This document shows positions 1 through 64,000 of a stretch of 64,000 nucleotides of DNA, in pieces. The DNA is from Flavobacteriales bacterium (GTDB taxonomy: Bacteria > Bacteroidota > Bacteroidia > Flavobacteriales_D > Sanyastnellaceae). The notes under the pieces were generated by a model. It was given only the letters and a program-made list of their open reading frames with translations, ran no database searches and was not told where the DNA came from. Made by a program: the position numbers and the translations under genes. Every line of letters starts with the position of its first letter. Positions within the stretch are counted from its first letter, which is position 1. The stretch spans positions 2,557,501 through 2,621,500 of the forward strand of contig JAGYJM010000002.1 of assembly GCA_018402085.1 (NCBI GenBank), written 5' to 3'.

Positions 1-366
1 GCCTTCAGTCACGTCAATACCTGAGCTTTCGTAAGCACGCAGCACAGTGTCATCAGCGAGCACGTAGAAACTCAGCGCGCCAATTACAAGAAACAGCAGA
101 ATACCAATCAGCGTACCAATACGCTGCTTGAAATTCATCAGAAAGTAAACAATTCCGAACAGCAGAGCTGCGATGGCACAAACTACCAATACACCTACCG
201 TAATGTTGTACACGAGATCGAGTTGTGCTCCATAAGCTGCGACTCCGTCTTGGTACGACTCTTCGCCTTCACTGTTGCTCGCTATCAGTGCCAGAAGGAT
301 TGCTCCTGCGGCAATGATCAAGGTGCGAACTACGCCAAGGCCTAATCTTAGTGTTTTATCCTTCAT
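1..366 (-). CDS. Small membrane protein between exbB and (presumably) exbD, 3' end outside window
   Basis: Reading leftwards from an ATG at 366, an open frame of 122 codons runs off the window edge. The protein starts MKDKTLRLGLGVVRTLIIAA and shows three hydrophobic segments at about residues 10-25, 52-76 and 84-101, so it is an integral membrane protein. It starts 15 bp after the stop of the ExbB gene and is surely co-transcribed with it. In Bacteroidota, ExbB genes are often followed by a small unnamed membrane protein and then one or two ExbD genes; that placement is family knowledge, and the ExbD genes would lie beyond the left edge. Function unknown. Confidence 0.75.
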   Translation of the reverse strand, partial: MKDKTLRLGLGVVRTLIIAAGAILLALIASNSEGEESYQDGVAAYGAQLDLVYNITVGVLVVCAIAALLFGIVYFLMNFKQRIGTLIGILLFLVIGALSFYVLADDTVLRAYESSGIDVTEG

Positions 367-381
367 CGTGATCCTCCCGGT

Positions 382-1266
382 TTATTTTGACGGTTGGGTG
401 CGCTTGTAGAGGATGTCTACAAGGTCCATTGAAGATTCTTCCATATCAAGCACAAGGCTATCGATTTTCGACAGGATGTAGTTGTAGAAAATCTGAAGAA
501 TAATAGCCACAATCAGACCGGATACAGTGGTGATCAGTGCCACCTTAATACCTCCTGCCACGATCGATGCGTTAATGGTGTTCGCTTCGGCAATTTTATC
601 GAAGGCCGAGATCATACCGATTACCGTACCCATGAACCCGAGCATCGGTGCGAGTGCGATGAAGAGCGAAATCCAGCTCAATCCGCGCTCCAGCTTGCTC
701 ATTTCTACGCTTCCATAGTCTTCAATGGCTTTCACCATTTCATTGAAGTTACCGCTCGAGCGATCAAGCCCCTGGTAGAAGATAGAAGCTACAGGTCCGC
801 GGGTCTCACGGCACACTTTTTTAGCTTCTTCAACACCTCCTGTATTGAGCGCTTCTTCGATTCGCTGCAGCAGTTTATCAGAGTTCGCTGTGGCCATATT
901 GAGGTAAATGATACGCTCAAAAGCAAGAGCAAGGCCAAAGATCAGACAGACCAGTACGAAGGCCATGAATGTGGCACCACCTTCAATGAAGTAACGCTTT
1001 ACAGTTTGATGAAAGCTCAGCACTTCGCGCTCAGGAGCGGCATCTTCCTGGTTCAGAGCGGTAGCAGCATCTTCTGCCCCCTCTTCAACAGCTTCAACCA
1101 TTTCTTCAGTTTGTTCTGCGACAGAATCAGCGGCGGCTTCTACGGTCTCCTGAACTTCTTCAACAGCATCTTCGACAGCTGTCGGTTCGTCTTGAGCCAA
1201 AATTGGGTTTGTCAGACCGAAGGTGAACATTCCGGCGACAGCAAGGAACGCAAGCAATTTTTTCAT
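382..1266 (-). CDS. exbB: MotA/TolQ/ExbB proton channel family protein with long acidic N-terminal extension
   Basis: 294 aa. This is an inner-membrane proton channel subunit that, with ExbD and TonB, transmits proton-motive force to the outer membrane. A signal peptide-like segment (residues 1-24, ending ILAQ) is followed by an acidic Ala/Glu/Val-rich stretch to about residue 75. Then come a transmembrane helix near 98-120 and the ExbB core with two helices near 200-225 and 235-260, containing the family motif LGFMGTVIGMISAFD. The acidic extension is longer than in classical ExbB but is common in Bacteroidota versions. The membrane gene at 366 follows directly. A second, extension-free ExbB lies at 52031. 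The family call is firm; the exact partner is inferred. Confidence 0.9.
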   Translation of the reverse strand: MKKLLAFLAVAGMFTFGLTNPILAQDEPTAVEDAVEEVQETVEAAADSVAEQTEEMVEAVEEGAEDAATALNQEDAAPEREVLSFHQTVKRYFIEGGATFMAFVLVCLIFGLALAFERIIYLNMATANSDKLLQRIEEALNTGGVEEAKKVCRETRGPVASIFYQGLDRSSGNFNEMVKAIEDYGSVEMSKLERGLSWISLFIALAPMLGFMGTVIGMISAFDKIAEANTINASIVAGGIKVALITTVSGLIVAIILQIFYNYILSKIDSLVLDMEESSMDLVDILYKRTQPSK

Positions 1267-1345
1267 AGCGTTGTGAGATTGATTTAACTTCTCGTTGGTT
1301 TCTATTTGGTTTATGTCAAGTTCATTTCATGCGCTTTGCGCCGTG

Positions 1346-1430
1346 CGGAGAGACAGGGATTCGAACCCTGGATCCCTTGCGGGAAACACGCTTTCCAGGC
1401 GTGCGCCTTAAGCCACTCGGCCACCTCTCC
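1346..1430 (-). tRNA. tRNA-Ser(GGA)
   Basis: The minus strand folds as a class II tRNA of 85 nt. The acceptor strand GGAGAGG pairs with TCTCTCC (one G-T), the anticodon loop carries GGA, there is a long variable arm (CCCGCAAGGG region), and the T-loop is GGTTCGAATCC. The discriminator is G. CCA is not encoded. Confidence 0.95.
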
Positions 1431-1564
1431 GGTTTCCCATCTCGCTGGCCTTATGCCCGCACCGTCTCCGGTATAACGTGCATTGCTCTCGTCACGATGG
1501 GCGGCAAATTACGAAAAAAACAAAGAGATGAACAATCCTAAGCACCCCACACTCCCCCTCATTT

Positions 1565-2620
1565 CTATACAATTGAAGAGTATGTGGTCAATTCTCCGCA
1601 CAGTGGCAGCATCATCAGGTCGCGGAAGTCTTCCATATCTTCATAATTCGCAAGCAGGTGCATCATTTTAGTGACCGCCGCTTCTGTGGTCATGTCACCG
1701 GCAGGAATCACGCCCAGCTCCTGAAAATGCTCGCTTACCGCATACCTTCCCTGTTCAACAAAGCCTTCGCTGCACTGGGTTACGTTCACGATCGCCACGC
1801 CACGTTTCGCCGCAGATTGCAGCGCATCAATGAACCAGGGTACCGTAGGAGCGTTTCCTGATCCATAGGTCTCAATGATCAGTCCGCGAAGGCCTTGTAT
1901 CGAGCAAATGCTTGATACCGTAGCTTCATTGATACCGGGAAAAAGTTTTAGAATAGCCACACGATCATCGAGTTCAGGCTGTAGTTCAAACGCCACATTT
2001 TCTGGCTGACGAAGCAGGAGGTCATGTCGAAAGTGAACATGGATTCCGGCCTCCGCAAGTGGTGGGAGATTCGGACTCCGAATGGCGTCAAAATACTGTG
2101 TTGAATGCTTCGTGGTGCGGTTTCCGCGGTAAAGTGAAGAACCAAAGTAAATGGCAACCTCCTGCACATAGGCACTGCCTGAATGTCCCATCGCAGCTAA
2201 TTGTACTGCCGTAATCAGGTTTTCTTTACCGTCCGTTCGCAGCACACCAATCGGCAACTGGCTTCCGGTCAATATTACGGGCTTACGCAGGCCCTTGAGC
2301 ATAAAGCTCAACGCAGAAGCCGTGTAGGCCATGGTGTCTGTACCATGTAAAATCACAAAGCCTTCATAGCGGTCATATTGCTCGCAAATCAACTCGGCAA
2401 TTTTCTTCCAGTCGCTGATTCCGATCTCAGAAGAGTCAAGCGGCGGAGAAAACGAACGGGCGTCCAGCTCAAAATCAAGCCGATCAAGTTCAGGCATCTG
2501 ACTGGTCAATTGCTCAAAGTTGAAAGCTTGCAAAGCACCGGTGCGGGAATTTTTGACCATTCCTATGGTGCCTCCTGTATAAATGAGAAGTACCGATCGT
2601 TTCATTCTTTCGTGCTTCAA
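1565..2620 (-). CDS. ansA: Type I (cytoplasmic) L-asparaginase
   Basis: 351 aa; hydrolyses L-asparagine to aspartate and ammonia. The first catalytic threonine lies in YTGGTIGMV (residues 14-22). The second conserved block is HGTDTMAYTASALSF near residue 92, followed by LTGSQLPIGVLRTDGKENL, which is typical of AnsA-type enzymes. There is no signal peptide, so the enzyme is cytoplasmic. The length is normal for the family. Its ATG overlaps the stop of the TatD gene by 4 bp, so the two are translationally coupled with tatD first. Confidence 0.93.
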   Translation of the reverse strand: MKHERMKRSVLLIYTGGTIGMVKNSRTGALQAFNFEQLTSQMPELDRLDFELDARSFSPPLDSSEIGISDWKKIAELICEQYDRYEGFVILHGTDTMAYTASALSFMLKGLRKPVILTGSQLPIGVLRTDGKENLITAVQLAAMGHSGSAYVQEVAIYFGSSLYRGNRTTKHSTQYFDAIRSPNLPPLAEAGIHVHFRHDLLLRQPENVAFELQPELDDRVAILKLFPGINEATVSSICSIQGLRGLIIETYGSGNAPTVPWFIDALQSAAKRGVAIVNVTQCSEGFVEQGRYAVSEHFQELGVIPAGDMTTEAAVTKMMHLLANYEDMEDFRDLMMLPLCGELTTYSSIV

Positions 2621-3390
2621 CGCTCAAGTGAAAATAAGCGCATCGCATTGGCGGTAGTCATCGCTGCTATTTCCCCGAACGGACATTCAAGGATATCAGC
2701 GACACGTTGCGCTATAATAGCCGTATAGGCCGACTCGTTTCGTTTGCCCCGATGTGGCTTGGGAGCTAGATAAGGGCTGTCTGTTTCGAGAATAATCTTC
2801 TCGGGGTCTATGTGTGGGATGACCTTATCAAGTCCGCCGTTCTTGAAAGTCGCCACCCCACCGATACCGTAATAGAACCCGCCGTACGAAGCTATCTTCT
2901 TTGCTTCTTCCCTTCCGCCTGTGAAACAATGAAAAACACCCTGGAGCCGGTCATCATTCAGCTCATCAAGAAGTTCGAAAATTTCAGGAAAGGCATCACG
3001 AACATGAATCACCACCGGCAGATTAAGCTCTTTAGCCCATGCTACCTGTATGCGAAAAGCATCTTGCTGTTCACTGAAGAAGGTTTTGTCCCAAAAAAGA
3101 TCCATACCCATCTCTCCAACGGCAATGTACTCACCGCTTCGAAGCTCTGTTTCAATGATGCGGAGCTGTTCTTTGTAATCTTGTCCAACAGAGCAAGGAT
3201 GCAAACCCATCATACCTCTAGCCTCGGGATGGCGACTGAGCATTTCTTTAAGCGGGCCAATAGAAGACACGTCGATATTTGGCAGGAGGAGCATATTCAC
3301 ATCCCGCGCTTTTGCGCGGTCAACAACCTCAGTGCGATCTTCATCAAATTGATCGAGGTAAAGGTGCGTATGGGTATCGATCAGCATCAT
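2617..3390 (-). CDS. tatD: TatD family metal-dependent hydrolase / DNase
   Basis: 257 aa. TIM-barrel metal-dependent hydrolase of the TatD family (DNA repair / 3'-5' exonuclease in characterised members). Metal ligands are visible as DTHTHLY at residues 5-11, GEMGMD with the conserved Glu near 97, HVRD, FHCFTGG, and ETDSPYLAP near the C-terminus. Two consecutive Met codons are possible starts (3390 and 3387). The segment DRAKARDVN near residue 25 is encoded across palindrome 3300-3319. It overlaps ansA by 4 bp. Confidence 0.93.
   Translation of the reverse strand: MMLIDTHTHLYLDQFDEDRTEVVDRAKARDVNMLLLPNIDVSSIGPLKEMLSRHPEARGMMGLHPCSVGQDYKEQLRIIETELRSGEYIAVGEMGMDLFWDKTFFSEQQDAFRIQVAWAKELNLPVVIHVRDAFPEIFELLDELNDDRLQGVFHCFTGGREEAKKIASYGGFYYGIGGVATFKNGGLDKVIPHIDPEKIILETDSPYLAPKPHRGKRNESAYTAIIAQRVADILECPFGEIAAMTTANAMRLFSLER
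3300..3319 (-). repeat. GATG palindrome, in tatD
   Basis: Minus strand: CCGCGC-AAAA-GCGCGG-GATG, a perfect 6-bp stem with the family loop and flank. It reads in frame as RAKARD inside TatD. In TatD proteins an RAK-like stretch here is not unusual, so selection on the protein may contribute. Confidence 0.6.
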
Positions 3391-3427
3391 GCCGTAAAAG
3401 TACCAAATGCCGGCAGGGTGAAATGCA

Positions 3428-3435
3428 TATTTTTG
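3428..3435 (+). promoter_or_regulatory. Putative Bacteroidota -7 box
   Basis: TATTTTTG matches the TAnnTTTG consensus and ends 6 bp before the ATG of the glycosyltransferase gene, which would give an almost leaderless mRNA. No clear -33 TTG was found at the right distance. Confidence 0.3.
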
Positions 3436-3441
3436 CCGCTA

Positions 3442-4428
3442 ATGTCACGAGCACCCCGTTTTCTGATTATTCGCTTTTCATCAATTGGCGATATCGTACT
3501 CACCACGCCGGTGCTGCGCGCCATTCACGAACAGATTGATGCTGATGCGGAGATCCATTTTCTGACCAAGAATCGGTTTGTACCACTTTTACGGCACAAC
3601 CCTCGCATCCACAGCGTTTATGGTATTGAAAAGGCAACCGCCGAAGTCACAGAAGAATTGCTGGCAGCCGATTTTGACTACATTATCGACCTTCACAGTA
3701 ATATTCGGTCATCGATGGTGAAGCGGGCACTTAAAATGATAGACTTCACGGTTGACAAGCGAAACCTTGATAAATGGTTGCTGGTGCGGTTTGGTAAAGA
3801 CCGGCTGCAAGGCGAACATATTGTGCAGCGCTACCTGAAGACACTCAAGGCTTTTGGGGTTGAGGAAGATCAGAAAGGACTCGAGTTTCACATTCCCGAA
3901 AGTCAGCAGATAAGTGCGCCGGAGGCGGGGCTGTCCGCTCCTTATTTCTGTATCGCTCTTGGTGCTCAGCACAAAGGCAAGACCATGACTACGCTGTTGA
4001 TCGAGGCCGTAATCAAAGGGGTAGAAGCACCATTTGCCTTACTCGGCGGTCCTGAAGATGCTGAAAAAGGTGAACAGCTGGTGCGCCGCCTTGGATCACG
4101 GGTCATGAACTTCGCAGGCTCCTGCAGCATCCATCAAAGTGCTTCTATCATAGCGCAATCTTCGGGCATTGTAACCGGAGATACCGGTCTGATGCATATT
4201 GCGTCAGCCCTGAATGTGCCGGTACTGTCTGTTTGGGGCTGCACAAGTCCGGCACTTGGCATGTCACCCTACCGCCCGCACCCTGACAGCCTGATTATCG
4301 AGCCTGTAGATCGCAAGCGCAGGCCATGCTCAAAGCTGGGTGATCGTTGCAAGTACGGTAAAGAGAATCGCTGTATTACGGTTGTTGAAGCAAATCAGAT
4401 TACCGGTCATCTTGCTCGCCTCCTGTAA
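3442..4428 (+). CDS. Glycosyltransferase family 9 (LPS heptosyltransferase-like)
   Basis: 328 aa from the ATG at 3442. The open frame extends far upstream, but homologous sequence begins at MSRAPRFLIIRFSSIGDIV, the typical GT9 N-terminus (RFSSIGDIVLTTPVLRAI). The C-terminal nucleotide-sugar block has GDTGLMHIASALNVPVLSVWG near residue 250, where the family carries the ADP-heptose site. Predicted role: addition of a heptose-like sugar to LPS core or another surface glycan on the cytoplasmic face of the inner membrane; the sugar cannot be deduced. Its 3' end overlaps the convergent thioesterase gene by 29 bp. Confidence 0.88.
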   Translation: MSRAPRFLIIRFSSIGDIVLTTPVLRAIHEQIDADAEIHFLTKNRFVPLLRHNPRIHSVYGIEKATAEVTEELLAADFDYIIDLHSNIRSSMVKRALKMIDFTVDKRNLDKWLLVRFGKDRLQGEHIVQRYLKTLKAFGVEEDQKGLEFHIPESQQISAPEAGLSAPYFCIALGAQHKGKTMTTLLIEAVIKGVEAPFALLGGPEDAEKGEQLVRRLGSRVMNFAGSCSIHQSASIIAQSSGIVTGDTGLMHIASALNVPVLSVWGCTSPALGMSPYRPHPDSLIIEPVDRKRRPCSKLGDRCKYGKENRCITVVEANQITGHLARLL

Positions 4429-4948
4429 AAATAGCCTTGAGTTCAGTGGCCTCCTCCGGCTTCATTTTACCGGCAAGAATGAGCGACAATTGACGGCGCC
4501 GCAGGGCACTTTCATAGCGCTTGACTTCTTCGTCTGATTCGGGAATCAGTTCGGGCACGTGTATGGGGGCTCCCATTTGATCCACCGCGACGAAAGTATA
4601 AATGGCTTCATTGCATTTTTGCCGCTCACCGGAGATATGATCTTCTACGTATACATCGAGATAAACCTCCATGGCCGACGAGAAAGCACGAGACACTTTT
4701 GACTCAATGGTCACAATATCACCCAGTTTAATCGCATGATCAAAAGAAACATTATTGACCGCCGCAGTCACTACCACACGCTTGCAATGCCTGTGCGCAG
4801 AGATAGCGGCATTGATATCCATCCAGTTCAGAAGCTGGCCTCCCATCAGGTTTCCGAGCGTATTGGTATCGTTAGGAAGCACGATTCTCGCACTTCGGGC
4901 GGCGGTTTCACTGGCTTTCTTTGCTTTCACAGGTGAAATTTTTCGCAA
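4400..4948 (-). CDS. Acyl-CoA thioesterase, hotdog fold (YciA/ACOT type)
   Basis: 182 aa. Single hotdog domain that hydrolyses acyl-CoA thioesters. Family features are PNDTNTLGNLMGGQLLNWMD (residues 25-44) with the Asn/Asp and GG elements, followed by AAISAHRHCKRVVVTAAVNNVSF and the DIVTIESKVSRAF strand. The C-terminal RRRQ-rich tail follows the domain. It reads convergently into the 3' end of the GT9 gene (29-bp overlap). Substrate chain length cannot be predicted. Confidence 0.88.
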   Translation of the reverse strand: MRKISPVKAKKASETAARSARIVLPNDTNTLGNLMGGQLLNWMDINAAISAHRHCKRVVVTAAVNNVSFDHAIKLGDIVTIESKVSRAFSSAMEVYLDVYVEDHISGERQKCNEAIYTFVAVDQMGAPIHVPELIPESDEEVKRYESALRRRQLSLILAGKMKPEEATELKAIFTGGEQDDR

Positions 4949-4986
4949 AGATAGGCCAAATGAAACCGGGCTTTGGACTGAGCTGT

Positions 4987-4994
4987 TAATTTTG
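4987..4994 (+). promoter_or_regulatory. Putative Bacteroidota -7 box for hemJ
   Basis: TAATTTTG fits TAnnTTTG and ends 4 bp before the ATG at 4999. A TTTG at 4972 is too close to be a normal -33 element, so this is tentative. Confidence 0.33.
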
Positions 4995-4998
4995 CCTT

Positions 4999-5532
4999 AT
5001 GGAGTATATCAACCTCAAGGCGCTCCACCTCGTCTTTATGGTGACCTGGTTTGCCGGACTATTCTACATCGTTCGACTGTTCATCTACCACCGGGAGGCG
5101 CAAGAAAAAGCACCGCCTGAAAATGACATTCTTACGGCACAATTCTCGATCATGGAGCGCCGTTTGTGGTATGCGATTACCTGGCCCTCTGCAATTCTTT
5201 GTACCATATTCGGCTTCTCGATGCTCTATCTTAATCCTGCTTTCCTGCAACAGGGCTTCATGCATGTCAAGCTGGGGTTTATCGCTCTTCTCTGGGTGTA
5301 TCAGGTCTATACGCATGTTGTCTTTCGCCGTTTTCAGCGAAACGAGCCTTTCGGCTCATCCATGCGCTTGCGCTTTTTGAATGAAGTTCCTACGGTGATA
5401 CTGATCTCCGTAATCTTCGTAATTGTGCAACGGAATGCCATTGACTGGGTCAAGTGGCTTGCGGGTATTCTCGGCCTGGCCATTGCGCTGACGATTGCCA
5501 TCAAATTGTATCAAAAAGCACGTCGCGGATAG
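4999..5532 (+). CDS. hemJ: Protoporphyrinogen IX oxidase HemJ (CopD family)
   Basis: 177 aa membrane protein with four or five hydrophobic helices. The N-terminal helix LKALHLVFMVTWFAGLFYIVR followed by LFIYHREA is the HemJ hallmark, including the conserved His and Arg residues. HemJ oxidises protoporphyrinogen IX to protoporphyrin IX in bacteria lacking HemG and HemY. The length fits the family. It is preceded by a TAnnTTTG box and followed by a repeat-rich spacer. Which other haem genes exist is not visible here. Confidence 0.87.
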   Translation: MEYINLKALHLVFMVTWFAGLFYIVRLFIYHREAQEKAPPENDILTAQFSIMERRLWYAITWPSAILCTIFGFSMLYLNPAFLQQGFMHVKLGFIALLWVYQVYTHVVFRRFQRNEPFGSSMRLRFLNEVPTVILISVIFVIVQRNAIDWVKWLAGILGLAIALTIAIKLYQKARRG

Positions 5533-5560
5533 CTGATTTGTTCCTTCCCGCACCTTTTCT

Positions 5561-5580
5561 CGCCGTGAAAACGGCGGATG
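5561..5580 (+). repeat. GATG palindrome, intergenic
   Basis: CGCCGT-GAAA-ACGGCG-GATG, 29 bp after the hemJ stop. Perfect stem, family loop and flank. Confidence 0.65.
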
Positions 5581-5720
5581 TTACGGTCTGCCGAACGGTC
5601 TGCCGTCTGCTGTCAGCGGTCAGCCGTCTTGAAAAGCCCCGAAGTACACTAACCGGCTGCTTGTAGCAGGGTCCACGTGTGCACTTTATGTAGCACTGAA
5701 GGCACAATTATGTGCTGCCA

Positions 5721-5972
5721 TCCTAACGCCTAACGCCTAACTTCTGACCCGAAGGCGTCCTAAAGGAGTCCCAAAGGAGACAGACCGGCGGCAATAGCCG
5801 CTTACCAATGCGCGCACACTGCACTGTGCGCCTACAATAGACCGGCGGCAATAGCCGCCGCCACACAATCTCAGCCTCGTATACAAAAGCAGCGCAAGTA
5901 TGCGCTGCTCTCCTGACACCTAACCCCTAACTTCTAACCCGAAAGCGTCCTGAAGACGTTCTGAAGGAGACA
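5721..5972. repeat. Intergenic repeat block: direct repeat pair enclosing small hairpins
   Basis: No gene lies between hemJ and the giant gene (5533-6026). A 62-bp sequence at 5721-5782 recurs imperfectly 190 bp later at 5911-5972 (shared core CTTCT.ACCCGAA.GCGTCC). Between them lie hairpins with 4-nt loops: GCGGC-AATA-GCCGC at 5788-5801, GGCGGC-AATA-GCCGCC at 5844-5859, and AGCAGCGCA-AGTA-TGCGCTGCT at 5888-5909. The last is also part of the mosaic repeats at 43, 45 and 51.8 kb. Upstream (5583-5640) is a GGTCAGCCGTCT-rich stretch similar to 40138-40165. Confidence 0.7.
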
Positions 5973-6002
5973 AAAAAGGCCCCGGTTTCCCGGGGCCTTT
6001 TT
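5972..6002 (-). terminator. Intrinsic terminator of the giant HYR gene
   Basis: GGCCCCGG / CCGGGGCC stem with a short TTTC loop, flanked by A-run and T-run on both sides, so it can work in both directions. It lies 24 bp beyond the stop codon of the minus-strand giant gene. Confidence 0.9.
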
Positions 6003-6026
6003 CTATTGAGGATTGTCTCGCTCAGC

Positions 6027-9000
6027 TTACTTGCTCACGACGAGTTTCTTGAACTCTACGTGGTTGAGTGAGTAGAGGCGTACCATGTACACTCCGCTCT
6101 GGAGGTGCTCGGTGTTTACAACAGGGTTGTAACGCTCACCGGCCATGATGTTGCCTTCAAATGGTACCGCAACAGTGCGGCCATTCATGTCATTCACTTC
6201 AAGACGAACCGTGTTGTTCGTGTTCGCAACGAACTCGATACGTGACACTGCATTCGTTGGGTTTGGAGAGATCTTCACGATCTGGAAGTCTCCTTTCGGA
6301 TCAACCATTTCGTCAGCCTCATAACCTACACCTGGTACTTCACCGCCGAGGTCAGCGAAGCTGATCACCTGAGTGAAGCATGTTTCGTTGCCTGCACAAT
6401 CAGTTGCACACCATGTGCGAACGATCTCGTACTGTGGACAGCAATCGTGGTCGAAGGCGAAGTCACCTGAACCGGTCACCTCGTCGCCGAGGAAGATACC
6501 GTCGTAAGTAAACCAGCCGCCGCCACCGTAGTTGGCGTTCACGTTGTTCGCAGCAACACCTACCTGGTAACCATAGTAGAGGTTAGATGGAGCGTGGCTC
6601 AGGTTCAGTACAGAACCTTCGTAATCACCCCAACCGGTGAGGGTTGCACCTTCAGACATGATGTAGTACATCCAGTCGAGGTACTCGTCACCTGCGACGT
6701 CACAGTCGTCTTTGAAGCTGGTTGGGAAGCCTTGTGTTGACCACATGTCCCAATCCATACCGTTCTCGAATTCTACAGCGATCTCCCATCCTGCGTCAGG
6801 ATTGTTGTTCGCTGAAACCGAGCCGGTCAGAACCGCAGACCCATCAGGGAACTCCGTCCAGCTCGCATCGATCGTGCTGTAGTAAGAAGCTGCTTCGCCT
6901 ACGAAGTTGAAGAGTACGACACTCCAGGTTTCAGTACCTGCGCAAGTCTCGCCGTCTTCGAATGCTTCAGGAGTCATCGCGTTACAGAATGCGCTGCTGC
7001 CTTCCGGTGGAAGTTCGCCTATCAGCTCCTCAGTGAAGCTTACTTCTACATCACCTTCACAGTTGTCAAACGCAGTTACATCAGCAACCGCAGGTACGTC
7101 GTCTTCACAGTCGATCACCAGCTCTGCCTCAGGAAGACCTGAAAGCTCAGGAGCAGTAGTGTCAACTACCGTGATGATCTGTACAGCAGTAGTGGCGTTT
7201 CCACACTCGTCAGTAGCTGTGTACGTGCGGGTCAGGGTGTATTCAGTAGCACACTCTGTCTCTTCGATTACGTCTTCATTAGTGATGCTTACTTCACCGC
7301 AGTTGTCAGTGGCAGATGCCATTGGTGCAGGAAGCTCAACATCACATTCGATGGTTACGTCATCGGCAACCATGTCGAATACCGGAGCAGTAGTATCTTG
7401 CACAGTGATGTTCTGTGACTGAACGGTTTCGTTACCGCAGTCGTCAGAAGCAACCCATGTGCGTACGATAGTGTACGAATCAGCACACTCACCTTCAATG
7501 ATTTCTTCACCGAGGTACTCGATGGTTACATCCTCATCGCAGTTGTCGAACGCCGTAGCACCCGTGGCTACTTCAGGAATCATGTCACACTCTACAGTCG
7601 CATCTTCAGGGAAGATCTCGAACTCAGGTGCAGTAGTATCTACTACAGTGATGTTCTGAGTGTAAACTGCTTCGTTGTCACAGTCATCAGTTGCAGTCCA
7701 TGTGCGAACGATAGTGTAAGACTGCGGGCAGTCGCCTTCGATGATTTCCTCACCGTTGTATACCACTTCTACGTCGTCATCACAGTTGTCTTCAACTACA
7801 ATTCCGCTGTCACCACCTGATACGGCAGCACCGTTTGCGGTGTAAGCGAGAATCTCGAACGCAAGCTGAGCCGCGTCAGGCTGTGGTTGCCATTGGCTAT
7901 CACCGAAGAACGGGATAGTAAGACCACCGAACACAGCAAGACCGTCACCGTAGTTCATCTCTGCGAGAAGAACTTCGTTTGGTGCGCCTGTAGCGTTCAT
8001 AATGGCACTCATCCCCGGAGGACAAATGATCGAGTGACCCAACCAGTTACCTTCATAGCTGGTAGCGATACCACCTGCAAAGATTGGATGAGCTGCGTCA
8101 GATGCCTCGCCGAAATCGGTGAACTGGTCAACGTTCAACGAAACACCACCGAATCCGAGGTTGATGTCACCACCAACGTTTGGAGCAGCGTTAATCAAGA
8201 GGTGACCACCATTGCTAACCCAGTTCTCAATCGCTGGGAGGTTGTTGCTCAGGAATGTCGCCATCGCTGTAGCACCCATATCTCCGCCTTCGAGGTAGAT
8301 GAATGAGTGGTTCGCAAGAAGATCGTCTGCGTCAACATCTTCGAAACGAAGATCTGACCAGTTGTCTTCTCCGTAGAGAGCATTCATCGCAATGATGTGC
8401 TCATTTTCATTTGCACTCCAGAGTGACGCATTTGAGCGAACGAATGCTCCGGCACCGGTGATTGGTTCACCATCCTGGCCTCCTACTTCGCCTACTTCAG
8501 GAATGTTATCACACTCTACTGTTACGTCTTCAGGACCTTCAACGAATACAGGAGCCTCTTCGTCGATCAAGTGAATGATCTGTTGGGCTTCTGCGGTGTT
8601 ACCACAATCATCTGTTGCGATGTAATCGCGGATGATCGTGCCTTCACAACCACCTGACACGAAGGTGTCTTCAAAGTCGATTTGAACATCCTCGTCACAG
8701 TTGTCTGTAGCCGTCAGGAACGGAACATCCACCTCATCACAAGGAACGTCGATCTCAACTTCGAACTCATCGAATACAGGCGCTGTAGTATCTACCACGT
8801 TGATGTTCTGAACAAATGGCTCACTTACGTTGCCACACTCATCTGTTGCAGTGTAAGTGCGAACGAGGGTGTATGCTTGCGGACAGTCGCCAGCGATGAT
8901 TTCCTCAGAAACATCCATTGTGGTGTCACCGCAGTTATCTGTTGCCTCAGCCATCGCAGCAGGAATCTCCTCATCACACTCAATGGTGATGTCATCCATT

Positions 9001-12000
9001 GGCGTTACAACCGGAGCTGTAGTATCAACTACACTGATGGTTTGCTGGGCAGTGCTGGTGTTACCGCATTCGTCGCTTACTGTAAAGGTGCGAACGAGTG
9101 AGTATTCCTGAGGACAATCACCGTCGAATTGCTCTTCTGAGCACTCTACAGTTACCATTCCGCAGTTGTCTTCAGCAACTACACCATCAATGTTACAAGC
9201 AGGGATCTCTTCATCACACTCGTACGTCATATCAAGCGGAGACTCGATGATCTCTGGCGCTGTTGTGTCTTGTACGGTAATGGTTTGAGACTGCTCTGTT
9301 TCATTGTCACAGTTGTCAATAGCAACCCATGTACGAATGATCGTGTAAGACTGCGGACAGTCACCTTCAATGATTTCTTCACCGAGGTACTCGATCTCTA
9401 CATCCTCGTCGCAGTTGTCTGTGGCTTCAGCACCCGTAGCAACTTCAGGAATCATGTCACACTCTACAGTTTCATCTGCAGGGAAGACAGTGAACTCAGG
9501 AGCCACTTCGTCGATCAGGTGCAGAATTTGCTGAGCTTCAGCAACATTTCCACACTCGTCAGTTGCAGTGTAATCGCGGATGATCGTGCCTTCACAACCA
9601 CCTGACACGAATGTATCAGTCCAGTCAATGGTCACAGCACCGCAGTTATCCTGAGCTGTAAGGAGTTGCGAGTCGATGTCGTCACAAGGAACGTCAATCT
9701 CCACTGAGAACTCATCAAACACAGGAGCAGTAGTATCCACAACGTTGATGTTCAGTACGAACTCTTCACTCACATTACCGCAAGCATCCGTCGCTACATA
9801 AGTCTGAACAATGGTAGACTCTTGAGGACATTCGCCCTCAACAACTTCCTCAGAAGTCATTTCAACTTCTACATCACTACAGTTATCTGTCGCAGTAACC
9901 TCCGGCATTGGGATAGCCTGGTCACACTCAACAGTGATGTCATCGATTGGTGTAATTACCGGTGCAGTAGTGTCAACTACGTTAATGTTCTGCACGTACA
10001 TCGCCATGTTACCGCAGTTATCGAATGCACGATACATGCGCTGAATGGTGTACTCAGCAGGACAGTCTCCGTCTACGATCTGATCTTCACACTCGATGGT
10101 GACATCCATATCGCAGTTATCTTCGGCCACTACAGACTCAATATCACATCCAGGAATTTCCTCGTCACACTCTACAGTGATATCTTCAGGAACCTGAACG
10201 AACACAGGGTCAGTTGTGTCTTGAACTGTGATCGTAGTTGAAGCCTCGCTTACGTTTTCACAGTAATCGGTAGCCACCCACGTCCATATAATGGTGTAAT
10301 TATCTGCACAATCACCCTCAACGATCTCTTCACTGAACTCTACCGTCACTTCGTCAGAAGTAGCGAAGAACTCGCAGTTGTCAAAGATGTTGATTCCATC
10401 AGCACCCGGTGCTTCAGGAACATCGTCACATTCTACAGTCATGTCTTCCGGATTCTCAATTACCGGAGGAGTGGTGTCTTCAACCGTGATAAACTGCTCG
10501 GCAGTGCTTTCGTTGCCACACTCATCAACAGCAGTGTATACACGGTAAATGACACCGAGACATCCACCTGACTGAATCACGTCTTCGAAAGTGAGGGTCA
10601 CTTCACCGCAGTTGTCTTGAGCCGTAACTGAAACATTTTCAACTTCAGTGCATTCAACAGCGATTTCAACCTCATATTCATCGAATACAGGAGCGGTAGT
10701 GTCAACCACGTTGATGGTCTGTTCTGCAGTCGCTGTATTACCACAGCCGTCATCAAGTGTGTGTGTACGAATGATGGTGTACTCTTGTGGACAATCGCCC
10801 TCAATGATTTCTTCTTCAAATGAAACTGAAACCTCCTGGCAGTTGTCTTCTCCCTGAGCGAGATCACCTGGAATCTCCTGGTCGCATTCAATGGTTGCGT
10901 CTTCAGGAATTACAGTGAATACAGGAGGTGTAGTATCAACCACAGTAATGGTTTGTGTGTACTCTGTACGATTATCGCAGCAATCTTCAGCAGCCCAGAT
11001 GCGCTGGAGTTGATACTCGCAATCGTTTCCACCTTCAACGAGAATCTCTCCGAGGTACTCGAGAACTTCAACACCACAATCGCAGTTATCTTCAGCCTCA
11101 ACACCCTCGAACACTGCAGGAATGGCATCGCATTCAACTGTTACGTCTTCAGGTACTACAGTGAATACAGGAGCAGTAGTGTCGTTTACGATCACTTGGT
11201 AAGAATCCATCGCTACGTTTGCACACGCATCTTCTGCACGGTAGAAGTAAGTGAACTCAGTGCTATTCGGACAATCATCCGGATTGTCAATTGGAGTGCA
11301 CTCCTTGTCTATGTTCACGTCACCGTGTCCTTCGATGAACTCGCCGTTGAACTGGCCATAGAAAGTAAACCAACCACTCATACCGAAGTTAGCGTTGCGA
11401 TCGTTTGCCGCTTCACCACACTGGAATCCGTGGTAGAAGTTTGAAGGCATGTGCTCGAGGTAAAGAACATTACCTGCAAGCGCATCAACACCGGTGAGCA
11501 TTGAGAAGCCATTTACCATCTCGTAGTAATCCCAGGTCTCCCAAAGGTCACCACCAGCCTCAGCAAAGCCGAAGCTGTCTTTGTATGAACGGCCAAGTCC
11601 TGACCACTCATCCCAGTCACGCTTGTTCTCAAGCCAGATGCTTACTTCCCACTTCTGTGACGGATCTGTGTTGTTTTCAACTTGACCGAATAGGTGAGCA
11701 GTGCCGTCAGCATATTGAGTAAAGGTCAAACCGTCACCTGAAGGAACGAAATCGTCTGTTGCGGTAAGTCCAAGAACCTCGAGAGTTGGCAGCCATACAG
11801 CCCAGTCATCACCTGGTGCGAAAGCAGTAGTTGCAATGCACTCAGTCTCAGGCTCACCTGTTTGGCTTTCAAACATCTCAACCACGATATCCATATCGCA
11901 GTTATCTTCGGCTGACACCATCTCAGGTGCTGGCACGTCTTCAATACACTCTACGAGAACGTCTTCAGGGAAGTCAATAAATTCAGGAGCGGTGGTATCT

Positions 12001-15000
12001 ACGATAGTAATCGTTTGAACACACTCACTCTCCTCATCACCTTCAAAGATTAAGAAGGTACGCTCAATGATCGTCAGGCAATCACCCTCTTCAATCACTT
12101 CATCCGAAACTTCAACACCGAAGTCACAGTTACCCATACCTGTTGGCACACCGAGCACATCTGCAGAGATGTCTTCGTCGCACTCAACTGTTACATCTTC
12201 AGGGCACTCGATCATGCAACCGCAGTCACCTGGGTAGGTGAAGTTGGTAACATTGAGCGTGCCTGCACCGAAGAGGCCGTCAGTTGCGTTGATACCGAAG
12301 CCAATGACGTCACCGGCATTCGCGAAGAACGACTCAGAACCACTTTGGTTATTCGGGCCTAAATCATCAGTAAGTTGAACAGCAACTCCATTGATATAGA
12401 ATGCTGGATCAAACTCAGGACCGTCAGGAACTCCAGGATCAGCTATATCGCCTGAGACATAATCCCAGTCGAAAGTAAATTCACCGCTAGCAGCAACAAC
12501 AATAGTTGCCTGGGTAAGGATACCAACCTGCTCATTGTCGTTTCCAACAACGGTCATACTGATTTCATCGATATCTACTGAGCCGTCACCGCCACCGAGA
12601 TCAACCGTCCAGTTTGCTGGAGCGTAATCACCAGTGAATCCTTCACCACCCTCTGCAAACTCACATGAACCGTCATCGAAGATCACGTCTGGGTTGTAGT
12701 TACAAGCAGTTTCGTCAGTACAACCTTCTTCACAAGTTTCAACAGTGAATGAAGCACCGGCAACGTCAAGCGCTGCGCAGATATCACCACCACCTTGCTG
12801 GAGGAGTCCGTTCACATCAAATCCGGTTGTTACACCAAACTCTACGATTCCAAGATCAAGTGTTGAAGGATCGTAAACGAGGGTGTGGATCGTGTAAGAA
12901 CCAGCAGTGAGTCCGCCAAAGGCAGGCTCTGCATTTACGTTCTGGATTACAAGACCATCACCTTCAGTCAACACATAAAGAACTGAGTAACCCGCAGGAA
13001 CTACAGGAGCATCGCCCTGTGTAGCTGAAATGTTACCGCCATCTTGTGCACATACTACAGCGTCATCAGAAACGAGTGAACCAGCGGCTGCTTCACATGG
13101 AACTTCACAAACAACCACCGATACTGAAGCACCGGCTACGTCAAGTGAAGCACAAATGTCACCGCCACCTTGCTGGAGGAGTCCGTTCACATCAAATCCT
13201 GTTGTTACACCGAACTCTACAATACCGAGATCGAGTGTAGAAGGATCGTAAACAAGTGTGTGAATGGTATAATCACCTTCTGCAAGACCTGAGAAGGAAG
13301 GAGCAGCGTTAACGTCCTCAATTACCAGTCCTGCGCCAGAAGTCAGTACATAAAGCACTTCGTAATCTGCAGGAACTACCGGAGCTACGTCTACACTTGC
13401 AGAGATGTTACCACCATCCGCAACGCATACCTCGTTTGCATCAGCAACGAGTGAACCAGCGGCTGCTTCACATGGAACTTCACAAACAACAACCGATACT
13501 GAAGCACCGGCTACGTCAAGTGAAGCACAAATATCACCGCCACCTTGCTGGAGGAGCCCGTTCACATCAAATCCTGTTGTTACACCGAACTCTACAATAC
13601 CGAGATCGAGTGTAGAAGGATCGTAAACAAGTGTGTGAATGGTATAATCACCTTCTGCAAGACCTGTGAAGGAAGGAGCAGCGTTAACGTCCTCAATTAC
13701 CAGTCCTGCGCCAGAAGTCAGTACATAAAGCACTTCGTAATCTGCAGGAACTACCGGAGCTACGTCTACACTTGCAGAGATGTTACCACCATCCGCAACG
13801 CATACCTCGCTTGCATCGGCAACGAGAGTTCCGGCGTTTGCTTCGCAAGGACAATCAACTACAGATACAGGAGCGCCCGCTACGTCAAGTGAAGCACAGA
13901 TCGTACCACCACCTTGAGCAAGGAGTCCGTTCACATCAAATCCTGTTGTTACACCGAACTCTACAATTCCGAGATCAAGTGTAGACGCATCATAAACGAG
14001 CGTGTGAATGGTGTAGTCACCCTCAGCAAGACCTGCGAACGCAGGAGAGCCGTTCACGTCTTCAATAACGAGACCAGCACCTGAAGTCAACACGTAAATG
14101 GCATCGTAGCCCGCAGGCACAAATGGATCTGCATTGTGCGAAGCAGAGATTGACCCTCCGTCTTGGAGACATGCTTCAGCAGCATCAGCTTCAAGTGAAC
14201 CAGCGTCAGCTTCACAGCATGAGAGGTACTCACATGAGCCATCGTCTTCTGTAGCGTTGCCGTCAAAGTTACAAGCGGTGTTGTCTGTACAACCAGGAAT
14301 AACTTCAAATTCGCATGAACCATCATCGCCACATGCTGAAGGATCATAGTTTACTGCGTCAGGGTTAAGACAACCTGCTGCACTTACAAATACCGACTGA
14401 TCATTTGAGAGTGCGTAACACCCATCAAGGTCAGCAGCATTCGCACCGATCTCAGCGCCCGAAATTTCAGTGAACGTCAGGTACCAAACGAGGTACTGAC
14501 CAGCGTCGAATGAATCGAAGTCAATGCTAACCTGATCACTGGTTCCAGGAACTGAAGGAATGATATTCAATATTTCAAGTCCGGTAGTGGTCACAACCCA
14601 CGCGGTTGAGGTACCCTCAGAGCCGACGCTGTCGTAGAAGAATTCAATGTTGTCTGCATTTCCGTCTCCGGCGCAAGCCTCACCTTCTCCTGTCACTTCA
14701 CCTGCGGCAACAACCACACAGTTACCGTTGTCAATCACGGCAAGTGGATCAAAATTGCATGCATTGGCGTCTGTACAGCCTTCAGCACATGCTTCAACCG
14801 TGAAGCCAGCACCAGCCACATCAAGAGCAGCACAAATGGTGCCGCCACCTTGAGCGAGAAGTCCGTTGACATCAACACCGGTAGTCACACCAAACTCAAC
14901 AATAGAAAGGTCAAGTGTTGATGGGTCGTATACTAAAGTATGGATCGTGTACTCACCCGCTGCAAGACCACTGAAAGAAGCAGCATCGCTTACATCTTCA

Positions 15001-15926
15001 ATAACCAACTCAGCACCTGAAGTCAATACATAAAGTACGTCGTAACCGACAGGAACTCCCGGAGCATCACCTGCAGAAGCAGAGATATTACCTCCGTCTT
15101 GTTCGCAGACCACTGCGTCGTCTGCAGTCAATGTTCCCGCGCTTGCCTCACAGCAAGAAAGGTACTCACAAGAACCGTCATCGTCTGATGCGTCTGCGTC
15201 AAAGTTACACGCTGAAGGGTCTGTACAACCCTCTGCACCATCGAGTGGATAAACCAATGATGGAATATTGAATTCTACATCATTAGGCACGCCGTTGCCG
15301 TAGCACCCGAGCGTATGCACGTAAAACATGTTACCGTTCACACCGTCTCCCTCGTCGAACACCTGGAGGTTCAAAGCGAAACCTAATTCGCCGTCAGTCG
15401 TAAACTGACCCAGAAAGACGCGGTTATCAGGACCGGTACCAAGCACACCACCAGGAACGAAGACTGCACCATCGATCAGGTTGAGGTCTTCGCCCGCACC
15501 GTTCAGGGTATTGGCAAACTTGCCACCCGGAACCGGCGCCTCGATGATGTTTACATCGGACGCCTGAGGGTCAGTGCTCACAATGGCACCGATCGACATG
15601 TAAGTATCCGCTTGAAGATCTGCGAATACAGGAAAGAGCGCCGGGTTGATTGAAGACGGGTTCTGTCCTCCAAATGCAATGTTGTTATAGAAATTCGTTG
15701 TGGTTGTCACATCAAGTGTGTGGCAGCCATCCGTTGCAAAAATTGCACTCACCTCATCAGTAGGGTCTTGCAATTCTGCGAACACGCGATAGGTCACCAA
15801 ACCAGGTGCAGGAGCATAATCAGCATTCGCCCAGCTGTCAAAAGTCTCGACCACAATCTGGTCGAGCTGAGCGGATCCAATCAAGCCCGTGCATATCGCA
15901 GCACAGAGTAATAAGAACTTTTTCAT
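6027..15926 (-). CDS. Giant secreted cell-surface protein with HYR-like repeats and T9SS type A signal
   Basis: 3,299 aa from MKKFLLLCAAICTGLIGSAQ, a clear signal peptide; an upstream Met adds only 12 unlikely residues. Order: a ~200-aa N-terminal domain; five ~125-aa repeats (motif DGGNISAS ... YTIHTLVYDPSTLDL) interspersed with five short Cys motifs (GCTD..ACNFDP..DDGSC); a beta-rich segment; then seventeen HYR-like repeats of 75-85 aa (VECD, DNC, VVDTTAPVF) to about residue 3190. Repeats 2, 14 and 17 carry inserted domains. The C-terminus is a T9SS type A sorting domain (KISPNPTNAVSRIEF to KKLVVSK). HYR repeats are Ig-like folds linked to adhesion, so an adhesin-like surface role is likely but unproven. 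The gene stands alone, with a terminator behind it. Confidence 0.92.
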   Translation of the reverse strand: MKKFLLLCAAICTGLIGSAQLDQIVVETFDSWANADYAPAPGLVTYRVFAELQDPTDEVSAIFATDGCHTLDVTTTTNFYNNIAFGGQNPSSINPALFPVFADLQADTYMSIGAIVSTDPQASDVNIIEAPVPGGKFANTLNGAGEDLNLIDGAVFVPGGVLGTGPDNRVFLGQFTTDGELGFALNLQVFDEGDGVNGNMFYVHTLGCYGNGVPNDVEFNIPSLVYPLDGAEGCTDPSACNFDADASDDDGSCEYLSCCEASAGTLTADDAVVCEQDGGNISASAGDAPGVPVGYDVLYVLTSGAELVIEDVSDAASFSGLAAGEYTIHTLVYDPSTLDLSIVEFGVTTGVDVNGLLAQGGGTICAALDVAGAGFTVEACAEGCTDANACNFDPLAVIDNGNCVVVAAGEVTGEGEACAGDGNADNIEFFYDSVGSEGTSTAWVVTTTGLEILNIIPSVPGTSDQVSIDFDSFDAGQYLVWYLTFTEISGAEIGANAADLDGCYALSNDQSVFVSAAGCLNPDAVNYDPSACGDDGSCEFEVIPGCTDNTACNFDGNATEDDGSCEYLSCCEADAGSLEADAAEACLQDGGSISASHNADPFVPAGYDAIYVLTSGAGLVIEDVNGSPAFAGLAEGDYTIHTLVYDASTLDLGIVEFGVTTGFDVNGLLAQGGGTICASLDVAGAPVSVVDCPCEANAGTLVADASEVCVADGGNISASVDVAPVVPADYEVLYVLTSGAGLVIEDVNAAPSFTGLAEGDYTIHTLVYDPSTLDLGIVEFGVTTGFDVNGLLQQGGGDICASLDVAGASVSVVVCEVPCEAAAGSLVADANEVCVADGGNISASVDVAPVVPADYEVLYVLTSGAGLVIEDVNAAPSFSGLAEGDYTIHTLVYDPSTLDLGIVEFGVTTGFDVNGLLQQGGGDICASLDVAGASVSVVVCEVPCEAAAGSLVSDDAVVCAQDGGNISATQGDAPVVPAGYSVLYVLTEGDGLVIQNVNAEPAFGGLTAGSYTIHTLVYDPSTLDLGIVEFGVTTGFDVNGLLQQGGGDICAALDVAGASFTVETCEEGCTDETACNYNPDVIFDDGSCEFAEGGEGFTGDYAPANWTVDLGGGDGSVDIDEISMTVVGNDNEQVGILTQATIVVAASGEFTFDWDYVSGDIADPGVPDGPEFDPAFYINGVAVQLTDDLGPNNQSGSESFFANAGDVIGFGINATDGLFGAGTLNVTNFTYPGDCGCMIECPEDVTVECDEDISADVLGVPTGMGNCDFGVEVSDEVIEEGDCLTIIERTFLIFEGDEESECVQTITIVDTTAPEFIDFPEDVLVECIEDVPAPEMVSAEDNCDMDIVVEMFESQTGEPETECIATTAFAPGDDWAVWLPTLEVLGLTATDDFVPSGDGLTFTQYADGTAHLFGQVENNTDPSQKWEVSIWLENKRDWDEWSGLGRSYKDSFGFAEAGGDLWETWDYYEMVNGFSMLTGVDALAGNVLYLEHMPSNFYHGFQCGEAANDRNANFGMSGWFTFYGQFNGEFIEGHGDVNIDKECTPIDNPDDCPNSTEFTYFYRAEDACANVAMDSYQVIVNDTTAPVFTVVPEDVTVECDAIPAVFEGVEAEDNCDCGVEVLEYLGEILVEGGNDCEYQLQRIWAAEDCCDNRTEYTQTITVVDTTPPVFTVIPEDATIECDQEIPGDLAQGEDNCQEVSVSFEEEIIEGDCPQEYTIIRTHTLDDGCGNTATAEQTINVVDTTAPVFDEYEVEIAVECTEVENVSVTAQDNCGEVTLTFEDVIQSGGCLGVIYRVYTAVDECGNESTAEQFITVEDTTPPVIENPEDMTVECDDVPEAPGADGINIFDNCEFFATSDEVTVEFSEEIVEGDCADNYTIIWTWVATDYCENVSEASTTITVQDTTDPVFVQVPEDITVECDEEIPGCDIESVVAEDNCDMDVTIECEDQIVDGDCPAEYTIQRMYRAFDNCGNMAMYVQNINVVDTTAPVITPIDDITVECDQAIPMPEVTATDNCSDVEVEMTSEEVVEGECPQESTIVQTYVATDACGNVSEEFVLNINVVDTTAPVFDEFSVEIDVPCDDIDSQLLTAQDNCGAVTIDWTDTFVSGGCEGTIIRDYTATDECGNVAEAQQILHLIDEVAPEFTVFPADETVECDMIPEVATGAEATDNCDEDVEIEYLGEEIIEGDCPQSYTIIRTWVAIDNCDNETEQSQTITVQDTTAPEIIESPLDMTYECDEEIPACNIDGVVAEDNCGMVTVECSEEQFDGDCPQEYSLVRTFTVSDECGNTSTAQQTISVVDTTAPVVTPMDDITIECDEEIPAAMAEATDNCGDTTMDVSEEIIAGDCPQAYTLVRTYTATDECGNVSEPFVQNINVVDTTAPVFDEFEVEIDVPCDEVDVPFLTATDNCDEDVQIDFEDTFVSGGCEGTIIRDYIATDDCGNTAEAQQIIHLIDEEAPVFVEGPEDVTVECDNIPEVGEVGGQDGEPITGAGAFVRSNASLWSANENEHIIAMNALYGEDNWSDLRFEDVDADDLLANHSFIYLEGGDMGATAMATFLSNNLPAIENWVSNGGHLLINAAPNVGGDINLGFGGVSLNVDQFTDFGEASDAAHPIFAGGIATSYEGNWLGHSIICPPGMSAIMNATGAPNEVLLAEMNYGDGLAVFGGLTIPFFGDSQWQPQPDAAQLAFEILAYTANGAAVSGGDSGIVVEDNCDDDVEVVYNGEEIIEGDCPQSYTIVRTWTATDDCDNEAVYTQNITVVDTTAPEFEIFPEDATVECDMIPEVATGATAFDNCDEDVTIEYLGEEIIEGECADSYTIVRTWVASDDCGNETVQSQNITVQDTTAPVFDMVADDVTIECDVELPAPMASATDNCGEVSITNEDVIEETECATEYTLTRTYTATDECGNATTAVQIITVVDTTAPELSGLPEAELVIDCEDDVPAVADVTAFDNCEGDVEVSFTEELIGELPPEGSSAFCNAMTPEAFEDGETCAGTETWSVVLFNFVGEAASYYSTIDASWTEFPDGSAVLTGSVSANNNPDAGWEIAVEFENGMDWDMWSTQGFPTSFKDDCDVAGDEYLDWMYYIMSEGATLTGWGDYEGSVLNLSHAPSNLYYGYQVGVAANNVNANYGGGGWFTYDGIFLGDEVTGSGDFAFDHDCCPQYEIVRTWCATDCAGNETCFTQVISFADLGGEVPGVGYEADEMVDPKGDFQIVKISPNPTNAVSRIEFVANTNNTVRLEVNDMNGRTVAVPFEGNIMAGERYNPVVNTEHLQSGVYMVRLYSLNHVEFKKLVVSK
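13081..13830 (-). repeat. Tandem 375-bp duplication inside the giant gene
   Basis: Two neighbouring copies of the 125-aa glycine-rich repeat are nearly identical at base level with an offset of exactly 375 bp. They differ at only a few positions by eye (for example SFSGL against SFTGL). The other three copies in the gene have diverged much more, so this pair is a recent duplication or was homogenised. Confidence 0.75.
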
Positions 15927-16821
15927 AGAGCTTGAATTATAGTTTGTAAGGATAAGAAGCAAGGAACACGGCCTCGACCGTCGCTCCAGTTTTTGGTTAC
16001 ATTTTTGGTTTATTACTAGGCCCGAAGGCTAAAAAAATCTTCCACGAGAACCACTGTAAGGGTGCACCAGCGACTCTGGATGGTCTCGTCACATCAACAT
16101 TTGAGTTTGGCCTCCGTATACTGAAACCGTCGAAGGTTTCAGGAAGCCATAGTTACCGAAACGGTCACCAGACAAGACATCTAGCACCAATGAGATACAG
16201 TGTAGGGTTTTTCTCATAGCGAGTATTTATGGTTAATACAGGTGTTTAAGCACACTTAGCAGTCACAAATGTAGTAAAACCTAAGCGAAATACACCACAC
16301 ACAGCTCAATAATATCGATGGTTAATCGGTTTTTATCGATTAAATCCACCTGTTCAACCGAAAAGCACCCTGCTAAAGAGTAACGCTCTCCATTTCAAAA
16401 AACCGCCATTCACGCGCCTAGACGGCACTTAACAGTTCGTTGGCGCAAACCGAGTCGATTCAGGCCGCAGCTCAGATTAAGAATGTGTTAAGCCCTGGGC
16501 AATGTTCAATGACATCCCGGATCTTCACCCAAAGAAGCAGATCTTACCCATTAGAAAATGAATAGCCCCCATCGAAATATGCCCGCCAACTCTGCCTTGA
16601 AAAGCCTTTAAGGCTACTTGGTGAAAAAATCTAAGTCCAAATGTGTGCTATCATCAACGACCGTGCAGCCGACGATTACCTGAATCATGATACCTTTATA
16701 ATATGTGCGCTCAAAAATTCGCCGTCATTCGCAATGCAAACCGCTGGTTGAATCCGTTCAATCAAGCAAAAACTCCTATCCGAACTGCGACACCCCTCGC
16801 AAACACCCCAAAAGACTTCTC
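15927..16821. other. Long intergenic region, nothing recognised
   Basis: About 895 bp between the divergent giant gene and the DUF4097-like gene. No convincing gene, hairpin-terminator or tRNA was seen. The stretch is richer in A/T than the genes on both sides and presumably holds the upstream control regions of both. No clear TAnnTTTG box was found. Confidence 0.5.
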
Positions 16822-17727
16822 ATGAACAACGCAATCCAACTGATCGCGATGAGCCTCCTCTGGTCGCTCTCCCCCTTCCTTTCTAATGCCTCTGAAGACT
16901 GCAACCTGCAGGAGTTTGAACGCGAGTACAGCGAACACTTCGATGTTCGCCCGGATGTCAACCTTACCATTGACTGTTCTTTCGCTGATATCAGGCTCAC
17001 GTCAAGCGAAGAAAATGAAGTAGCCGTCTATATTGAGGTCAGGCTGCAGGCACAAGATAAAGATCAGGCTGACAGAAAATTCAACGGGCTTGATATCAGA
17101 ATCGACGGACAGCTTCAGCGTGTCAAAGTGAACACCGGGCCTGGAAAAGGTTGGGACACTGCCAAAGAAGGCCTCGAAATCGTGGTCAACATCAGCGCAC
17201 CAGTCAATAGCATTCTCGACTTATCAGCCAATTTCGGATCACTCACCATCGGGGCCTTCGGCAACAAGGCATCCGTAAAGTCTGAATTCAGCGAGCTAAC
17301 GTGCGAAGGATTCACCCACCCGGAAGTTGACATCTATACTGCGCATAGCTCCGGACGCATCCGCCGTTTTCACGGCGAAAAAATCAACCTGGAATATGGA
17401 AGCATGATTGTGAACGAGCTAAACGGAAGCTCTACCATTCAAAACAGCTATGGAAGCATTGAGATCTTCAGTGTTACAGACAAAACCTCATCGCTTGAAA
17501 TTGACAATGAATTCGGTTCTGTAAGCCTGAACCTTGCCTCGAATGCTAGCTTTAGAATCGAAGGTGAAAGCAGTTTCGGCGAAATTGAATTGCCGCAGAA
17601 CGCCGTCATTCAACGTTTCGAGAAAGAAATGATCACCAAAGAAGTAGATGCCTTGATCGGCCCAGACCCCATTGCTGAAATGACCATCAATACACGTTTC
17701 GGCGATGTAAGCATTGATCTGCAATGA
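16822..17727 (+). CDS. Secreted beta-repeat protein, DUF4097/DUF2807-like
   Basis: 301 aa from MNNAIQLIAMSLLWSLSPFLSNAS, which gives a plausible signal peptide; the open frame begins 117 bp earlier without a likely start. The rest is rich in short beta-strands with recurring S.FG.I / YGS motifs (SANFGSLTIGAFG, EYGSMIVNEL, SYGSIEIF, EFGSVSLNL, SFGEIELP, RFGDVSIDL), as in DUF4097-type right-handed beta-helix proteins. Role unknown. It contains palindrome 17358-17377, read as IRRFHGE. It lies alone upstream of tRNA-Phe. The family assignment is by resemblance only. Confidence 0.7.
   Translation: MNNAIQLIAMSLLWSLSPFLSNASEDCNLQEFEREYSEHFDVRPDVNLTIDCSFADIRLTSSEENEVAVYIEVRLQAQDKDQADRKFNGLDIRIDGQLQRVKVNTGPGKGWDTAKEGLEIVVNISAPVNSILDLSANFGSLTIGAFGNKASVKSEFSELTCEGFTHPEVDIYTAHSSGRIRRFHGEKINLEYGSMIVNELNGSSTIQNSYGSIEIFSVTDKTSSLEIDNEFGSVSLNLASNASFRIEGESSFGEIELPQNAVIQRFEKEMITKEVDALIGPDPIAEMTINTRFGDVSIDLQ
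17358..17377 (-). repeat. GATG palindrome, in DUF4097-like gene
   Basis: Minus strand: CGCCGT-GAAA-ACGGCG-GATG, identical in stem to the copy at 5561. On the gene strand it encodes IRRFHG, the same frame as the copies at 25406 and 30154. Confidence 0.6.
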
Positions 17728-17745
17728 AAATGCATCGTGCATGAG

Positions 17746-17773
17746 TTGATAATCGAATTTTTACATACCTTTG
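17746..17773 (+). promoter_or_regulatory. Promoter of tRNA-Phe
   Basis: TTGA at 17746-17749, a 16-bp spacer, then TACCTTTG at 17766-17773 (TAnnTTTG). The box ends 12 bp before the first base of the tRNA, as expected for a stable-RNA promoter in this phylum. Confidence 0.6.
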
Positions 17774-17785
17774 CGCTCCCACTGC

Positions 17786-17858
17786 GGTACCATAGCTCAG
17801 GTGGTAGAGCAAAGGACTGAAAATCCTTGTGTCCCTGGTTCGAATCCAGGTGGTACCA
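17786..17858 (+). tRNA. tRNA-Phe(GAA)
   Basis: 73 nt. The acceptor GGTACCA pairs with TGGTACC, the discriminator is A, the anticodon loop CTGAAAA carries GAA, and the T-arm is CCTGG-TTCGAAT-CCAGG. CCA is not encoded (ACG follows). Confidence 0.95.
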
Positions 17859-17861
17859 CGA

Positions 17862-17889
17862 AAAAACCGGATGACTTCATCCGGTTTTT
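17862..17889 (+). terminator. Intrinsic terminator after tRNA-Phe
   Basis: ACCGGATGA / TCATCCGGT stem with A-run before and T-run after (TTTTTCTTTTTC). It ends 15 bp before the aroB start. Confidence 0.8.
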
Positions 17890-17904
17890 CTTTTTCTTCG
17901 CAAC

Positions 17905-18966
17905 ATGCACCGTGAGGCCGTCATACTCGAAACCAGAGAACAACTCGACCAGTTCATAAGCCATCGGGGGTATTCATCCATCTTCATACTGGTAGACGAA
18001 CACACCCATACACACTGCCTGTCTTCGTTGCAGAACAGTTGTCTGTCCTTGCGCGATGTAGAGATCATAGAAGTTGAACCGGGCGAACAAAGCAAAGACA
18101 TCGCTATTGCCGCCCAACTCTGGGAGGCGCTTATTCAGCTTGGCGCTGACCGTAACAGTTGCCTTTTGAACCTCGGAGGGGGTGTCATCACGGATCTTGG
18201 CGGTTTTATTGCTTCCACGCTAAAGCGTGGGATGCCTTTTATTCATGTACCTACGTCATTACTTGCCATGGTTGATGCTGCGATCGGTGGTAAAACAGGG
18301 ATCAATATCGCCGGTATAAAAAACCAGGCTGGCACATTCGCTGAACCAGAGGCCATACTCATTGACAGCAGCTGGCTCAGGAGCCTCCCGAACAGAGAAA
18401 GCCTTTCAGGCTTTTCCGAAATGCTCAAACACGCCATCATTAGCGCTGGCGGCAGGCCCGAAGCAATGCTCGAAATCGATCCGCACACTTTCATTCGTGA
18501 CACCCCGGGGAGCACATTGCAAGCACTTGTTCGAGATTCTGCTCACCTTAAAGAGGTGGTCGTCAGGCAAGACCGCGAAGAACAAAACCTTCGCAAAGCA
18601 TTGAATTTCGGGCATACGACCGGACATGCTCTTGAGGCGGTGGCTGCTACAACTAAAAATCCACTCACCCATGGCGAAGCTGTTGCGCTGGGTATGATTG
18701 TTGCCCTTGAACTGAGCAAGGCTACCTGCGAACTTGACCCGGGGTTCTGCACGCAAGTGCAGAACTACCTACTGCAGCACTATCCGAGCTTTCCGGAAAT
18801 AGACGCTGCGGCACTCTGGCCCTACATGCTGGCTGACAAGAAAAACAAAGATGGCGAAGTACGCTTCGTACTGCTTGCCGCACCGGGTCGTCCGGTCATT
18901 GACGCAGTGGTTGATAAGGAGACATTCAGCACGGCATACGACGCTTCGAAGAACCTTCTTACATGA
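17905..18966 (+). CDS. aroB: 3-dehydroquinate synthase
   Basis: 353 aa; the second step of the shikimate pathway, converting DAHP to 3-dehydroquinate with NAD and a divalent metal. NAD-binding LNLGGGVITDLGGF near residue 90 is followed by HVPTSLLAMVDAAIGGKTGIN and the metal-ligand histidines in NFGHTTGHALE and THGEAVALGM. The length is normal. The start is the ATG at 17905, directly after the tRNA-Phe terminator; no clear ribosome site. The last four bases (ATGA) overlap the next RDD gene, so the two are co-translated. Confidence 0.95.
   Translation: MHREAVILETREQLDQFISHRGYSSIFILVDEHTHTHCLSSLQNSCLSLRDVEIIEVEPGEQSKDIAIAAQLWEALIQLGADRNSCLLNLGGGVITDLGGFIASTLKRGMPFIHVPTSLLAMVDAAIGGKTGINIAGIKNQAGTFAEPEAILIDSSWLRSLPNRESLSGFSEMLKHAIISAGGRPEAMLEIDPHTFIRDTPGSTLQALVRDSAHLKEVVVRQDREEQNLRKALNFGHTTGHALEAVAATTKNPLTHGEAVALGMIVALELSKATCELDPGFCTQVQNYLLQHYPSFPEIDAAALWPYMLADKKNKDGEVRFVLLAAPGRPVIDAVVDKETFSTAYDASKNLLT
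18215..18234 (+). repeat. GATG palindrome-like hairpin in aroB (doubtful member)
   Basis: CCACGC-TAAA-GCGTGG-GATG fits the family pattern, but it encodes TLKRGM in a motif conserved in all AroB proteins, so it may be coincidence rather than an inserted element. Confidence 0.35.
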
Positions 18967-19463
18967 GCACACTTGATGACGACAACCTTTGGCACGATTC
19001 GTTGCTCAGGAAAGAAGACAAGGTGCTGGAAGGGATGCGCCCCGGCATCGTTGACCGTCTGGTGCATTTTCTGGTTGACATGACGGTGGTCACTGTTGCA
19101 TATTACGTCATGGTAATGCTCTGCCTGTTCTTCGTGCTTCCGGCAAATACACACACCACTATGGTTATCGAAACCGACCCACGGTTGGTGGTCATCTCAG
19201 CGTATGTGTTGTATACCTTTCTTTTCGCTTTGGTTACCGGCGGAAAAACACTCGGGAACTACGTTACCGGATTTCGTTGTGTCACAACTGCCGGATCACC
19301 CCCCGGAGCGGGCAGACTCCTCTTGCGCAGCCTGTGCCGGCTCATACCGCTTGACCCCCTCAGCCTCCTTTTGCGCAAAGACGCTAAGATGTGGCACGAC
19401 GCACTCTCAAAGACAGAACTTCGCAAGCCAGCAAAAGGGCCTCATCGTGTGAGCACGATATAG
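18963..19463 (+). CDS. RDD family membrane protein
   Basis: 166 aa. The RDD signature appears as GIVDRLVHFLVDMTVVT (Arg-Asp spacing) near residue 28. Transmembrane segments lie at about 36-58 and 75-95, followed by GGKTLGNYVTGFR, the second family motif. RDD proteins are small membrane proteins of uncertain transport function. It overlaps aroB by 4 bp and runs convergently into the second RDD gene (22-bp overlap at 19442-19463). Confidence 0.82.
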   Translation: MSTLDDDNLWHDSLLRKEDKVLEGMRPGIVDRLVHFLVDMTVVTVAYYVMVMLCLFFVLPANTHTTMVIETDPRLVVISAYVLYTFLFALVTGGKTLGNYVTGFRCVTTAGSPPGAGRLLLRSLCRLIPLDPLSLLLRKDAKMWHDALSKTELRKPAKGPHRVSTI

Positions 19464-20173
19464 TCTTTAATGAGATCTTTCAGAAACTGAATTTTATTTT
19501 CACGCGGCGGGTCAATACCGAGCTCTTCTGCAACTCGATCAGTCAATTCATTGAGTGCCAGATGATGTGCTTCATTTCCGTAGTTCCTGTAGCGATCAAT
19601 GGTTTTCTTGATCAGCAGCATGTCTTCTTCTTTGAAATGACGCACGTCAGGATACTGAGGCACGTGATTTTCAGTAGTATTGATACGAAGCACATCGCGT
19701 AACTCTATTGCCAGTGACGGATTGCTCTTGACCACCGTTGAATTGGAAGCGAGTCCGCCAAGACGCTGCGCACGGGGTGTGCTGCTGGTTAAGACAACCG
19801 CGACCGCGCCGAAAGAGAGCCAGATATCAACCAGTCGAAAGGCCCAGCGCAACAGAAAGTCAGTAAACTTCATCTGTCGTCCTTCTACATGCACCACCTT
19901 AATGCGAAGCGCCATTTTCCCCGGGGTTTGTCCGTCTGCCAGTGACTCAAAAATCAAGGTATAAAACGTAATAATGGGCGAAATGACGAGGTAGATGAGC
20001 ACCTCATCAAAATCGTAGCGGCTGGCGAGTGGTAAAAAAGCGATCGACAGCAGCAACACGACAGCGGCGATGATAATCAGGTCAATCAAATAGGCCAGTA
20101 CCCTGTCGCGGAGCAATGCCAGATCGTAATTGATCGTTACATTCTGAGTTGTTTGCAGTTCAATGCTGCGCAT
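19442..20173 (-). CDS. RDD family membrane protein with C-terminal extension
   Basis: 243 aa. The N-terminal RDD domain begins NYDLALLRDRVLAYLIDLII, has a helix pair at about 28-50 and 55-78, and the motif GQTPGKMALRIKV. The C-terminal ~100 residues are soluble and helical. It is transcribed away from the SpoIIM gene and shares the control region. In Bacteroidota, RDD genes of this type sit beside SpoIIM/MoxR/DUF58 clusters, so it belongs to that neighbourhood. Function unknown. Confidence 0.83.
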   Translation of the reverse strand: MRSIELQTTQNVTINYDLALLRDRVLAYLIDLIIIAAVVLLLSIAFLPLASRYDFDEVLIYLVISPIITFYTLIFESLADGQTPGKMALRIKVVHVEGRQMKFTDFLLRWAFRLVDIWLSFGAVAVVLTSSTPRAQRLGGLASNSTVVKSNPSLAIELRDVLRINTTENHVPQYPDVRHFKEEDMLLIKKTIDRYRNYGNEAHHLALNELTDRVAEELGIDPPRENKIQFLKDLIKDYIVLTR

Positions 20174-20227
20174 CGGAGCGGGTTTATTATCTTAGACGAA
20201 TCTCTCAAATATACGGCGAAGGCAAGG

Positions 20228-22132
20228 ATGCGGGAAACCGAATTCATCGGGCAGAATAAAAAGAAGTGGTCAGAGTTCGAATCCGTTCTCGACAGTGAGC
20301 ATTCAGATGCCGAACGCCTCAGCAGGCTCTTCATCGAAACCACTGATGACCTCAGCTTTTCTCGTACCTATTATCCAAACCGATCGGTCAGGGTCTACCT
20401 GAACGGGCTCGCCCAAAAAATCTACCAGCGCATTTATCGAAAGCGCAAACGTGAACGCGGGGCCTTCGCGCGCTTCTGGTCTGCCGAGCTTCCTGATGCG
20501 ATGTGGTATGCCCGGCGTGAATTACTGGCCTCCTTCCTCATCTTTATGGGCGGCATGTTCATCGGGATGCTCTCCAGCCACTACGCACCCGAATTCGTTG
20601 AAATCATTCTCGGCGAAAGCTACGTTCAAATGACCGAGAACAATATCGAGCGCGGTGATCCGATGGCAGTCTATAAACAGGAAGGCCCCCTCGAGAGCTT
20701 TCTCTGGATCACCTACAACAACGTACGGGTGGGCATGCTATGCTTTCTTCTGGGTATCCTGTTTGAGGTCGGCTCGGTTTTCATCGTGCTCAGCAACGCC
20801 ATCATGGTCGGCGCCTTCATCTGGTTCTTCGTGCAACGTGACCTCTTCAGAGAGTCTTTCATCACCATCATGCAACACGGATCACTTGAGTTGAGCATGA
20901 TTGTGCTTTCAGGAGCGGCCGGACTGGCACTTGGACGCGGCTTGTTGTTTCCGGGCAGTTACACCCGTGCGCAGGCCTTTCTACTTTCTGCACGGCACGG
21001 CATCAAAATGATGATAGGGGTGAGCGCCTTTCTCGTGCTGGCCGGCTTCATTGAAGGTTTTGCTACGCGATTCACCGACGCCCCTGAGGCTTTGCGGATA
21101 CTGGTTGTTCTGCTGTCACTTGTCTTGGTGATCGGGTATTTTGTATGGTTTCCGTGGTACCGTCACCGGCTCGGTCTTACCGAAGAGCTCGCAGAAAAAG
21201 AAACGATGGACGAGCGCCGCGCACCCATTGAATTCGATGTGATCAAGCCTGCCGGTAAGATTGTAAATGAAGCCTGGGTACTTTTCAGTAAACGCATTTC
21301 AAGCGTCGTTATCGCAGCGCTGCTCTCCGGCGTGCTTTTTGCGGCCACGATCTACACCATCTCTGATGGCGAAATGATCTTCTTCTTTGACGGCGATGTT
21401 TTCGCGGGTGGAAACTTGTTTTTTCAGATGCTCGATGCTTTCCTGTTCTGGGATGAAGCCAATAACTTCTTTATCTACACGAATGGCTATTCTGTGCTGT
21501 TCCCGCTGGGAGTGCTTTGCCTTACCTTCATCTTGTGGATTCCGCAGCGCACCTTTCATCACATCACCGGCTTACCACGCCAACGATCAAACGGCTTTCT
21601 AACCATTTGCCTCCTCAACAGCCTGGCTTCAGCTGTATTGCTGCTATTGCCATTCTGGTTGAACGGGCATGATTACGTGGGCCTCGCCACCTTGGTCGCT
21701 GCCCTCTGGTGGCCCCTGGTATTGTTCAACCTTGCCGTAGCCTATGTTAAACGCACCTTCGTCTGGCTCTCCGTTGGGCGGTCATTGAAACTGCTTTCGG
21801 GTAATTTCTTTCGTTTCATCAGCAGCTTCTACCTCCAGGTGCTCATTCTCTCTGCCGCGATGGCCATGGCCTCCGCCCCCCTGGCCTTCCTTATTTTCGA
21901 CATCATTGGAACCCAGTTTGCCGCCAGTCTTCCCTGGGCTGATCAGCTCATTTTCATCGTGCATACCATCCTCATGATCTTCTCACTCAGCCTGCTGATC
22001 CCTGTGCTCATTCACCACACCTTGCTCAGCTATTTCTCATTCAATGAAATCGCCACTGCCGGCACCCTCCGAGCCCAGATCAGTGAGATTCGATTTAAAA
22101 AACGTGCCTACGGACTTGAGAAAGAAGCGTAA
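20228..22132 (+). CDS. Large membrane protein with N-terminal SpoIIM (stage II sporulation protein M) domain
   Basis: 634 aa from MRETEFIGQNKKKWSEFE, the usual start for this family; the upstream frame to 20153 overlaps the divergent gene. Residues 1-300 resemble SpoIIM-family proteins, with a helical N-terminus, helices near 95, 175 and 200, and the motif HGSLELSMIVLSGAAGLALG. The second half has six or seven more transmembrane helices and no clear family. First gene of a five-gene run with DUF4129, DUF4350, MoxR and DUF58 genes, which in this phylum is linked to envelope or cell-shape functions (inference). No sporulation is implied. Confidence 0.85.
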   Translation: MRETEFIGQNKKKWSEFESVLDSEHSDAERLSRLFIETTDDLSFSRTYYPNRSVRVYLNGLAQKIYQRIYRKRKRERGAFARFWSAELPDAMWYARRELLASFLIFMGGMFIGMLSSHYAPEFVEIILGESYVQMTENNIERGDPMAVYKQEGPLESFLWITYNNVRVGMLCFLLGILFEVGSVFIVLSNAIMVGAFIWFFVQRDLFRESFITIMQHGSLELSMIVLSGAAGLALGRGLLFPGSYTRAQAFLLSARHGIKMMIGVSAFLVLAGFIEGFATRFTDAPEALRILVVLLSLVLVIGYFVWFPWYRHRLGLTEELAEKETMDERRAPIEFDVIKPAGKIVNEAWVLFSKRISSVVIAALLSGVLFAATIYTISDGEMIFFFDGDVFAGGNLFFQMLDAFLFWDEANNFFIYTNGYSVLFPLGVLCLTFILWIPQRTFHHITGLPRQRSNGFLTICLLNSLASAVLLLLPFWLNGHDYVGLATLVAALWWPLVLFNLAVAYVKRTFVWLSVGRSLKLLSGNFFRFISSFYLQVLILSAAMAMASAPLAFLIFDIIGTQFAASLPWADQLIFIVHTILMIFSLSLLIPVLIHHTLLSYFSFNEIATAGTLRAQISEIRFKKRAYGLEKEA

Positions 22133-22817
22133 ACTCATATTGAAGGTATCACTCTTGCTGCTGGCAGCGGTCAATATGGTCAGCGCCCAGCCCAATCTCA
22201 ACCAGGAGGCACTCCCTGATCGGGAAGTAAGTGAAGAAACGTGGAAAGAGCGCACGCAAGAGATGAATTACGGTCAGCGGAAATCACCTGATCCTGAACC
22301 TGATACTGATGAAAAAATGCCCGAGCTCAACGCGCCGTCAGAGCCGTTTTTCAATCTTGAAGCCTTGTCTCCCGTCATTCTAACCCTTGTCATCATAATC
22401 ATCGCCACCCTCATCATTTACCTGCTCGTGCAGCATTTCAGTGACGGTGATCTCCGCGCAAAAGCGCGGGATGCGAACAAGACCGTTGACTTGCAAAAGG
22501 TTGAAGAAAAACTCGAGTCTACTGATATCAACAGCCTGCTGAAACACGCGATTGAAAAAGGAGATCACCGCACAGCTCTCAGACTATACTACCTGCTTTT
22601 ACTCCAGCAAATGAGTCTGAATGGCCTCATTCGATGGAGTAAAGAGAAAACCAACTTTGAATACCTGATTGAACTCAACGACAATGAGCTTGCTCATGAC
22701 TTTAAACACCTTACCATCGCTTATGAGCGTGTGTGGTATGGTGACCGTAACCTCAATGCAATGCGATTCAGGCAACTTGAACCGGCCTTTCAGAAACTAC
22801 TGGTCCGCATTCGATGA
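22116..22817 (+). CDS. DUF4129 domain protein with signal peptide
   Basis: 233 aa if started at TTG 22116, which gives an ideal signal peptide (basic RKKRK, then LILKVSLLLLAAVNMVSAQ) and a 17-bp overlap with the previous gene. GTG 22104 and ATG 22044 are alternatives in the same frame. A periplasmic linker is followed by a transmembrane helix (ILTLVIIIIATLIIYLLVQ). The cytoplasmic DUF4129 region contains HRTALRLYYLLLLQQM, typical of the family. Palindrome 22454-22473 encodes RAKARDA just after the helix. The stop overlaps the next ATG by 4 bp. Confidence 0.8.
   Translation: MRKKRKLILKVSLLLLAAVNMVSAQPNLNQEALPDREVSEETWKERTQEMNYGQRKSPDPEPDTDEKMPELNAPSEPFFNLEALSPVILTLVIIIIATLIIYLLVQHFSDGDLRAKARDANKTVDLQKVEEKLESTDINSLLKHAIEKGDHRTALRLYYLLLLQQMSLNGLIRWSKEKTNFEYLIELNDNELAHDFKHLTIAYERVWYGDRNLNAMRFRQLEPAFQKLLVRIR
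22454..22473 (+). repeat. GATG palindrome, in DUF4129 gene
   Basis: CCGCGC-AAAA-GCGCGG-GATG, encoding RAKARDA in frame just after the transmembrane helix. The same 20 bases recur at 54567-54586 (folC) and, inverted, at 3300-3319 (tatD). Confidence 0.7.
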
Positions 22818-24109
22818 AAAGTAAACGAAGTATCATATCGATTGCCCTGGCTGCAGCCATCATTGCCTTAACGGTATTCCTGATCGTTTTCTTTACTGAT
22901 AAATCTTACAACTGGACCGAAAACTACAGTCCGGATGACGACCTCCCCTACGGAGCGTCCATTTTCAAAAGCCTCATCGAAAGTGACGCAGGCGCCGGTT
23001 TTGTGAATATCGAAGATTCGCTTGCGCTTCGCCTGAACCCTGACAGCGTCGCTCCGGGGTCAAATTACATCTTGATTGGACGCGAGGTGTACCTTGATTC
23101 TTCTGAAATCAGCACGCTGGTCAAATTTGTAGAAAAAGGCAACAATGCCTTCATCATTTCCCACTCCTTCTCAAATGCACTGCTTGACAGCCTACTTGAA
23201 GTCGACGTTGACGAACAGAATTTCAACCGCCGCATCCTCGAATCTGTTGAAGACACCTCGGTGGTATTCAACCTCTATGCTTCGGGAGAATTGATGCCCG
23301 GCGGACTTGAATGCACTTATCTGCGTGATAACATTCCGCTGGTACGCAACTGGACCTTCTTTCGCTGGCCACTCACCACAAGGCAAATGGCAGACGTTGA
23401 CGTATTGGGCTACCTGAATGGCTATCACCCCAACTACATTCGTTTTCGCTATGGTGCTGGTTCCTTCTACCTCCACTCTTCACCCCTTGCCTTTTCGAAC
23501 TACAACCTACTTCGTGAAGAAACCTTTGATTACGTGAACAAGACAATGGCGTGGCGCAACGAGGGGGTGACTTACTGGGATGACTACAACCGACTCTTTC
23601 AATGGGAAGCTGCCGCTACAGGTTCCACCGGTGGGGGGTCTTACCAGCATGATGACGGCCCTCTCGCCTTTATTCTTGCAGAACGAAGCCTTCGTTGGGC
23701 GTGGTTTGTGTTGTTAGCCACCGGATTCCTTTACCTGGCTTTTGCTACACGCCGCAAGCAACGTCCTGTGCCCGTCATTCATCAACCTGCCAATACCTCA
23801 GTCGAATTTGCCGAAACTATCGGATCCCTTTTCCGCATGGAGAAGAACCACCATAAACTTACCCGACTTAAAATGCGGCTCTTTCTGGCGCATATTCTCG
23901 AGCGCTATCACGTGAGACTACTCGACGAGGGCGATCAAGAACATGAAGCCGCTATGAAAACGCTCGCAGAACGCTCGAATATCCCGCTTACTGAACTGGA
24001 AGAGTTATTGCGCACCTTTGTCAAAGTGACCGGGGAAGACGACCCAAGAGGGCGCGGACTCATTGAATTTGACCGGCAGTTGCGCCGTTTTTATGATCAA
24101 GCAAGATAA
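22814..24109 (+). CDS. DUF4350 domain-containing membrane protein
   Basis: 431 aa. An N-terminal transmembrane helix (SIALAAAIIALTVFLIVFF) is followed by an extracytoplasmic DUF4350 domain. This begins with the typical NYSPDDDLPYGASIFKSLIE and contains NAFIISHSFS, a Rossmann-like fold thought to resemble class I glutamine amidotransferases without the catalytic residues. A second helix (WAWFVLLATGFLYLAFA) is near residue 300, and a ~110-aa cytoplasmic helical tail follows. It overlaps DUF4129 by 4 bp and is followed after 2 bp by the MoxR gene. The biochemical role is unknown. Confidence 0.83.
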   Translation: MKSKRSIISIALAAAIIALTVFLIVFFTDKSYNWTENYSPDDDLPYGASIFKSLIESDAGAGFVNIEDSLALRLNPDSVAPGSNYILIGREVYLDSSEISTLVKFVEKGNNAFIISHSFSNALLDSLLEVDVDEQNFNRRILESVEDTSVVFNLYASGELMPGGLECTYLRDNIPLVRNWTFFRWPLTTRQMADVDVLGYLNGYHPNYIRFRYGAGSFYLHSSPLAFSNYNLLREETFDYVNKTMAWRNEGVTYWDDYNRLFQWEAAATGSTGGGSYQHDDGPLAFILAERSLRWAWFVLLATGFLYLAFATRRKQRPVPVIHQPANTSVEFAETIGSLFRMEKNHHKLTRLKMRLFLAHILERYHVRLLDEGDQEHEAAMKTLAERSNIPLTELEELLRTFVKVTGEDDPRGRGLIEFDRQLRRFYDQAR

Positions 24110-24111
24110 CC

Positions 24112-25200
24112 ATGGAAGAAAAAGACGCGAAAGCACGAGGTGAACATGAGCACAGTGACATGCCCCAGGGCAAAAACACCGAGCCGCCCCACCACGAACA
24201 CACCTCGTCACCCTTATCTGACAATCCTGCCGCTGCAGACCGACTGCAGACTGACGTCTCCCCGGTAGCCGCTGCCGCTGAAAACATCAGTCGTGAAGTC
24301 GCCAAAGTGGTCATCGGTCAGCGAGATATGGTAGAGCTTTTACTGGCCGGTATCCTTACAGGTGGACATGTTCTGCTGGAGGGCTATCCCGGAATTGCGA
24401 AAACCCTGACGGCTAAAATGCTTGCAAAAAGTATCAGCGCCGATTTCAGCCGCATTCAGTTTACTCCTGACCTCATGCCCACCGACATCACCGGAACTTC
24501 GGTCTTTAACCTGAAAGAAAGTCGGTTCGACTTCCGAAAGGGGCCGATCTTCTCGAATATCATTCTCATTGACGAGGTCAACCGCGCACCAGCCAAAACA
24601 CAGGCCTCTTTGATGGAGGTCATGGAAGAGCAACAGGTAACCTATGATGGCATAACCTATGAGATGGGCTTCCCCTTCTTTGTCATAGCCACACAGAACC
24701 CTATCGAGCAAGAAGGCACCTATCAGCTACCTGAAGCCCAGCTTGATCGCTTCATCTTCCGCATACGTGTGCCATACCCTTCACTTGAAGAAGAAGAAGC
24801 CATCCTGCAGCGCTTCAAGCAAGATTTTTCGTCTTCACGCCAAAACCAGGTCAATGCGATCATTTCAGCTGAAGAATTGCACCAGGCTCAACAGCTTATC
24901 GAGCAGGTTTACATCAAAGATGAACTGCTGCGCTACATCGCAGCGGTGGTGCACAATACCCGAAATAACGGCGACCTTTTTCTCGGAGCTTCGCCGCGAG
25001 CGTCGCTCGCCATTATGCGCACTTCCAAAGCCATTGCCGCCATGCGCGGACGTGATTTTGTCACACCCGACGACATCCGCTATGTGAGTGGCCCTGTGCT
25101 TAACCATCGTGTAGTCTTGTCACACGAACGAGAGATGGAAGGCACAACAGTTGAAGAGGTCATACACTCCATCCTGGAGGAAATCGAAATCCCCCGCTGA
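24112..25200 (+). CDS. MoxR-family AAA+ ATPase
   Basis: 362 aa. After a variable hydrophilic N-terminus (about 55 residues) comes the AAA+ core: Walker A GYPGIAKTLTAK near 88, Walker B NIILIDEVNRA near 145, sensor 1 FFVIATQNPIEQEGTYQLPEAQLDRF, and the lid domain with GASPRAS. MoxR ATPases act as chaperones in the maturation of protein complexes and are almost always next to a DUF58 gene, as here (2-bp gap). The 48-residue polar, His-rich N-terminal extension is unusual for the core family. Confidence 0.93.
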   Translation: MEEKDAKARGEHEHSDMPQGKNTEPPHHEHTSSPLSDNPAAADRLQTDVSPVAAAAENISREVAKVVIGQRDMVELLLAGILTGGHVLLEGYPGIAKTLTAKMLAKSISADFSRIQFTPDLMPTDITGTSVFNLKESRFDFRKGPIFSNIILIDEVNRAPAKTQASLMEVMEEQQVTYDGITYEMGFPFFVIATQNPIEQEGTYQLPEAQLDRFIFRIRVPYPSLEEEEAILQRFKQDFSSSRQNQVNAIISAEELHQAQQLIEQVYIKDELLRYIAAVVHNTRNNGDLFLGASPRASLAIMRTSKAIAAMRGRDFVTPDDIRYVSGPVLNHRVVLSHEREMEGTTVEEVIHSILEEIEIPR

Positions 25201-25202
25201 AA

Positions 25203-26555
25203 ATGCGAGTGCTGCGGAAAACCGGGCAAATCTTTAGCAACCTGCACCTGCAAAAGCGATTTTTTCTCATCGCCGCAGGCGTCGTGTTTCTGTTTTCCAT
25301 TAGCTTCCCCTACCCGGTGCTCTTTCTTGCTGCACAACTGACACTGCTTATCACAGGCATCTTCCTGATCACCGAGGTCATCCTTCTGTTCTCAACCCGC
25401 ACAGGCATCCGCGCCTTTCGGCGCGCACCAAAAACACTCTCTTTGGGCGATCAAAATCAAATCAGTCTTCGCATAGTGAACGAGAGCCGCCTCACACTGC
25501 ATGCACGTGTTTTCGAAGAACTTCCCGAACAACTTCAGGAGCGCGATTTCGAGCTAAACTTTACACTCGGCGCAGGAGCAGAGCATCACCACCGCTATGC
25601 CATTCGCCCGCTCACACGCGGTACCTACCAATTCGGCCGCACCAACATTATCGTACACACACCCATCGGCTTGCTTGCGCGACGCTATCGGCTGCAAACC
25701 AATATTGATGTGCCGGCTTTTCCTTCGATCATTCAAATGAAAAAGTACGAACTGATTGCTTTTGCACGCACAAGCACATTTTCAGGGATTAAAAAAGTAC
25801 GGCGTATCGGACACAGTTACGAGTTTGAGCAAATTAAAACCTACGTACAAGGTGATGATGTGCGCTCTATCAACTGGAAAGCCACAGGGCGGCGAGGCAA
25901 CCTCATGGTCAACCAATATGAAGATGAGCGTTCACAACAGATGTATACCATTATTGACAAAAGCCGGTCAATGCACATGCCTTTTCACGGTATGAGCCTC
26001 CTTGATTATGCCGTCAACAGTTCGTTGGTTATTGCAAACATCGCTTTACGGAAATACGACCGTACCGGCTTGATTTCTTTTTCTGACGTGATTGGATCTA
26101 CCATTAAGGCAGAGCGTAGTCAGCTGCAACTGAAGAAGATTCTGAACGCACTCTACAACGAAAAGCCACGTGCAGCGGAAGCTAATTATGACCTTTTGTA
26201 CCGCGCAGTGAAGAATGTGGTAAAAAGTCGCAGCCTGCTGTTTCTGTATACCAACTTTGAATCTGCCTATGCTATGGAACGGGCTTTACCACTGCTCAAA
26301 AAGATCAGTTACCAGCACCTGCTGGTAGTAGTAATTTTTGAAAATACGGAGCTTTTGGCATACAGCCGCAAAGAGAGCGAGTACCTCACTGACATTTACA
26401 CCCAGACCATTGCCGAAAAATTATTGCTCGAAAAAAAACACATGGTGATGAAACTGCGAAAATTCGGAATCCATGTAATCTTGAGTAAACCAGAAGATTT
26501 AAGCATCAACACCGTGAATAAATACCTTGAATTAAAAGCAAAGGGACTCTTCTGA
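25203..26555 (+). CDS. DUF58 domain-containing protein, MoxR partner
   Basis: 450 aa. Two N-terminal transmembrane helices (about 20-40 and 42-65) are followed by a soluble region. The DUF58 motif is QGDDVRSINWKATGRRGNLMVNQYEDE near 217-245, followed by a von Willebrand A-like segment beginning MYTIIDKSRSM with a MIDAS-like D.S.S. It likely works with the preceding MoxR ATPase at the membrane. Palindrome 25406-25425 encodes IRAFRRA after the second helix. Last gene of the operon. Confidence 0.9.
   Translation: MRVLRKTGQIFSNLHLQKRFFLIAAGVVFLFSISFPYPVLFLAAQLTLLITGIFLITEVILLFSTRTGIRAFRRAPKTLSLGDQNQISLRIVNESRLTLHARVFEELPEQLQERDFELNFTLGAGAEHHHRYAIRPLTRGTYQFGRTNIIVHTPIGLLARRYRLQTNIDVPAFPSIIQMKKYELIAFARTSTFSGIKKVRRIGHSYEFEQIKTYVQGDDVRSINWKATGRRGNLMVNQYEDERSQQMYTIIDKSRSMHMPFHGMSLLDYAVNSSLVIANIALRKYDRTGLISFSDVIGSTIKAERSQLQLKKILNALYNEKPRAAEANYDLLYRAVKNVVKSRSLLFLYTNFESAYAMERALPLLKKISYQHLLVVVIFENTELLAYSRKESEYLTDIYTQTIAEKLLLEKKHMVMKLRKFGIHVILSKPEDLSINTVNKYLELKAKGLF
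25406..25425 (-). repeat. GATG palindrome, in DUF58 gene
   Basis: Minus strand: CGCGCC-GAAA-GGCGCG-GATG. Gene strand reads IRAFRR, the same frame as the copies at 17358 and 30154. Confidence 0.55.
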
Positions 26556-26595
26556 GTTCTATTTTGCGGTCTGAACGAGTATAGGTTGAAAGTCT

Positions 26596-26603
26596 TACTT
26601 TTG
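26596..26603 (+). promoter_or_regulatory. Putative -7 box for the lpx operon
   Basis: TACTTTTG matches TAnnTTTG and ends 5 bp before the lpxD ATG, implying a leaderless or nearly leaderless transcript. No well-spaced -33 element was identified. Confidence 0.35.
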
Positions 26604-26608
26604 CGCCG

Positions 26609-27661
26609 ATGGAATTCTCTGCCCGTCAAATAGCCGAAATCCTGCAAGGGAGTGTAGACGGTGACGAAAAAGTGCTTGCGCACCGCCTCTCAAAAATTGA
26701 AGAGGGGGAGCAAGGCACCCTGACGTTTCTTGCCAACAAGAAATATGAATCGTTCATTTATACCACCAGGGCTTCCATTGCCATAGTGAACCAGGACTTC
26801 ACACCTGAGAGCGCTCTTCCTGAGACCCTCACGCTGGTTCGTGTAGAAGATGCCTATGGCGCATTTGCGAAACTGCTTCAGCACTATAACACCTACCGGC
26901 ACCAGCGCACGGGGATAGACAGCACGGCAATCGTCAATCAGGGAGCGAAACTGGGTGAAGATGTGTATGTCGGTCACCAGACAGTTATTTTGCAAGATGT
27001 GCAGATTGGAGGTCACACGAAGATTTATGGCCAGTGCTACATTGGCGAGGGTGTTCGGCTCGGCCAGCACTGCATCATCCATCCTGGAGTACGCTTACTA
27101 GACGACACGATCATCGGTGACCACTGCGTGATCCATTCAGGAACTGTAGTTGGCAGCGATGGCTTTGGCTTTGCCCCGAGCAACAGCAATGAATATCAAA
27201 AGGTCGCTCAGATCGGAAATGTGATCATTGAAGACCATGTAGAAATCGGTGCCAACACCACCATTGATCGCGCTACCTTAGGCTCAACATACATCAGGAA
27301 AGGAGTAAAACTTGACAACCTCATTCAGGTGGCGCACAATGTGGATATCGGTGAAAATACCGTTATCGCTGCCCAAACCGGGATCGCCGGTTCTACCAAA
27401 ATCGGGAAAAACTGCATGATCGGGGGGCAAGTCGGACTGGTTGGGCACATCACCATCGCTGACGGTGTGAAAATTGCAGCGCAATCCGGCATCAGCGCCA
27501 GTATTCTCAAAGAAGGTGAAATCGTTCAGGGCTCACCCGCCTTCCCGATTCGCAACTACAAAATGTCGTACATCGGCTTCCGCAGGTTGCCTGAAATGGA
27601 AGACCGCCTCCGAAAATTAGAATCCAACGCCAACGATCACAACCAAGCCAACAATGAGTGA
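26609..27661 (+). CDS. lpxD: UDP-3-O-(3-hydroxyacyl)glucosamine N-acyltransferase
   Basis: 350 aa; third step of lipid A synthesis, adding the N-linked 3-hydroxyacyl chain. An N-terminal uridine-binding domain (1-100) is followed by a left-handed beta-helix of hexapeptide repeats. The conserved active-site region [16 protein letters not shown] contains the catalytic-type His region, and [22 protein letters not shown] is typical. A C-terminal helical tail completes it. Length as in the family. It overlaps the next gene by 8 bp. Confidence 0.95.
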
Positions 27662-29060
27662 CCGACAGCGGACCCTCAAAGCCCCTGCCACATTTCAAGG
27701 CATCGGGCTGCATACGGGAGTTCACACCAACCTTATCGTTAAGCCGGCACCTGAAGGGCACGGCTATAAATTCAAACGAACAGACCTCGAAGGTGAACCG
27801 CTCATCAATGCAGATGCCAGCCTGGTCACAGGTACTCAACGGGGCACCACGATTGAACATAACGGGGCAAAAGTACACACCACTGAACATGTGCTTGCCG
27901 CAATCTACGGATGCAAGATCGATAATGCCCTGATTGAAATTGACGGACCTGAAGTGCCCATTCTCGATGGCAGTGCATACCCATTCGTTGAAGCCTTCGA
28001 AAAAATCGGTTATGAAGAGCAGAATGCCGATCGCCAATACCTTGTGCTGACAGAAAACCTGACCTTTGAAGATAACGAGCGCAACATTGAAATGCTCGCC
28101 GTACCTACTGCCGGAGGAGAATTCAGATTGACCGTAATGGTCGACTATAACTCACCCATTCTCGGTACACAGCATGCCAGCATGTATCACCTCGGAGAGT
28201 TCATTCCGGAAATCGCGCGTTGCCGCACCTTCGTCTTCCTCAAAGAAATCAAGCACCTCGCAGAAGCAGGCTTGATCAAGGGTGGAGACCTTGACAATGC
28301 CATTGTACTTGTAGAGCGTGAATACTCCAAGGCTGAATTGGATGAAATTGCAAAACTCGTAGGCAAAGAAGAGCTGAACATTGAAGTGCAGAACACCGGA
28401 GTGTTGAACACCATTGAACTGCAGTATGAAAATGAGCCTGCGCGCCATAAACTCCTCGATATCGTCGGAGACCTCGCCCTCGTGGGCAAGTTCATTAAAG
28501 GGCACATTCTGGCTGCCAGACCCGGACACGCCGGAAATGTAGCCTTCGCGAAGGTGCTCAAAGAGCTTGACAAGAAGAAGAATGGCGCCCCTCAGATTGA
28601 CCTGACCAAAGATCCGGTATACGACATTAATGACATTAGCCATATTCTGCCTCACCGCTATCCCTTTCTCCTGGTTGACAAAATCATGGAGATGGATGAC
28701 AACTCCATCATAGGCCTCAAGAACGTAACGCTCAACGAGCCTTTCTTTCAGGGGCATTTCCCCGACAACCCCGTCATGCCCGGAGTGCTTCAAGTGGAGG
28801 CGATGGCCCAGGTAGGAGGTATATTTGCACTCTCTACCGTGCCTGACCCGGAAAACTACTCTACTTACTTCCTCAAAATCGACAATGTGCGCTTCAAACA
28901 GAAGGTGCTTCCCGGTGACACCATCATCTTCAGCCTACACCTCGAGTCGCCCATTCGAAGAGGATTGGTACATATGTCCGGAAAAGCCTACGTCAACAAC
29001 AAACTCGTCTCTGAGGCGGTAATGATGGCACAAATCGTCAAAGAGAAAAACCTAGATTAG
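27654..29060 (+). CDS. lpxC/fabZ: Bifunctional UDP-3-O-acyl-GlcNAc deacetylase / 3-hydroxyacyl-ACP dehydratase
   Basis: 468 aa fusion characteristic of Bacteroidota. The LpxC part (residues 1-~305) is a zinc deacetylase with [18 protein letters not shown] at the start and the zinc-binding [11 protein letters not shown]. Further zinc and active-site residues lie in [16 protein letters not shown] and [13 protein letters not shown]. The FabZ hotdog domain (~320-468) has [17 protein letters not shown] and the catalytic [20 protein letters not shown]. The first commits UDP-acyl-GlcNAc to lipid A; the second dehydrates 3-hydroxyacyl-ACP in fatty acid synthesis. The gene sits between lpxD and lpxA (11-bp gap after). 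Confidence 0.97.
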
Positions 29061-29071
29061 CGGCAACGCCT

Positions 29072-29848
29072 ATGATTTCAGAATTCGCACAGGTTCATCC
29101 TGAAGCCAAAATCGGTGACGCCGTCGAAATCGGACCGTTCACCTCCGTTGCAGCCAATGTAGAAATTGGCGAAGGCTCATGGATTGGCCCAAACGTAACT
29201 ATCATGGATGGTGCCCGCATTGGAAGGCACTGCCGCATTTTTCCCGGTGCCGTGATCTCTGCTATTCCGCAAGACCTCAAATTTCAGGGTGAAGAGACCA
29301 CGGCTGAAATCGGAGACCACACCACCATCCGCGAGTGCGTGACCGTGAACCGCGGCACCAAAGACCGAATGAAAACTGCGGTTGGTGCACACTGCCTGCT
29401 GATGGCCTATGTGCATATCGCTCACGATGTGGTAGTGGGCAACCACTGCATTCTTGCCAATACTGCAAATATTGCCGGGCATGTAGTGATTGAAGATTTC
29501 GTCGTGATTGAAGGGGTCGTAGCTGTGCAGCAGTTCATCCGCATAGGGCAGCATGCCTTTGTAGCCGGAGGTTCACTGGTGCGCAAAAATGTTCCCCCTT
29601 ATGTGAAAGCAGCCCGTGAACCACTGACTTATGCGGGTGTCAACACCATCGGACTCCGCCGTCGCGGGTTTGAAGACGATACCATCAGCCACATTGAAGA
29701 CGTGTACAGAACGCTTTATATCCATAACTCAAACCTGAGTCAGGCCATAAGCGCAGCCGATGTAGAACTGCCTAAAACACGAGAAAAAGAAAGCATTCTC
29801 ACCTTCATTAAGGCCTCTACCAAAGGCATTATACGCGGACCGGTCTAG
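29072..29848 (+). CDS. lpxA: UDP-N-acetylglucosamine O-acyltransferase
   Basis: 258 aa; first step of lipid A synthesis. Hexapeptide beta-helix from residue 5 to about 190. Characteristic LpxA segments are AVISAIPQDLKFQGEETT, TTIRECVTVNRGT and the catalytic-type His in AYVHIAHDVVVGNHCILAN, followed by NTIGLRRRGF and a C-terminal helical domain. Third gene of the lpx operon, followed 3 bp later by an ABC ATPase gene. Confidence 0.96.
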   Translation: MISEFAQVHPEAKIGDAVEIGPFTSVAANVEIGEGSWIGPNVTIMDGARIGRHCRIFPGAVISAIPQDLKFQGEETTAEIGDHTTIRECVTVNRGTKDRMKTAVGAHCLLMAYVHIAHDVVVGNHCILANTANIAGHVVIEDFVVIEGVVAVQQFIRIGQHAFVAGGSLVRKNVPPYVKAAREPLTYAGVNTIGLRRRGFEDDTISHIEDVYRTLYIHNSNLSQAISAADVELPKTREKESILTFIKASTKGIIRGPV

Positions 29849-29851
29849 CCC

Positions 29852-30478
29852 ATGCGCATCGCTCTCGAGCATACCGGAAGGCGCTTCAACCGCGACTGGA
29901 TTTTCCGGCACCTCGATCTCGAGATACCCGCTGAAAGCCGGGTGTTGATTGTAGGTCGGAATGGCTCCGGAAAATCTACGCTCTTGCAAGTGATTTCAGG
30001 GTTTTTATCTCCTTCTGAAGGCCAGGTGCGCTACTTTTCTAATAACGGCGAAAAATCGCCGGATGCGTCGGCCTTATTGACTTCACTGGCAGCTCCTTAC
30101 CTCGAAATTTTTGAAGACCTCACACTCGAAGAATCGATTCAGTTTCAATTGCGCTTCCGCCGCTTTCGCGGCGAAATGAGCGCAGAAGACGTTATCAGGG
30201 CTACTGAACTCGCTGAACACCGGCATAAACAAGTACGCTACTTTTCTTCCGGAATGCGCCAACGGCTGCGACTGGCACTGGCGATACTCGCTGACAGTGC
30301 GCTACTCTGCCTGGATGAGCCCACCTCCAACCTCGATAAAGAAGCTATTCAGTGGTACCGCAATCTGCTGAAAGACCACAGCTCTCAACGTACCGTAATC
30401 GTGAGCAGTAACCACCAGCCGGATGACTACATCGCTGAAGACATGCGCATTGATCTGGCCAACTACAAACAGGGTTAA
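29852..30478 (+). CDS. ABC transporter ATP-binding protein (single domain)
   Basis: 208 aa. Walker A GRNGSGKSTLLQ near residue 34, signature SSGMRQRLRLALAI near 130, and Walker B ALLCLDEPTSNLD. There is no permease gene beside it. It follows lpxA with a 3-bp gap, so it is co-transcribed with lipid A genes; a role in envelope lipid transport or another export process is only a guess. Two palindromes lie inside, at 30046 (GEKSPDA) and 30154 (FRRFRGE). Confidence 0.87.
   Translation: MRIALEHTGRRFNRDWIFRHLDLEIPAESRVLIVGRNGSGKSTLLQVISGFLSPSEGQVRYFSNNGEKSPDASALLTSLAAPYLEIFEDLTLEESIQFQLRFRRFRGEMSAEDVIRATELAEHRHKQVRYFSSGMRQRLRLALAILADSALLCLDEPTSNLDKEAIQWYRNLLKDHSSQRTVIVSSNHQPDDYIAEDMRIDLANYKQG
30046..30065 (+). 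repeat. GATG palindrome, in ABC ATPase gene
   Basis: CGGCGA-AAAA-TCGCCG-GATG. It encodes GEKSPDA, in the same reading frame as the RAKARD copies. Confidence 0.6.
30154..30173 (-). repeat. GATG-palindrome variant (GAAG flank), in ABC ATPase gene
   Basis: Minus strand: CGCCGC-GAAA-GCGGCG-GAAG. The gene strand encodes FRRFRGE. The flank differs by one base from the consensus. Confidence 0.4.
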
Positions 30479-30565
30479 GAATTTTCCTACACGCTTTTTC
30501 CTGCTGCGCTGACTAACCACATAGGGCTTGCTACGGTAAACAGAGCCGAAAGCAATTTGAACCCT

Positions 30566-32290
30566 ATGTTGACTATTTACCCTCTACAACGCATGTTCAG
30601 CATGCTCGCCGTTCTGCTCTTTTCACTCGCCGCGAAAGCGGCGGATGACGGAATGGGCTGCTTCCTCCACCAGTTGAACCGAGACCACTCGACCGTTCTC
30701 ACTGATGGCTACATCGCACAAACCTTTGATGCCTGTGAAAACGGACGGCTTGAATACCTCCATTTCTTTATCGAAAGCACAGACTTCGACACCTTCGGCG
30801 TCAGGATGAGCCTCCACCATAAAGGTGAAGAAATCCACAGCCAACAAGTCGTGGTTCCAGGAAAAGCCACCACCGGCGCCGTAAAAGCATGGATGGCAAA
30901 TCCACCGCAGGTCGAAGCAGGTGAATCGTATGAATTTCGCCTCTGGGTGCCACAAAACAAGGCCTTCGTAGCCTATCATTCGAGCCATAACCTTTACGAA
31001 AGCGGCTACATGAAAGTAAGTGGCCTCTATATGGGTACAGACCTCGCTTTTGAAGCCGGTGTTCGATTTCAGCAAGCCCCCGGTAAAAACGAAACTCCGG
31101 TCGATGAAACTCACTGCGATCCGCGTCAGGAGCGCACCGACCAAACCATTGTGGCAAACCTTATTGAAACCCAGACACTCTCATTCTGTGATGCCCGGCA
31201 CCTCGACGGTATTCTGCTCTACTACACAGCATCGCAAAGTGTGAGCGGGGCAGGCGTGCTTTATAAACGACACAAAGAAGCAGAAGGGCCGGTTGCGGTG
31301 ATGCCTTTCGAATTAAATGCTTCAGGTGGTATTACCCCTTTCTTTCTCAAGCCCGAATCGCAGGTGAAGCTTGAGGCCGGTCAAGTCTATTCGCTTTCAT
31401 TTGAAGGACCTGAAGCAGGCCTGCCGGATGATTTCGAATTGTACTGCAGTGCTGAGAATGCCTATCCAATCGGACGGCTGCACTCGCCGCTTTACGAAGA
31501 AAGCATTGACCTCGCTTTTCAGGTTTTCTTCAACGATGGTTTGCCGCAAACCGTGCCGCAAATGAAAGAGTTTACCGACCACCCCTGGCACGATTGTGTG
31601 ATTTCTCAGCCCTATTGGAATGACCACCGCACCTATGAAGGGCAGCATGTCATTTCAATAGACCTTCCGCTCTGCGACGATGGCAACTTCGAGGCGGTTT
31701 ACCTTCCGGGTAAGATCATCTCAGACACCGCCATCAAATGGGAGTTGCTGCGTTCTGACGGTAAATCACTGGCTACCGGAAAACTCAAAGAAACAAAAGG
31801 ATTTAAAGGGCTGCTCACTGCAGACCTTGGCAGAGAACGTTCACTTTTTTATTTCAACCACCGCCTGGTCATCAGCCTGAAAGAAGATGATGCCCTGCAA
31901 TTCGCTGTCAACACAAAAGGTGATCAGGATTTGCCCACAACCATTGATGGCCATATTGCTCCGGAGTCGATTTGCTATGCTGTTGGCATGAGCCCCTACC
32001 GAATCCGTTTTGAAGCCGCTGACGCCGAAAGCAAAACACCTCTTCTAAAAGCCTGGCCCAACCCATTCAACGATCAGTTCAGCGTGCGCATTGACCATTT
32101 GAATGGTCGAAGAGGCACCCTCTTTTTGTACAGCCTGCAAGGTGTAGAAGTTTTCAAAGCACAGGTAAGCGCTTCCGATGAGGCCCAGGTACTTCTGGTG
32201 CGACCAACAGCACCTCTGGAGCCCGGATTCTATACAATTCGTTTTGAGTACGACGATCAGATTTTACTCGAAACCGTGATCTGTCAGTAG
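30566..32290 (+). CDS. Secreted protein of unknown function with T9SS type A signal
   Basis: 574 aa from ATG 30566; ATG 30593 (MFSMLAVLLFSLAAKAADD) is an equally good signal-peptide start. The signal peptide end coincides with palindrome 30628-30647 (AAKAAD). The body is beta-rich with two or three similar ~120-aa segments (YIAQTFDACENGRLEYLHFF, TQTLSFCDARHLDGILLYY, VISIDLPLCDDGNFEAVYLP), each opening with a Cys after an ETQTLSF/CD pattern. The C-terminus WPNPFNDQFSVRIDHL ... FYTIRFEYDDQILLETVICQ is a T9SS type A sorting domain. No enzyme motif recognised. Confidence 0.82.
   Translation: MLTIYPLQRMFSMLAVLLFSLAAKAADDGMGCFLHQLNRDHSTVLTDGYIAQTFDACENGRLEYLHFFIESTDFDTFGVRMSLHHKGEEIHSQQVVVPGKATTGAVKAWMANPPQVEAGESYEFRLWVPQNKAFVAYHSSHNLYESGYMKVSGLYMGTDLAFEAGVRFQQAPGKNETPVDETHCDPRQERTDQTIVANLIETQTLSFCDARHLDGILLYYTASQSVSGAGVLYKRHKEAEGPVAVMPFELNASGGITPFFLKPESQVKLEAGQVYSLSFEGPEAGLPDDFELYCSAENAYPIGRLHSPLYEESIDLAFQVFFNDGLPQTVPQMKEFTDHPWHDCVISQPYWNDHRTYEGQHVISIDLPLCDDGNFEAVYLPGKIISDTAIKWELLRSDGKSLATGKLKETKGFKGLLTADLGRERSLFYFNHRLVISLKEDDALQFAVNTKGDQDLPTTIDGHIAPESICYAVGMSPYRIRFEAADAESKTPLLKAWPNPFNDQFSVRIDHLNGRRGTLFLYSLQGVEVFKAQVSASDEAQVLLVRPTAPLEPGFYTIRFEYDDQILLETVICQ
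30628..30647 (+). repeat. GATG palindrome, at a signal-peptide cleavage region
   Basis: CGCCGC-GAAA-GCGGCG-GATG. It reads AAKAADD in frame and forms the end of the signal peptide of the T9SS protein. Confidence 0.65.
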
Positions 32291-32292
32291 AC

Positions 32293-33771
32293 TCAAAGGC
32301 AGTGCACCGGGCGCAACAGGTCATTGACCGTTTTCACCGGCGCAAAGGTTTCAGCAGGTACCTCTACGAATACCGTCAGCCAGTCTTCCATGGCTCCATT
32401 CCAGAGCCCGGGGTGTTCGAGTACCTTGATCAGTCTACCTTCATGAGCTTTCTCTGCGATAAAGGCACGCTCGGGGTTGATGTAATCGTGGAGCTTGTAC
32501 ATACCTTGATCCGGTCGCTTTGTGATGCAGACCAGGTCTACCGGATTGAAGTGGGTACTCTGTTGAAGAAGCGCTACCTGTCTGGCATCTGATTCATCTA
32601 TTTGCGCACGCTCAACCACCTGGGCAGAGAGCTGACCACGCCGGTTCCGCACCCAGAAAGGGCCTCCACCGGGCTCCCCTTCATTGCGCACCATGCCGCA
32701 CACGCGTAACGGACGATCGAGCCATTGCAGCAGATCATGTACCGCCGGCGCGAGTTGCTCTTCGGGATGTGCAAACCACTTCCGGTAAAAGAAAGCCGCG
32801 TTTTCTTCAGCTTCTTCTCCATTCTGACGAAGCGCATGCAGCCATTCGTTGCGTTGGCGATGCAGCATCAAGGCAAGCCCGGCCAGGGCCTTTTTATAGC
32901 GCACGGTGGTGCCCATCTTTGACTCCGGCACCACATTATCGATGTTCTTAATAAAAATAAGATTTGCGTCAAGGCGGTCGAGGTTGTCAATCAACGCACC
33001 ATGCCCGCCCGGTCGAAACAGCAGACTTCCGTCATCATTTCGCACCACATCACCCTGTTGATCAATAGAGAGTGTATCTGTGGAGGAAAATTGATGAGAA
33101 TAGCTAAGGTTCACTTTCATTCCGGTATCAGCCGTCACATCCGCCGCTTTTGCGGCGAGCCAGGTCACATCTTCATCTTTATAATGGCCAGGAATAGTAA
33201 AATGAAGGTGCGCACCTCCGTGACCACTACCGTAATGAACGGCCTCATAGACATGTTCAGCGAAGGCTGTACGCGATTCATTCGGGTACCGGTGAAAAGG
33301 AACCTCTCCCTTCGGTTTATCACGGAAGCCTAAGCCTTCAGGCCCAAGAATCAGAGCTGAAAGCGCTGGCCAGTTTTCATCTTCAATCAGACGATCAACC
33401 GAAGTCGCAAGTCGTTGAGCAGCCTTCTCAAGTGCTGGGTAGAAAGCAAAATCGCGAATGTGCGCTATAAAGTCACGAAACAAGGGGTTTTCAGGATTCG
33501 CCTCATAGACGTGGCGGAACATGCGCGACGCTGCGCCGGATGCCGGCACAAATTTGACAACTTCAATGCGCTGTTTCTGCTCTATGAAGATCTCAGCGAG
33601 CCGGTCAGCGTCATGGTCTTCAAGCACAACGACGCCCTGTTCAGGGGTGCAAGGAGCGTACACCGTTGTAGGAAGAACACCTTTTCGCAGCCGATGTAAC
33701 TGGGCATCGGCCTCTTCAGGCGTCACACCCCGTTTTTTCATCTCTTCAACATCCCGGGAAGTCCATTCCAT
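32293..33771 (-). CDS. DUF4301 family protein
   Basis: 492 aa from MEWTSRDVEEMKKRGV; the open frame starts 33 bp earlier. The sequence KFVPASGAASRMFRHVYE near residue 80 is the most characteristic block of DUF4301, a family largely restricted to Bacteroidota; its GASRM-type loop recalls nucleotide-sugar transferases, but no activity is established. Also conserved: FHRYPNESRTAFAEHVYE and FRPGGHGALIDNL. Cytoplasmic, no signal peptide. Palindrome 33138-33157 encodes LAAKAADV. The 3' end abuts the convergent T9SS gene (2 bp apart). Confidence 0.83.
   Translation of the reverse strand: MEWTSRDVEEMKKRGVTPEEADAQLHRLRKGVLPTTVYAPCTPEQGVVVLEDHDADRLAEIFIEQKQRIEVVKFVPASGAASRMFRHVYEANPENPLFRDFIAHIRDFAFYPALEKAAQRLATSVDRLIEDENWPALSALILGPEGLGFRDKPKGEVPFHRYPNESRTAFAEHVYEAVHYGSGHGGAHLHFTIPGHYKDEDVTWLAAKAADVTADTGMKVNLSYSHQFSSTDTLSIDQQGDVVRNDDGSLLFRPGGHGALIDNLDRLDANLIFIKNIDNVVPESKMGTTVRYKKALAGLALMLHRQRNEWLHALRQNGEEAEENAAFFYRKWFAHPEEQLAPAVHDLLQWLDRPLRVCGMVRNEGEPGGGPFWVRNRRGQLSAQVVERAQIDESDARQVALLQQSTHFNPVDLVCITKRPDQGMYKLHDYINPERAFIAEKAHEGRLIKVLEHPGLWNGAMEDWLTVFVEVPAETFAPVKTVNDLLRPVHCL
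33138..33157 (-). repeat. GATG palindrome, in DUF4301 gene
   Basis: Minus strand: CGCCGC-AAAA-GCGGCG-GATG, encoding AAKAADV in frame on the coding strand. Confidence 0.65.
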
Positions 33772-33828
33772 AGCTACATCTTCTGATCCTCTGCGAAAAT
33801 ACAAAGGTCAGATGGATAGCAGGAAGTT

Positions 33829-34197
33829 TCAGGCAGCTGAAGAAGCGAGTTGCGCACTGAGTTGATCAAAGACCACGTCACACTCCTTGCGCACTGCCCC
33901 TACTAAAGCGGGCAGGCTTTCGAGTTCAATGTGTTCTTTTGAACGCTTCTCGATGTCAAGAATGTTTCGCTCCATGCTCGTGAGCCCTAGCATTGAAATA
34001 CTTGATTTAGCCTTATGAGCCAGTGGATGAAGCGCAAGCAGATCATTTCGCTTTATACAGTCTTCCATCTCCCCTACATACTCCGGCACCTGTTCGAGGA
34101 ACAGTTTGATGATATTGTTCACCATCTCCTGATTCCCCTGAAAGACCTGATTCAGATACGACAGGTCGAACAGTGGTTCACTGTGGTTCGTATTCAT
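33829..34197 (-). CDS. Hpt (histidine phosphotransfer) domain protein
   Basis: 122 aa, a stand-alone Hpt four-helix bundle. The phosphorylatable His lies in HPLAHKAKSSISMLGL (His-58 of AHKAKS), the standard Hpt pattern. It starts FDLSYLNQVFQGNQEMVNNIIKLFLEQ, the common Hpt N-terminus. It would shuttle phosphate between a hybrid kinase and a response regulator; no such partner is adjacent. The kinase at 47195 and the LytS at 58050 are not obvious hybrid kinases. Confidence 0.88.
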   Translation of the reverse strand: MNTNHSEPLFDLSYLNQVFQGNQEMVNNIIKLFLEQVPEYVGEMEDCIKRNDLLALHPLAHKAKSSISMLGLTSMERNILDIEKRSKEHIELESLPALVGAVRKECDVVFDQLSAQLASSAA

Positions 34198-34286
34198 TTG
34201 TTAAAGTTGGTTAGTACATCGTTATACGTGCGATGCTCACAATGGTTACGGATTGTAAAATTCTTTTGTTCAAACAAGAAGTGCGA

Positions 34287-34769
34287 TCAATTCAGCATCG
34301 GATCGGTTTTGCCTTTCACGAAAATGAGCCGCTCGAGAAAGCGGGTCAGGCAAGTAGATTTTTCGTCGGCCAGCGAAACGGTGCAGCGATGCTGGCTGCG
34401 CATGCGCGCGGTGCCGAAGTGCCTTAATGCGAGCAGATAAAAATTATCTGCCAAATAAATACCATAGGCGGTATTACTGTTCAGGAACATGATAATGGCA
34501 GCGGGTTCCTGTTGTTCGTCTGCGAAAAAGCTAAGCGTGCGCCCTCTTTTTCTGACAACCTTGATCGTTTTGAGTGCTTCGAGCTGCTGCAACAAGCCAT
34601 GCACTTTCGATTCATCCTGCAAATGATCCCGGAGGAGTAACATCTGCGTCCCTTCAATTCTCTCCATGCCTTCTTTTACCCTCATAAGCTTTGCAGGTTC
34701 GTCAGATAGACGCCGAAGCACCTTGTAAGGGATTTCCCATGACGAAGACAGTATCTTTCCGTTCTTCAC
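34287..34769 (-). CDS. Hypothetical protein
   Basis: 160 aa, soluble and basic, no recognised family. Starts MKNGKILSSSWEIPYKVLRRLSDEP. The middle is leucine-rich and probably helical (MLLLRDHLQDESKVHGLLQQLEALKTIKVVRK), followed by a beta-like stretch (AAIIMFLNSNTAYGIYLADNFYLLALRHF). It may contain a small winged-helix-like fold, but this is a guess. 89 bp upstream of the Hpt gene on the same strand, so it may belong to the same transcription unit. Confidence 0.6.
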   Translation of the reverse strand: MKNGKILSSSWEIPYKVLRRLSDEPAKLMRVKEGMERIEGTQMLLLRDHLQDESKVHGLLQQLEALKTIKVVRKRGRTLSFFADEQQEPAAIIMFLNSNTAYGIYLADNFYLLALRHFGTARMRSQHRCTVSLADEKSTCLTRFLERLIFVKGKTDPMLN

Positions 34770-34876
34770 ACCCGTGGTCTGTTTCCCTTAACGCAGGTTT
34801 AATGCGATCAATCACCTGAACTAAGCACCTGCTTCACTTGGGTTTCATACCTTTAGCGCGATTGCTGACAACAGGA

Positions 34877-35890
34877 ATGAAAAAAGTACTTGTGACGGGT
34901 GGAGCGGGCTTCATCGGTTCCCACACCAGTGTAGAGTTGTACAACGCCGGTTATCTGCCGGTACTCCTTGATAACTTCGCAAATTCGGATAAGCGTGTGT
35001 TAAAGGGGATTGAGGCAATTACCGGGCATACTCCGATTTGTCATGAGGGAGATTGCACCGATTATACCTTTGTAGACCGCATCTTTCGTGAAGAAGGCCC
35101 TTTTGAGGGCGTTATTCATTTCGCCGCCTACAAAGCAGTGAATGAATCAGTACACCATCCACTGAAGTATTACCACAACAACCTGCAATCTACCGAGGTG
35201 CTCCTTACCGCCATGAAGAAGCACGGGTGCAGCCGGTTGGTATTCTCGAGCAGCTGCACGGTTTACGGGCAACCTGCTAGCTTGCCGGTCACTGAAGAAA
35301 CACCGTTTCAGCGCGCCAATTCACCTTACGGATTTACGAAGCAGGTCTGCGAACGTATGATCAGCGATGTGGCGTCTGCTTCAGTGACTGGTCTCCAAGC
35401 GGTCTTGCTGCGATATTTTAATCCTATCGGAGCGCATCCCTCGGGTCATATCGGCGAATTACCGCTGGGCAAGCCTGAGAATCTGGTGCCTTACATTACG
35501 CAGACGGCAGCCGGGCTGCGCGACGAAGTGGTCATTTTCGGAAATGATTATGACACACCTGACGGCACTTGCGTGCGCGATTACATTCATGTGGTAGACC
35601 TTGCAGAGGCTCACGTGGCCGCCCTCCGGTATCTCGAACACCCCTCGCGCAACTGTGAAGCGCTTAACCTTGGCACGGGCGAAGGCAATTCAGTCAGTGA
35701 GGTAGTTAAATCGTTCATTGAAGAAACCGGAGCACATTTACCTTATCGCTTCGGAGAGCGTCGTCCGGGTGATGTAGAGCAGATCTGGGCCAGCGCCGCA
35801 AAAGCGGCGGATTTGCTAAAGTGGCATACAAAGCGCGATCTTCGTGAAGCCCTCCGCGATGCCTGGAACTGGCAGCAAAAGATCTCTTAG
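34877..35890 (+). CDS. galE: UDP-glucose 4-epimerase
   Basis: 337 aa from MKKVLVTGGAGFIGSHTSVE, with AGGA six bases before the ATG; the upstream frame is not used. The Rossmann NAD motif TGGAGFIGSH at 7-16, the active-site Ser/Thr in FSSSCTVYG and the YGFTK catalytic Tyr/Lys pair are present, as is ALRDAWNWQ at the end. Interconverts UDP-glucose and UDP-galactose for surface polysaccharides. Palindrome 35794-35813 encodes AAKAADL near the C-terminus. The next gene begins 1 bp after the stop. Confidence 0.95.
   Translation: MKKVLVTGGAGFIGSHTSVELYNAGYLPVLLDNFANSDKRVLKGIEAITGHTPICHEGDCTDYTFVDRIFREEGPFEGVIHFAAYKAVNESVHHPLKYYHNNLQSTEVLLTAMKKHGCSRLVFSSSCTVYGQPASLPVTEETPFQRANSPYGFTKQVCERMISDVASASVTGLQAVLLRYFNPIGAHPSGHIGELPLGKPENLVPYITQTAAGLRDEVVIFGNDYDTPDGTCVRDYIHVVDLAEAHVAALRYLEHPSRNCEALNLGTGEGNSVSEVVKSFIEETGAHLPYRFGERRPGDVEQIWASAAKAADLLKWHTKRDLREALRDAWNWQQKIS
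35794..35813 (+). repeat. GATG-palindrome variant (GATT flank), in galE
   Basis: CGCCGC-AAAA-GCGGCG-GATT; encodes AAKAADL in frame. Confidence 0.6.
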
Positions 35891-35891
35891 C

Positions 35892-36584
35892 ATGCATTAC
35901 GCGTCTTTCGTTTCCCTGTTTCTGCTTATCGCTCCGTTTGCTTATGGTCAAAACTCTTTTAGCAAAGACCGTTCGATGGAAGACGAAGAGCCTGTGAAGG
36001 AGTACCATGACTTTATCATTATTGAGTTGCACAATGACCTCTTTTTAGAGACCGTTCAGGGCATGGACATACGCCCCTGGTCGCCGGGGATCAATGTTTC
36101 CGTCATGCCTGAGATTGTGTTGGGAGAATCCGTATTCAGCTTAGCTTCCGGTATCGCGTTCTCTTCATTCAATGTGCACCTGAACGGCAATTTTGAGCGC
36201 GACACACTTACATCTTCCGGCTTTGTGCGGTTTCAACCGTTTGATGACCGCTACTCGTGGAACAAGCACAAGGTATCCGCAAACTACCTCGAAGTCCCGG
36301 TAGAATTCCGGATCCGCGCCGGCAAAAGAAAACCTTTCAAGCTAACCCTTGGTGCTAAAGCGGGTTATTTAGTCAATGTCCACACCAAGACCATTGATGA
36401 GGATGGAAAGCGAAAGTTTTATGATGTACCGGAGATCAATCGCTGGCGATACGGCGTTTACGGCAGAATCGGATTCCGCAGACTTTCAGTTTATGGCTTT
36501 TACAGTCTCAGCACTTTTCTCAATGAAGGCACCGGGGTTGAACTGACACCCGTTACTCTCGGATTGTCACTCGCGATGTTCTGA
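35892..36584 (+). CDS. Outer membrane beta-barrel-like secreted protein
   Basis: 230 aa with signal peptide MHYASFVSLFLLIAPFAYGQ. The mature part has alternating beta-strands and ends in LTPVTLGLSLAMF, a typical C-terminal strand of a small outer-membrane barrel, with RAGKRKPFKLTLGAKAGYLV resembling PorT-family barrels. The start is 1 bp after the galE stop, so it is probably co-transcribed. Family call by resemblance only. Confidence 0.7.
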   Translation: MHYASFVSLFLLIAPFAYGQNSFSKDRSMEDEEPVKEYHDFIIIELHNDLFLETVQGMDIRPWSPGINVSVMPEIVLGESVFSLASGIAFSSFNVHLNGNFERDTLTSSGFVRFQPFDDRYSWNKHKVSANYLEVPVEFRIRAGKRKPFKLTLGAKAGYLVNVHTKTIDEDGKRKFYDVPEINRWRYGVYGRIGFRRLSVYGFYSLSTFLNEGTGVELTPVTLGLSLAMF

Positions 36585-37199
36585 TTACAGGTAGATTCCT
36601 GCCATCAGCATCAGGTAGTGCACCAGAAAGCCCACCGCGAAGCCCATATAGACCTGTGCGTGGCTGTGGACTCCCATCCGGATGCGCGCCCAGCCGAGCA
36701 GGCCTGCCGCAATCACGGCAAGCGCCACCACATAATCTCTACCAAGCAGGTGAAGCTGATTGAAGGCAGCGAGCACTCCGCAGAGTCCGCCCAGTGCCAT
36801 GAGATGCATGCTGATTTTGGTGCGCGCAGTGACGACCATACCGATTACAAGCGAAACAAGCAGGGAGAAAAAAACCACGAGGAGGTCAGCAGGCACATAT
36901 TCTACCCGGATACGGATCAGTCCGTATGACAATCCGTAATAAAACAGAAACAACAAAAACGGAATGTAACGTTCACGTTTTCTGCGGATCTCGAGGTCAG
37001 TAATCACCCCTCGCTTATACATAAATAAAATACTGATTCCGGGCGCGATCGTATTCACAGCCAGAATAAACATCAGGAAGCGGAATACGGGTGGGTGTAG
37101 GTTCAGAAAAGGGTCAATGGCATAGAGAATACCGAGCGTAGCCAGCGGCATCCAGAGCGGATGCAGAATGTAGGAAACAACGGTTGCGGTTCGCAGCAT
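36585..37199 (-). CDS. PAP2-like membrane protein, probably degenerate active site
   Basis: 204 aa, five or six transmembrane helices. Two motifs recall PAP2 phosphatases: RTKISMHLMALGGLCG (like SxxxHxxxxG) and RIRMGVHSHAQVYMGFAVG (like SRxxxxxHxxxDVxxG). The second lacks the usual Ser-Arg and Asp, so activity is uncertain. Similar genes are common in Bacteroidota without an assigned substrate. Lies 2 bp downstream of the rpoN stop. Confidence 0.72.
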   Translation of the reverse strand: MLRTATVVSYILHPLWMPLATLGILYAIDPFLNLHPPVFRFLMFILAVNTIAPGISILFMYKRGVITDLEIRRKRERYIPFLLFLFYYGLSYGLIRIRVEYVPADLLVVFFSLLVSLVIGMVVTARTKISMHLMALGGLCGVLAAFNQLHLLGRDYVVALAVIAAGLLGWARIRMGVHSHAQVYMGFAVGFLVHYLMLMAGIYL

Positions 37200-37201
37200 A
37201 G

Positions 37202-38647
37202 TTACAGTTCCTTGCGAAGGCGCGCCACCGGGATGTTCAGTTGCTCTCTGTACTTCGCAACCGTTCTGCGGGCAATGTTGTAGCCCTTTTCTTTAAGCAT
37301 TCTGGCGAGTTTGTCGTCGGTGAGTGGCTTGCGCTTGTCTTCAGCCTCAACGGCATCCTGCAAGATTTTCTTCACCTGACGGGTAGATACTTCTTCTCCA
37401 CTGTCTTTAGCGATTGACTCGCTGAAGAATGACTTGAGCAAAAAGGTGCCATACGGAGTCTGCACGTATTTACTATTGGCGACCCTCGAGATGGTGCTAA
37501 TGTCCATGTTGACAAACTCAGCAATATCTTTAAGGATCATGGGCTTGATCTTGGTCTCGTCACCGGAGAGGAAGTACTCACGCTGAAAAAGAATGATCCC
37601 CTGCATGACCGTGGTGAGCGTTTCCTGACGCTGTCTGATGGCATCAATAAACCACTTGGCTGAATCAATTTTCTGCTTGACAAAAGTTACGGCATCTTTT
37701 TGTTCTTTGCTCCTATTCGTGGTTGCGCTGTAGGTTTCCAGCAATTCTTTATACTGGCTGTTTACGCGCAACTCAGGCGCATTACGCTGATTCAATTGCA
37801 CCTTGAGTTCGTCATCTTCAACCGTCACTAAAAAATCGGGTACAATGTGCTGTACGGATCGCGTAGTTTCGAGCAAGCTGTTACCGGGCTTTGGGTTCAG
37901 CTTTACGATTTCATCAACGGCGTCTTTGAGTTCCTCTTCTGAAATGTCAAGTGACTTGATAATTTTAGTGTAGTGCTTCTTGGTAAACTCCTCAAAAAAG
38001 TCTTCAACTACGCGCAGTGCCAGGTAGACATCCTTGTCTTCATCCGGATGCTTGCGTTTGAGTTGAATCAAGAGGCATTCGCGCAAGTTTCTTGCTCCCA
38101 CCCCCGGGGGATCAAATGCTTGAATGATAGAGAGCACTTCAAGCAGTTCCTCTTCAGAAACCATGAGATTCTGGCTAAAAGCCATGTCATTAACAATCGA
38201 TTTCGGATCACGTCTCAGGTAGCCTGAATCATCTATATTCCCAATCAGGTTTTCTGCAATCACCTCTTGAGTTTCGGTGAGCGGACGAAGCCCGAGCTGT
38301 GAACGGAGGTTATCGTGAAAGGTGGTTCCGCTGCCAAAAGGCAGTTGTTTTTCTTCGTCGTCTCCCCCGCCTCCACCGTTATTGTACTTATAGGCGGGGG
38401 TATCGTCGTCGAGGTAATCGTTAATATCGAAGTCTTTCTCGGCTTCAGAGCGTTCTTCCTGGTACTCTTCGTAGTCTTGCTGCTCGACCTCCTGCTCACG
38501 ACCTTCTTCGAGGGCAGGGTTCACTTCCAGCTCTTCCTTGATGCGCTGTTCGAGTTCCACCGTTGGCACCTGAATCAGTTTCATCAACTGAATCTGCTGC
38601 GGTGAAAGCTTCTGCAGAAGTTTTTGCTGGAGTGACTGTTTAAGCAT
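37202..38647 (-). CDS. rpoN: RNA polymerase sigma-54 factor
   Basis: 481 aa. Region I is Gln/Leu-rich (LKQSLQQKLLQKLSPQQIQLMKLIQVP), followed by an acidic region II, the core-binding domain, a helix-turn-helix near DISTISRVANSKYVQTPYGTF, and the RpoN box ARRTVAKYREQLNIP near the C-terminus. Needs AAA+ activators; none is visible in this window. Same strand as the PAP2-like gene after it and asnS before it (17-bp gap). Confidence 0.96.
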   Translation of the reverse strand: MLKQSLQQKLLQKLSPQQIQLMKLIQVPTVELEQRIKEELEVNPALEEGREQEVEQQDYEEYQEERSEAEKDFDINDYLDDDTPAYKYNNGGGGGDDEEKQLPFGSGTTFHDNLRSQLGLRPLTETQEVIAENLIGNIDDSGYLRRDPKSIVNDMAFSQNLMVSEEELLEVLSIIQAFDPPGVGARNLRECLLIQLKRKHPDEDKDVYLALRVVEDFFEEFTKKHYTKIIKSLDISEEELKDAVDEIVKLNPKPGNSLLETTRSVQHIVPDFLVTVEDDELKVQLNQRNAPELRVNSQYKELLETYSATTNRSKEQKDAVTFVKQKIDSAKWFIDAIRQRQETLTTVMQGIILFQREYFLSGDETKIKPMILKDIAEFVNMDISTISRVANSKYVQTPYGTFLLKSFFSESIAKDSGEEVSTRQVKKILQDAVEAEDKRKPLTDDKLARMLKEKGYNIARRTVAKYREQLNIPVARLRKEL

Positions 38648-38664
38648 TGTTTATACCACTAAGT

Positions 38665-40095
38665 TTAAAATTCTGCGTTCAACGGCGTACGTGGGAAGGG
38701 GATTACATCTCTGATGTTGGTCATACCTGTGACGAACATGATCAGCCGTTCAAAGCCCATTCCAAATCCGGCGTGAACTGCAGAACCAAATCTGCGGGTA
38801 TCAAGATACCACCAAACATGCTCTTCCGGAATACCAAAAGCTGCGCACTTTTCAACAAGCTTTTCGAGACGTTCTTCGCGCTGGCTCCCCCCTATGATCT
38901 CACCGATGCCAGGAACGAGTACGTCCATGGCAGCTACGGTTTTCTGATCATCGTTCTGTCGCATGTAGAACGCTTTGATTGTTGCAGGGTAATCGGTGAT
39001 GATCACCGGACGTTTAAAGTGCTTTTCCACCAGGTAGCGTTCGTGTTCACTCTGAAGATCAACGCCCCACTCTACCGGATACTTGAATTTATTCTTTTTG
39101 TAGGGTTTTGAATTGCGAAGTAAATCAATAGCCTGAGTATACGTGATGCGCTCAAATTGGTTGTCGATGACAAAGCGCAAACGTTCGGTCAGCGACATTT
39201 CATTGCGCTCGTTTTGCGGCTTATCTTTTTCTTCGTTCTGCTCGCGTTGTTCGAGAAAAGAGAGATCGTCTGCATAATGATCGAGGGCGTACTGCAGGAG
39301 GTACTTCATGAAGTCTTCTGCAAGATCCATGTTGTCACGAATATCTGCGAAGGCTACTTCCGGTTCGATCATCCAGAATTCTGCGAGGTGACGCGAAGTA
39401 TTGGAGTTTTCTGCGCGAAAGGTCGGACCAAAGGTGTAGACCTTCCCAAGTGCCATGGCGCCAAGCTCCGCCTCAAGCTGACCACTCACCGTCAGGTTGG
39501 TCTCTTTACCGAAGAAGTCTTCACGAAAGTCAATTTTGCCCTCGTCATTCTTTGGCAGCGCGTTGAGATCAAGCGATGTCACTCTAAACATCTCTCCGGC
39601 ACCCTCCGCGTCAGATGCGGTGATGATCGGTGTGTGCAGGTTGTAAAAACCACGGTCATTGAAATACTTGTGCACAGCGAAGGTCATGCCGTGACGGATG
39701 CGAAACACCGCCCCGAAAGTGCTGGTGCGAAAACGCAGGTGCGCCTTCTCGCGAAGGAAGTCCATCGTATGGCGCTTCATCTGAATCGGAAATTTCTCCG
39801 GATCCGCATCGCCCAGCACCTCTATGTGCTCCACGAGCACTTCAGTAGATTGACCCTGGCCCTTCGACGCTACCAGTTCTCCGCTTGCGCATATCGCAGC
39901 CCCGGTCGTCAGGCGCTTGCGAAGTGCTTCGTCTGTCTTTTCACGGTCAATCACCAGTTGAAGGTTCTTGATCGTTGAACCATCATTTACCGCGAGAAAG
40001 GTTTCATTCCGAAAGGTGCGAACCCATCCGCAGACGGTCACTTTTTTACCGATTGATGCTGCATCCAGCAATTCAATGATCGCATCGTGTTTCAC
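38665..40095 (-). CDS. asnS: Asparaginyl-tRNA synthetase
   Basis: 476 aa. An N-terminal OB-fold anticodon-binding domain ([22 protein letters not shown]) is followed by a class II catalytic core. Motif 2 is [20 protein letters not shown] and motif 3 is [22 protein letters not shown]. AsnRS-type residues and the lack of the AspRS insertions favour Asn over Asp. Length normal. Confidence 0.96.
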
Positions 40096-40238
40096 TGAGG
40101 TCGTGTTTGGTTACAGCCCGCAAAGATAGGTAACTGTTAGCGGTCAGCCGTCTGCCGTCTGCAGTTCGTGGTTGGTGGTTCGTGGTCAAAAACCAACCAC
40201 CAACCATTCCCCCGATCCCCGATCCCCGATCCCCGATC
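40096..40238. repeat. Low-complexity spacer with GATCCCC repeats
   Basis: A 143-bp spacer between asnS and the ABC gene. It contains a GCGGTCAGCCGTCTGCCGTC stretch also seen near 5610-5630, a pair of inverted GTGGTTGGTGGTT / AACCAACCACCAAC tracts, and about four tandem copies of CCCCGAT at 40213-40238. Confidence 0.7.
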
Positions 40239-40928
40239 CTACCCAACAGGGGTATCCGACTCCACCACCCCATCACGCAGTCGCACAATGCGCTTTGTGT
40301 GCTTGGCGATGTCTTCTTCGTGGGTGACCAGAATGATCGTGTTGCCTTGTTCATGGATCTCTTCAAAGAGCTTCATGATCTCATGAGAGGTCTTCGTATC
40401 GAGGTTACCGGTGGGCTCGTCAGCAAGGATGATTGACGGACGATTCACGAGGGCCCGGGCCACAGCCACACGCTGACGTTGTCCGCCGCTAAGCTCATTG
40501 GGATTGTGATTCATACGGTCACCGAGACCAACCTGTGTAAGCACTTCTTTCCCGCGGGCATCGCGTTCTGCCTTGGTAAACCCGCCGTAAATCATGGGCA
40601 GCGCCACATTTTCGAGCGAACTGTAGCGCGGTAGCAGGTTAAACGTCTGAAAGACAAAGCCGATTTCTTTATTCCTGATCTCAGCGAGCTCATCTTCGGT
40701 GAGGCTGTCAACGGCCTTACCATTGAGCACATAGCTCCCGTCAGTAGGCGTGTCAAGGCAGCCGAGAACATTCATCAGCGTTGACTTACCGCTGCCTGAA
40801 GGCCCCATCAATGCTACATATTCGCCGCGTTCAATAGTTAAATCAACGCCGTCGAGTGCGCGCACTTCCTGTTCGCCCACCTGGTAAATCTTTGTGATAC
40901 CTTCTACAGTTATGAGTGGTTCGGCCAT
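40239..40928 (-). CDS. ABC transporter ATP-binding protein, LolD/MacB type
   Basis: 229 aa from [20 protein letters not shown]; the frame starts 39 codons earlier without support. Walker [13 protein letters not shown] near 43, signature [15 protein letters not shown] near 143, Walker [13 protein letters not shown]. The length and the [16 protein letters not shown] stretch place it in the MacB/LolD/FtsE group that serves lipoprotein release or antimicrobial export. The permease is not in this window. Confidence 0.9.
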
Positions 40929-40963
40929 AGCGTTCTTCTTACAAGTACAAGAATACGTTCTTT

Positions 40964-40983
40964 CGGCGCGAAAGCGCCGGATG
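40964..40983 (+). repeat. GATG palindrome, intergenic
   Basis: CGGCGC-GAAA-GCGCCG-GATG, 36 bp upstream of the ABC gene's start codon, oriented away from it. Confidence 0.65.
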
Positions 40984-41108
40984 ATGTGGTGAACGTACTG
41001 CAGAACGGATGAACGCAAAAAGAGCAGACCTCGTTGGACGGTCAAGCAACTATCTGCGAATGAAATGCATCCATACTTATGAACCGCAGTCAGATTGTGG
41101 ATTGTTTG

Positions 41109-41116
41109 TATGTTTG
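41109..41116 (+). promoter_or_regulatory. Putative -7 box of first choice-of-anchor L gene
   Basis: TATGTTTG (TAnnTTTG) 20 bp before the ATG at 41136. A TTG at 41095 is closer than ideal for a -33 element. Confidence 0.4.
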
Positions 41117-41135
41117 ATCAAATCGAAGCTAGATA

Positions 41136-43052
41136 ATGAAGACGCTTTTTTCTCTCCTCCTGTGTATTGGATGCTCTATTGGAATTCAAGCCCAACTTGT
41201 CGTTGATGAAACGATTACACCTGAAGACGCCGTACAGGATATCCTGATTGGTGATGGTGTGGAGGTTTCAAATATCACCTTCAGTGGTGATTTGAACCAG
41301 ATCGGTTCGTTCGATAGCCAAAATTCGAACCTTCCGATCCTTGAAGGTATGGTTTTGGGTACAGGTGACGTCAATCTTGCCGTTGGACCGAATAACTCCG
41401 GCAGCTTCTCACTTGGCGGAGGGAATTTTGGCGTAAACGATCCTGATCTCGATCAACTTTCCACGTTCAATACCAACGACGCAGTTGTGCTGGAGTTCGA
41501 CTTCGTTTCGCAAGGTGACTCGGTAAAATTCAATTATACATTCGGATCTGAAGAATACAATGAGTACGTGTGTGGATCTGTGAATGACGCTTTCGGATTT
41601 TTCTTATCGGGTCCGGGCATCAATGGCCCGTTTGCTGATAATGCGATCAACCTGGCCACCATTCCTGACACCGACATTCCTGTAACCATCAACACCGTCA
41701 ATCTCGGTGTTGCCGGCAGCAATGGGATTGAGTCAAACTGCAGTCAGGTAAGTCCTGACTGGGACCAGAATGCAGCGTTTTACGTTGACAACGAAAACAA
41801 TAACGACCCGAACAGTACCCAACTCGATGGTTTCACGGTAACGCTAACCGCTGCTGCTGAGGTTGAATGCGGTGAGACCTACCACATTAAAATTGCCATC
41901 GCCGATGCAGGAGATACTGCGTTTGACAGCGCCGTATTTCTTGAAGGAGGATCATTCTCCACTTCAGCAGCCATTTCAGCTTCTGTGCCGGACGCGCCAC
42001 CAAGCCTTCCACCATTGACCATGCTCGAGGGCTGTGTAGACGGCATATTTACGGTATTCCGCCCGAATGTCGACGAGCAAGACACCCTCTTCCTGGAACT
42101 TGGCGGCACTGCCACCGAGCTCGACGACTACACCGAAATCCCTGACTTCGTGGTGTTCCCCGATGGAGAACTCACGCTGGATATCCCGGTGAGTTCGCTG
42201 CCTGATGATTTGGTTGAAGGTCTTGAGTTCATCACGCTCACCTACGATTACACCAATGCCTGTGGCGAGCAAGACACCGTCATTGCCCAGTTAAACATCC
42301 AAGACTACATACCACCGAGCATTGACCTTCCGGCGCAGCTCAACCTCTGTGGCGGTGAAGCGCAAACGGTAGATGCTACTCCTGAAAACGGCTTTGCACC
42401 GTTCACTTACGAATGGTCAACCGGAGGTTCAGGAGCAACCGAATCTGTGAGTTCCAATGACGGTGATTCAGTGTTTGTGTCAGTCTCCGACTACTGTGGA
42501 TCACTGGTTCAAGATTCTTTGGCGATCATCATTCCTCCTCCATTCGTCCCTACAGACTCTACCGAGCTGTGCATCGGTGAAAGTACGCCGGTGCTTGCCA
42601 CAGGTGGCGCTGCACCTTACACGGTTGAGATCAACTGGTTTGTGAACGGCGAACTGCAAGAGTTCGAAGATGATGCCCCTCCATTCATTGATGAAGGAGG
42701 CTACGTATTTACGAACCAGTTTGAAGAAGGACTCTTTGAATTTGTGGTGACCGATGAATGTGGTCTTACCGAAGAAATAGTGGTCGAAGTAGGCACCTGT
42801 GTCACCGAGATCCCGAACATCTTCACACCCAATGGTGACGGCACCAATGAGAACTTCCACATTTTCGGACTGGAGGGCTTCCCTGGCAGCAGGCTCGTTG
42901 TGTATAACCGCTGGGGTACCGTAGTATTCGAAGACGACAACTACCGTAACAACTGGAACGCTCCCGATGTGAGTGATGGCGTGTATTACTATGTACTCAC
43001 CCGCAGCGATGACGAACAGTTCTCCGGTACGGTAACCATCAAGCGTGACTGA
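41136..43052 (+). CDS. Choice-of-anchor L / T9SS type B surface protein, copy 1
   Basis: 638 aa. Signal peptide MKTLFSLLLCIGCSIGIQAQ. The choice-of-anchor L domain spans about 25-280 (ETITPEDAVQDILIGDGVEV; FNYTFGSEEYNEYVC; FGFFLSGPGINGPF; QCGETYHIKIAIAD-like). Then come a Calx-beta-like segment (ending ITLTYDYTNACGEQD) and a PKD-like module (FTYEWSTGGSG). The gliding-motility-associated C-terminal domain, IPNIFTPNGDGTNENFHIFG to the end, is the T9SS type B signal. A surface-attached, possibly adhesive protein. Its residues 290-638 match copy 2 almost exactly. Confidence 0.92.
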   Translation: MKTLFSLLLCIGCSIGIQAQLVVDETITPEDAVQDILIGDGVEVSNITFSGDLNQIGSFDSQNSNLPILEGMVLGTGDVNLAVGPNNSGSFSLGGGNFGVNDPDLDQLSTFNTNDAVVLEFDFVSQGDSVKFNYTFGSEEYNEYVCGSVNDAFGFFLSGPGINGPFADNAINLATIPDTDIPVTINTVNLGVAGSNGIESNCSQVSPDWDQNAAFYVDNENNNDPNSTQLDGFTVTLTAAAEVECGETYHIKIAIADAGDTAFDSAVFLEGGSFSTSAAISASVPDAPPSLPPLTMLEGCVDGIFTVFRPNVDEQDTLFLELGGTATELDDYTEIPDFVVFPDGELTLDIPVSSLPDDLVEGLEFITLTYDYTNACGEQDTVIAQLNIQDYIPPSIDLPAQLNLCGGEAQTVDATPENGFAPFTYEWSTGGSGATESVSSNDGDSVFVSVSDYCGSLVQDSLAIIIPPPFVPTDSTELCIGESTPVLATGGAAPYTVEINWFVNGELQEFEDDAPPFIDEGGYVFTNQFEEGLFEFVVTDECGLTEEIVVEVGTCVTEIPNIFTPNGDGTNENFHIFGLEGFPGSRLVVYNRWGTVVFEDDNYRNNWNAPDVSDGVYYYVLTRSDDEQFSGTVTIKRD

Positions 43053-43227
43053 CCCTGGTTTTGTGAGTGGTTGGTTGTTCGTGGTTGCAGCGCATACTTG
43101 CGCTGCCTTTTCAATTCGGGCGGTCACCGTAGGGACGCGATTTATCGCGTCCGCCTGGCGGCAGACAGGTCCGGCAATTGTGGTTTAACCTAAAGGATGC
43201 GCTTGGCGCATCCCTCTCTTCCGGCGC
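42003..43227 (+). repeat. Long near-identical repeat, copy 1
   Basis: Matches 44196-45421 at an offset of 2193 bp (2194 after a 1-base indel in a T-run near 43112). Three substitutions were counted in the ~1,050 coding bases, only one changing the protein (V to L). The match covers the 3' 55% of the gene plus 170 bp of non-coding DNA and ends inside the arm of hairpin 43218-43237. Confidence 0.9.
43061..43217 (+). repeat. Mosaic intergenic hairpin repeat, copy 1
   Basis: A chain of modules: GTGGTTGGTTGTTCGTGG tract; GCAGCGCA-TACT-TGCGCTGC hairpin; TTCGGGCGGTCACCGTA; GGACGCGA-TTTA-TCGCGTCC hairpin; GCCTGGCGGCAGACAGGT; TGGTTTAACCTAAAGGATGCGC. Also present at 45254-45410 and, inverted, at 51750-51914. 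Confidence 0.85.
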
Positions 43228-43237
43228 TTTTGCGCCG
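43218..43237 (-). repeat. GATG-palindrome variant (GAAG flank), at duplication end
   Basis: Minus strand: CGGCGC-AAAA-GCGCCG-GAAG. The long duplication with 44196-45421 stops inside this hairpin; copy 2 keeps only one arm. Confidence 0.5.
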
Positions 43238-43310
43238 AAACCTTAGGCAACCAAAAAGATTCAAACCGCATCACAGAAATACGGCAATCTCAGATTAGCC
43301 AATTGTTCAG

Positions 43311-43318
43311 TAAGTTTG
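43311..43318 (+). promoter_or_regulatory. Putative -7 box of second choice-of-anchor L gene
   Basis: TAAGTTTG (TAnnTTTG) 16 bp before the ATG at 43335. No good -33 element was seen. Confidence 0.38.
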
Positions 43319-43334
43319 AAGAAATCACTGTCTG

Positions 43335-45245
43335 ATGAGAATACTAGTCATTCTGTCTGTTTTCACTTTTTTCCCTGCTTCCCTGCTGGCACAGATCACT
43401 GTTCAGCAAGTCACCCCCGAGGAGGCCGTACAAGACATCCTCATTGGCGAAGGCGTAGAAGCATTCAACATCACTTACACAGGTTCACCTATTCAGCTTG
43501 GCTTCATGCAAGGGGCAGATGGCACCGATTTTCCTATTCCGGAAGGATTGATTTTGTCATGTGCAGACGCCGCAAATGTGGCGGAGCCTGATTGCTTCAC
43601 CGGCAACGATGTTCCTTTTGGTGAAGGTGTATCAGGCGACCCTGATTTGCTTGAAATCGCTAATGACGTACCCGGGCTGATCGGTCAAAACTTCAATGTT
43701 AGCGCTGTGAATGACCTGTGTATACTGGAATTTGATTTTGTCGCGACAGGTGACAGCGTCAAATTCAACTACGCATTCGGTTCTGATGAGTACCTCGAAT
43801 GGGTGAACAGCTCGTTTAACGACATCTTCGCATTCTTTCTGAGTGGCCCCGGGATTACCGGCCCTTATGACAGTCCGCCAGATTTCCCCGACGGAGCCAT
43901 CAATATCGCTCAGCTACCGGATTCTGACCCACCTCTGCCGATTACCGTATCGTCTGTGAACGATCAGCTGAACAGCGAATTTTACATTGACAACGTCAAC
44001 AACGTTGACATTTGCCAAGACGGCTTTACTGTAACCCTCGAGGCTTCAGCTCAGGTACAATGTGGTGAAACTTATCACATTAAACTCGCGATAGCTGATG
44101 GCTCTGACACGGCGCTTGAATCAATCGTAGTGCTTGAGGCAGGCTCGTTCACCACTTCTGCAACGATTTCTTCATCGGTACCTGACGCTCCTCCGAGCCT
44201 TCCACCATTGACCATGCTCGAGGGCTGTGTAGACGGCATATTTACGGTATTCCGCCCGAATGTCGACGAGCAAGACACCCTCTTCCTGGAACTTGGCGGC
44301 ACTGCCACCGAGCTCGACGACTACACCGAAATCCCTGACTTCGTGGTGTTCCCCGATGGAGAACTCACGCTGGATATCCCGGTGAGTTCGCTGCCTGATG
44401 ATTTGGTTGAAGGTCTTGAGTTCATCACGCTCACCTACGATTACACCAATGCCTGTGGCGAGCAAGACACCGTCATTGCCCAGTTAAATATCCAAGACTA
44501 CATACCACCGAGCATTGACCTTCCGGCGCAGCTCAACCTCTGTGGCGGTGAAGCGCAAACGGTAGATGCTACTCCTGAAAACGGCTTTGCACCGTTCACT
44601 TACGAATGGTCAACCGGAGGTTCAGGAGCAACCGAATCTTTGAGTTCCAATGACGGTGATTCAGTGTTTGTGTCAGTCTCCGACTACTGTGGATCACTGG
44701 TTCAAGATTCTTTGGCGATCATCATTCCTCCTCCATTCGTCCCTACAGACTCTACCGAGCTGTGCATCGGTGAAAGTACGCCGGTGCTTGCCACAGGTGG
44801 CGCTGCACCTTACACGGTTGAGATCAACTGGTTTGTGAACGGCGAACTGCAAGAGTTCGAAGATGATGCCCCTCCATTCATTGATGAAGGAGGCTACGTA
44901 TTTACGAACCAGTTTGAAGAAGGACTCTTTGAATTTGTGGTGACCGATGAATGTGGTCTTACCGAAGAAATAGTGGTCGAAGTAGGCACCTGTGTCACCG
45001 AGATCCCGAACATCTTCACACCCAATGGTGACGGCACCAATGAGAACTTCCACATTTTCGGACTGGAGGGCTTCCCGGGCAGCAGGCTCGTTGTGTATAA
45101 CCGCTGGGGTACCGTAGTATTCGAAGACGACAACTACCGTAACAACTGGAACGCTCCCGATGTGAGTGATGGCGTGTATTACTATGTACTCACCCGCAGC
45201 GATGACGAACAGTTCTCCGGTACGGTAACCATCAAGCGTGACTGA
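43335..45245 (+). CDS. Choice-of-anchor L / T9SS type B surface protein, copy 2
   Basis: 636 aa, tandem paralogue of 41136-43052. Signal peptide MRILVILSVFTFFPASLLAQ. The choice-of-anchor L domain (~22-285; VTPEEAVQDILIGEGVEAFN, FNYAFGSDEYLEW, FAFFLSGPGITGPY) has clearly diverged from copy 1. From about residue 288 the two proteins are identical but for one residue (SLSSND against SVSSND). It has the same Calx-beta-like, PKD-like and T9SS type B modules. Two variable heads on one shared surface anchor. Confidence 0.92.
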   Translation: MRILVILSVFTFFPASLLAQITVQQVTPEEAVQDILIGEGVEAFNITYTGSPIQLGFMQGADGTDFPIPEGLILSCADAANVAEPDCFTGNDVPFGEGVSGDPDLLEIANDVPGLIGQNFNVSAVNDLCILEFDFVATGDSVKFNYAFGSDEYLEWVNSSFNDIFAFFLSGPGITGPYDSPPDFPDGAINIAQLPDSDPPLPITVSSVNDQLNSEFYIDNVNNVDICQDGFTVTLEASAQVQCGETYHIKLAIADGSDTALESIVVLEAGSFTTSATISSSVPDAPPSLPPLTMLEGCVDGIFTVFRPNVDEQDTLFLELGGTATELDDYTEIPDFVVFPDGELTLDIPVSSLPDDLVEGLEFITLTYDYTNACGEQDTVIAQLNIQDYIPPSIDLPAQLNLCGGEAQTVDATPENGFAPFTYEWSTGGSGATESLSSNDGDSVFVSVSDYCGSLVQDSLAIIIPPPFVPTDSTELCIGESTPVLATGGAAPYTVEINWFVNGELQEFEDDAPPFIDEGGYVFTNQFEEGLFEFVVTDECGLTEEIVVEVGTCVTEIPNIFTPNGDGTNENFHIFGLEGFPGSRLVVYNRWGTVVFEDDNYRNNWNAPDVSDGVYYYVLTRSDDEQFSGTVTIKRD

Positions 45246-45421
45246 CCCTGGTTTTGTGAGTGGTTGGTTGTTCGTGGTTGCAGCGCATACTTGCGCTGCC
45301 TTTTTCAATTCGGGCGGTCACCGTAGGGACGCGATTTATCGCGTCCGCCTGGCGGCAGACAGGTCCAGCAATTGTGGTTTAACCTAAAGGATGCGCTTGG
45401 CGCATCCCTCTCTTACGGCGC
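44196..45421 (+). repeat. Long near-identical repeat, copy 2
   Basis: Partner of 42003-43227. It starts at the codon block for PSLPPLTML and ends just after TCTTACGGCGC, where copy 1 continues into the palindrome. Confidence 0.9.
45254..45410 (+). repeat. Mosaic intergenic hairpin repeat, copy 2
   Basis: Same module order as 43061-43217 with one extra T and one A/G difference. The following 45422-45661 is non-coding, with a short repeated GCGCATCCCTCTT and otherwise nothing recognised. Confidence 0.85.
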
Positions 45422-45661
45422 ATCCCTCTTCTATGTGAATTTTCAGGTATAGAGGAAGCGTGTGACGCCTCCCTTTATGTTGGATTTGGTATCACTGTGG
45501 AAGTGTTTATTGACGCCTGTTTTCCGAATAGAAGCTGTTGATAGGCTGGAAGACAGAATTCACTCTCGGCGATTCAACGCGAATCTGTTTCAATAGATCT
45601 CGGGCACAGTATTGAGGCGTTGCAAGCTACACTCTCTGATTCCGTATATTCTCATCTAAAT

Positions 45662-47191
45662 TCACCTAAAGAGCGACTTCCCCGTCATTTCTCCGGGTTG
45701 TTCGATACCCATCAGTTCGAGCACGGTTGGCGCAACATCTGCCAGAATGCCCGACTGAACATCCTTCACATTGGGTGAAATGACAATGAACGGCACCGGA
45801 TTCGTAGTGTGTGCGGTATGGGGCGACCCATCTTGGTTAACGGCCATGTCGGCATTTCCGTGATCGGCGATGATGATGAATTGGTAGTCCTGTGAGAGAC
45901 CAGCCTCTACCACACGCATGAGCTGCTGATCGGTGGCTTCCACTGCTTTGATAATGGCCTCGAAAACACCGGTATGCCCTACCATATCCGGATTCGCGAA
46001 ATTCAAGACCACCAGGTCTGGCGAATTCTCCTGCATACGCGTGCAAATCCGATCAGCCACTTCCGGGGCGCTCATCTCGGGTTGCAGATCGTAGGTAGCC
46101 ACCTTCGGCGAGTGCACCAGAATACGGTCTTCGCCGTCAAACTCCTGCTCTCTCCCACCTGAGAAAAAGAAGGTAACGTGCGGGTACTTCTCGGTTTCAG
46201 CGATGCGAACCTGCGTGCGGCCGGCGTTGGCTACCACCTCACCCAGGGTCATTGCGAGGTCATCTTTTTCATAGACCACATGCACCTTTTCAAAGGTACT
46301 GTCGTAGCGGGTCATGGTGTAGTAATCGAGATCAAGCTTCTTCATATCGTGCTCCGGAAAATCCTGCTGGGTCAAGGCCATAGTGATCTCTCTGCAGCGG
46401 TCAGTGCGAAAGTTGAAGCAAATCACAACGTCTCCTTCGTTGATCGTTGCGATCGGCTGACCTTTGATGTCGGTAATAACTTTTGGCTCGATGAACTCAT
46501 CAGTGATGTCTTCAGCATAACTTGCCTCTATGGCTCGTTCAGCCGACAAATAAGGGGCGCCTTCTCCCCTTACGAGTAGGTCATACGCCTTCTTGACACG
46601 CTCCCACCGCTTGTCTCGGTCCATCGCATAGTAGCGGCCGATCACCGACGCGATGCGGGTATCATTCGACGACTCATCTGCAACTTGCTGCAGCGATTGA
46701 ATAAAGCCTTTCCCACTTCTGGGGTCCGTGTCACGACCATCGGTGAACGCGTGAATGAAAACCTGCGGCACACCGGCTTTATCGGCGAGCTGAATCAATG
46801 CATGCAAGTGTTCCTGTGAAGAGTGTACCCCTCCGTCTGAGACCAGCCCCATGAGGTGAAGTCTACCGCCCCGGGCTTGGTCCATCGCGTTATTCAGCAC
46901 TGCTTGATCAAAGAAGCTACCGTCTTTGACAGCCCTGTTGATCCGCACAAGGTCCTGGTAAACCACGCGCCCGGCACCGATATTCATGTGTCCGACCTCA
47001 CTGTTGCCCATTTGACCGTCAGGCAAACCAACGTGTTCACCATCGGTCTGTAGGGTAGCGTTCGGGTAGGTGCTTAGCAGTTCATCCATAAAAGGGGTGT
47101 GCGCCATGTGTACGGCATCACTTTCGTCTTGCTTCCCGTATCCCCAGCCATCGAGTACGATGAGGGCAACCTTTTTTGAGGTAGTGTTCAT
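45662..47191 (-). CDS. gpmI: 2,3-bisphosphoglycerate-independent phosphoglycerate mutase
   Basis: 509 aa; glycolytic interconversion of 3- and 2-phosphoglycerate, Mn-dependent. KVALIVLDGWGYG at the start, the phospho-serine region DGQMGNSEVGHMNIGAGR near 55-75, FTDGRDTDPRSG, and the metal site IADHGNADM with the nearby HTAHTTNPVPF. Length and order match GpmI of the alkaline phosphatase superfamily. Adjacent upstream on the same strand is a histidine kinase, 3 bp away. Confidence 0.97.
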   Translation of the reverse strand: MNTTSKKVALIVLDGWGYGKQDESDAVHMAHTPFMDELLSTYPNATLQTDGEHVGLPDGQMGNSEVGHMNIGAGRVVYQDLVRINRAVKDGSFFDQAVLNNAMDQARGGRLHLMGLVSDGGVHSSQEHLHALIQLADKAGVPQVFIHAFTDGRDTDPRSGKGFIQSLQQVADESSNDTRIASVIGRYYAMDRDKRWERVKKAYDLLVRGEGAPYLSAERAIEASYAEDITDEFIEPKVITDIKGQPIATINEGDVVICFNFRTDRCREITMALTQQDFPEHDMKKLDLDYYTMTRYDSTFEKVHVVYEKDDLAMTLGEVVANAGRTQVRIAETEKYPHVTFFFSGGREQEFDGEDRILVHSPKVATYDLQPEMSAPEVADRICTRMQENSPDLVVLNFANPDMVGHTGVFEAIIKAVEATDQQLMRVVEAGLSQDYQFIIIADHGNADMAVNQDGSPHTAHTTNPVPFIVISPNVKDVQSGILADVAPTVLELMGIEQPGEMTGKSLFR

Positions 47192-47194
47192 GAT

Positions 47195-48151
47195 TTAAGA
47201 CTTATCATTGAGAAGGGGCAGGCAGAGTATGAAGGTGCTGCCTTTATCGCTTTCACTGCTGACCCTCACGCTCCCGTTGTGCTGTCGCGCAATACGATCT
47301 ACAAGGTAGAGTCCGAGTCCGGTGCCTTTTGTCCTCCGCGTTTCTTCATTCCCGATCCGGTAAAACTTCCTGAAAATCCGTTCTTTTTCCTGCGGAGGAA
47401 TACCGGCTCCTTCATCTTCTATGGTAAAGCACGCCTGCCCATCCAGCCTTTTCAGGCTGATATCAATAGAAGTATCTTCGGGAGAATACTTCACAGCGTT
47501 CTCTACGAGGTTGGCTATGAGCGATTCTACCTGATTGGTGTCTCCGTGAATATGAATATCAGGCGAGAGTTCAACCTTGAAATGATGCAGCTGCCCGATG
47601 CTTTGCCGCAGTTTCGCTGTAACCATCTGCACCAGTTCAGTGAGATTCAGCGGCGCAAAGGCTCCTTCACGATCGTGATCAAGGCGTGTACTGAGCAAAA
47701 TATTCTCAACGAGGTGATCAAGCCGATGCGTTTCATTTACCGCATCAGAGAGCATCGAGGCCTGCTTTTCTTCAGGCAAGCGCCGCGAACGGAGGGTGTC
47801 GAGAAACAGGCGCAGCGTAGCGATGGGCGTTTTCAGCTCGTGGGTCACCGCCAGCATGAAATTGCGCTCTTGCCGAGCGAGTTCAGCCTCTTTGCGAAGG
47901 TAATTGCCAATGCGCCAGAGTCCGAACAACAACAGGCTCACGAAAACCGCCCCCTCGCCGATGACCATCCATACTTTTTTCTGGTAAGAGCTTTCGATGG
48001 AGTCTGCTGAAGACGGCATCAGGTTCAGTTGCAGATCTCGGATCTCACCGTGCAGGTTAACGATGTGAAAGGCCCACCAAAAGAACTGAAACAGCACATA
48101 AGCTGAGAGCAGTAAGAAGACAATGCGTGTGCGTTTCTGTTTCGGATACAT
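47195..48151 (-). CDS. Sensor histidine kinase, membrane-bound
   Basis: 318 aa from MYPKQKRTR; the frame begins 6 codons earlier. Two transmembrane helices (about 9-30 and 65-85) enclose a short periplasmic loop. The H-box is FMLAVTHELKTPIATLRLF, with N-box NLVENAVKYSPED, G1 IEDEGAGIPP and G2 GTGLGLYLVD. No cognate response regulator lies beside it; gpmI follows. The signal is unknown. Confidence 0.92.
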   Translation of the reverse strand: MYPKQKRTRIVFLLLSAYVLFQFFWWAFHIVNLHGEIRDLQLNLMPSSADSIESSYQKKVWMVIGEGAVFVSLLLFGLWRIGNYLRKEAELARQERNFMLAVTHELKTPIATLRLFLDTLRSRRLPEEKQASMLSDAVNETHRLDHLVENILLSTRLDHDREGAFAPLNLTELVQMVTAKLRQSIGQLHHFKVELSPDIHIHGDTNQVESLIANLVENAVKYSPEDTSIDISLKRLDGQACFTIEDEGAGIPPQEKERIFRKFYRIGNEETRRTKGTGLGLYLVDRIARQHNGSVRVSSESDKGSTFILCLPLLNDKS

Positions 48152-48223
48152 GGTGCGGCAAAGGTACACATGAAATGAGGCAAATGCGAGGGTAGCGGCA
48201 CGGTGGGCAGCGACATGAAATCA

Positions 48224-48252
48224 AAAAAGGCCTTCCTTGCGGAAGACCTTTT
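48224..48252 (-). terminator. Intrinsic terminator after the 155-aa secreted protein gene
   Basis: AAAAGGCCTTCC-TTGC-GGAAGACCTTTT with one mismatch, 23 bp downstream of the minus-strand stop at 48275 and upstream of the histidine kinase start. Confidence 0.75.
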
Positions 48253-48274
48253 CAAAATGTATGTCGGGGCGGAA

Positions 48275-48742
48275 TTACTTCTTTGGTTTAATACCGACGC
48301 CACCATTGCCTTTGTTTCCCTTGCTGCTTGAATTGGTTCCTTTCTCTTGTGTTGAGCGAGAATCCTCGTTGCGCAGGGTCAAGAGCGTAGGTTTTGAGAA
48401 CACCACATGCAGTTCTTCGCCGTCGCGACGCTCCATTTCATACGATGTGCCGATGCTCCAGCCCATAGCCGAAAGCACGTTCATGGCTTCAAGCAGAGAA
48501 GTGAAGCTGCGTGTACGCAGTTGTTCCATTTCATCACGAATAGTCTTCTCGGTGACCATGCGACTTGCAATAGGGTCAAACATGATGCGCACAACATCGC
48601 GGTTTTGCTGCTGTGTCACGAGAATTTCACCATAGAAATTCGGAAGCATCTTACCACCTTTGGCGGTTTGCATCGATGTGGATGTCTGTGCGGCTGCGAA
48701 AAGTGGCAGCGCTACTACCATCAGTACAATCAGTTTCTTCAT
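48275..48742 (-). CDS. Hypothetical secreted protein
   Basis: 155 aa. Signal peptide MKKLIVLMVVALPLFAAAQ. The central part has alternating strands (YGEILVTQQQNRDVVRIMFD) and an amphipathic helix, with a low-complexity Ser/Gly/Lys tail (NSSSKGNKGNGG). No family recognised. It has its own terminator and faces the 48875 gene divergently, about 130 bp apart. Confidence 0.72.
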   Translation of the reverse strand: MKKLIVLMVVALPLFAAAQTSTSMQTAKGGKMLPNFYGEILVTQQQNRDVVRIMFDPIASRMVTEKTIRDEMEQLRTRSFTSLLEAMNVLSAMGWSIGTSYEMERRDGEELHVVFSKPTLLTLRNEDSRSTQEKGTNSSSKGNKGNGGVGIKPKK

Positions 48743-48874
48743 AATTCGTCAAGATAATTTGCCTCTAAGGTACAGCATCGGGCATAGGGTAGCGTTTAAT
48801 GAAGTGTTAAAATATACCCCCTCTATGTCCAAGAGGTCTGTTGTACCTTTACAAGTATCAAAAACCTGACATGA

Positions 48875-49816
48875 ATGAAAACCATATATTTCATTTTCAG
48901 CCTGCTGTTCGCATCCTGCGCTTTTGCGCAGGTACCAAGCTATCAACCTGATTTTGACGGAGACGGAAACATCTCAAGCTCCGACCTGCTCGGCTTTCTC
49001 GGCTATTTTGGCGGCACTTTTGACGCCTCATCCATCAGCAGTGGCGCAGGCAACTTCTGGGAAAATGACCTGAACCTGGCTGAAAAAACTCCCGTAACCC
49101 ATGTGCTTTCAAGTGAAGATTACACCGTACCGCAAGGTTTCACGCTCTATATAACGCAATTGTACAACGTCACCGGATATGTGCGCATTGACGGAGAAAA
49201 CGTTTTTTATTATTACAGTGGTTACTTCAATGGACCTGCCTTGCAACAGCCCATCATCGCGGCTGAAGGCCAGGTTATCAGCAGTACGTCAACGGCAGCA
49301 TTCAACGGGTACCTCGCGCCCAACAACGAGCGTGAAGCCGTGACGATCAACATCGGATCAAGTGACTACACCGTTCCTGAAGGAAAGGCACTCGTGATCA
49401 CCTCGTTGTACTCTGTCACAGGCTTTATGCGGGTCAACAGCATCAATATTCACTATTATTATTCAAATTATTTCAATTCAAACGGATTGTCAAACCCATA
49501 TATCTTGAGCGCCGGTGATGTGCTTTCAGCGACCAGCACCTGTGTCGTAAACGGCTATCTGGTTGATTCGGAGATCGAGACAGTGACGCATAATCTCAGT
49601 ATCGAATACACCGTGCCTGCCGGTTACCGGCTCGTAGTCAACAACCTGTACAATGTGACCGGCTTCTTCAGATTGAATGGCCAGAACCTGCATTACTACT
49701 ATTGCAGCTATTTTAACGGTCCAACCTTAGGCAAGCCTTTCATGTTCGAAGAAGGTGACGTGCTTTCTGCAACGAGTACCGCTGCTTTCAACGGGGTTTT
49801 GATTCCTATAGAGTAA
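48875..49816 (+). CDS. Secreted protein with dockerin/EF-hand-like motif and three Tyr-rich repeats
   Basis: 313 aa. Signal peptide MKTIYFIFSLLFASCAFAQ. DFDGDGNISSSDLLGFLGYF at 25-44 is a single EF-hand/dockerin-like calcium loop. Then come three ~65-aa repeats (about 75-140, 165-230, 245-310) with YTVP.G..L.IT.LY.VTG..R..., a run of FYYY / HYYYS.YFN, and ISSTSTAAFNGYL. No T9SS sorting domain. Unknown family; perhaps sugar- or surface-binding (guess). The ATG at 48871 would be out of frame. The downstream PhoD-like gene starts 8 bp later, so the two are one unit. Confidence 0.75.
   Translation: MKTIYFIFSLLFASCAFAQVPSYQPDFDGDGNISSSDLLGFLGYFGGTFDASSISSGAGNFWENDLNLAEKTPVTHVLSSEDYTVPQGFTLYITQLYNVTGYVRIDGENVFYYYSGYFNGPALQQPIIAAEGQVISSTSTAAFNGYLAPNNEREAVTINIGSSDYTVPEGKALVITSLYSVTGFMRVNSINIHYYYSNYFNSNGLSNPYILSAGDVLSATSTCVVNGYLVDSEIETVTHNLSIEYTVPAGYRLVVNNLYNVTGFFRLNGQNLHYYYCSYFNGPTLGKPFMFEEGDVLSATSTAAFNGVLIPIE
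48912..48931 (-). repeat. GATG palindrome, at a signal-peptide end
   Basis: Minus strand: CTGCGC-AAAA-GCGCAG-GATG. On the gene strand it encodes the signal-peptide end ASCAFAQ. Confidence 0.5.
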
Positions 49817-49824
49817 GCGCATTG

Positions 49825-51705
49825 ATGACAAAGTACTTTTTTCTGGCCACCGCTCTGCTTGCAATGTTTGCTGTACAGGGTCAAGTGGATGTTCTTCATG
49901 TTCAAAAGCGTGCGAAAGGCGAAGGTTCTTTTCCGCGTAAAAACGCGGGATATTTTCTTCATGGTGTGGCCAGCGGAGACCCCACAGACAGCTCGGTGGT
50001 GTTGTGGACACGCATCACTCCGGATGAGCTGACAGGCACGCACGAGGTGAATTGGGAAATCGCATCGGATATTGCCTTTTCGGATGTATTGGATGGCGGC
50101 ACGGCAGTCACCGACTCTTCAGCAGACTTCACCGTGCACCTACACTTGAGTGGTCTGCCTGAAGACAGCTACCTGTTCTACCGATTCAATTACGAGGGTG
50201 AATCTTCTGTCACCGGAAGAACACGCACGCTGCCTATGTCGGGGGGCGATGACCTGCGGATCGCTGCGGTATCTTGCTCTGACTATAGACAAGGCTATTT
50301 CAATGCCTACGCCCATATAGCCGGGCGCAATGACATTGACCTGGTCATTCACCTGGGGGATTATATTTATGAAACTGGTGGTGAAGCTGAACGGCTGCAC
50401 GATCCCGATGCTGAAATATACCGGCTCGCCGACTATCGCACACGCTACAATCAGTACAGACTTGACCCTGACCTCCAGCGCATGCACCAGCTCTATCCGG
50501 TGTTGACCATCTGGGACGATCACGATATTGTGGTAGACGCCACCCGTGACACCAGCATGGCGCATCAGGCACAATTTGGCAATTACAGCACCCGTAAATC
50601 AGCCGCAATCGAAGCGGCACGTGAATGGTTACCGCTATCGAGCAACCTCGAAGAGAATCCCTTTAAAAACTGGCGAAGCGTGCAGTGGGGTGACCTTGCA
50701 CGCATCATCCTCGTAGACGTTCGCCTCTTTGATCGCGATCTCTTCGTGAATTCCTCAGAAGACCCGCTCTTCGGGGATCCGGATCACAAACTGATGGGCC
50801 CCGAACAACAACAATGGTTTCTCGGTGAACTCGATAATGAGCAGCAATGGAACCTTGTTGGCAACCAGTTGATGGTTGGCCAGTTTCGCGCCGCAGTTGA
50901 ACCGATCATTTATGAAAACTGGGACGGCTATCCTGCTGAACGAGATACCTTCTTCAACTTTCTCCAAACCCACGAGATTGACAATACGGTGTTCATGACC
51001 GGTGACTTCCATGTCTCAATTGCATGCAACCTCTGTCCTGAACCCCGCGACACCAGCCTCTACGATTCAGAGACCGGTGAGGGCTCCATCGGGGTTGAGT
51101 TTGTGGTTCCAAGCATTACAGGTGTCAATTTTGACGAGGGATATGACTTTGGCCTTGCCAACCCTGAATCCGCCGCACAGAATCTTCAAATCTTCAACAA
51201 TCATTACCAATACGTGGAGTTGACTGAACATGGATTTGTTTTATTGCACGTCAACAATGAGCGCGCTCAGGGCGAATACTGGCATATGGCGAGTATTCTT
51301 GACGACGCCAATCACGAAGCTTCGATCGGTGAGATCTGGTTTGCAACCGATGGGCAGAACAGGCTTACTCAAGGCTTTGCGCCGGCAGTGCCCGACGCAG
51401 ATGAAATACCGGTACCTGACGCTTGCTCAATAGTCTCTGTTGAAGAAAGCTCTGCTCCCCGGGTGGTGATGCTGTATCCGAACCCTGCAAGCGACGTTTT
51501 ATTTGTCAATCTGCTCAGCAACGACCTCCGTACAGTCACCGTTATTGATCTAAATGGCAAAGTGTGGCTGCAAAAGCAGCCGGACGCGACAGCCGGCTTT
51601 AGCGCCCTGAAAGTTGATATTTCAAACCTCCCCTCGGGATCCTTTGTCTTGCGCATCACAGATAAAACAGGTCTGTCAACCAGCCATCGGTTTGTGAGGG
51701 AATAG
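49825..51705 (+). CDS. PhoD-like alkaline phosphatase / phosphodiesterase with T9SS type A signal
   Basis: 626 aa from ATG 49825, with a TTG one codon earlier. Signal peptide MTKYFFLATALLAMFAVQGQ. The N-terminal PhoD domain begins FLHGVASGDPTDSSVVLWTR. The metallophosphatase core has HLGDYIYETG, TIWDDHDIVVD and TGDFHVSIACNL, which supply the metal ligands. The C-terminus MLYPNPASDVLFVNLL ... SHRFVRE is a T9SS type A sorting domain, so the enzyme is secreted. Hydrolyses phosphate esters or diesters; natural substrate unknown. Palindrome 49933-49952 lies just before GYFLHGVASGD. Confidence 0.92.
   Translation: MTKYFFLATALLAMFAVQGQVDVLHVQKRAKGEGSFPRKNAGYFLHGVASGDPTDSSVVLWTRITPDELTGTHEVNWEIASDIAFSDVLDGGTAVTDSSADFTVHLHLSGLPEDSYLFYRFNYEGESSVTGRTRTLPMSGGDDLRIAAVSCSDYRQGYFNAYAHIAGRNDIDLVIHLGDYIYETGGEAERLHDPDAEIYRLADYRTRYNQYRLDPDLQRMHQLYPVLTIWDDHDIVVDATRDTSMAHQAQFGNYSTRKSAAIEAAREWLPLSSNLEENPFKNWRSVQWGDLARIILVDVRLFDRDLFVNSSEDPLFGDPDHKLMGPEQQQWFLGELDNEQQWNLVGNQLMVGQFRAAVEPIIYENWDGYPAERDTFFNFLQTHEIDNTVFMTGDFHVSIACNLCPEPRDTSLYDSETGEGSIGVEFVVPSITGVNFDEGYDFGLANPESAAQNLQIFNNHYQYVELTEHGFVLLHVNNERAQGEYWHMASILDDANHEASIGEIWFATDGQNRLTQGFAPAVPDADEIPVPDACSIVSVEESSAPRVVMLYPNPASDVLFVNLLSNDLRTVTVIDLNGKVWLQKQPDATAGFSALKVDISNLPSGSFVLRITDKTGLSTSHRFVRE
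49933..49952 (+). repeat. GATG-palindrome variant (GATA flank), in PhoD-like gene
   Basis: CCGCGT-AAAA-ACGCGG-GATA, encoding PRKNAGY in a frame different from the RAKARD copies. Confidence 0.5.
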
Positions 51706-51749
51706 AAAACACCTTCATACGCCTCCGCTGTTATCGATAAGGCCCCAAG

Positions 51750-51914
51750 AGGGATGCGCCACGCACATCCTTTAGGTTGAACCACAATTGCACAACCTGT
51801 CTGCCGCCAGGCGGACGCGATAAATCGCGTCCCTACGGTGACCGCCCAAACTGAAAAAGGCAGCGCAATGATGCGCTGCCCCCCGGAACCACCAACCACC
51901 AACAACCAACCATA
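51750..51914 (-). repeat. Mosaic intergenic hairpin repeat, inverted copy 3
   Basis: Reverse complement of 43061-43217 in the same module order: GGATGCGC end; CCTTTAGGTTGAACCACAATTG; ACCTGTCTGCCGCCAGGCGG; CGCGATAAATCGCG; TACGGTGACCGCCC; GGCAGCGCA-ATGA-TGCGCTGCC; then CCACCAACCACCAACAACCA. It fills the 51706-52030 spacer, which has no gene. Confidence 0.8.
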
Positions 51915-52030
51915 CCCCCCTTATCCACGACCCTCTATTCATTACTTCCCACACATCTTGGATGGTTCGGCAACATATTTGAATAATTTCAGCGTTTGAA
52001 TTTATAGAACGACAACCAAGAAAACACCGA

Positions 52031-52750
52031 ATGAACCTGCTGAATATCCTGCTTCAAGGCGTTAATCTGGCAGGCGAGGGCGGCCAGTTGGCCGCTGATT
52101 CACTCGCCACCAACGAACCGCGAGAAATTGAAGTCTCCATACTGGAGCTTCTCATGCAAGGGGGGTGGTACATCATGATCCCGCTTGCCATACTCTCTAT
52201 TCTCGCTATTTACATCTTCATTGAACGTACCCTGGCGATCAATAAAGCCCTGAAGGAAGAGAAAAACTTCATGGAGAAGATCAAAGACTACATCAACGAT
52301 GGCAAGCTTGATAGCGCTAAAAACCTCTGTGGCACTAGCAACACGCCCATCGCAAGAATGCTTGAAAAAGGCATCAGCCGCATTGGCAAGCCTCTCGGAG
52401 ATATACGTGTGGCCATTGAAAATGTGGGTAAACTCGAGATCTACCTACTCGAGAAAAACCTATCTAACCTCGCCACGATTGCCGGAGCTGCGCCCATGAT
52501 CGGATTCCTCGGAACCGTCATTGGTATGGTGCAGGTATTTCTCGACATGGAAGCCGCAGGAACCGTGCAGGTTGACGACATCTCTGCAGGTACCAAGCAG
52601 GCGATGATTACCACCATTGTCGGACTTATTGTCGGCATCATCGCTTACATGGCCTACAATTACCTCGTAAGCAAAGTGTCAAAAGTGATTCACAAGATGG
52701 AAGCGTCGAGCATCGAGTTCGTCGACATCCTCGAAGAACCGGGAAACTGA
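52031..52750 (+). CDS. exbB: MotA/TolQ/ExbB proton channel family protein
   Basis: 239 aa. A helix near 40-60 (GGWYIMIPLAILSILAIYIF) is followed by a cytoplasmic loop and a pair of helices near 150-170 and 195-215 containing APMIGFLGTVIGMVQVFLD. Proton channel of a TonB system. First gene of an exbB-exbD-tonB-folC operon; exbD starts 4 bp after its stop. Unlike the protein at 382 it has no signal peptide or acidic extension. Confidence 0.93.
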   Translation: MNLLNILLQGVNLAGEGGQLAADSLATNEPREIEVSILELLMQGGWYIMIPLAILSILAIYIFIERTLAINKALKEEKNFMEKIKDYINDGKLDSAKNLCGTSNTPIARMLEKGISRIGKPLGDIRVAIENVGKLEIYLLEKNLSNLATIAGAAPMIGFLGTVIGMVQVFLDMEAAGTVQVDDISAGTKQAMITTIVGLIVGIIAYMAYNYLVSKVSKVIHKMEASSIEFVDILEEPGN

Positions 52751-52754
52751 GCTT

Positions 52755-53156
52755 ATGGACCTCGGACAACGAAATAAAGTAGAAGTCTCCGGGAATATGT
52801 CCACCATGACGGACCTCGTATTCCTGCTGTTGATCTTCTTCATCATCCTCTCCACCCTCGCCAGCAATGGGGTGAATGTTGATTTGCCTCAAAGTAAAGG
52901 GGTGAGTTCAGTGGCCAATGCGAAGCTGACGGTTTCCATCAAGCCTGATCTGACCTACTATGTAAACGGCGGAAGGGTAGAAAAAACAGACCTCGAGGAT
53001 ATCCTGCTTCTTCGCATGGAGGAAGTAACTGATAAAGTGCTGTACCTTCAGGTAGACAAAGAAGTGCCGACAGGCGCAACCGTTGAAATCATTGGTTTAG
53101 CCAAGTCACACAGCTGGAGAGTCATGCTCGGTTCTAACCCGAAAAAAGACGAATGA
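52755..53156 (+). CDS. exbD: ExbD/TolR family biopolymer transport protein
   Basis: 133 aa. Single N-terminal transmembrane helix TDLVFLLLIFFIILSTLA preceded by a short cytoplasmic stretch, with the key Asp of the helix start (MTDLVFLLLIFF), then a periplasmic domain. Partner of ExbB in driving TonB. The stop overlaps the TonB ATG by 4 bp. Confidence 0.92.
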   Translation: MDLGQRNKVEVSGNMSTMTDLVFLLLIFFIILSTLASNGVNVDLPQSKGVSSVANAKLTVSIKPDLTYYVNGGRVEKTDLEDILLLRMEEVTDKVLYLQVDKEVPTGATVEIIGLAKSHSWRVMLGSNPKKDE

Positions 53157-53941
53157 ACGCACTGCGCGCTGAACAAGAAAAGAAAGACCGCCGCATCGCG
53201 GCGTTGACCTCAGTGCTCATTTTTGCCCTGGTTGTTACCCTGTGCGCGATCCTGACAGCATTCACGATTCAGGACCCTCCTCCCGGCGAGCAATTTGTGG
53301 CGGTTGGCATGGCCGATTTTGGATCCGACCTGACAGCAGGAGGAGACAATGAAAGTGAGGTTGCCAGCGAAGAAGTTCAGGAAGTCGTTGAAGAAGAAGC
53401 CTCACAATCTGAAGTCACCGAATCAGCACCCACCGAAGAAATCGTTACACAGGATCAATCCGATGTGAGCGTCCCAACCGGCAGTGAAGAAAGCACACAA
53501 GAAGAACCCACTGAAGAAGAGCAGGAAGTCAGCGACGGCCTGAACAGTATCCTCGACCGCATCAACGACAGCTCCGGCGGCGGTGGCTCCGAAGGAGACA
53601 GCGAAGGCACCGGCAACGAAGGCGACCCCAATGGTCAAATCGACGGTAAAGGTGTGGTTCAGGGCGAAGGCATCGGTTGGTCACTCGCCGGAAGAGGCAT
53701 GCAAGGAAGCCCGAAACTCGAAGAAGACCCTACCGAAGAAGGGATAGTGGTGCTAACCATTTATGTGAACCGAACCGGAAAGGTGGTGCGCACCAAACGA
53801 AACTACGTCAAGAGCACAACCTCGAGTAACTACCTTTTCCAGCTTGCAGAGAAAGCGGCTAAAACAGCTAAGTTTACAGTGAAGAACGACGCACCCGCAG
53901 AGCAAAAAGGCGAAATGGTCTTCCGCTTTGAACTGCAATAG
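53153..53941 (+). CDS. tonB: TonB-like energy transducer
   Basis: 262 aa. N-terminal anchor helix IAALTSVLIFALVVTLCAILTA. A long acidic Glu/Ser/Thr-rich linker (about 70-140) replaces the usual proline-rich span, followed by a Gly/Ser stretch. The C-terminal ~75 residues (VVLTIYVNRTGKVVRTKRNY ... GEMVFRFELQ) form the TonB domain. Delivers energy to TonB-dependent outer-membrane receptors. Third gene of the operon. Confidence 0.87.
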   Translation: MNALRAEQEKKDRRIAALTSVLIFALVVTLCAILTAFTIQDPPPGEQFVAVGMADFGSDLTAGGDNESEVASEEVQEVVEEEASQSEVTESAPTEEIVTQDQSDVSVPTGSEESTQEEPTEEEQEVSDGLNSILDRINDSSGGGGSEGDSEGTGNEGDPNGQIDGKGVVQGEGIGWSLAGRGMQGSPKLEEDPTEEGIVVLTIYVNRTGKVVRTKRNYVKSTTSSNYLFQLAEKAAKTAKFTVKNDAPAEQKGEMVFRFELQ

Positions 53942-53943
53942 CT

Positions 53944-55161
53944 ATGGACTATCGCGAAACCCTCGCCTTTCTTTTTGAGCAACTCCCAATGTTCCAGCGG
54001 GTAGGCGCCGCGGCTTACAAAGCGGACCTCTCTAATACCATCGCGCTTTGCCGACTAATCGGCAACCCTGAGCAAAAGTTGCGCTTTGTGCATATCGCCG
54101 GCACCAATGGCAAAGGCAGCACAGCACACATGACCGCGTCAATTCTCCAGGAGGCAGGTTACAAAACCGGACTCTTCACCTCCCCTCACCTCAAAGATTT
54201 CCGCGAGCGCATTCGCCTGAACGGTGAGCTGATGGAGCAGGATGCTGTCATCGAATTTGTAGAACAATTCAAAGACGAGTGGACAAACATCAAGCCCTCA
54301 TTTTTTGAGATCACGGCTGCCATGGCGTTCTGGTATTTTGACCGCGTCGGGGCAGAAATCGTTGTGCTGGAGACCGGCATGGGCGGTCGCCTCGACTCTA
54401 CCAATGTGGTGCGCCCTGAAATCAGCATCATCACCAGCATCGGCATGGATCACATGCAGTTCCTCGGCGATACCATCGAAAAGATTGCCGCAGAAAAGGC
54501 AGGCATTATCAAGCTGGGCAAACCCGTTGTTACCGGTCGTCTCGTTCCTGAGGCCTTAGAGGTTATCCGCGCAAAAGCGCGGGATGCTAAATCGCCCGTC
54601 ATTGAAAGCGATACGGATCAAATCAGCGTGCCTCCCCTTGATCTCAAAGGACCGTTTCAGCCCATAAATGCTCGTACGGCCATAGCGGCAGCATGGGAAT
54701 TGCAAAAAAGAGGCTACAAAATTGACGACGAACACATCTTGAAAGGGTTATCACGTGTCACGGTGAACACCGGTTTACTCGGACGCTGGCAAGTCTTGCG
54801 TGAGCAGCCGCTGACGGTAACTGACTGCGCGCATAATGAGCCCGCACTAACCGGAATCCTTAAAGAAATTGCGCGGCATGATTACCACAACCTCCACATG
54901 GTGCTGGGCTTCTCCAATGACAAAGACCTTGAACCGCTGCTAAAGATGCTTCCAAAAGAAGCCACCTACTATTTTACCACTGCGAAAGTCCCCAGAGCCC
55001 TGCCGGCCGACAAACTGATGGAACTGGCAGCGGCACACGGATTTCAGGGTGAAGCCTTTTCAAGTGTGCGAAAGGCTTATGAAGCTGCACGGCTCTACGC
55101 GTCAAAGCGCGATATGATCTACATAGGCGGAAGCGTTTTCGTTGTGGCAGAAGTGGTTTAG
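53944..55161 (+). CDS. folC: Bifunctional folylpolyglutamate synthase / dihydrofolate synthase
   Basis: 405 aa. Mur-ligase-type ATP-binding HIAGTNGKGSTAHMTASIL near 49-67, followed by FTSPHLKDFRERIRLNG and VLETGMGGRLDSTNVV. Then the metal/ADP motif SIGMDHMQFLGDTIEKIAAEKAGIIK and the C-terminal domain TVTDCAHNEPAL. Adds glutamates to folates or dihydropteroate. It starts 2 bp after tonB, an order often seen in Bacteroidota. Palindrome 54567-54586 encodes IRAKARDAKS between the two domains. Confidence 0.95.
   Translation: MDYRETLAFLFEQLPMFQRVGAAAYKADLSNTIALCRLIGNPEQKLRFVHIAGTNGKGSTAHMTASILQEAGYKTGLFTSPHLKDFRERIRLNGELMEQDAVIEFVEQFKDEWTNIKPSFFEITAAMAFWYFDRVGAEIVVLETGMGGRLDSTNVVRPEISIITSIGMDHMQFLGDTIEKIAAEKAGIIKLGKPVVTGRLVPEALEVIRAKARDAKSPVIESDTDQISVPPLDLKGPFQPINARTAIAAAWELQKRGYKIDDEHILKGLSRVTVNTGLLGRWQVLREQPLTVTDCAHNEPALTGILKEIARHDYHNLHMVLGFSNDKDLEPLLKMLPKEATYYFTTAKVPRALPADKLMELAAAHGFQGEAFSSVRKAYEAARLYASKRDMIYIGGSVFVVAEVV
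54567..54586 (+). repeat. GATG palindrome, in folC
   Basis: CCGCGC-AAAA-GCGCGG-GATG, encoding RAKARDA in frame; identical to 22454-22473 and, inverted, 3300-3319. Confidence 0.7.
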
Positions 55162-55299
55162 CCGCTGTACGCGGTGAGGAATACACACCGAGGATACTTC
55201 GGGCTCACTGCAAATCGTATGCTTTCACCTCCAAAATGCGATAGGCTCGGAATCAAGCGATTCAAATAGTGCTAACTTCACTTCCAAACACTTATAACT

Positions 55300-55812
55300 A
55301 TGATTGAGAATCCATGGATCTTCTTTGTGGCCGCACTCATTCCTATTTTATTGGGTGCCATTTGGTACAACCCGGCTGTGCTTGGCCGCCGATGGATGAA
55401 ACTGGCAATGATTTCTGAAGAACAACTGCAGAGCGGTAGATTTCCGGTAATTCTGCTGGTCACCTATATCTTCAGTCTTATGCTGTCTTTCATGCTTTAT
55501 ACAATCGTGGTTCACCAGGCACACATTGGCTCTTTGTTCATGGGCTTCGACGGTTACCAGGAGCAAATGACTGCTGAATCCGGTGAGTTGTTCGAGCGTT
55601 ACACAGCAATGATGAGTCAGTTTGAAGGGATGTTCCGGACGTTCAAGCACGGTATGCTGCATGGTGCGATTGCAGGCTTGTTCATCGCAATGCCTGTTCT
55701 TGGTATCAATGCACTGTTTGAACGGAAGAAAGCAGGCTACATTTTGCTAAACACACTGTACTGGATGATTGCCTTAATGCTGATGGGCGGACTTGTCTGC
55801 GCTTATGCCTGA
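55300..55812 (+). CDS. DUF1761 domain membrane protein
   Basis: 170 aa with four transmembrane helices, starting NPWIFFVAALIPILLGAIWYNPAVLGRRWMK, the typical DUF1761 opening, and ending LNTLYWMIALMLMGGLVCAYA. Function unknown. Its stop codon abuts the convergent methyltransferase gene. Confidence 0.84.
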   Translation: MIENPWIFFVAALIPILLGAIWYNPAVLGRRWMKLAMISEEQLQSGRFPVILLVTYIFSLMLSFMLYTIVVHQAHIGSLFMGFDGYQEQMTAESGELFERYTAMMSQFEGMFRTFKHGMLHGAIAGLFIAMPVLGINALFERKKAGYILLNTLYWMIALMLMGGLVCAYA

Positions 55813-56595
55813 TCAGTAGCGCAGACGGTGATGTTGCTTGTGCATTCCCTGTCGACGTAGTAACCATCCCATTTCGAACAAATCAAGACTAAGTTGGAAG
55901 GACTCGTCTATTGTAAGTTTCTTCCAAGCCCTGTGCATGTCACTTGACCAGTGGATGTCGTCTACTACGATGATGCCACCCTCGCTAAGGTGAGGCTTTA
56001 AACGGCTGGTGTAATCAAGCAGTGCTTCACCGATGTGATGTCCGTCAATGAAAATAAGGTCGAATGTTGACGAAGGTTCCAGCTCTGAAAGAAACGCATC
56101 GAATGAAGCATTGACGATCCGAGCTTGAAGTCCGCAGTTCTCCAAAACGCTTTCAGCTTCTTCGACGAGGCTGGCGGCTCCTTCTACGGAAATCACATCT
56201 GCACCTGAAGCAGCCAGGTATGCGGTGGTTAACCCCACCGAAGTACCTAATTCAAGAATCTGTTCTGAATTCGAAAAGGACGCGAGTCTATAAAGCGCTC
56301 GTGCATATTTAGGTTTCTTGGCACTTATACGGGTGATTTCTGCTACTCTACGGGTGCTCCCTTTCATACGTTTTGACCCGGCTCCCAGGTCTTCAACACG
56401 AATGAGGCGTGTGTCTTGTAACAAGCGATTTCGCTGTCTTTCGATTTTATCAAAGAGGTAATAGTGCTTCTCCTCGTTCAATACTTCATCGAATAGCTCG
56501 TAGAGGTAAGGCGAGTGCGCTTTGTGAACCCCTTTGGCTTCGAGTACATAACGTAAGTAGGCGATGGCTCTTTGCACGATGTAAAGAAAAGCCAT
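55813..56595 (-). CDS. SAM-dependent O-methyltransferase-like protein (class I)
   Basis: 260 aa. A helical N-terminus is followed by a Rossmann-type SAM-binding fold. Motif I is ILELGTSVGLTTAYLA near 113, motif II VISVEGAASLVEEAESVL, then FDLIFIDGHHIGEALLDY and GGIIVVDDIHW, as in class I O-methyltransferases of small molecules. Substrate unknown. Its 5' end lies 33 bp from the array promoter on the opposite strand. Confidence 0.85.
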   Translation of the reverse strand: MAFLYIVQRAIAYLRYVLEAKGVHKAHSPYLYELFDEVLNEEKHYYLFDKIERQRNRLLQDTRLIRVEDLGAGSKRMKGSTRRVAEITRISAKKPKYARALYRLASFSNSEQILELGTSVGLTTAYLAASGADVISVEGAASLVEEAESVLENCGLQARIVNASFDAFLSELEPSSTFDLIFIDGHHIGEALLDYTSRLKPHLSEGGIIVVDDIHWSSDMHRAWKKLTIDESFQLSLDLFEMGWLLRRQGMHKQHHRLRY

Positions 56596-56628
56596 ACGTT
56601 GGGTTCATCAAATTTTTTACCCGCCGAG

Positions 56629-56658
56629 TTGACCCCGTTGCAAAAAGTTCTATATTTG
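56629..56658 (+). promoter_or_regulatory. Strong promoter of the tRNA-Val array
   Basis: TTGAC at 56629-56633 and TATATTTG at 56651-56658, 17 bp apart, a near-ideal Bacteroidota TTG / TAnnTTTG pair. Transcription would start near 56665 and read through the whole array into tRNA-Val. No other promoter was seen before 57281. Confidence 0.75.
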
Positions 56659-56688
56659 CAGTCCTGAAAACGCAAAGGCGTTGAAAAA

Positions 56689-57280
56689 GGGCGATTAGCT
56701 CAGTTGGTTCAGAGCACTCCGACAACGTCGGAGGGGTCACTGGCCGAAAAAAAAGAAATTAGGGGCGATTAGCTCAGTTGGTTCAGAGCACTCCGACAAC
56801 GTCGGAGGGGTCACTGACCAGGAAAAAGAAAATTAGGGGCGATTAGCTCAGTTGGTTCAGAGCACTCCGACAACGTCGGAGGGGTCACTGACCAGGAAAA
56901 AGAAAATTAGGGGCGATTAGCTCAGTTGGTTCAGAGCACTCCGATTACATCGGAAGGGTCACTGGCCGAAAAAAAAGAAATTAGGGGCGATTAGCTCAGT
57001 TGGTTCAGAGCACTCCGACAACGTCGGAGGGGTCACTGACCAGGAAAAAGAAAATTAGGGGCGATTAGCTCAGTTGGTTCAGAGCACTCCGACAACGTCG
57101 GAGGGGTCACTGACCGAAAAAATAGAAATTAGGGGCGATTAGCTCAGTTGGTTCAGAGCACTCCGATTACATCGGAGGGGTCACTGGCCGAAAAACAAGA
57201 AATTAGGGGCGATTAGCTCAGTTGGTTCAGAGCACTCCGACAACGTCGGAGGGGTCACTGACCGAAAAAATAGAAATTAG
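56689..57280 (+). repeat. Tandem array of eight 74-bp tRNA-Val-derived units
   Basis: Units start at 56689, 56763, 56837, 56911, 56985, 57059, 57133 and 57207, each exactly 74 bp, in register with tRNA-Val at 57281. Unit bases 1-28 equal the tRNA 5' end (acceptor strand and D-arm). Bases 29-45 are CTCCG-ACAACGT-CGGAG, or CTCCG-ATTACAT-CGGRG in units 4 and 7: the same length as the tRNA anticodon arm, with AAC or TAC at the anticodon position. Bases 47-57 can form GGTC-ACT-GACC or GGTC-ACT-GGCC. An A-rich spacer ending AAATTAG follows. T-arm and 3' acceptor strand are missing, so a normal tRNA cannot fold. Units 2, 3 and 5 look identical; units 6 and 8 as well. Confidence 0.9.
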
Positions 57281-57358
57281 GGGCGATTAGCTCAGTTGGT
57301 TCAGAGCATCTGCCTTACAAGCAGAGGGTCACTGGTTCGAATCCAGTATCGCCCACCA
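57281..57358 (+). tRNA. tRNA-Val(UAC), CCA encoded
   Basis: 78 nt including CCA. Acceptor GGGCGAT with ATCGCCC, anticodon loop CTTACAA (anticodon TAC), T-arm CACTGG-TTCGAAT-CCAGTA. It follows directly on the last 74-bp unit. The other two tRNAs here lack encoded CCA. Confidence 0.95.
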
Positions 57359-57366
57359 CTAACACG

Positions 57367-57396
57367 AAAGCGAGACCGAAAGGTGCTCGCTTTTTT
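57367..57396 (+). terminator. Intrinsic terminator of the tRNA-Val transcript
   Basis: AAAGCGAG-ACC-GAAA-GGT-(G)-CTCGC followed by TTTTTT: a long stem with one bulge and a GAAA tetraloop. The same sequence recurs at 57783-57812 and 62939-62972. Confidence 0.87.
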
Positions 57397-57415
57397 GTTG
57401 CCTAAACGTTTAGCT

Positions 57416-57673
57416 ATGCCCTCAGCTTATATTCTGTTCTCTCAGCGTCTCGACCGGTACTATGTGGGTTCTACCTCTGGCAAAGTCGAAGAACGTTTGC
57501 GTCGTCATTTGACAGCGAGAAGCGGTTTTACTTCCAAGGCTCGTGACTGGGAGGTCGTTTTCCAAGAAGAGTTCTCATTGAAATCGGATGCCATGAAACG
57601 AGAGCGACAAATCAAGTCATGGAAATCACGCAAGATGATCGACAAACTGATAGCTTCCTCATCATCAGTTTAG
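57416..57673 (+). CDS. GIY-YIG family nuclease, small
   Basis: 85 aa from MPSAYILFSQRLDRYYVGST; the open frame reaches back into the tRNA but this is the natural start. GIY-YIG core as YIL ... YVG at 5-18, the conserved Arg in VEERLRRH, and the catalytic Glu region in KRERQIKSWKSRK. Single-domain proteins of this type (UvrC N-terminal/YhbQ-like) are common in Bacteroidota; some GIY-YIG enzymes are homing endonucleases. It sits between tRNA-Val with its terminator and a second copy of both. Its TAG stop is formed by the first bases of that tRNA-like copy (TTTAGCTCAG). Confidence 0.88.
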   Translation: MPSAYILFSQRLDRYYVGSTSGKVEERLRRHLTARSGFTSKARDWEVVFQEEFSLKSDAMKRERQIKSWKSRKMIDKLIASSSSV

Positions 57674-57774
57674 CTCAGTTGGTTCAGGCATCCCGACGCA
57701 GTCGGGAGGGTCACTGGTTTGAACTAAGCGCAGCCATCTCACGACCGCAGGGAGTAATCCAGTATCGCCCACCA
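57670..57774 (+). pseudogene. tRNA-Val-like remnant with insertion in the T-loop
   Basis: Begins TAGCTCAGTTGGTTCAG as tRNA-Val, with two bases lost before GCA. The anticodon-arm position holds TCCCG-ACGCAGT-CGGGA. Then GGGTCACTGGTT matches tRNA-Val, about 38 extra bases (GAACTAAGCGCAGCC ... GCAGGGAGTAA) interrupt the T-loop, and TCCAGTATCGCCCACCA restores the tRNA 3' end. No matching 5' acceptor strand, so not a working tRNA. Confidence 0.85.
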
Positions 57775-57782
57775 CTAACACG

Positions 57783-57812
57783 AAAGCGAGACCGAAAGGT
57801 GCTCGCTTTTTT
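57783..57812 (+). terminator. Second copy of the tRNA-Val terminator
   Basis: Same hairpin and T-run as 57367-57396. The duplicated block runs from the tRNA-like copy through CACTAACACG and the terminator to GTTGC. Confidence 0.83.
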
Positions 57813-58049
57813 GTTGCATAATATTCCATGTTCGTGAGCCAGTAGCCTTAAACGTGGTCTATTGTCAGCTTTGACATCGCAGTTCTGACGTTTCAAACAC
57901 TCATTCGGCTACTTTACCGTTTTTTACCCTCACAATACATGGCACCGAATTAGCTTTGGCGTAACGGTGCAGATAAATTGCCCACCTTCGTATGGCAATA
58001 AATACACCAACGAACAGCCCTCGTTATTCAAGAAACTGACGAGCTACAA

Positions 58050-59060
58050 ATGAACACGAATCGATTAGTACTCACCATTGCGGCGACTTTCTCACTTTTC
58101 CTGCACCTACCAAGGATCGCATTTCTGTACTCTGGCCAACGTAACCAGACACTGGAAGGATTGATTCAGGTTACCGTTGAAGACACAGCTCTCCGAATAC
58201 TGCTGCTTTTTGGCTACGCATTCACCTTGCTCAAACTAAACCTTGACTGGGTTAAACTAATCCCCCAGAAACATCGCCGTTGGGCGGCGTTATTGGCCAA
58301 TTTACTTATCTACTTCATATGGGTGCTACTCTTTTACCTTATTGAGACGTTCTTCTACAACATATTCGCCTCCGTCATCAGTCCATCTATAAACTTCATC
58401 GTATACTTTTTCTTTCTCATTGTTCTCGCTGTAATCAGCTACGCAGTCAAACTTCTTAAGAAATCCCGCTTAGATAACATCGAGAAGGAAGTCCTCAAAA
58501 GGAAAAGCCTACAGAATGAACTTGAAGCACTCCGGAACCAAGTCAACCCTCACTTCCTCTTCAACTCACTCAGCACCCTTTTAAACCTGGTACGGGAAGA
58601 TCAAAAGAGCGCAGAAACGTTCATTTATAACCTCGCCTTTCTTTACAGGTATATTCTCCAAAGCCAGGAAGAAGAACTGGCCACCATCAAAGATGAGCTC
58701 AAAGTGCTGAACAGTTACGCGCAACTCATCGGAGAACGATATAAAGATAATTTCCGGATTGATGTCCGAATCGACGAATCCGTTTACCACCGTAAAATCC
58801 CAATCCTTTCTCTGCAATTGCTTCTCGAAAACGCAGTGAAGCACAATGAGATCTCACATAACAAGCCACTTCTTGTAGAAATTTTCAGTGATGCCACCAG
58901 CATCACTGTGAAGAATCCATTGCAGCTAAGAACTCACAAGATGCAAAGCACCCAAAAAGGCCTGAAGAACCTCAGCACACGAACCCAGCTCTTATTCAAC
59001 AAACCGCTTGTCATTTCAAAAAGTGAAACGTCTTTCGTTGTTAAAATTCCCCTGTCATGA
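58050..59060 (+). CDS. LytS-type sensor histidine kinase
   Basis: 336 aa. About four N-terminal transmembrane helices (residues 8-25, 48-62, 80-105, 108-132) are followed by a coiled linker. The His_kinase domain of the LytS family has the H-box ALRNQVNPHFLFNSLSTLLNLV near 160-180, then LSLQLLLENAVKHNE as N-box and a reduced HATPase. Signals to the LytTR regulator that overlaps its 3' end by 4 bp. Sensed signal unknown. Confidence 0.92.
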   Translation: MNTNRLVLTIAATFSLFLHLPRIAFLYSGQRNQTLEGLIQVTVEDTALRILLLFGYAFTLLKLNLDWVKLIPQKHRRWAALLANLLIYFIWVLLFYLIETFFYNIFASVISPSINFIVYFFFLIVLAVISYAVKLLKKSRLDNIEKEVLKRKSLQNELEALRNQVNPHFLFNSLSTLLNLVREDQKSAETFIYNLAFLYRYILQSQEEELATIKDELKVLNSYAQLIGERYKDNFRIDVRIDESVYHRKIPILSLQLLLENAVKHNEISHNKPLLVEIFSDATSITVKNPLQLRTHKMQSTQKGLKNLSTRTQLLFNKPLVISKSETSFVVKIPLS

Positions 59061-59812
59061 GAGTAGCGATTCTTGAAGATGAAAAACCCGCCGCCGACAA
59101 CCTAATGCACCTCTTAGCAGGGCTGAAAGAAACCGTCGTGATCGACCAGGTTATCGAAACCGTGTCACAGGCAACAACCTATTTCGCAGCAGAACCCAAC
59201 ATAAACCTTGCCTTCTTTGACATACACCTTGCCGATGGCATTTCATTCGATATCTTCGAGAAAGTCAGCGTGAATGTTCCCGTCATTTTCACCACAGCCT
59301 ATGACGAGTACGCACTACGCGCATTCAAAGTAAATAGCATTGACTACTTGTTGAAGCCGATGGCACTCGATGAACTGCAAGCTGCTTTGAACAAATTCAA
59401 ATCGCGAAGCAAAGCGCCGAATATGTCTGAAGACATTAAGCTACTGATCAAACACTTCACAAAAGAAGAGAAAGCATTCAAGTCTTCTTTTCTCGTTCAT
59501 CAGCGCGACCTGCTAATCCCGCTGAAAGTAGAAGACATCGCTTATATCACCATCAATGCCGGCCTCGTGAAGGCCATTGACTTCAGTAATAAAAGCTATA
59601 TCCTCGATGAAAAGCTTGAAGATATTGAAGCGAGCCTCAACCCTGAGCAGTTCTTTAGGGCAAACAGACAGTACATTGTTCAACGAAGAGCCATTACGAA
59701 CATTACGATTTACTTTAACGGAAAGCTCATCCTGAACATCGAGCCCAAACCCGCTGAACGCATCATTGTCAGCAAGATGAAGGCACCGATGATCAAAAAG
59801 TGGATGAATTGA
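59057..59812 (+). CDS. LytTR-family response regulator
   Basis: 251 aa. Receiver domain 1-115 with the phosphorylated Asp in LAFFDIHLADG (about residue 55), acidic pocket LEDEKPA, switch Thr/Ala in FTTAYDEYA and Lys in LLKPM. C-terminal LytTR DNA-binding domain (~150-251) with FRANRQYIVQRRAI. Transcribed with the LytS kinase; target promoters unknown. Confidence 0.93.
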   Translation: MRVAILEDEKPAADNLMHLLAGLKETVVIDQVIETVSQATTYFAAEPNINLAFFDIHLADGISFDIFEKVSVNVPVIFTTAYDEYALRAFKVNSIDYLLKPMALDELQAALNKFKSRSKAPNMSEDIKLLIKHFTKEEKAFKSSFLVHQRDLLIPLKVEDIAYITINAGLVKAIDFSNKSYILDEKLEDIEASLNPEQFFRANRQYIVQRRAITNITIYFNGKLILNIEPKPAERIIVSKMKAPMIKKWMN

Positions 59813-60248
59813 AAGAAGTACCTCTCTCTCTCTCGCATTAGCAATCTCAGAATCCATCTGCACAGATATCGTAAGGTCTGAAGCTATCGACTAAAAACTG
59901 CCCGTCATAGTGATTGGTGTATTTTCGTTCTTGTTTGTCTGCAACCACCCAAACTTACCACCAGCGGCATACTGCAAGGTCAACCTAAGCCTCCAAACGG
60001 AAGGGTGACACCTGCGACGGATCACCGGCAAACGCCCGACATAAGACAGTGTCTGAACTTCGCAATCCCATGCAACCTCATCTTTCTAGATACTCTTAAG
60101 TCAGAAGTCCGCCATAAGCTTGTAGTGTCATTTCAAGTATAACTGAAGTCTCGGACGCTTCACTCGCATCTTCAGACGCTTCAGCACCTTCACGCCAAGG
60201 ACAGGAGGCCCTCATCGATAAATTTGTTTTGAACAACACTCAAATGAC
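59813..60248. other. Intergenic region, little seen
   Basis: 436 bp with no gene or terminator. A CTCTCTCTCTC tract lies just after the response-regulator stop, and the promoter box for the next gene is at 60219-60226. Otherwise nothing. Confidence 0.6.
60219..60226 (+). promoter_or_regulatory. Putative -7 box of pectinacetylesterase-like gene
   Basis: TAAATTTG matches TAnnTTTG, 22 bp before the ATG at 60249. No clear -33 element. Confidence 0.4.
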
Positions 60249-61358
60249 ATGATTCAGAACAACCCCAATTTCATCATCATTGCTCTCCTTTCTATGCTGC
60301 TGCTAAGTTGCTCGAAAGACGAAGAGCCTACAGAAACAACAGGTAACACGGGTTCCGGAAGCATGATTCCGTTTCAGGAACTATACGACCAGGGCATCGA
60401 CAGATACATGGGGGTGTTCGCCCCCACAAGCACTTCAATGCCTTCAGCCGGAGTGACAGAATACTTTTTCGACATTCCGGATGGTCCTGTTTGCTTTACC
60501 GGCAATGAGTTCTCAATGTTCACTCGCAATGGCACTAGCAACAAGCTGCTCATCTTTTTGCAAGGCGGTGGGTTTTGTAGTCCCAACTCCTGCGAAGCCG
60601 TAGAAACCGGAATTCCACTTGTTCCATTTGGCATCATGAACCCGAACGACCCCGGGAATGCTGCCGCTGATTACCATTTGGGTTATGTGCCATATTGCGA
60701 CGGGAGTGCCATGATTGGTGACAACGCGGTTGACAGCGACGGGGATGGCGTAAACGACCGTTTCTTCAGAGGTCTGCAGAACCTTTCGGCTTCACTTGAT
60801 GTCATTGCAGCCCAATACCCTGCACCGGATAAAATCGTGCTGGCCGGAAACAGTGCCGGAGGGTTCGCCGTTCATCATGCACTTCCGTTGGTGAGGTTGC
60901 TTTATCCAGAGATCAGAATTGACATTATTAACGATTCAGGAACCGGCATCATGGACGAAGGAGGCTGGCAGATGAGTCTTACCTACTGGAATGCCGAATC
61001 ATTTTATCCCGAGAGTTGCTCATCCTGTATTGGGCCAGACGGAAACATCACAGACTACCACAAATATCAGCTCGATCAGGATCCCAATGTCAAACTCGCC
61101 TACATAAGCTCGAAACAAGATGAGACCTTTGCTCAGTTAACCAATGGTGGCGGACCAGCTTTTGAAGCACAACTCATTGAAGCTTCCAACGAACTCAAGG
61201 CCAACTATCCCGAAAAGTTCAACTACCTCATTGCAGAAGGCGATGAGCACACCTTTATTCTGAGCGATTACACCTATGAAATCGCAGGAACAACGGTACA
61301 GGCCTGGGTTGGTGAGATGCTCAATGAATCTGATGAGTGGACTTCACTGATAGACTAA
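60249..61358 (+). CDS. Pectinacetylesterase-family lipoprotein (alpha/beta hydrolase)
   Basis: 369 aa. Lipoprotein signal with lipobox LLSCSKDEE, so anchored to a membrane. The body matches pectinacetylesterase-family hydrolases: LLIFLQGGGFCSPNSC and nucleophile motif VLAGNSAGGFAVHHALPLV with the catalytic Ser, plus a C-terminal His in GDEHTFIL. Cys-rich, suggesting disulfides. Probably deacetylates a polysaccharide; substrate unknown. An ATG at 60244 gives only a two-codon frame and is not used. Confidence 0.84.
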   Translation: MIQNNPNFIIIALLSMLLLSCSKDEEPTETTGNTGSGSMIPFQELYDQGIDRYMGVFAPTSTSMPSAGVTEYFFDIPDGPVCFTGNEFSMFTRNGTSNKLLIFLQGGGFCSPNSCEAVETGIPLVPFGIMNPNDPGNAAADYHLGYVPYCDGSAMIGDNAVDSDGDGVNDRFFRGLQNLSASLDVIAAQYPAPDKIVLAGNSAGGFAVHHALPLVRLLYPEIRIDIINDSGTGIMDEGGWQMSLTYWNAESFYPESCSSCIGPDGNITDYHKYQLDQDPNVKLAYISSKQDETFAQLTNGGGPAFEAQLIEASNELKANYPEKFNYLIAEGDEHTFILSDYTYEIAGTTVQAWVGEMLNESDEWTSLID

Positions 61359-61448
61359 ACTTCCTCGTGCGCGCCCCCCTTCCGGTTGCGCTTCACTAGA
61401 AATTAAATGACTACTAAAACTTCATGCACATCACTAAAAATCAAACAG

Positions 61449-62915
61449 ATGAAACTTTCTCTTGTACTACTGTGTCTTGTTTTCACACAAGCAATCACCG
61501 CCCAAAACTTCGAAGAAGCACCCCAAAATCCGCCATTCACCGGTGTTGATGAAAGTTCAATCGCTTTCGCTGATATCGACGGAGATAGTGACCTGGATCT
61601 GCTCATCTCCGGTATGACTTCCGGAATAGGGCGCAGCACCAGGCTTTATGTCAATGATGGATCAGGAAATTTTTCCGAAGTCGTAGAAACACCGTTTGAA
61701 GCTGTTGCGGCAGGTTCAGTAGCCTTTGCCGATGTAGACGGTGACGATGATCAAGACCTGATCATAAGCGGAGTTACCAATTCAGAACACATCACGATAC
61801 TCTATATCAATGACGGGGCAGGAAATTTCACCGAAGTTGAGGAGACCCTGTTCTGGCAGGTAGCTTTCAGTTCAGTGGCTTTCGCTGATGTAGACGGAGA
61901 CAACGACCAGGATGTAATGATTACAGGATCGACCGTCTGGTTCTTCCAGATTGCCCTTTACATCAACGACGGAGCAGGAAATTTCACCGAATTACTTGAC
62001 ACACCTTTCGACGCTGTCAATAATGGCTCCATCGCATTTGCGGATGTAGACGGAGACAATGATCCGGATGTTCTCATTACCGGGCAAAATGACACTTACG
62101 TTGAATATGTCTCAACTCTCTATATCAATGACGGCCTTGGGAACTTTTCCGAAGTCATGGATACGCCCTTTGAAGGAGTGATGTACAGTACGCTCGCTTT
62201 TGCTGACGTGGATGGCGACAACGATCAGGATGTACTTATTTCCGGATTGAACACATCTCTGGAGCGTGTTTCACACCTTTACCTGAATGACGGCGCCGGC
62301 AACTTTATTGAGGCGTTGGAAACTCCCTTTGCCGGAACTCAGGATGGCTCAATCGCTTTCGCTGACATAGACGGGGATGGCGATCAAGATGTGCTTGTAA
62401 CGGGCTGGAGTGACTCCGGATACATCTCTAAACTATACAGCAATGACGGCGCCGGCGTATTCACCGAAGTAATGAACACGCCTTTCGATAACGTGGGTAA
62501 AGGCTCGGTTGCTTTCGCAGATGTAGACGGTGATAATGATCAAGACTTGATGCTTACGGGAGAATATTTCTCAAACCCCGATTATATGGACGTTGCAAAA
62601 CTATATATCAACAATGGTGTTCCATCTTCTGTTAATGATGGCGCATTCAATAGCGCAAAGGGTATAAACATGCTTCTTTACCCGAACCCGGTAGTTTCAG
62701 AACAATTGTTCGTCCGTTATCAATCAACGCAGAGCGGTTCTGTTATAGTGAGTGTGCATGATGTACGTGGACAGCTCATCAGCCAGCAAAACGAATTTGC
62801 AGTAACGGGAGAGCAGAACTTCGAAGTGAATACTGCTTCATTAACTTCAGGAAGTTACTTCCTGAAACTTGAGAGTGCTCAAGAAACAGGCACTGCGCGG
62901 TTCATGGTGCACTGA
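61449..62915 (+). CDS. FG-GAP/VCBS repeat protein with T9SS type A signal
   Basis: 488 aa from MKLSLVLLCLVFTQAITAQ, a good signal peptide; an upstream Met adds 14 residues. Seven ~58-aa repeats, each with S.AFADVDGDNDQD.LI.G and LYINDGAGNFTEV.ETPF, a beta-propeller of the FG-GAP/VCBS type with calcium-binding DGD loops. The C-terminus MLLYPNPVVSEQLFVRYQ to RFMVH is the T9SS type A domain. Likely a surface binding or adhesion protein. Confidence 0.92.
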   Translation: MKLSLVLLCLVFTQAITAQNFEEAPQNPPFTGVDESSIAFADIDGDSDLDLLISGMTSGIGRSTRLYVNDGSGNFSEVVETPFEAVAAGSVAFADVDGDDDQDLIISGVTNSEHITILYINDGAGNFTEVEETLFWQVAFSSVAFADVDGDNDQDVMITGSTVWFFQIALYINDGAGNFTELLDTPFDAVNNGSIAFADVDGDNDPDVLITGQNDTYVEYVSTLYINDGLGNFSEVMDTPFEGVMYSTLAFADVDGDNDQDVLISGLNTSLERVSHLYLNDGAGNFIEALETPFAGTQDGSIAFADIDGDGDQDVLVTGWSDSGYISKLYSNDGAGVFTEVMNTPFDNVGKGSVAFADVDGDNDQDLMLTGEYFSNPDYMDVAKLYINNGVPSSVNDGAFNSAKGINMLLYPNPVVSEQLFVRYQSTQSGSVIVSVHDVRGQLISQQNEFAVTGEQNFEVNTASLTSGSYFLKLESAQETGTARFMVH

Positions 62916-62938
62916 CGTATAGGCCAAGACCTTCGAAC

Positions 62939-62972
62939 AAAAAAGCGAGACCGAAAGGTGCTCGCTTTTTTG
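62939..62972 (+). terminator. Third copy of the tRNA-Val terminator
   Basis: AAAAAAGCGAG-ACC-GAAA-GGT-G-CTCGCTTTTTT, 23 bp after the FG-GAP gene stop. Same hairpin, T-run and trailing GTTGCC as at 57367. Confidence 0.85.
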
Positions 62973-63039
62973 TTGCCTATCGGAAAGGCCGATTATTTAA
63001 TGGAAGTCAAGAGAGATCATTTGGAAATTGCACTTGACA

Positions 63040-63105
63040 AAAGCCATCACGACGCAGTCATGGGGGGCATGGGTTCAAACTGAACACGGCTTTTACGACC
63101 TGTTG
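63040..63105 (+). pseudogene. Degenerate tRNA-like remnant
   Basis: CATCACGACGCAGTCATGG and GGTTCAAACTGAACACGGC align with the anticodon-arm and insertion part of the remnant at 57689-57735, followed by ACGACCTG as there. Lacks both acceptor strands. It again lies downstream of a copy of the terminator. Confidence 0.65.
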
Positions 63106-63254
63106 CCACTCAGCCTTGTTGGGCAACAGTGCTCTGCTCTTTCATTTGGCAACACCTTCACCAAACTGAAAATCAATATCCTGATGAATCACGTTCAGGA
63201 TCGCTTCGGAGTTTGGCACGCTCCTTGTTTCAAGTTTATGAAAACACGAACGCA

Positions 63255-63473
63255 ATGAGATCACATCCTTACAGCCTTATGTTCAGACACGCGCGCCTTG
63301 CGCAAGGTGTTTCTGTGAGAAGTTTTGCGTGTCAACTCGGTGTTTCGGCGGCCTTCCTGAGTCGGATCGAAAACGGAGTGCGGCAACCTTCGCCTGAAAC
63401 CCTGTCGAAATTGATCGAAATCGCTGAAGTGCCACTGACAGAACTTTACCTGAAAGCTCGTTTTAAATCCTGA
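63255..63473 (+). CDS. XRE-family helix-turn-helix protein
   Basis: 72 aa from MRSHPYSLMFRHARLAQGVS; the longer frame upstream runs through the tRNA-like remnant's neighbourhood and is not used. The HTH_XRE core is VSVRSFACQLGVSAAFLSRIENGVRQPSPETLSKLIEIA. A small cytoplasmic regulator, probably binding near its own operon. It lies 43 bp before a coiled-coil gene on the same strand. Confidence 0.85.
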   Translation: MRSHPYSLMFRHARLAQGVSVRSFACQLGVSAAFLSRIENGVRQPSPETLSKLIEIAEVPLTELYLKARFKS

Positions 63474-63515
63474 CACCTCTTTCATCAGGGAATTGCACAC
63501 AAAAACAAACATGCC

Positions 63516-64000
63516 ATGCTTGAATTGAATGAATTATCGACTTCCGAACTGAAATACCTCCATGCCATCTGGTCTGCAGAAATACTGACCACGCAGCGCA
63601 ACATTGAAAAACGTGCTGTGCGTTTGCGCAAACGCACTGAAATATGTCGCCAGGAATCAGCCCTGAAACGGGCTGTTCAACAACGTCTTGACGATGCACG
63701 CACTGTACTGCAAGCCTTGATAGACACTGCTGTCAATCCGGAGATTATACAGAAACAACACGAAATCGTGCGCGACCACGAAGCGGCGGTTGAAGAAGTA
63801 GCGATGATCGGGCAACGTAGCGATGCACGAGACCTGCAAAAAGAACTGCTTGAACTTACCATGCTCGAAACATCCGTAGAAGTCCTCAAAGCTAAAGTGC
63901 GCGAGCTTGAAACGCTGCTCGCCCCTGCTCCCGAAGGGAGTCAACAGGCAGAAGAAACTTCAGATATTCACCCAAAGAGCTCCGGACAAGTATCGGCGCT
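63516..64000 (+). CDS. Coiled-coil hypothetical protein, 3' end outside window
   Basis: 161 codons from ATG 63516 to the window edge without a stop. Starts MLELNELSTSELKYLHAIWS. Rich in Glu, Arg, Leu and Gln with heptad-like spacing (VQQRLDDARTVLQALIDTA; LQKELLELTMLETSVEVLK), so largely coiled coil. No family recognised. An ATG at 63511 is out of frame. It may form a unit with the XRE gene upstream. Confidence 0.6.
   Translation, partial: MLELNELSTSELKYLHAIWSAEILTTQRNIEKRAVRLRKRTEICRQESALKRAVQQRLDDARTVLQALIDTAVNPEIIQKQHEIVRDHEAAVEEVAMIGQRSDARDLQKELLELTMLETSVEVLKAKVRELETLLAPAPEGSQQAEETSDIHPKSSGQVSA

Follow-up and report, generated by a model that had tools for sequence, protein, structure and literature searches.

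A tandem array of truncated tRNA-Val copies in a Flavobacteriales genome is one end of a larger, possibly homing-like, GIY-YIG element

Why should eight copies of a truncated tRNA, all of the same length, stand directly in front of a working tRNA-Val(UAC)? We address this question in a stretch of 64,000 nucleotides from a Flavobacteriales bacterium (hereafter the window; contig JAGYJM010000002.1, positions 2,557,501 to 2,621,500), starting from an earlier note that described the array and offered either homogenisation by recombination or a use for the RNA as its explanation. Our analysis reveals that the array is not a stand-alone feature but one end of a larger element, which reaches past position 57358 and includes a GIY-YIG gene as well as a ninth hairpin unit, which differs in type. 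The order is promoter, 5' units, tRNA, terminator, GIY-YIG gene, 3' unit and terminator copy, with the following features:

56651..56658, + strand: TATATTTG box, putative tRNA-Val promoter, 30 nt ahead of the first unit
56689..57280, + strand: array of eight 74-bp 5'-type units, adjoining the intact tRNA-Val
57281..57358, + strand: intact tRNA-Val(UAC) with encoded CCA (ARAGORN, Rfam)
57340..57405, + strand: direct repeat copy 1, tRNA 3' half and terminator (repeat search)
57359..57405, + strand: intrinsic terminator of the tRNA, GCGAG...CTCGC and a T run, copied at 57775-57821
57416..57673, + strand: GIY-YIG nuclease gene, 85 aa, single minimal domain (PF01541)
57670..57774, + strand: 3'-type unit, the ninth hairpin unit (sequence, repeat search)
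57691..57707, + strand: palindrome of the 3' unit, TCCCGAC GCA GTCGGGA (motif scan)
57756..57821, + strand: direct repeat copy 2, tRNA 3' half and terminator copy, 66 bp, 98% identical to copy 1

The 5' units start at 56689, 56763, 56837, 56911, 56985, 57059, 57133 and 57207, each is exactly 74 bp long, and the first base past the array (57281) is base 1 of the tRNA; the unit coordinates, ARAGORN and TRF (period 74, 8.4 copies, score 1059) agree on the register that the earlier note had described. Each unit consists of tRNA-Val bases 1-28, a palindromic arm, GGGTCACTG and an A-rich spacer leading to the next unit. Bases 1-28 are identical between the tRNA and all eight units, and the 12 variable columns of the 74-column alignment all lie at column 35 or later, which confirms that the 5' part is perfectly kept. 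The hairpin does occupy the position of the anticodon arm and has its length of 17 nt (7 bp and a 3-nt loop; 6 bp in unit 4). Two statements of the earlier note need to be narrowed: the T loop and everything beyond it in the tRNA are absent from the units as claimed, but GGGTCACTG preserves the variable loop together with the 5' strand of the T stem, and the small second hairpin is real, yet it is made from this same tRNA sequence. The array holds two versions of the palindrome, CCGAC-AAC-GTCGG and CCGAT-TAC-ATCGG, which differ on both sides of one pair; units 4 and 7 carry this double change from C:G to T:A, and their loop, TAC, is the anticodon triplet of tRNA-Val itself. Units 2, 3 and 5 are identical, as are units 6 and 8, units 4 and 7 differ at 2 sites, and the likeness between units is highest at lag 3, which fits unequal exchange.

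Neither ARAGORN nor Rfam recognised the 5' units as tRNAs, and tRNA-Val was the sole tRNA called at the locus; hence, the units do not fold and score as members of a functional tRNA cluster. The best matches of tRNA-Val elsewhere in its own genome are other tRNAs, at no more than 83% identity. A known RNA family for the units was sought in Rfam both at the gathering cut-off and at E 1, and tRNA alone was returned. RNA folds pointed to an extended hairpin between the D loop and the sequence behind the palindrome, the score of which was not clearly above chance (5.67 vs. 5.39 for 54 5' units; 6.00 vs. 5.64 for 28 3' units). Elsewhere, the window holds a tandem repeat of period 375 at 12750-14089 (3.6 copies, 85% match) and a perfect CCCCGAT repeat at 40210-40239 (4.3 times).

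Behind the tRNA, the 66-bp direct repeat, composed of part of the tRNA 3' half and the terminator, flanks the nuclease gene on both sides. The stop codon of the gene is the TAG of the psi-tRNA's TTAGCTCAG, and the gene thus overlaps the 3' unit. This unit begins with a D arm that has no 5' acceptor strand, followed by a palindrome in place of the anticodon arm, a variable loop and a T arm carrying an insertion of about 33 nt; its 3' acceptor strand and CCA are intact. The palindrome is the single match to TCCCGAN{3,8}TCGGGA in the window (0.02 expected), and it is identical to the 3' palindrome at the tRNA-Asp of the same genome.

The 85-aa protein matched PF01541 with 54.6 bits, no other family model reached its cut-off, and no match was obtained in NCBIfam or among PDB sequences. 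Its AlphaFold model (pLDDT 94) is a bare GIY-YIG domain and has no separate DNA-binding domain. The top fold match was 1zg2 (UPF0213 BH0048; E 2.5e-3, prob 1.00), followed by Slx1 (6seh), 1ywl, 4xm5, I-TevI (1ln0) and UvrC (1yd5); none reached E <= 0.001, though the top ones were of high probability. The residues Y, Y, R, H and E, which we take to be of the catalytic type, are kept at 98% or more in 95 distinct GIY-YIG domains. The median dN/dS was 0.14 (10 of 20 pairs, those with usable dS), with 0.09 and 0.17 between tandem nuclease copies, and by these sequence comparisons the nuclease is under purifying selection. Phages and plasmids were rejected as carriers, as the search of a phage and a plasmid collection gave zero matches to the nuclease at E 1e-5. 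In the own genome, the sole close nuclease gene is the one at tRNA-Val, the second match being distant (E 5.6e-4, 33% identity).

The layout is seen again across Bacteroidota, where several tRNA isotypes host it. A search of 61 family genomes with the last two units and the tRNA as query revealed seven further loci with a 5' unit ahead of tRNA-Val (L012-L016, L019 and L025), whose palindromes differ from those of the window; the acceptor sequence of the unit equals that of the adjacent tRNA in L012, L015 and L016 and is decayed in L013, L014, L019 and L025. In G008, three units lie 80 bp apart, and the contig stops just past the tRNA terminator. The congeners G012 and G032 each have one decayed 5' unit, its palindrome intact or nearly so, with a nuclease fragment in G032 and no nuclease in G012. 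When 62 family genomes were searched with the nuclease (E <= 1e-12), 7 matches in 6 genomes were found, all of them beside tRNA-Val(UAC) with hairpin units, even though the hairpins were not part of the query. Close nuclease matches were present in 35 of 198 class genomes. A same-strand tRNA lay within 500 bp in 23 of the 29 class-level loci fetched, in every case upstream; five of the other six are at contig edges (1 to 431 upstream bases, although the 431 of L201 should have sufficed to show a tRNA), and L194 is internal. Hairpin units outside tRNA genes were found in 14 of the 29 class loci, with a CCG/CGG stem in 14 of 14, and the remaining 15 showed none (the count leaves out L198 and L200, where the flagged hairpins are ordinary tRNA-Ala arms). 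Hence, the link between units and GIY-YIG gene, raised in the earlier note, is strongly supported; that the array serves the nuclease as a target is one option among others.

A broader search used a pattern of tRNA flank plus TCCCGA...TCGGGA, which matched 9 of 395 phylum genomes (0 with the reversed control) and at least 118 stretches of public genomes; the titles name Bacteroidota for all but 10 among the matches listed. Three class loci are shared with this set (L185/L161, L188/L041 and L191/L042). Some matches come from MAGs with labels outside Bacteroidota (L079, L089, L094, L098, L167, L088, L105 and L172; Marinimicrobia, Deltaproteobacteria, Dehalococcoidia, Calditrichota, Ignavibacteria and Chlorobiota), and these reflect either a wider spread or binning error. 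Before counting, repeated own-genome loci, L177-L182 and L155 (on the contig of L013) were dropped; L045 duplicates L088, and its removal alters no result. Among the matches listed, there are at least 213 hairpin units in at least 110 loci, and the common order, on a single strand, is 5' unit(s), tRNA, GIY-YIG gene and 3' unit, with parts missing at some loci. For these 213 units, a GIY-YIG gene within 600 bp is on the same strand in 116 cases, on the opposite strand in 0 and absent in 97; 48 of the 110 listed loci have no such gene, some of them being contig ends. Thirty-five of the 213 listed units fall inside ARAGORN tRNA calls, as accepted psi-tRNAs or ordinary arms, and a CCG stem filter leaves 202 listed units, 136 of them distinct. 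Among the matches listed, 75 of the 103 distinct palindromes by a tRNA are at Val(UAC); Lys, Met, Asn, Gly, Ala, Ile, Val(CAC/GAC) and Thr, as well as Pro and Arg, also serve as hosts. L116 combines four 80-bp 5' units with two pairs of nuclease and 3' unit, and tandem arrays are also present in L082, L164, L170 and L175. In L170 (Cyclobacterium salsum), the interval from tRNA-Ile to tRNA-Ala, which may be an rRNA operon spacer, holds eight 5' units derived from tRNA-Ala at a spacing of about 80 bp, and L165 is similar. Across related loci, the number of 5' units ranges from 0 to 8 and the period from 73 to 117 bp. This variation in number, period and decay, together with the identical units and the lag-3 likeness, supports the homogenisation by recombination proposed earlier. 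Literature searches, covering titles and the starts of abstracts, with subscription papers and preprints mostly outside their reach, found no description of such an element.

Since the search pattern itself sets TCCCGA/TCGGGA and the tRNA flanks, the conservation of these letters in the pattern loci is uninformative. The first pair inside the searched motif lies outside these demands, yet it is complementary in 122 of 132 palindromes (loop of at least 5, deduplicated, among the matches listed), as compared with 57.5 for shuffled partners (sd 5.6, maximum 78 in 5000 shuffles; mean 57.3, sd 5.5 and maximum 74 before one duplicate was removed). Hence, either selection or some copying process maintains the palindrome. 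One pair further in, beyond pair 7, complementarity did not clearly exceed the random expectation (37 of 81 vs. 32.2, sd 3.2). Where both ends are present, the palindromes on the two sides of a locus are similar, with a mean edit distance of 2.64 vs. 4.22 when shuffled (11 loci; 0 of 5000 shuffles as low); the window is the locus where they are least alike (edit distance 8, with the TAC version used). Moreover, the palindrome contains the anticodon of the neighbouring tRNA in 31 of 103 cases among the matches listed (shuffled mean 19.9, maximum 29 of 2000). For part of the units, this retention speaks against a foreign palindrome having been pasted into every arm.

Related Pedobacter genomes offer a natural experiment, in which one locus can be followed with and without the element. 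The flank of an orthologous tRNA-Val locus matched 71 of 79 genomes, and 68 loci were read, the majority of which are one or two plain tRNAs. A nuclease or its remnant was found in 14 of the 68 loci, 5' units in 12 (13 flagged, L265 being spurious), and 3' units or psi-tRNAs were flagged in 6; in L285, the units behind the tRNAs scored as 5' units despite their 3' position, and decayed copies, for example the one that follows the tRNA in L282, escape flagging. On a tree of the upstream flank comprising 65 species (L317, L320 and L324 were omitted, as their flank was too short), any element part was flagged in 21 species (one spurious), scattered over the tree, and 44 were unflagged; at least 11 changes are required for the nuclease (14 carriers) and at least 16 for any flagged part. 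Thus, occupied and empty alleles of one locus coexist, as for a homing endonuclease. Where a 5' unit precedes the second tRNA, the inter-tRNA distance is greater by 91-93 bp, and the additional sequence sits directly ahead of that tRNA. L301 carries the GIY-YIG gene between direct repeats of about 72 bp with one mismatch, composed of the tRNA 3' half and terminator. In L294 the nuclease tail and the 3' unit remain, L281 and L288 retain nuclease sequence and no 3' unit, and L285 has at least 10 further units, about 122 bp apart, running to the end of the stretch. In a comparison bearing on horizontal transfer, the distances of the GIY-YIG genes, of which there are only 7, correlated with those of the flank with a Mantel r of 0.52 (254 of 2000 permutations as high). 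Past the second tRNA-Val, L095, L275, L277 and L282 hold decayed tRNA copies in which a palindrome resembling CCCGAT...ATCGGG is located at the T arm instead of the anticodon arm.

Related units also occur at other tRNA genes of the own genome: behind tRNA-Asn stand 13 units of the 3' type, spaced at about 111 bp, and tRNA-Asp carries a single unit of each type; no nuclease gene was present in the stretches read at either tRNA. The motif TCCCGAN{3,8}TCGGGA occurs 79 times in this genome vs. 4 in the reversed control, 4 times in each of two congeners and above the control in many of 60 relatives. Many of the own-genome copies examined (e.g., L232-L246 and L252) belong to a longer REP-like element away from tRNAs, with the sequence GCGC.T-TCCCGATnnATCGGGA-CAAGT..GCGC. 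Near position 2202300 of contig C2 (L247, ~1250-1930), a six-unit tandem array with a spacing of about 108 bp, not derived from a tRNA, lies beside a gene, and five of its six units carry the exact palindrome TCCCGATGAATCGGGA. The palindrome of L221, also away from tRNA elements, has the appearance of a terminator.

Several known systems share features with this element. The GIY-YIG gene segB of phage T6 lies beside tRNA genes and is reported to drive tandem amplification (PMC13096335). The likeness to SegB of T4/T6 consists in a small GIY-YIG gene adjoining tRNA genes and in tRNA-containing tandem repeats formed by recombination (same source). Unlike SegB, the present element lies in bacterial chromosomes and had no match in the phage collection; it repeats truncated tRNAs in which a palindrome takes the place of the anticodon arm, it arranges 5' and 3' units in order around an intact tRNA, and its cutting is presumed. 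In the passages available from a survey of the GIY-YIG superfamily (PMC1564403), "tRNA" appears in other contexts only and "Bacteroid" is absent. Regarding fold, our protein, which matches PF01541, resembles the UPF0213 or bare GIY-YIG proteins and Slx1 (top matches 1zg2 and 6seh), and its bare fold of 85 aa falls in the range of about 85-95 aa of the UPF0213-like proteins. Slx1, which acts on branched DNA, has a second domain that the 85-aa nuclease does not have, and I-TevI possesses a DNA-binding part besides its GIY-YIG domain. Homing endonucleases agree with our element in the intact gene with conserved catalytic-type residues and purifying selection, and differ in that no DNA-binding part stands beside the GIY-YIG domain here. 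REP/BIME palindromes are short, conserved, interspersed and in arrays, and are partnered by RAYT transposases. In our element the ORF between tRNA and 3' unit is a GIY-YIG gene and not a Y1 transposase, and the palindromes lie within tRNA remnants, replacing the anticodon arm. GIY-YIG genes are also carried by group I introns that reside in tRNA genes. However, no intron was matched by Rfam at 56500-58000 (E 1), no intron RNA splits one tRNA into two exons, and the element contains an intact tRNA, both split halves being dead. Genomic islands integrate at tRNA genes, leaving a working tRNA and a direct repeat of the tRNA 3' half; the present element differs in that the nuclease is its only ORF, with no integrase, in its size of a few hundred bp plus units, and in that its direct repeat takes in the terminator.

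Given this, we are moderately inclined to regard the array as the expanded left end of a small homing-like GIY-YIG element that resides in tRNA genes and leaves a working tRNA behind. We infer that such an element cuts DNA and is mobile, and that the palindrome has a role in it. The nuclease would introduce a break or nick into the tRNA gene or into the palindrome, a sequence that might be extruded in branched form, and repair from an element-bearing copy would install the element, with the tRNA halves as homology arms. The target would be divided at the anticodon arm: a break at the arm of an empty tRNA would leave one intact tRNA flanked by two halves, the 5' half to its left and the 3' half to its right, each carrying a palindrome. 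Since the tRNA starts are identical, repeated breaks and unequal exchange between these 28-bp segments could generate more 5' units (74 bp each in this case). The part comprising nuclease and 3' unit could be multiplied or deleted through exchange between tRNA 3' halves and terminators. Under the homing-like model, the array would need no function of its own. Several points count against this model. Among the matches listed, many units and loci have no GIY-YIG gene nearby (97 of 213 and 48 of 110), and at the own tRNA-Asn and tRNA-Asp, which are not contig ends, one would need to suppose that the nuclease acts in trans or has disappeared. Of the 29 class loci, 6 have no tRNA within 500 bp and 15 no hairpin unit. 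G012 and G032 retain a 5' unit although the nuclease gene there is missing or a mere fragment, and in the window the 5' and 3' palindromes are less alike than at any other locus compared. In the simplest version of homing, the intact tRNA, with its anticodon arm still in place, would stay a target; and the protein, as modelled, is bare, with no DNA-binding domain in its 85 aa. A more specific version, "break and rescue", in which a minimal GIY-YIG nuclease attacks an essential tRNA gene at the anticodon arm, is copied in through repair over the tRNA halves as homology arms and always leaves or supplies one working tRNA, must be considered doubtful as a joint claim. The conserved palindrome would then mark the site as consumed or protected, and through it derivatives that lack the nuclease gene, such as those at tRNA-Asn and tRNA-Asp, could be targeted in trans and grow into arrays.

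The main competitors concern the RNA, chance duplication and the palindrome itself. As regards the RNA, the units would be transcribed with the tRNA and serve as a decoy for tRNA-binding proteins or RNases, a leader for processing or attenuation, or a source of small RNAs resembling tRNA halves, the dose being set by array length. The TATATTTG box, which we take to be a Bacteroidota-type -7 box (TAnnTTTG), precedes unit 1 and thereby places the units in the presumed leader of the tRNA transcript. Among the matches listed, 35 of 50 loci have such a box no more than 150 nt ahead of their first 5' unit (3.7 expected when shuffled), and 0 of 50 have one in the interval from the last hairpin to the tRNA; hence, the 5' units are, as judged from this arrangement, probably co-transcribed with the tRNA. 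The covarying palindrome, the better folding of six window units than of shuffles (z -2.4 to -3.2) and the invariant first 28 columns (P = 0.0018, were the 12 variable columns randomly placed) would also suit an RNA function, and the unit outlives the nuclease in the congeners G012 and G032, so that it could have a use of its own. However, exchange with the tRNA would equally give an invariant 5' half, a like hairpin is present in 3' units, behind the tRNA terminator, the predicted extra D-loop stem is no better than chance, and Rfam finds tRNA alone. Furthermore, relatives differ in unit number, spacer and period, and no unit is present at the majority of the 68 Pedobacter loci; the earlier note had held that varying copy number and spacing and free decay in related genomes would speak against an RNA use, and what we find comes close to this. 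Beyond the probable transcription, we found no direct evidence for the decoy or regulator RNA, or for pairing with the tRNA 3' half, that had been suggested, and we regard an RNA function as quite unlikely.

It is also rather unlikely that a tRNA fragment was merely expanded by slippage or unequal exchange, with the GIY-YIG gene a passenger or a separate element that tolerates the site. Such neutral duplication would account for the higher-order pattern among unit variants, the varying copy number and decayed units of relatives, and the nuclease-free units at tRNA-Asn and tRNA-Asp. Slippage would not produce the palindrome covariation, and the exchange of the anticodon arm for a palindrome is seen again in different families and at different isotypes, with the CCG stem in 14 of 14 loci found without the pattern's bias; the one-stranded association with GIY-YIG genes (116 same, 0 opposite, among the matches listed) and the matched 5' and 3' palindromes within a locus likewise speak against it. 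Alternatively, the palindrome could be the mobile part, acted on anywhere by a REP/RAYT-like or other enzyme, the tRNA with its GIY-YIG gene being just one site. The genomic excess of the motif (79 vs. 4, and in many of 60 relatives), the REP-like copies far from tRNAs and the T-arm palindromes of some Pedobacter remnants favour this explanation, which we nevertheless judge improbable: the ORF between tRNA and 3' unit encodes a GIY-YIG protein and no Y1 transposase, at least one palindrome elsewhere (L221) resembles a terminator, and the anticodon held in 31 of 103 cases, among the matches listed, makes part of the palindromes look remodelled from the local arm.

If the homing-like reading is true, a class of self-spreading DNA that is common in a major bacterial phylum would have been overlooked, its members being taken for tRNA pseudogenes or stray GIY-YIG genes. 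Such an element would account for one origin of tandem tRNA-like repeats and of changes in tRNA copy number, and would provide a bacterial counterpart of the phage SegB-driven amplification. Moreover, how a nuclease persists inside essential tRNA genes would become a testable question.
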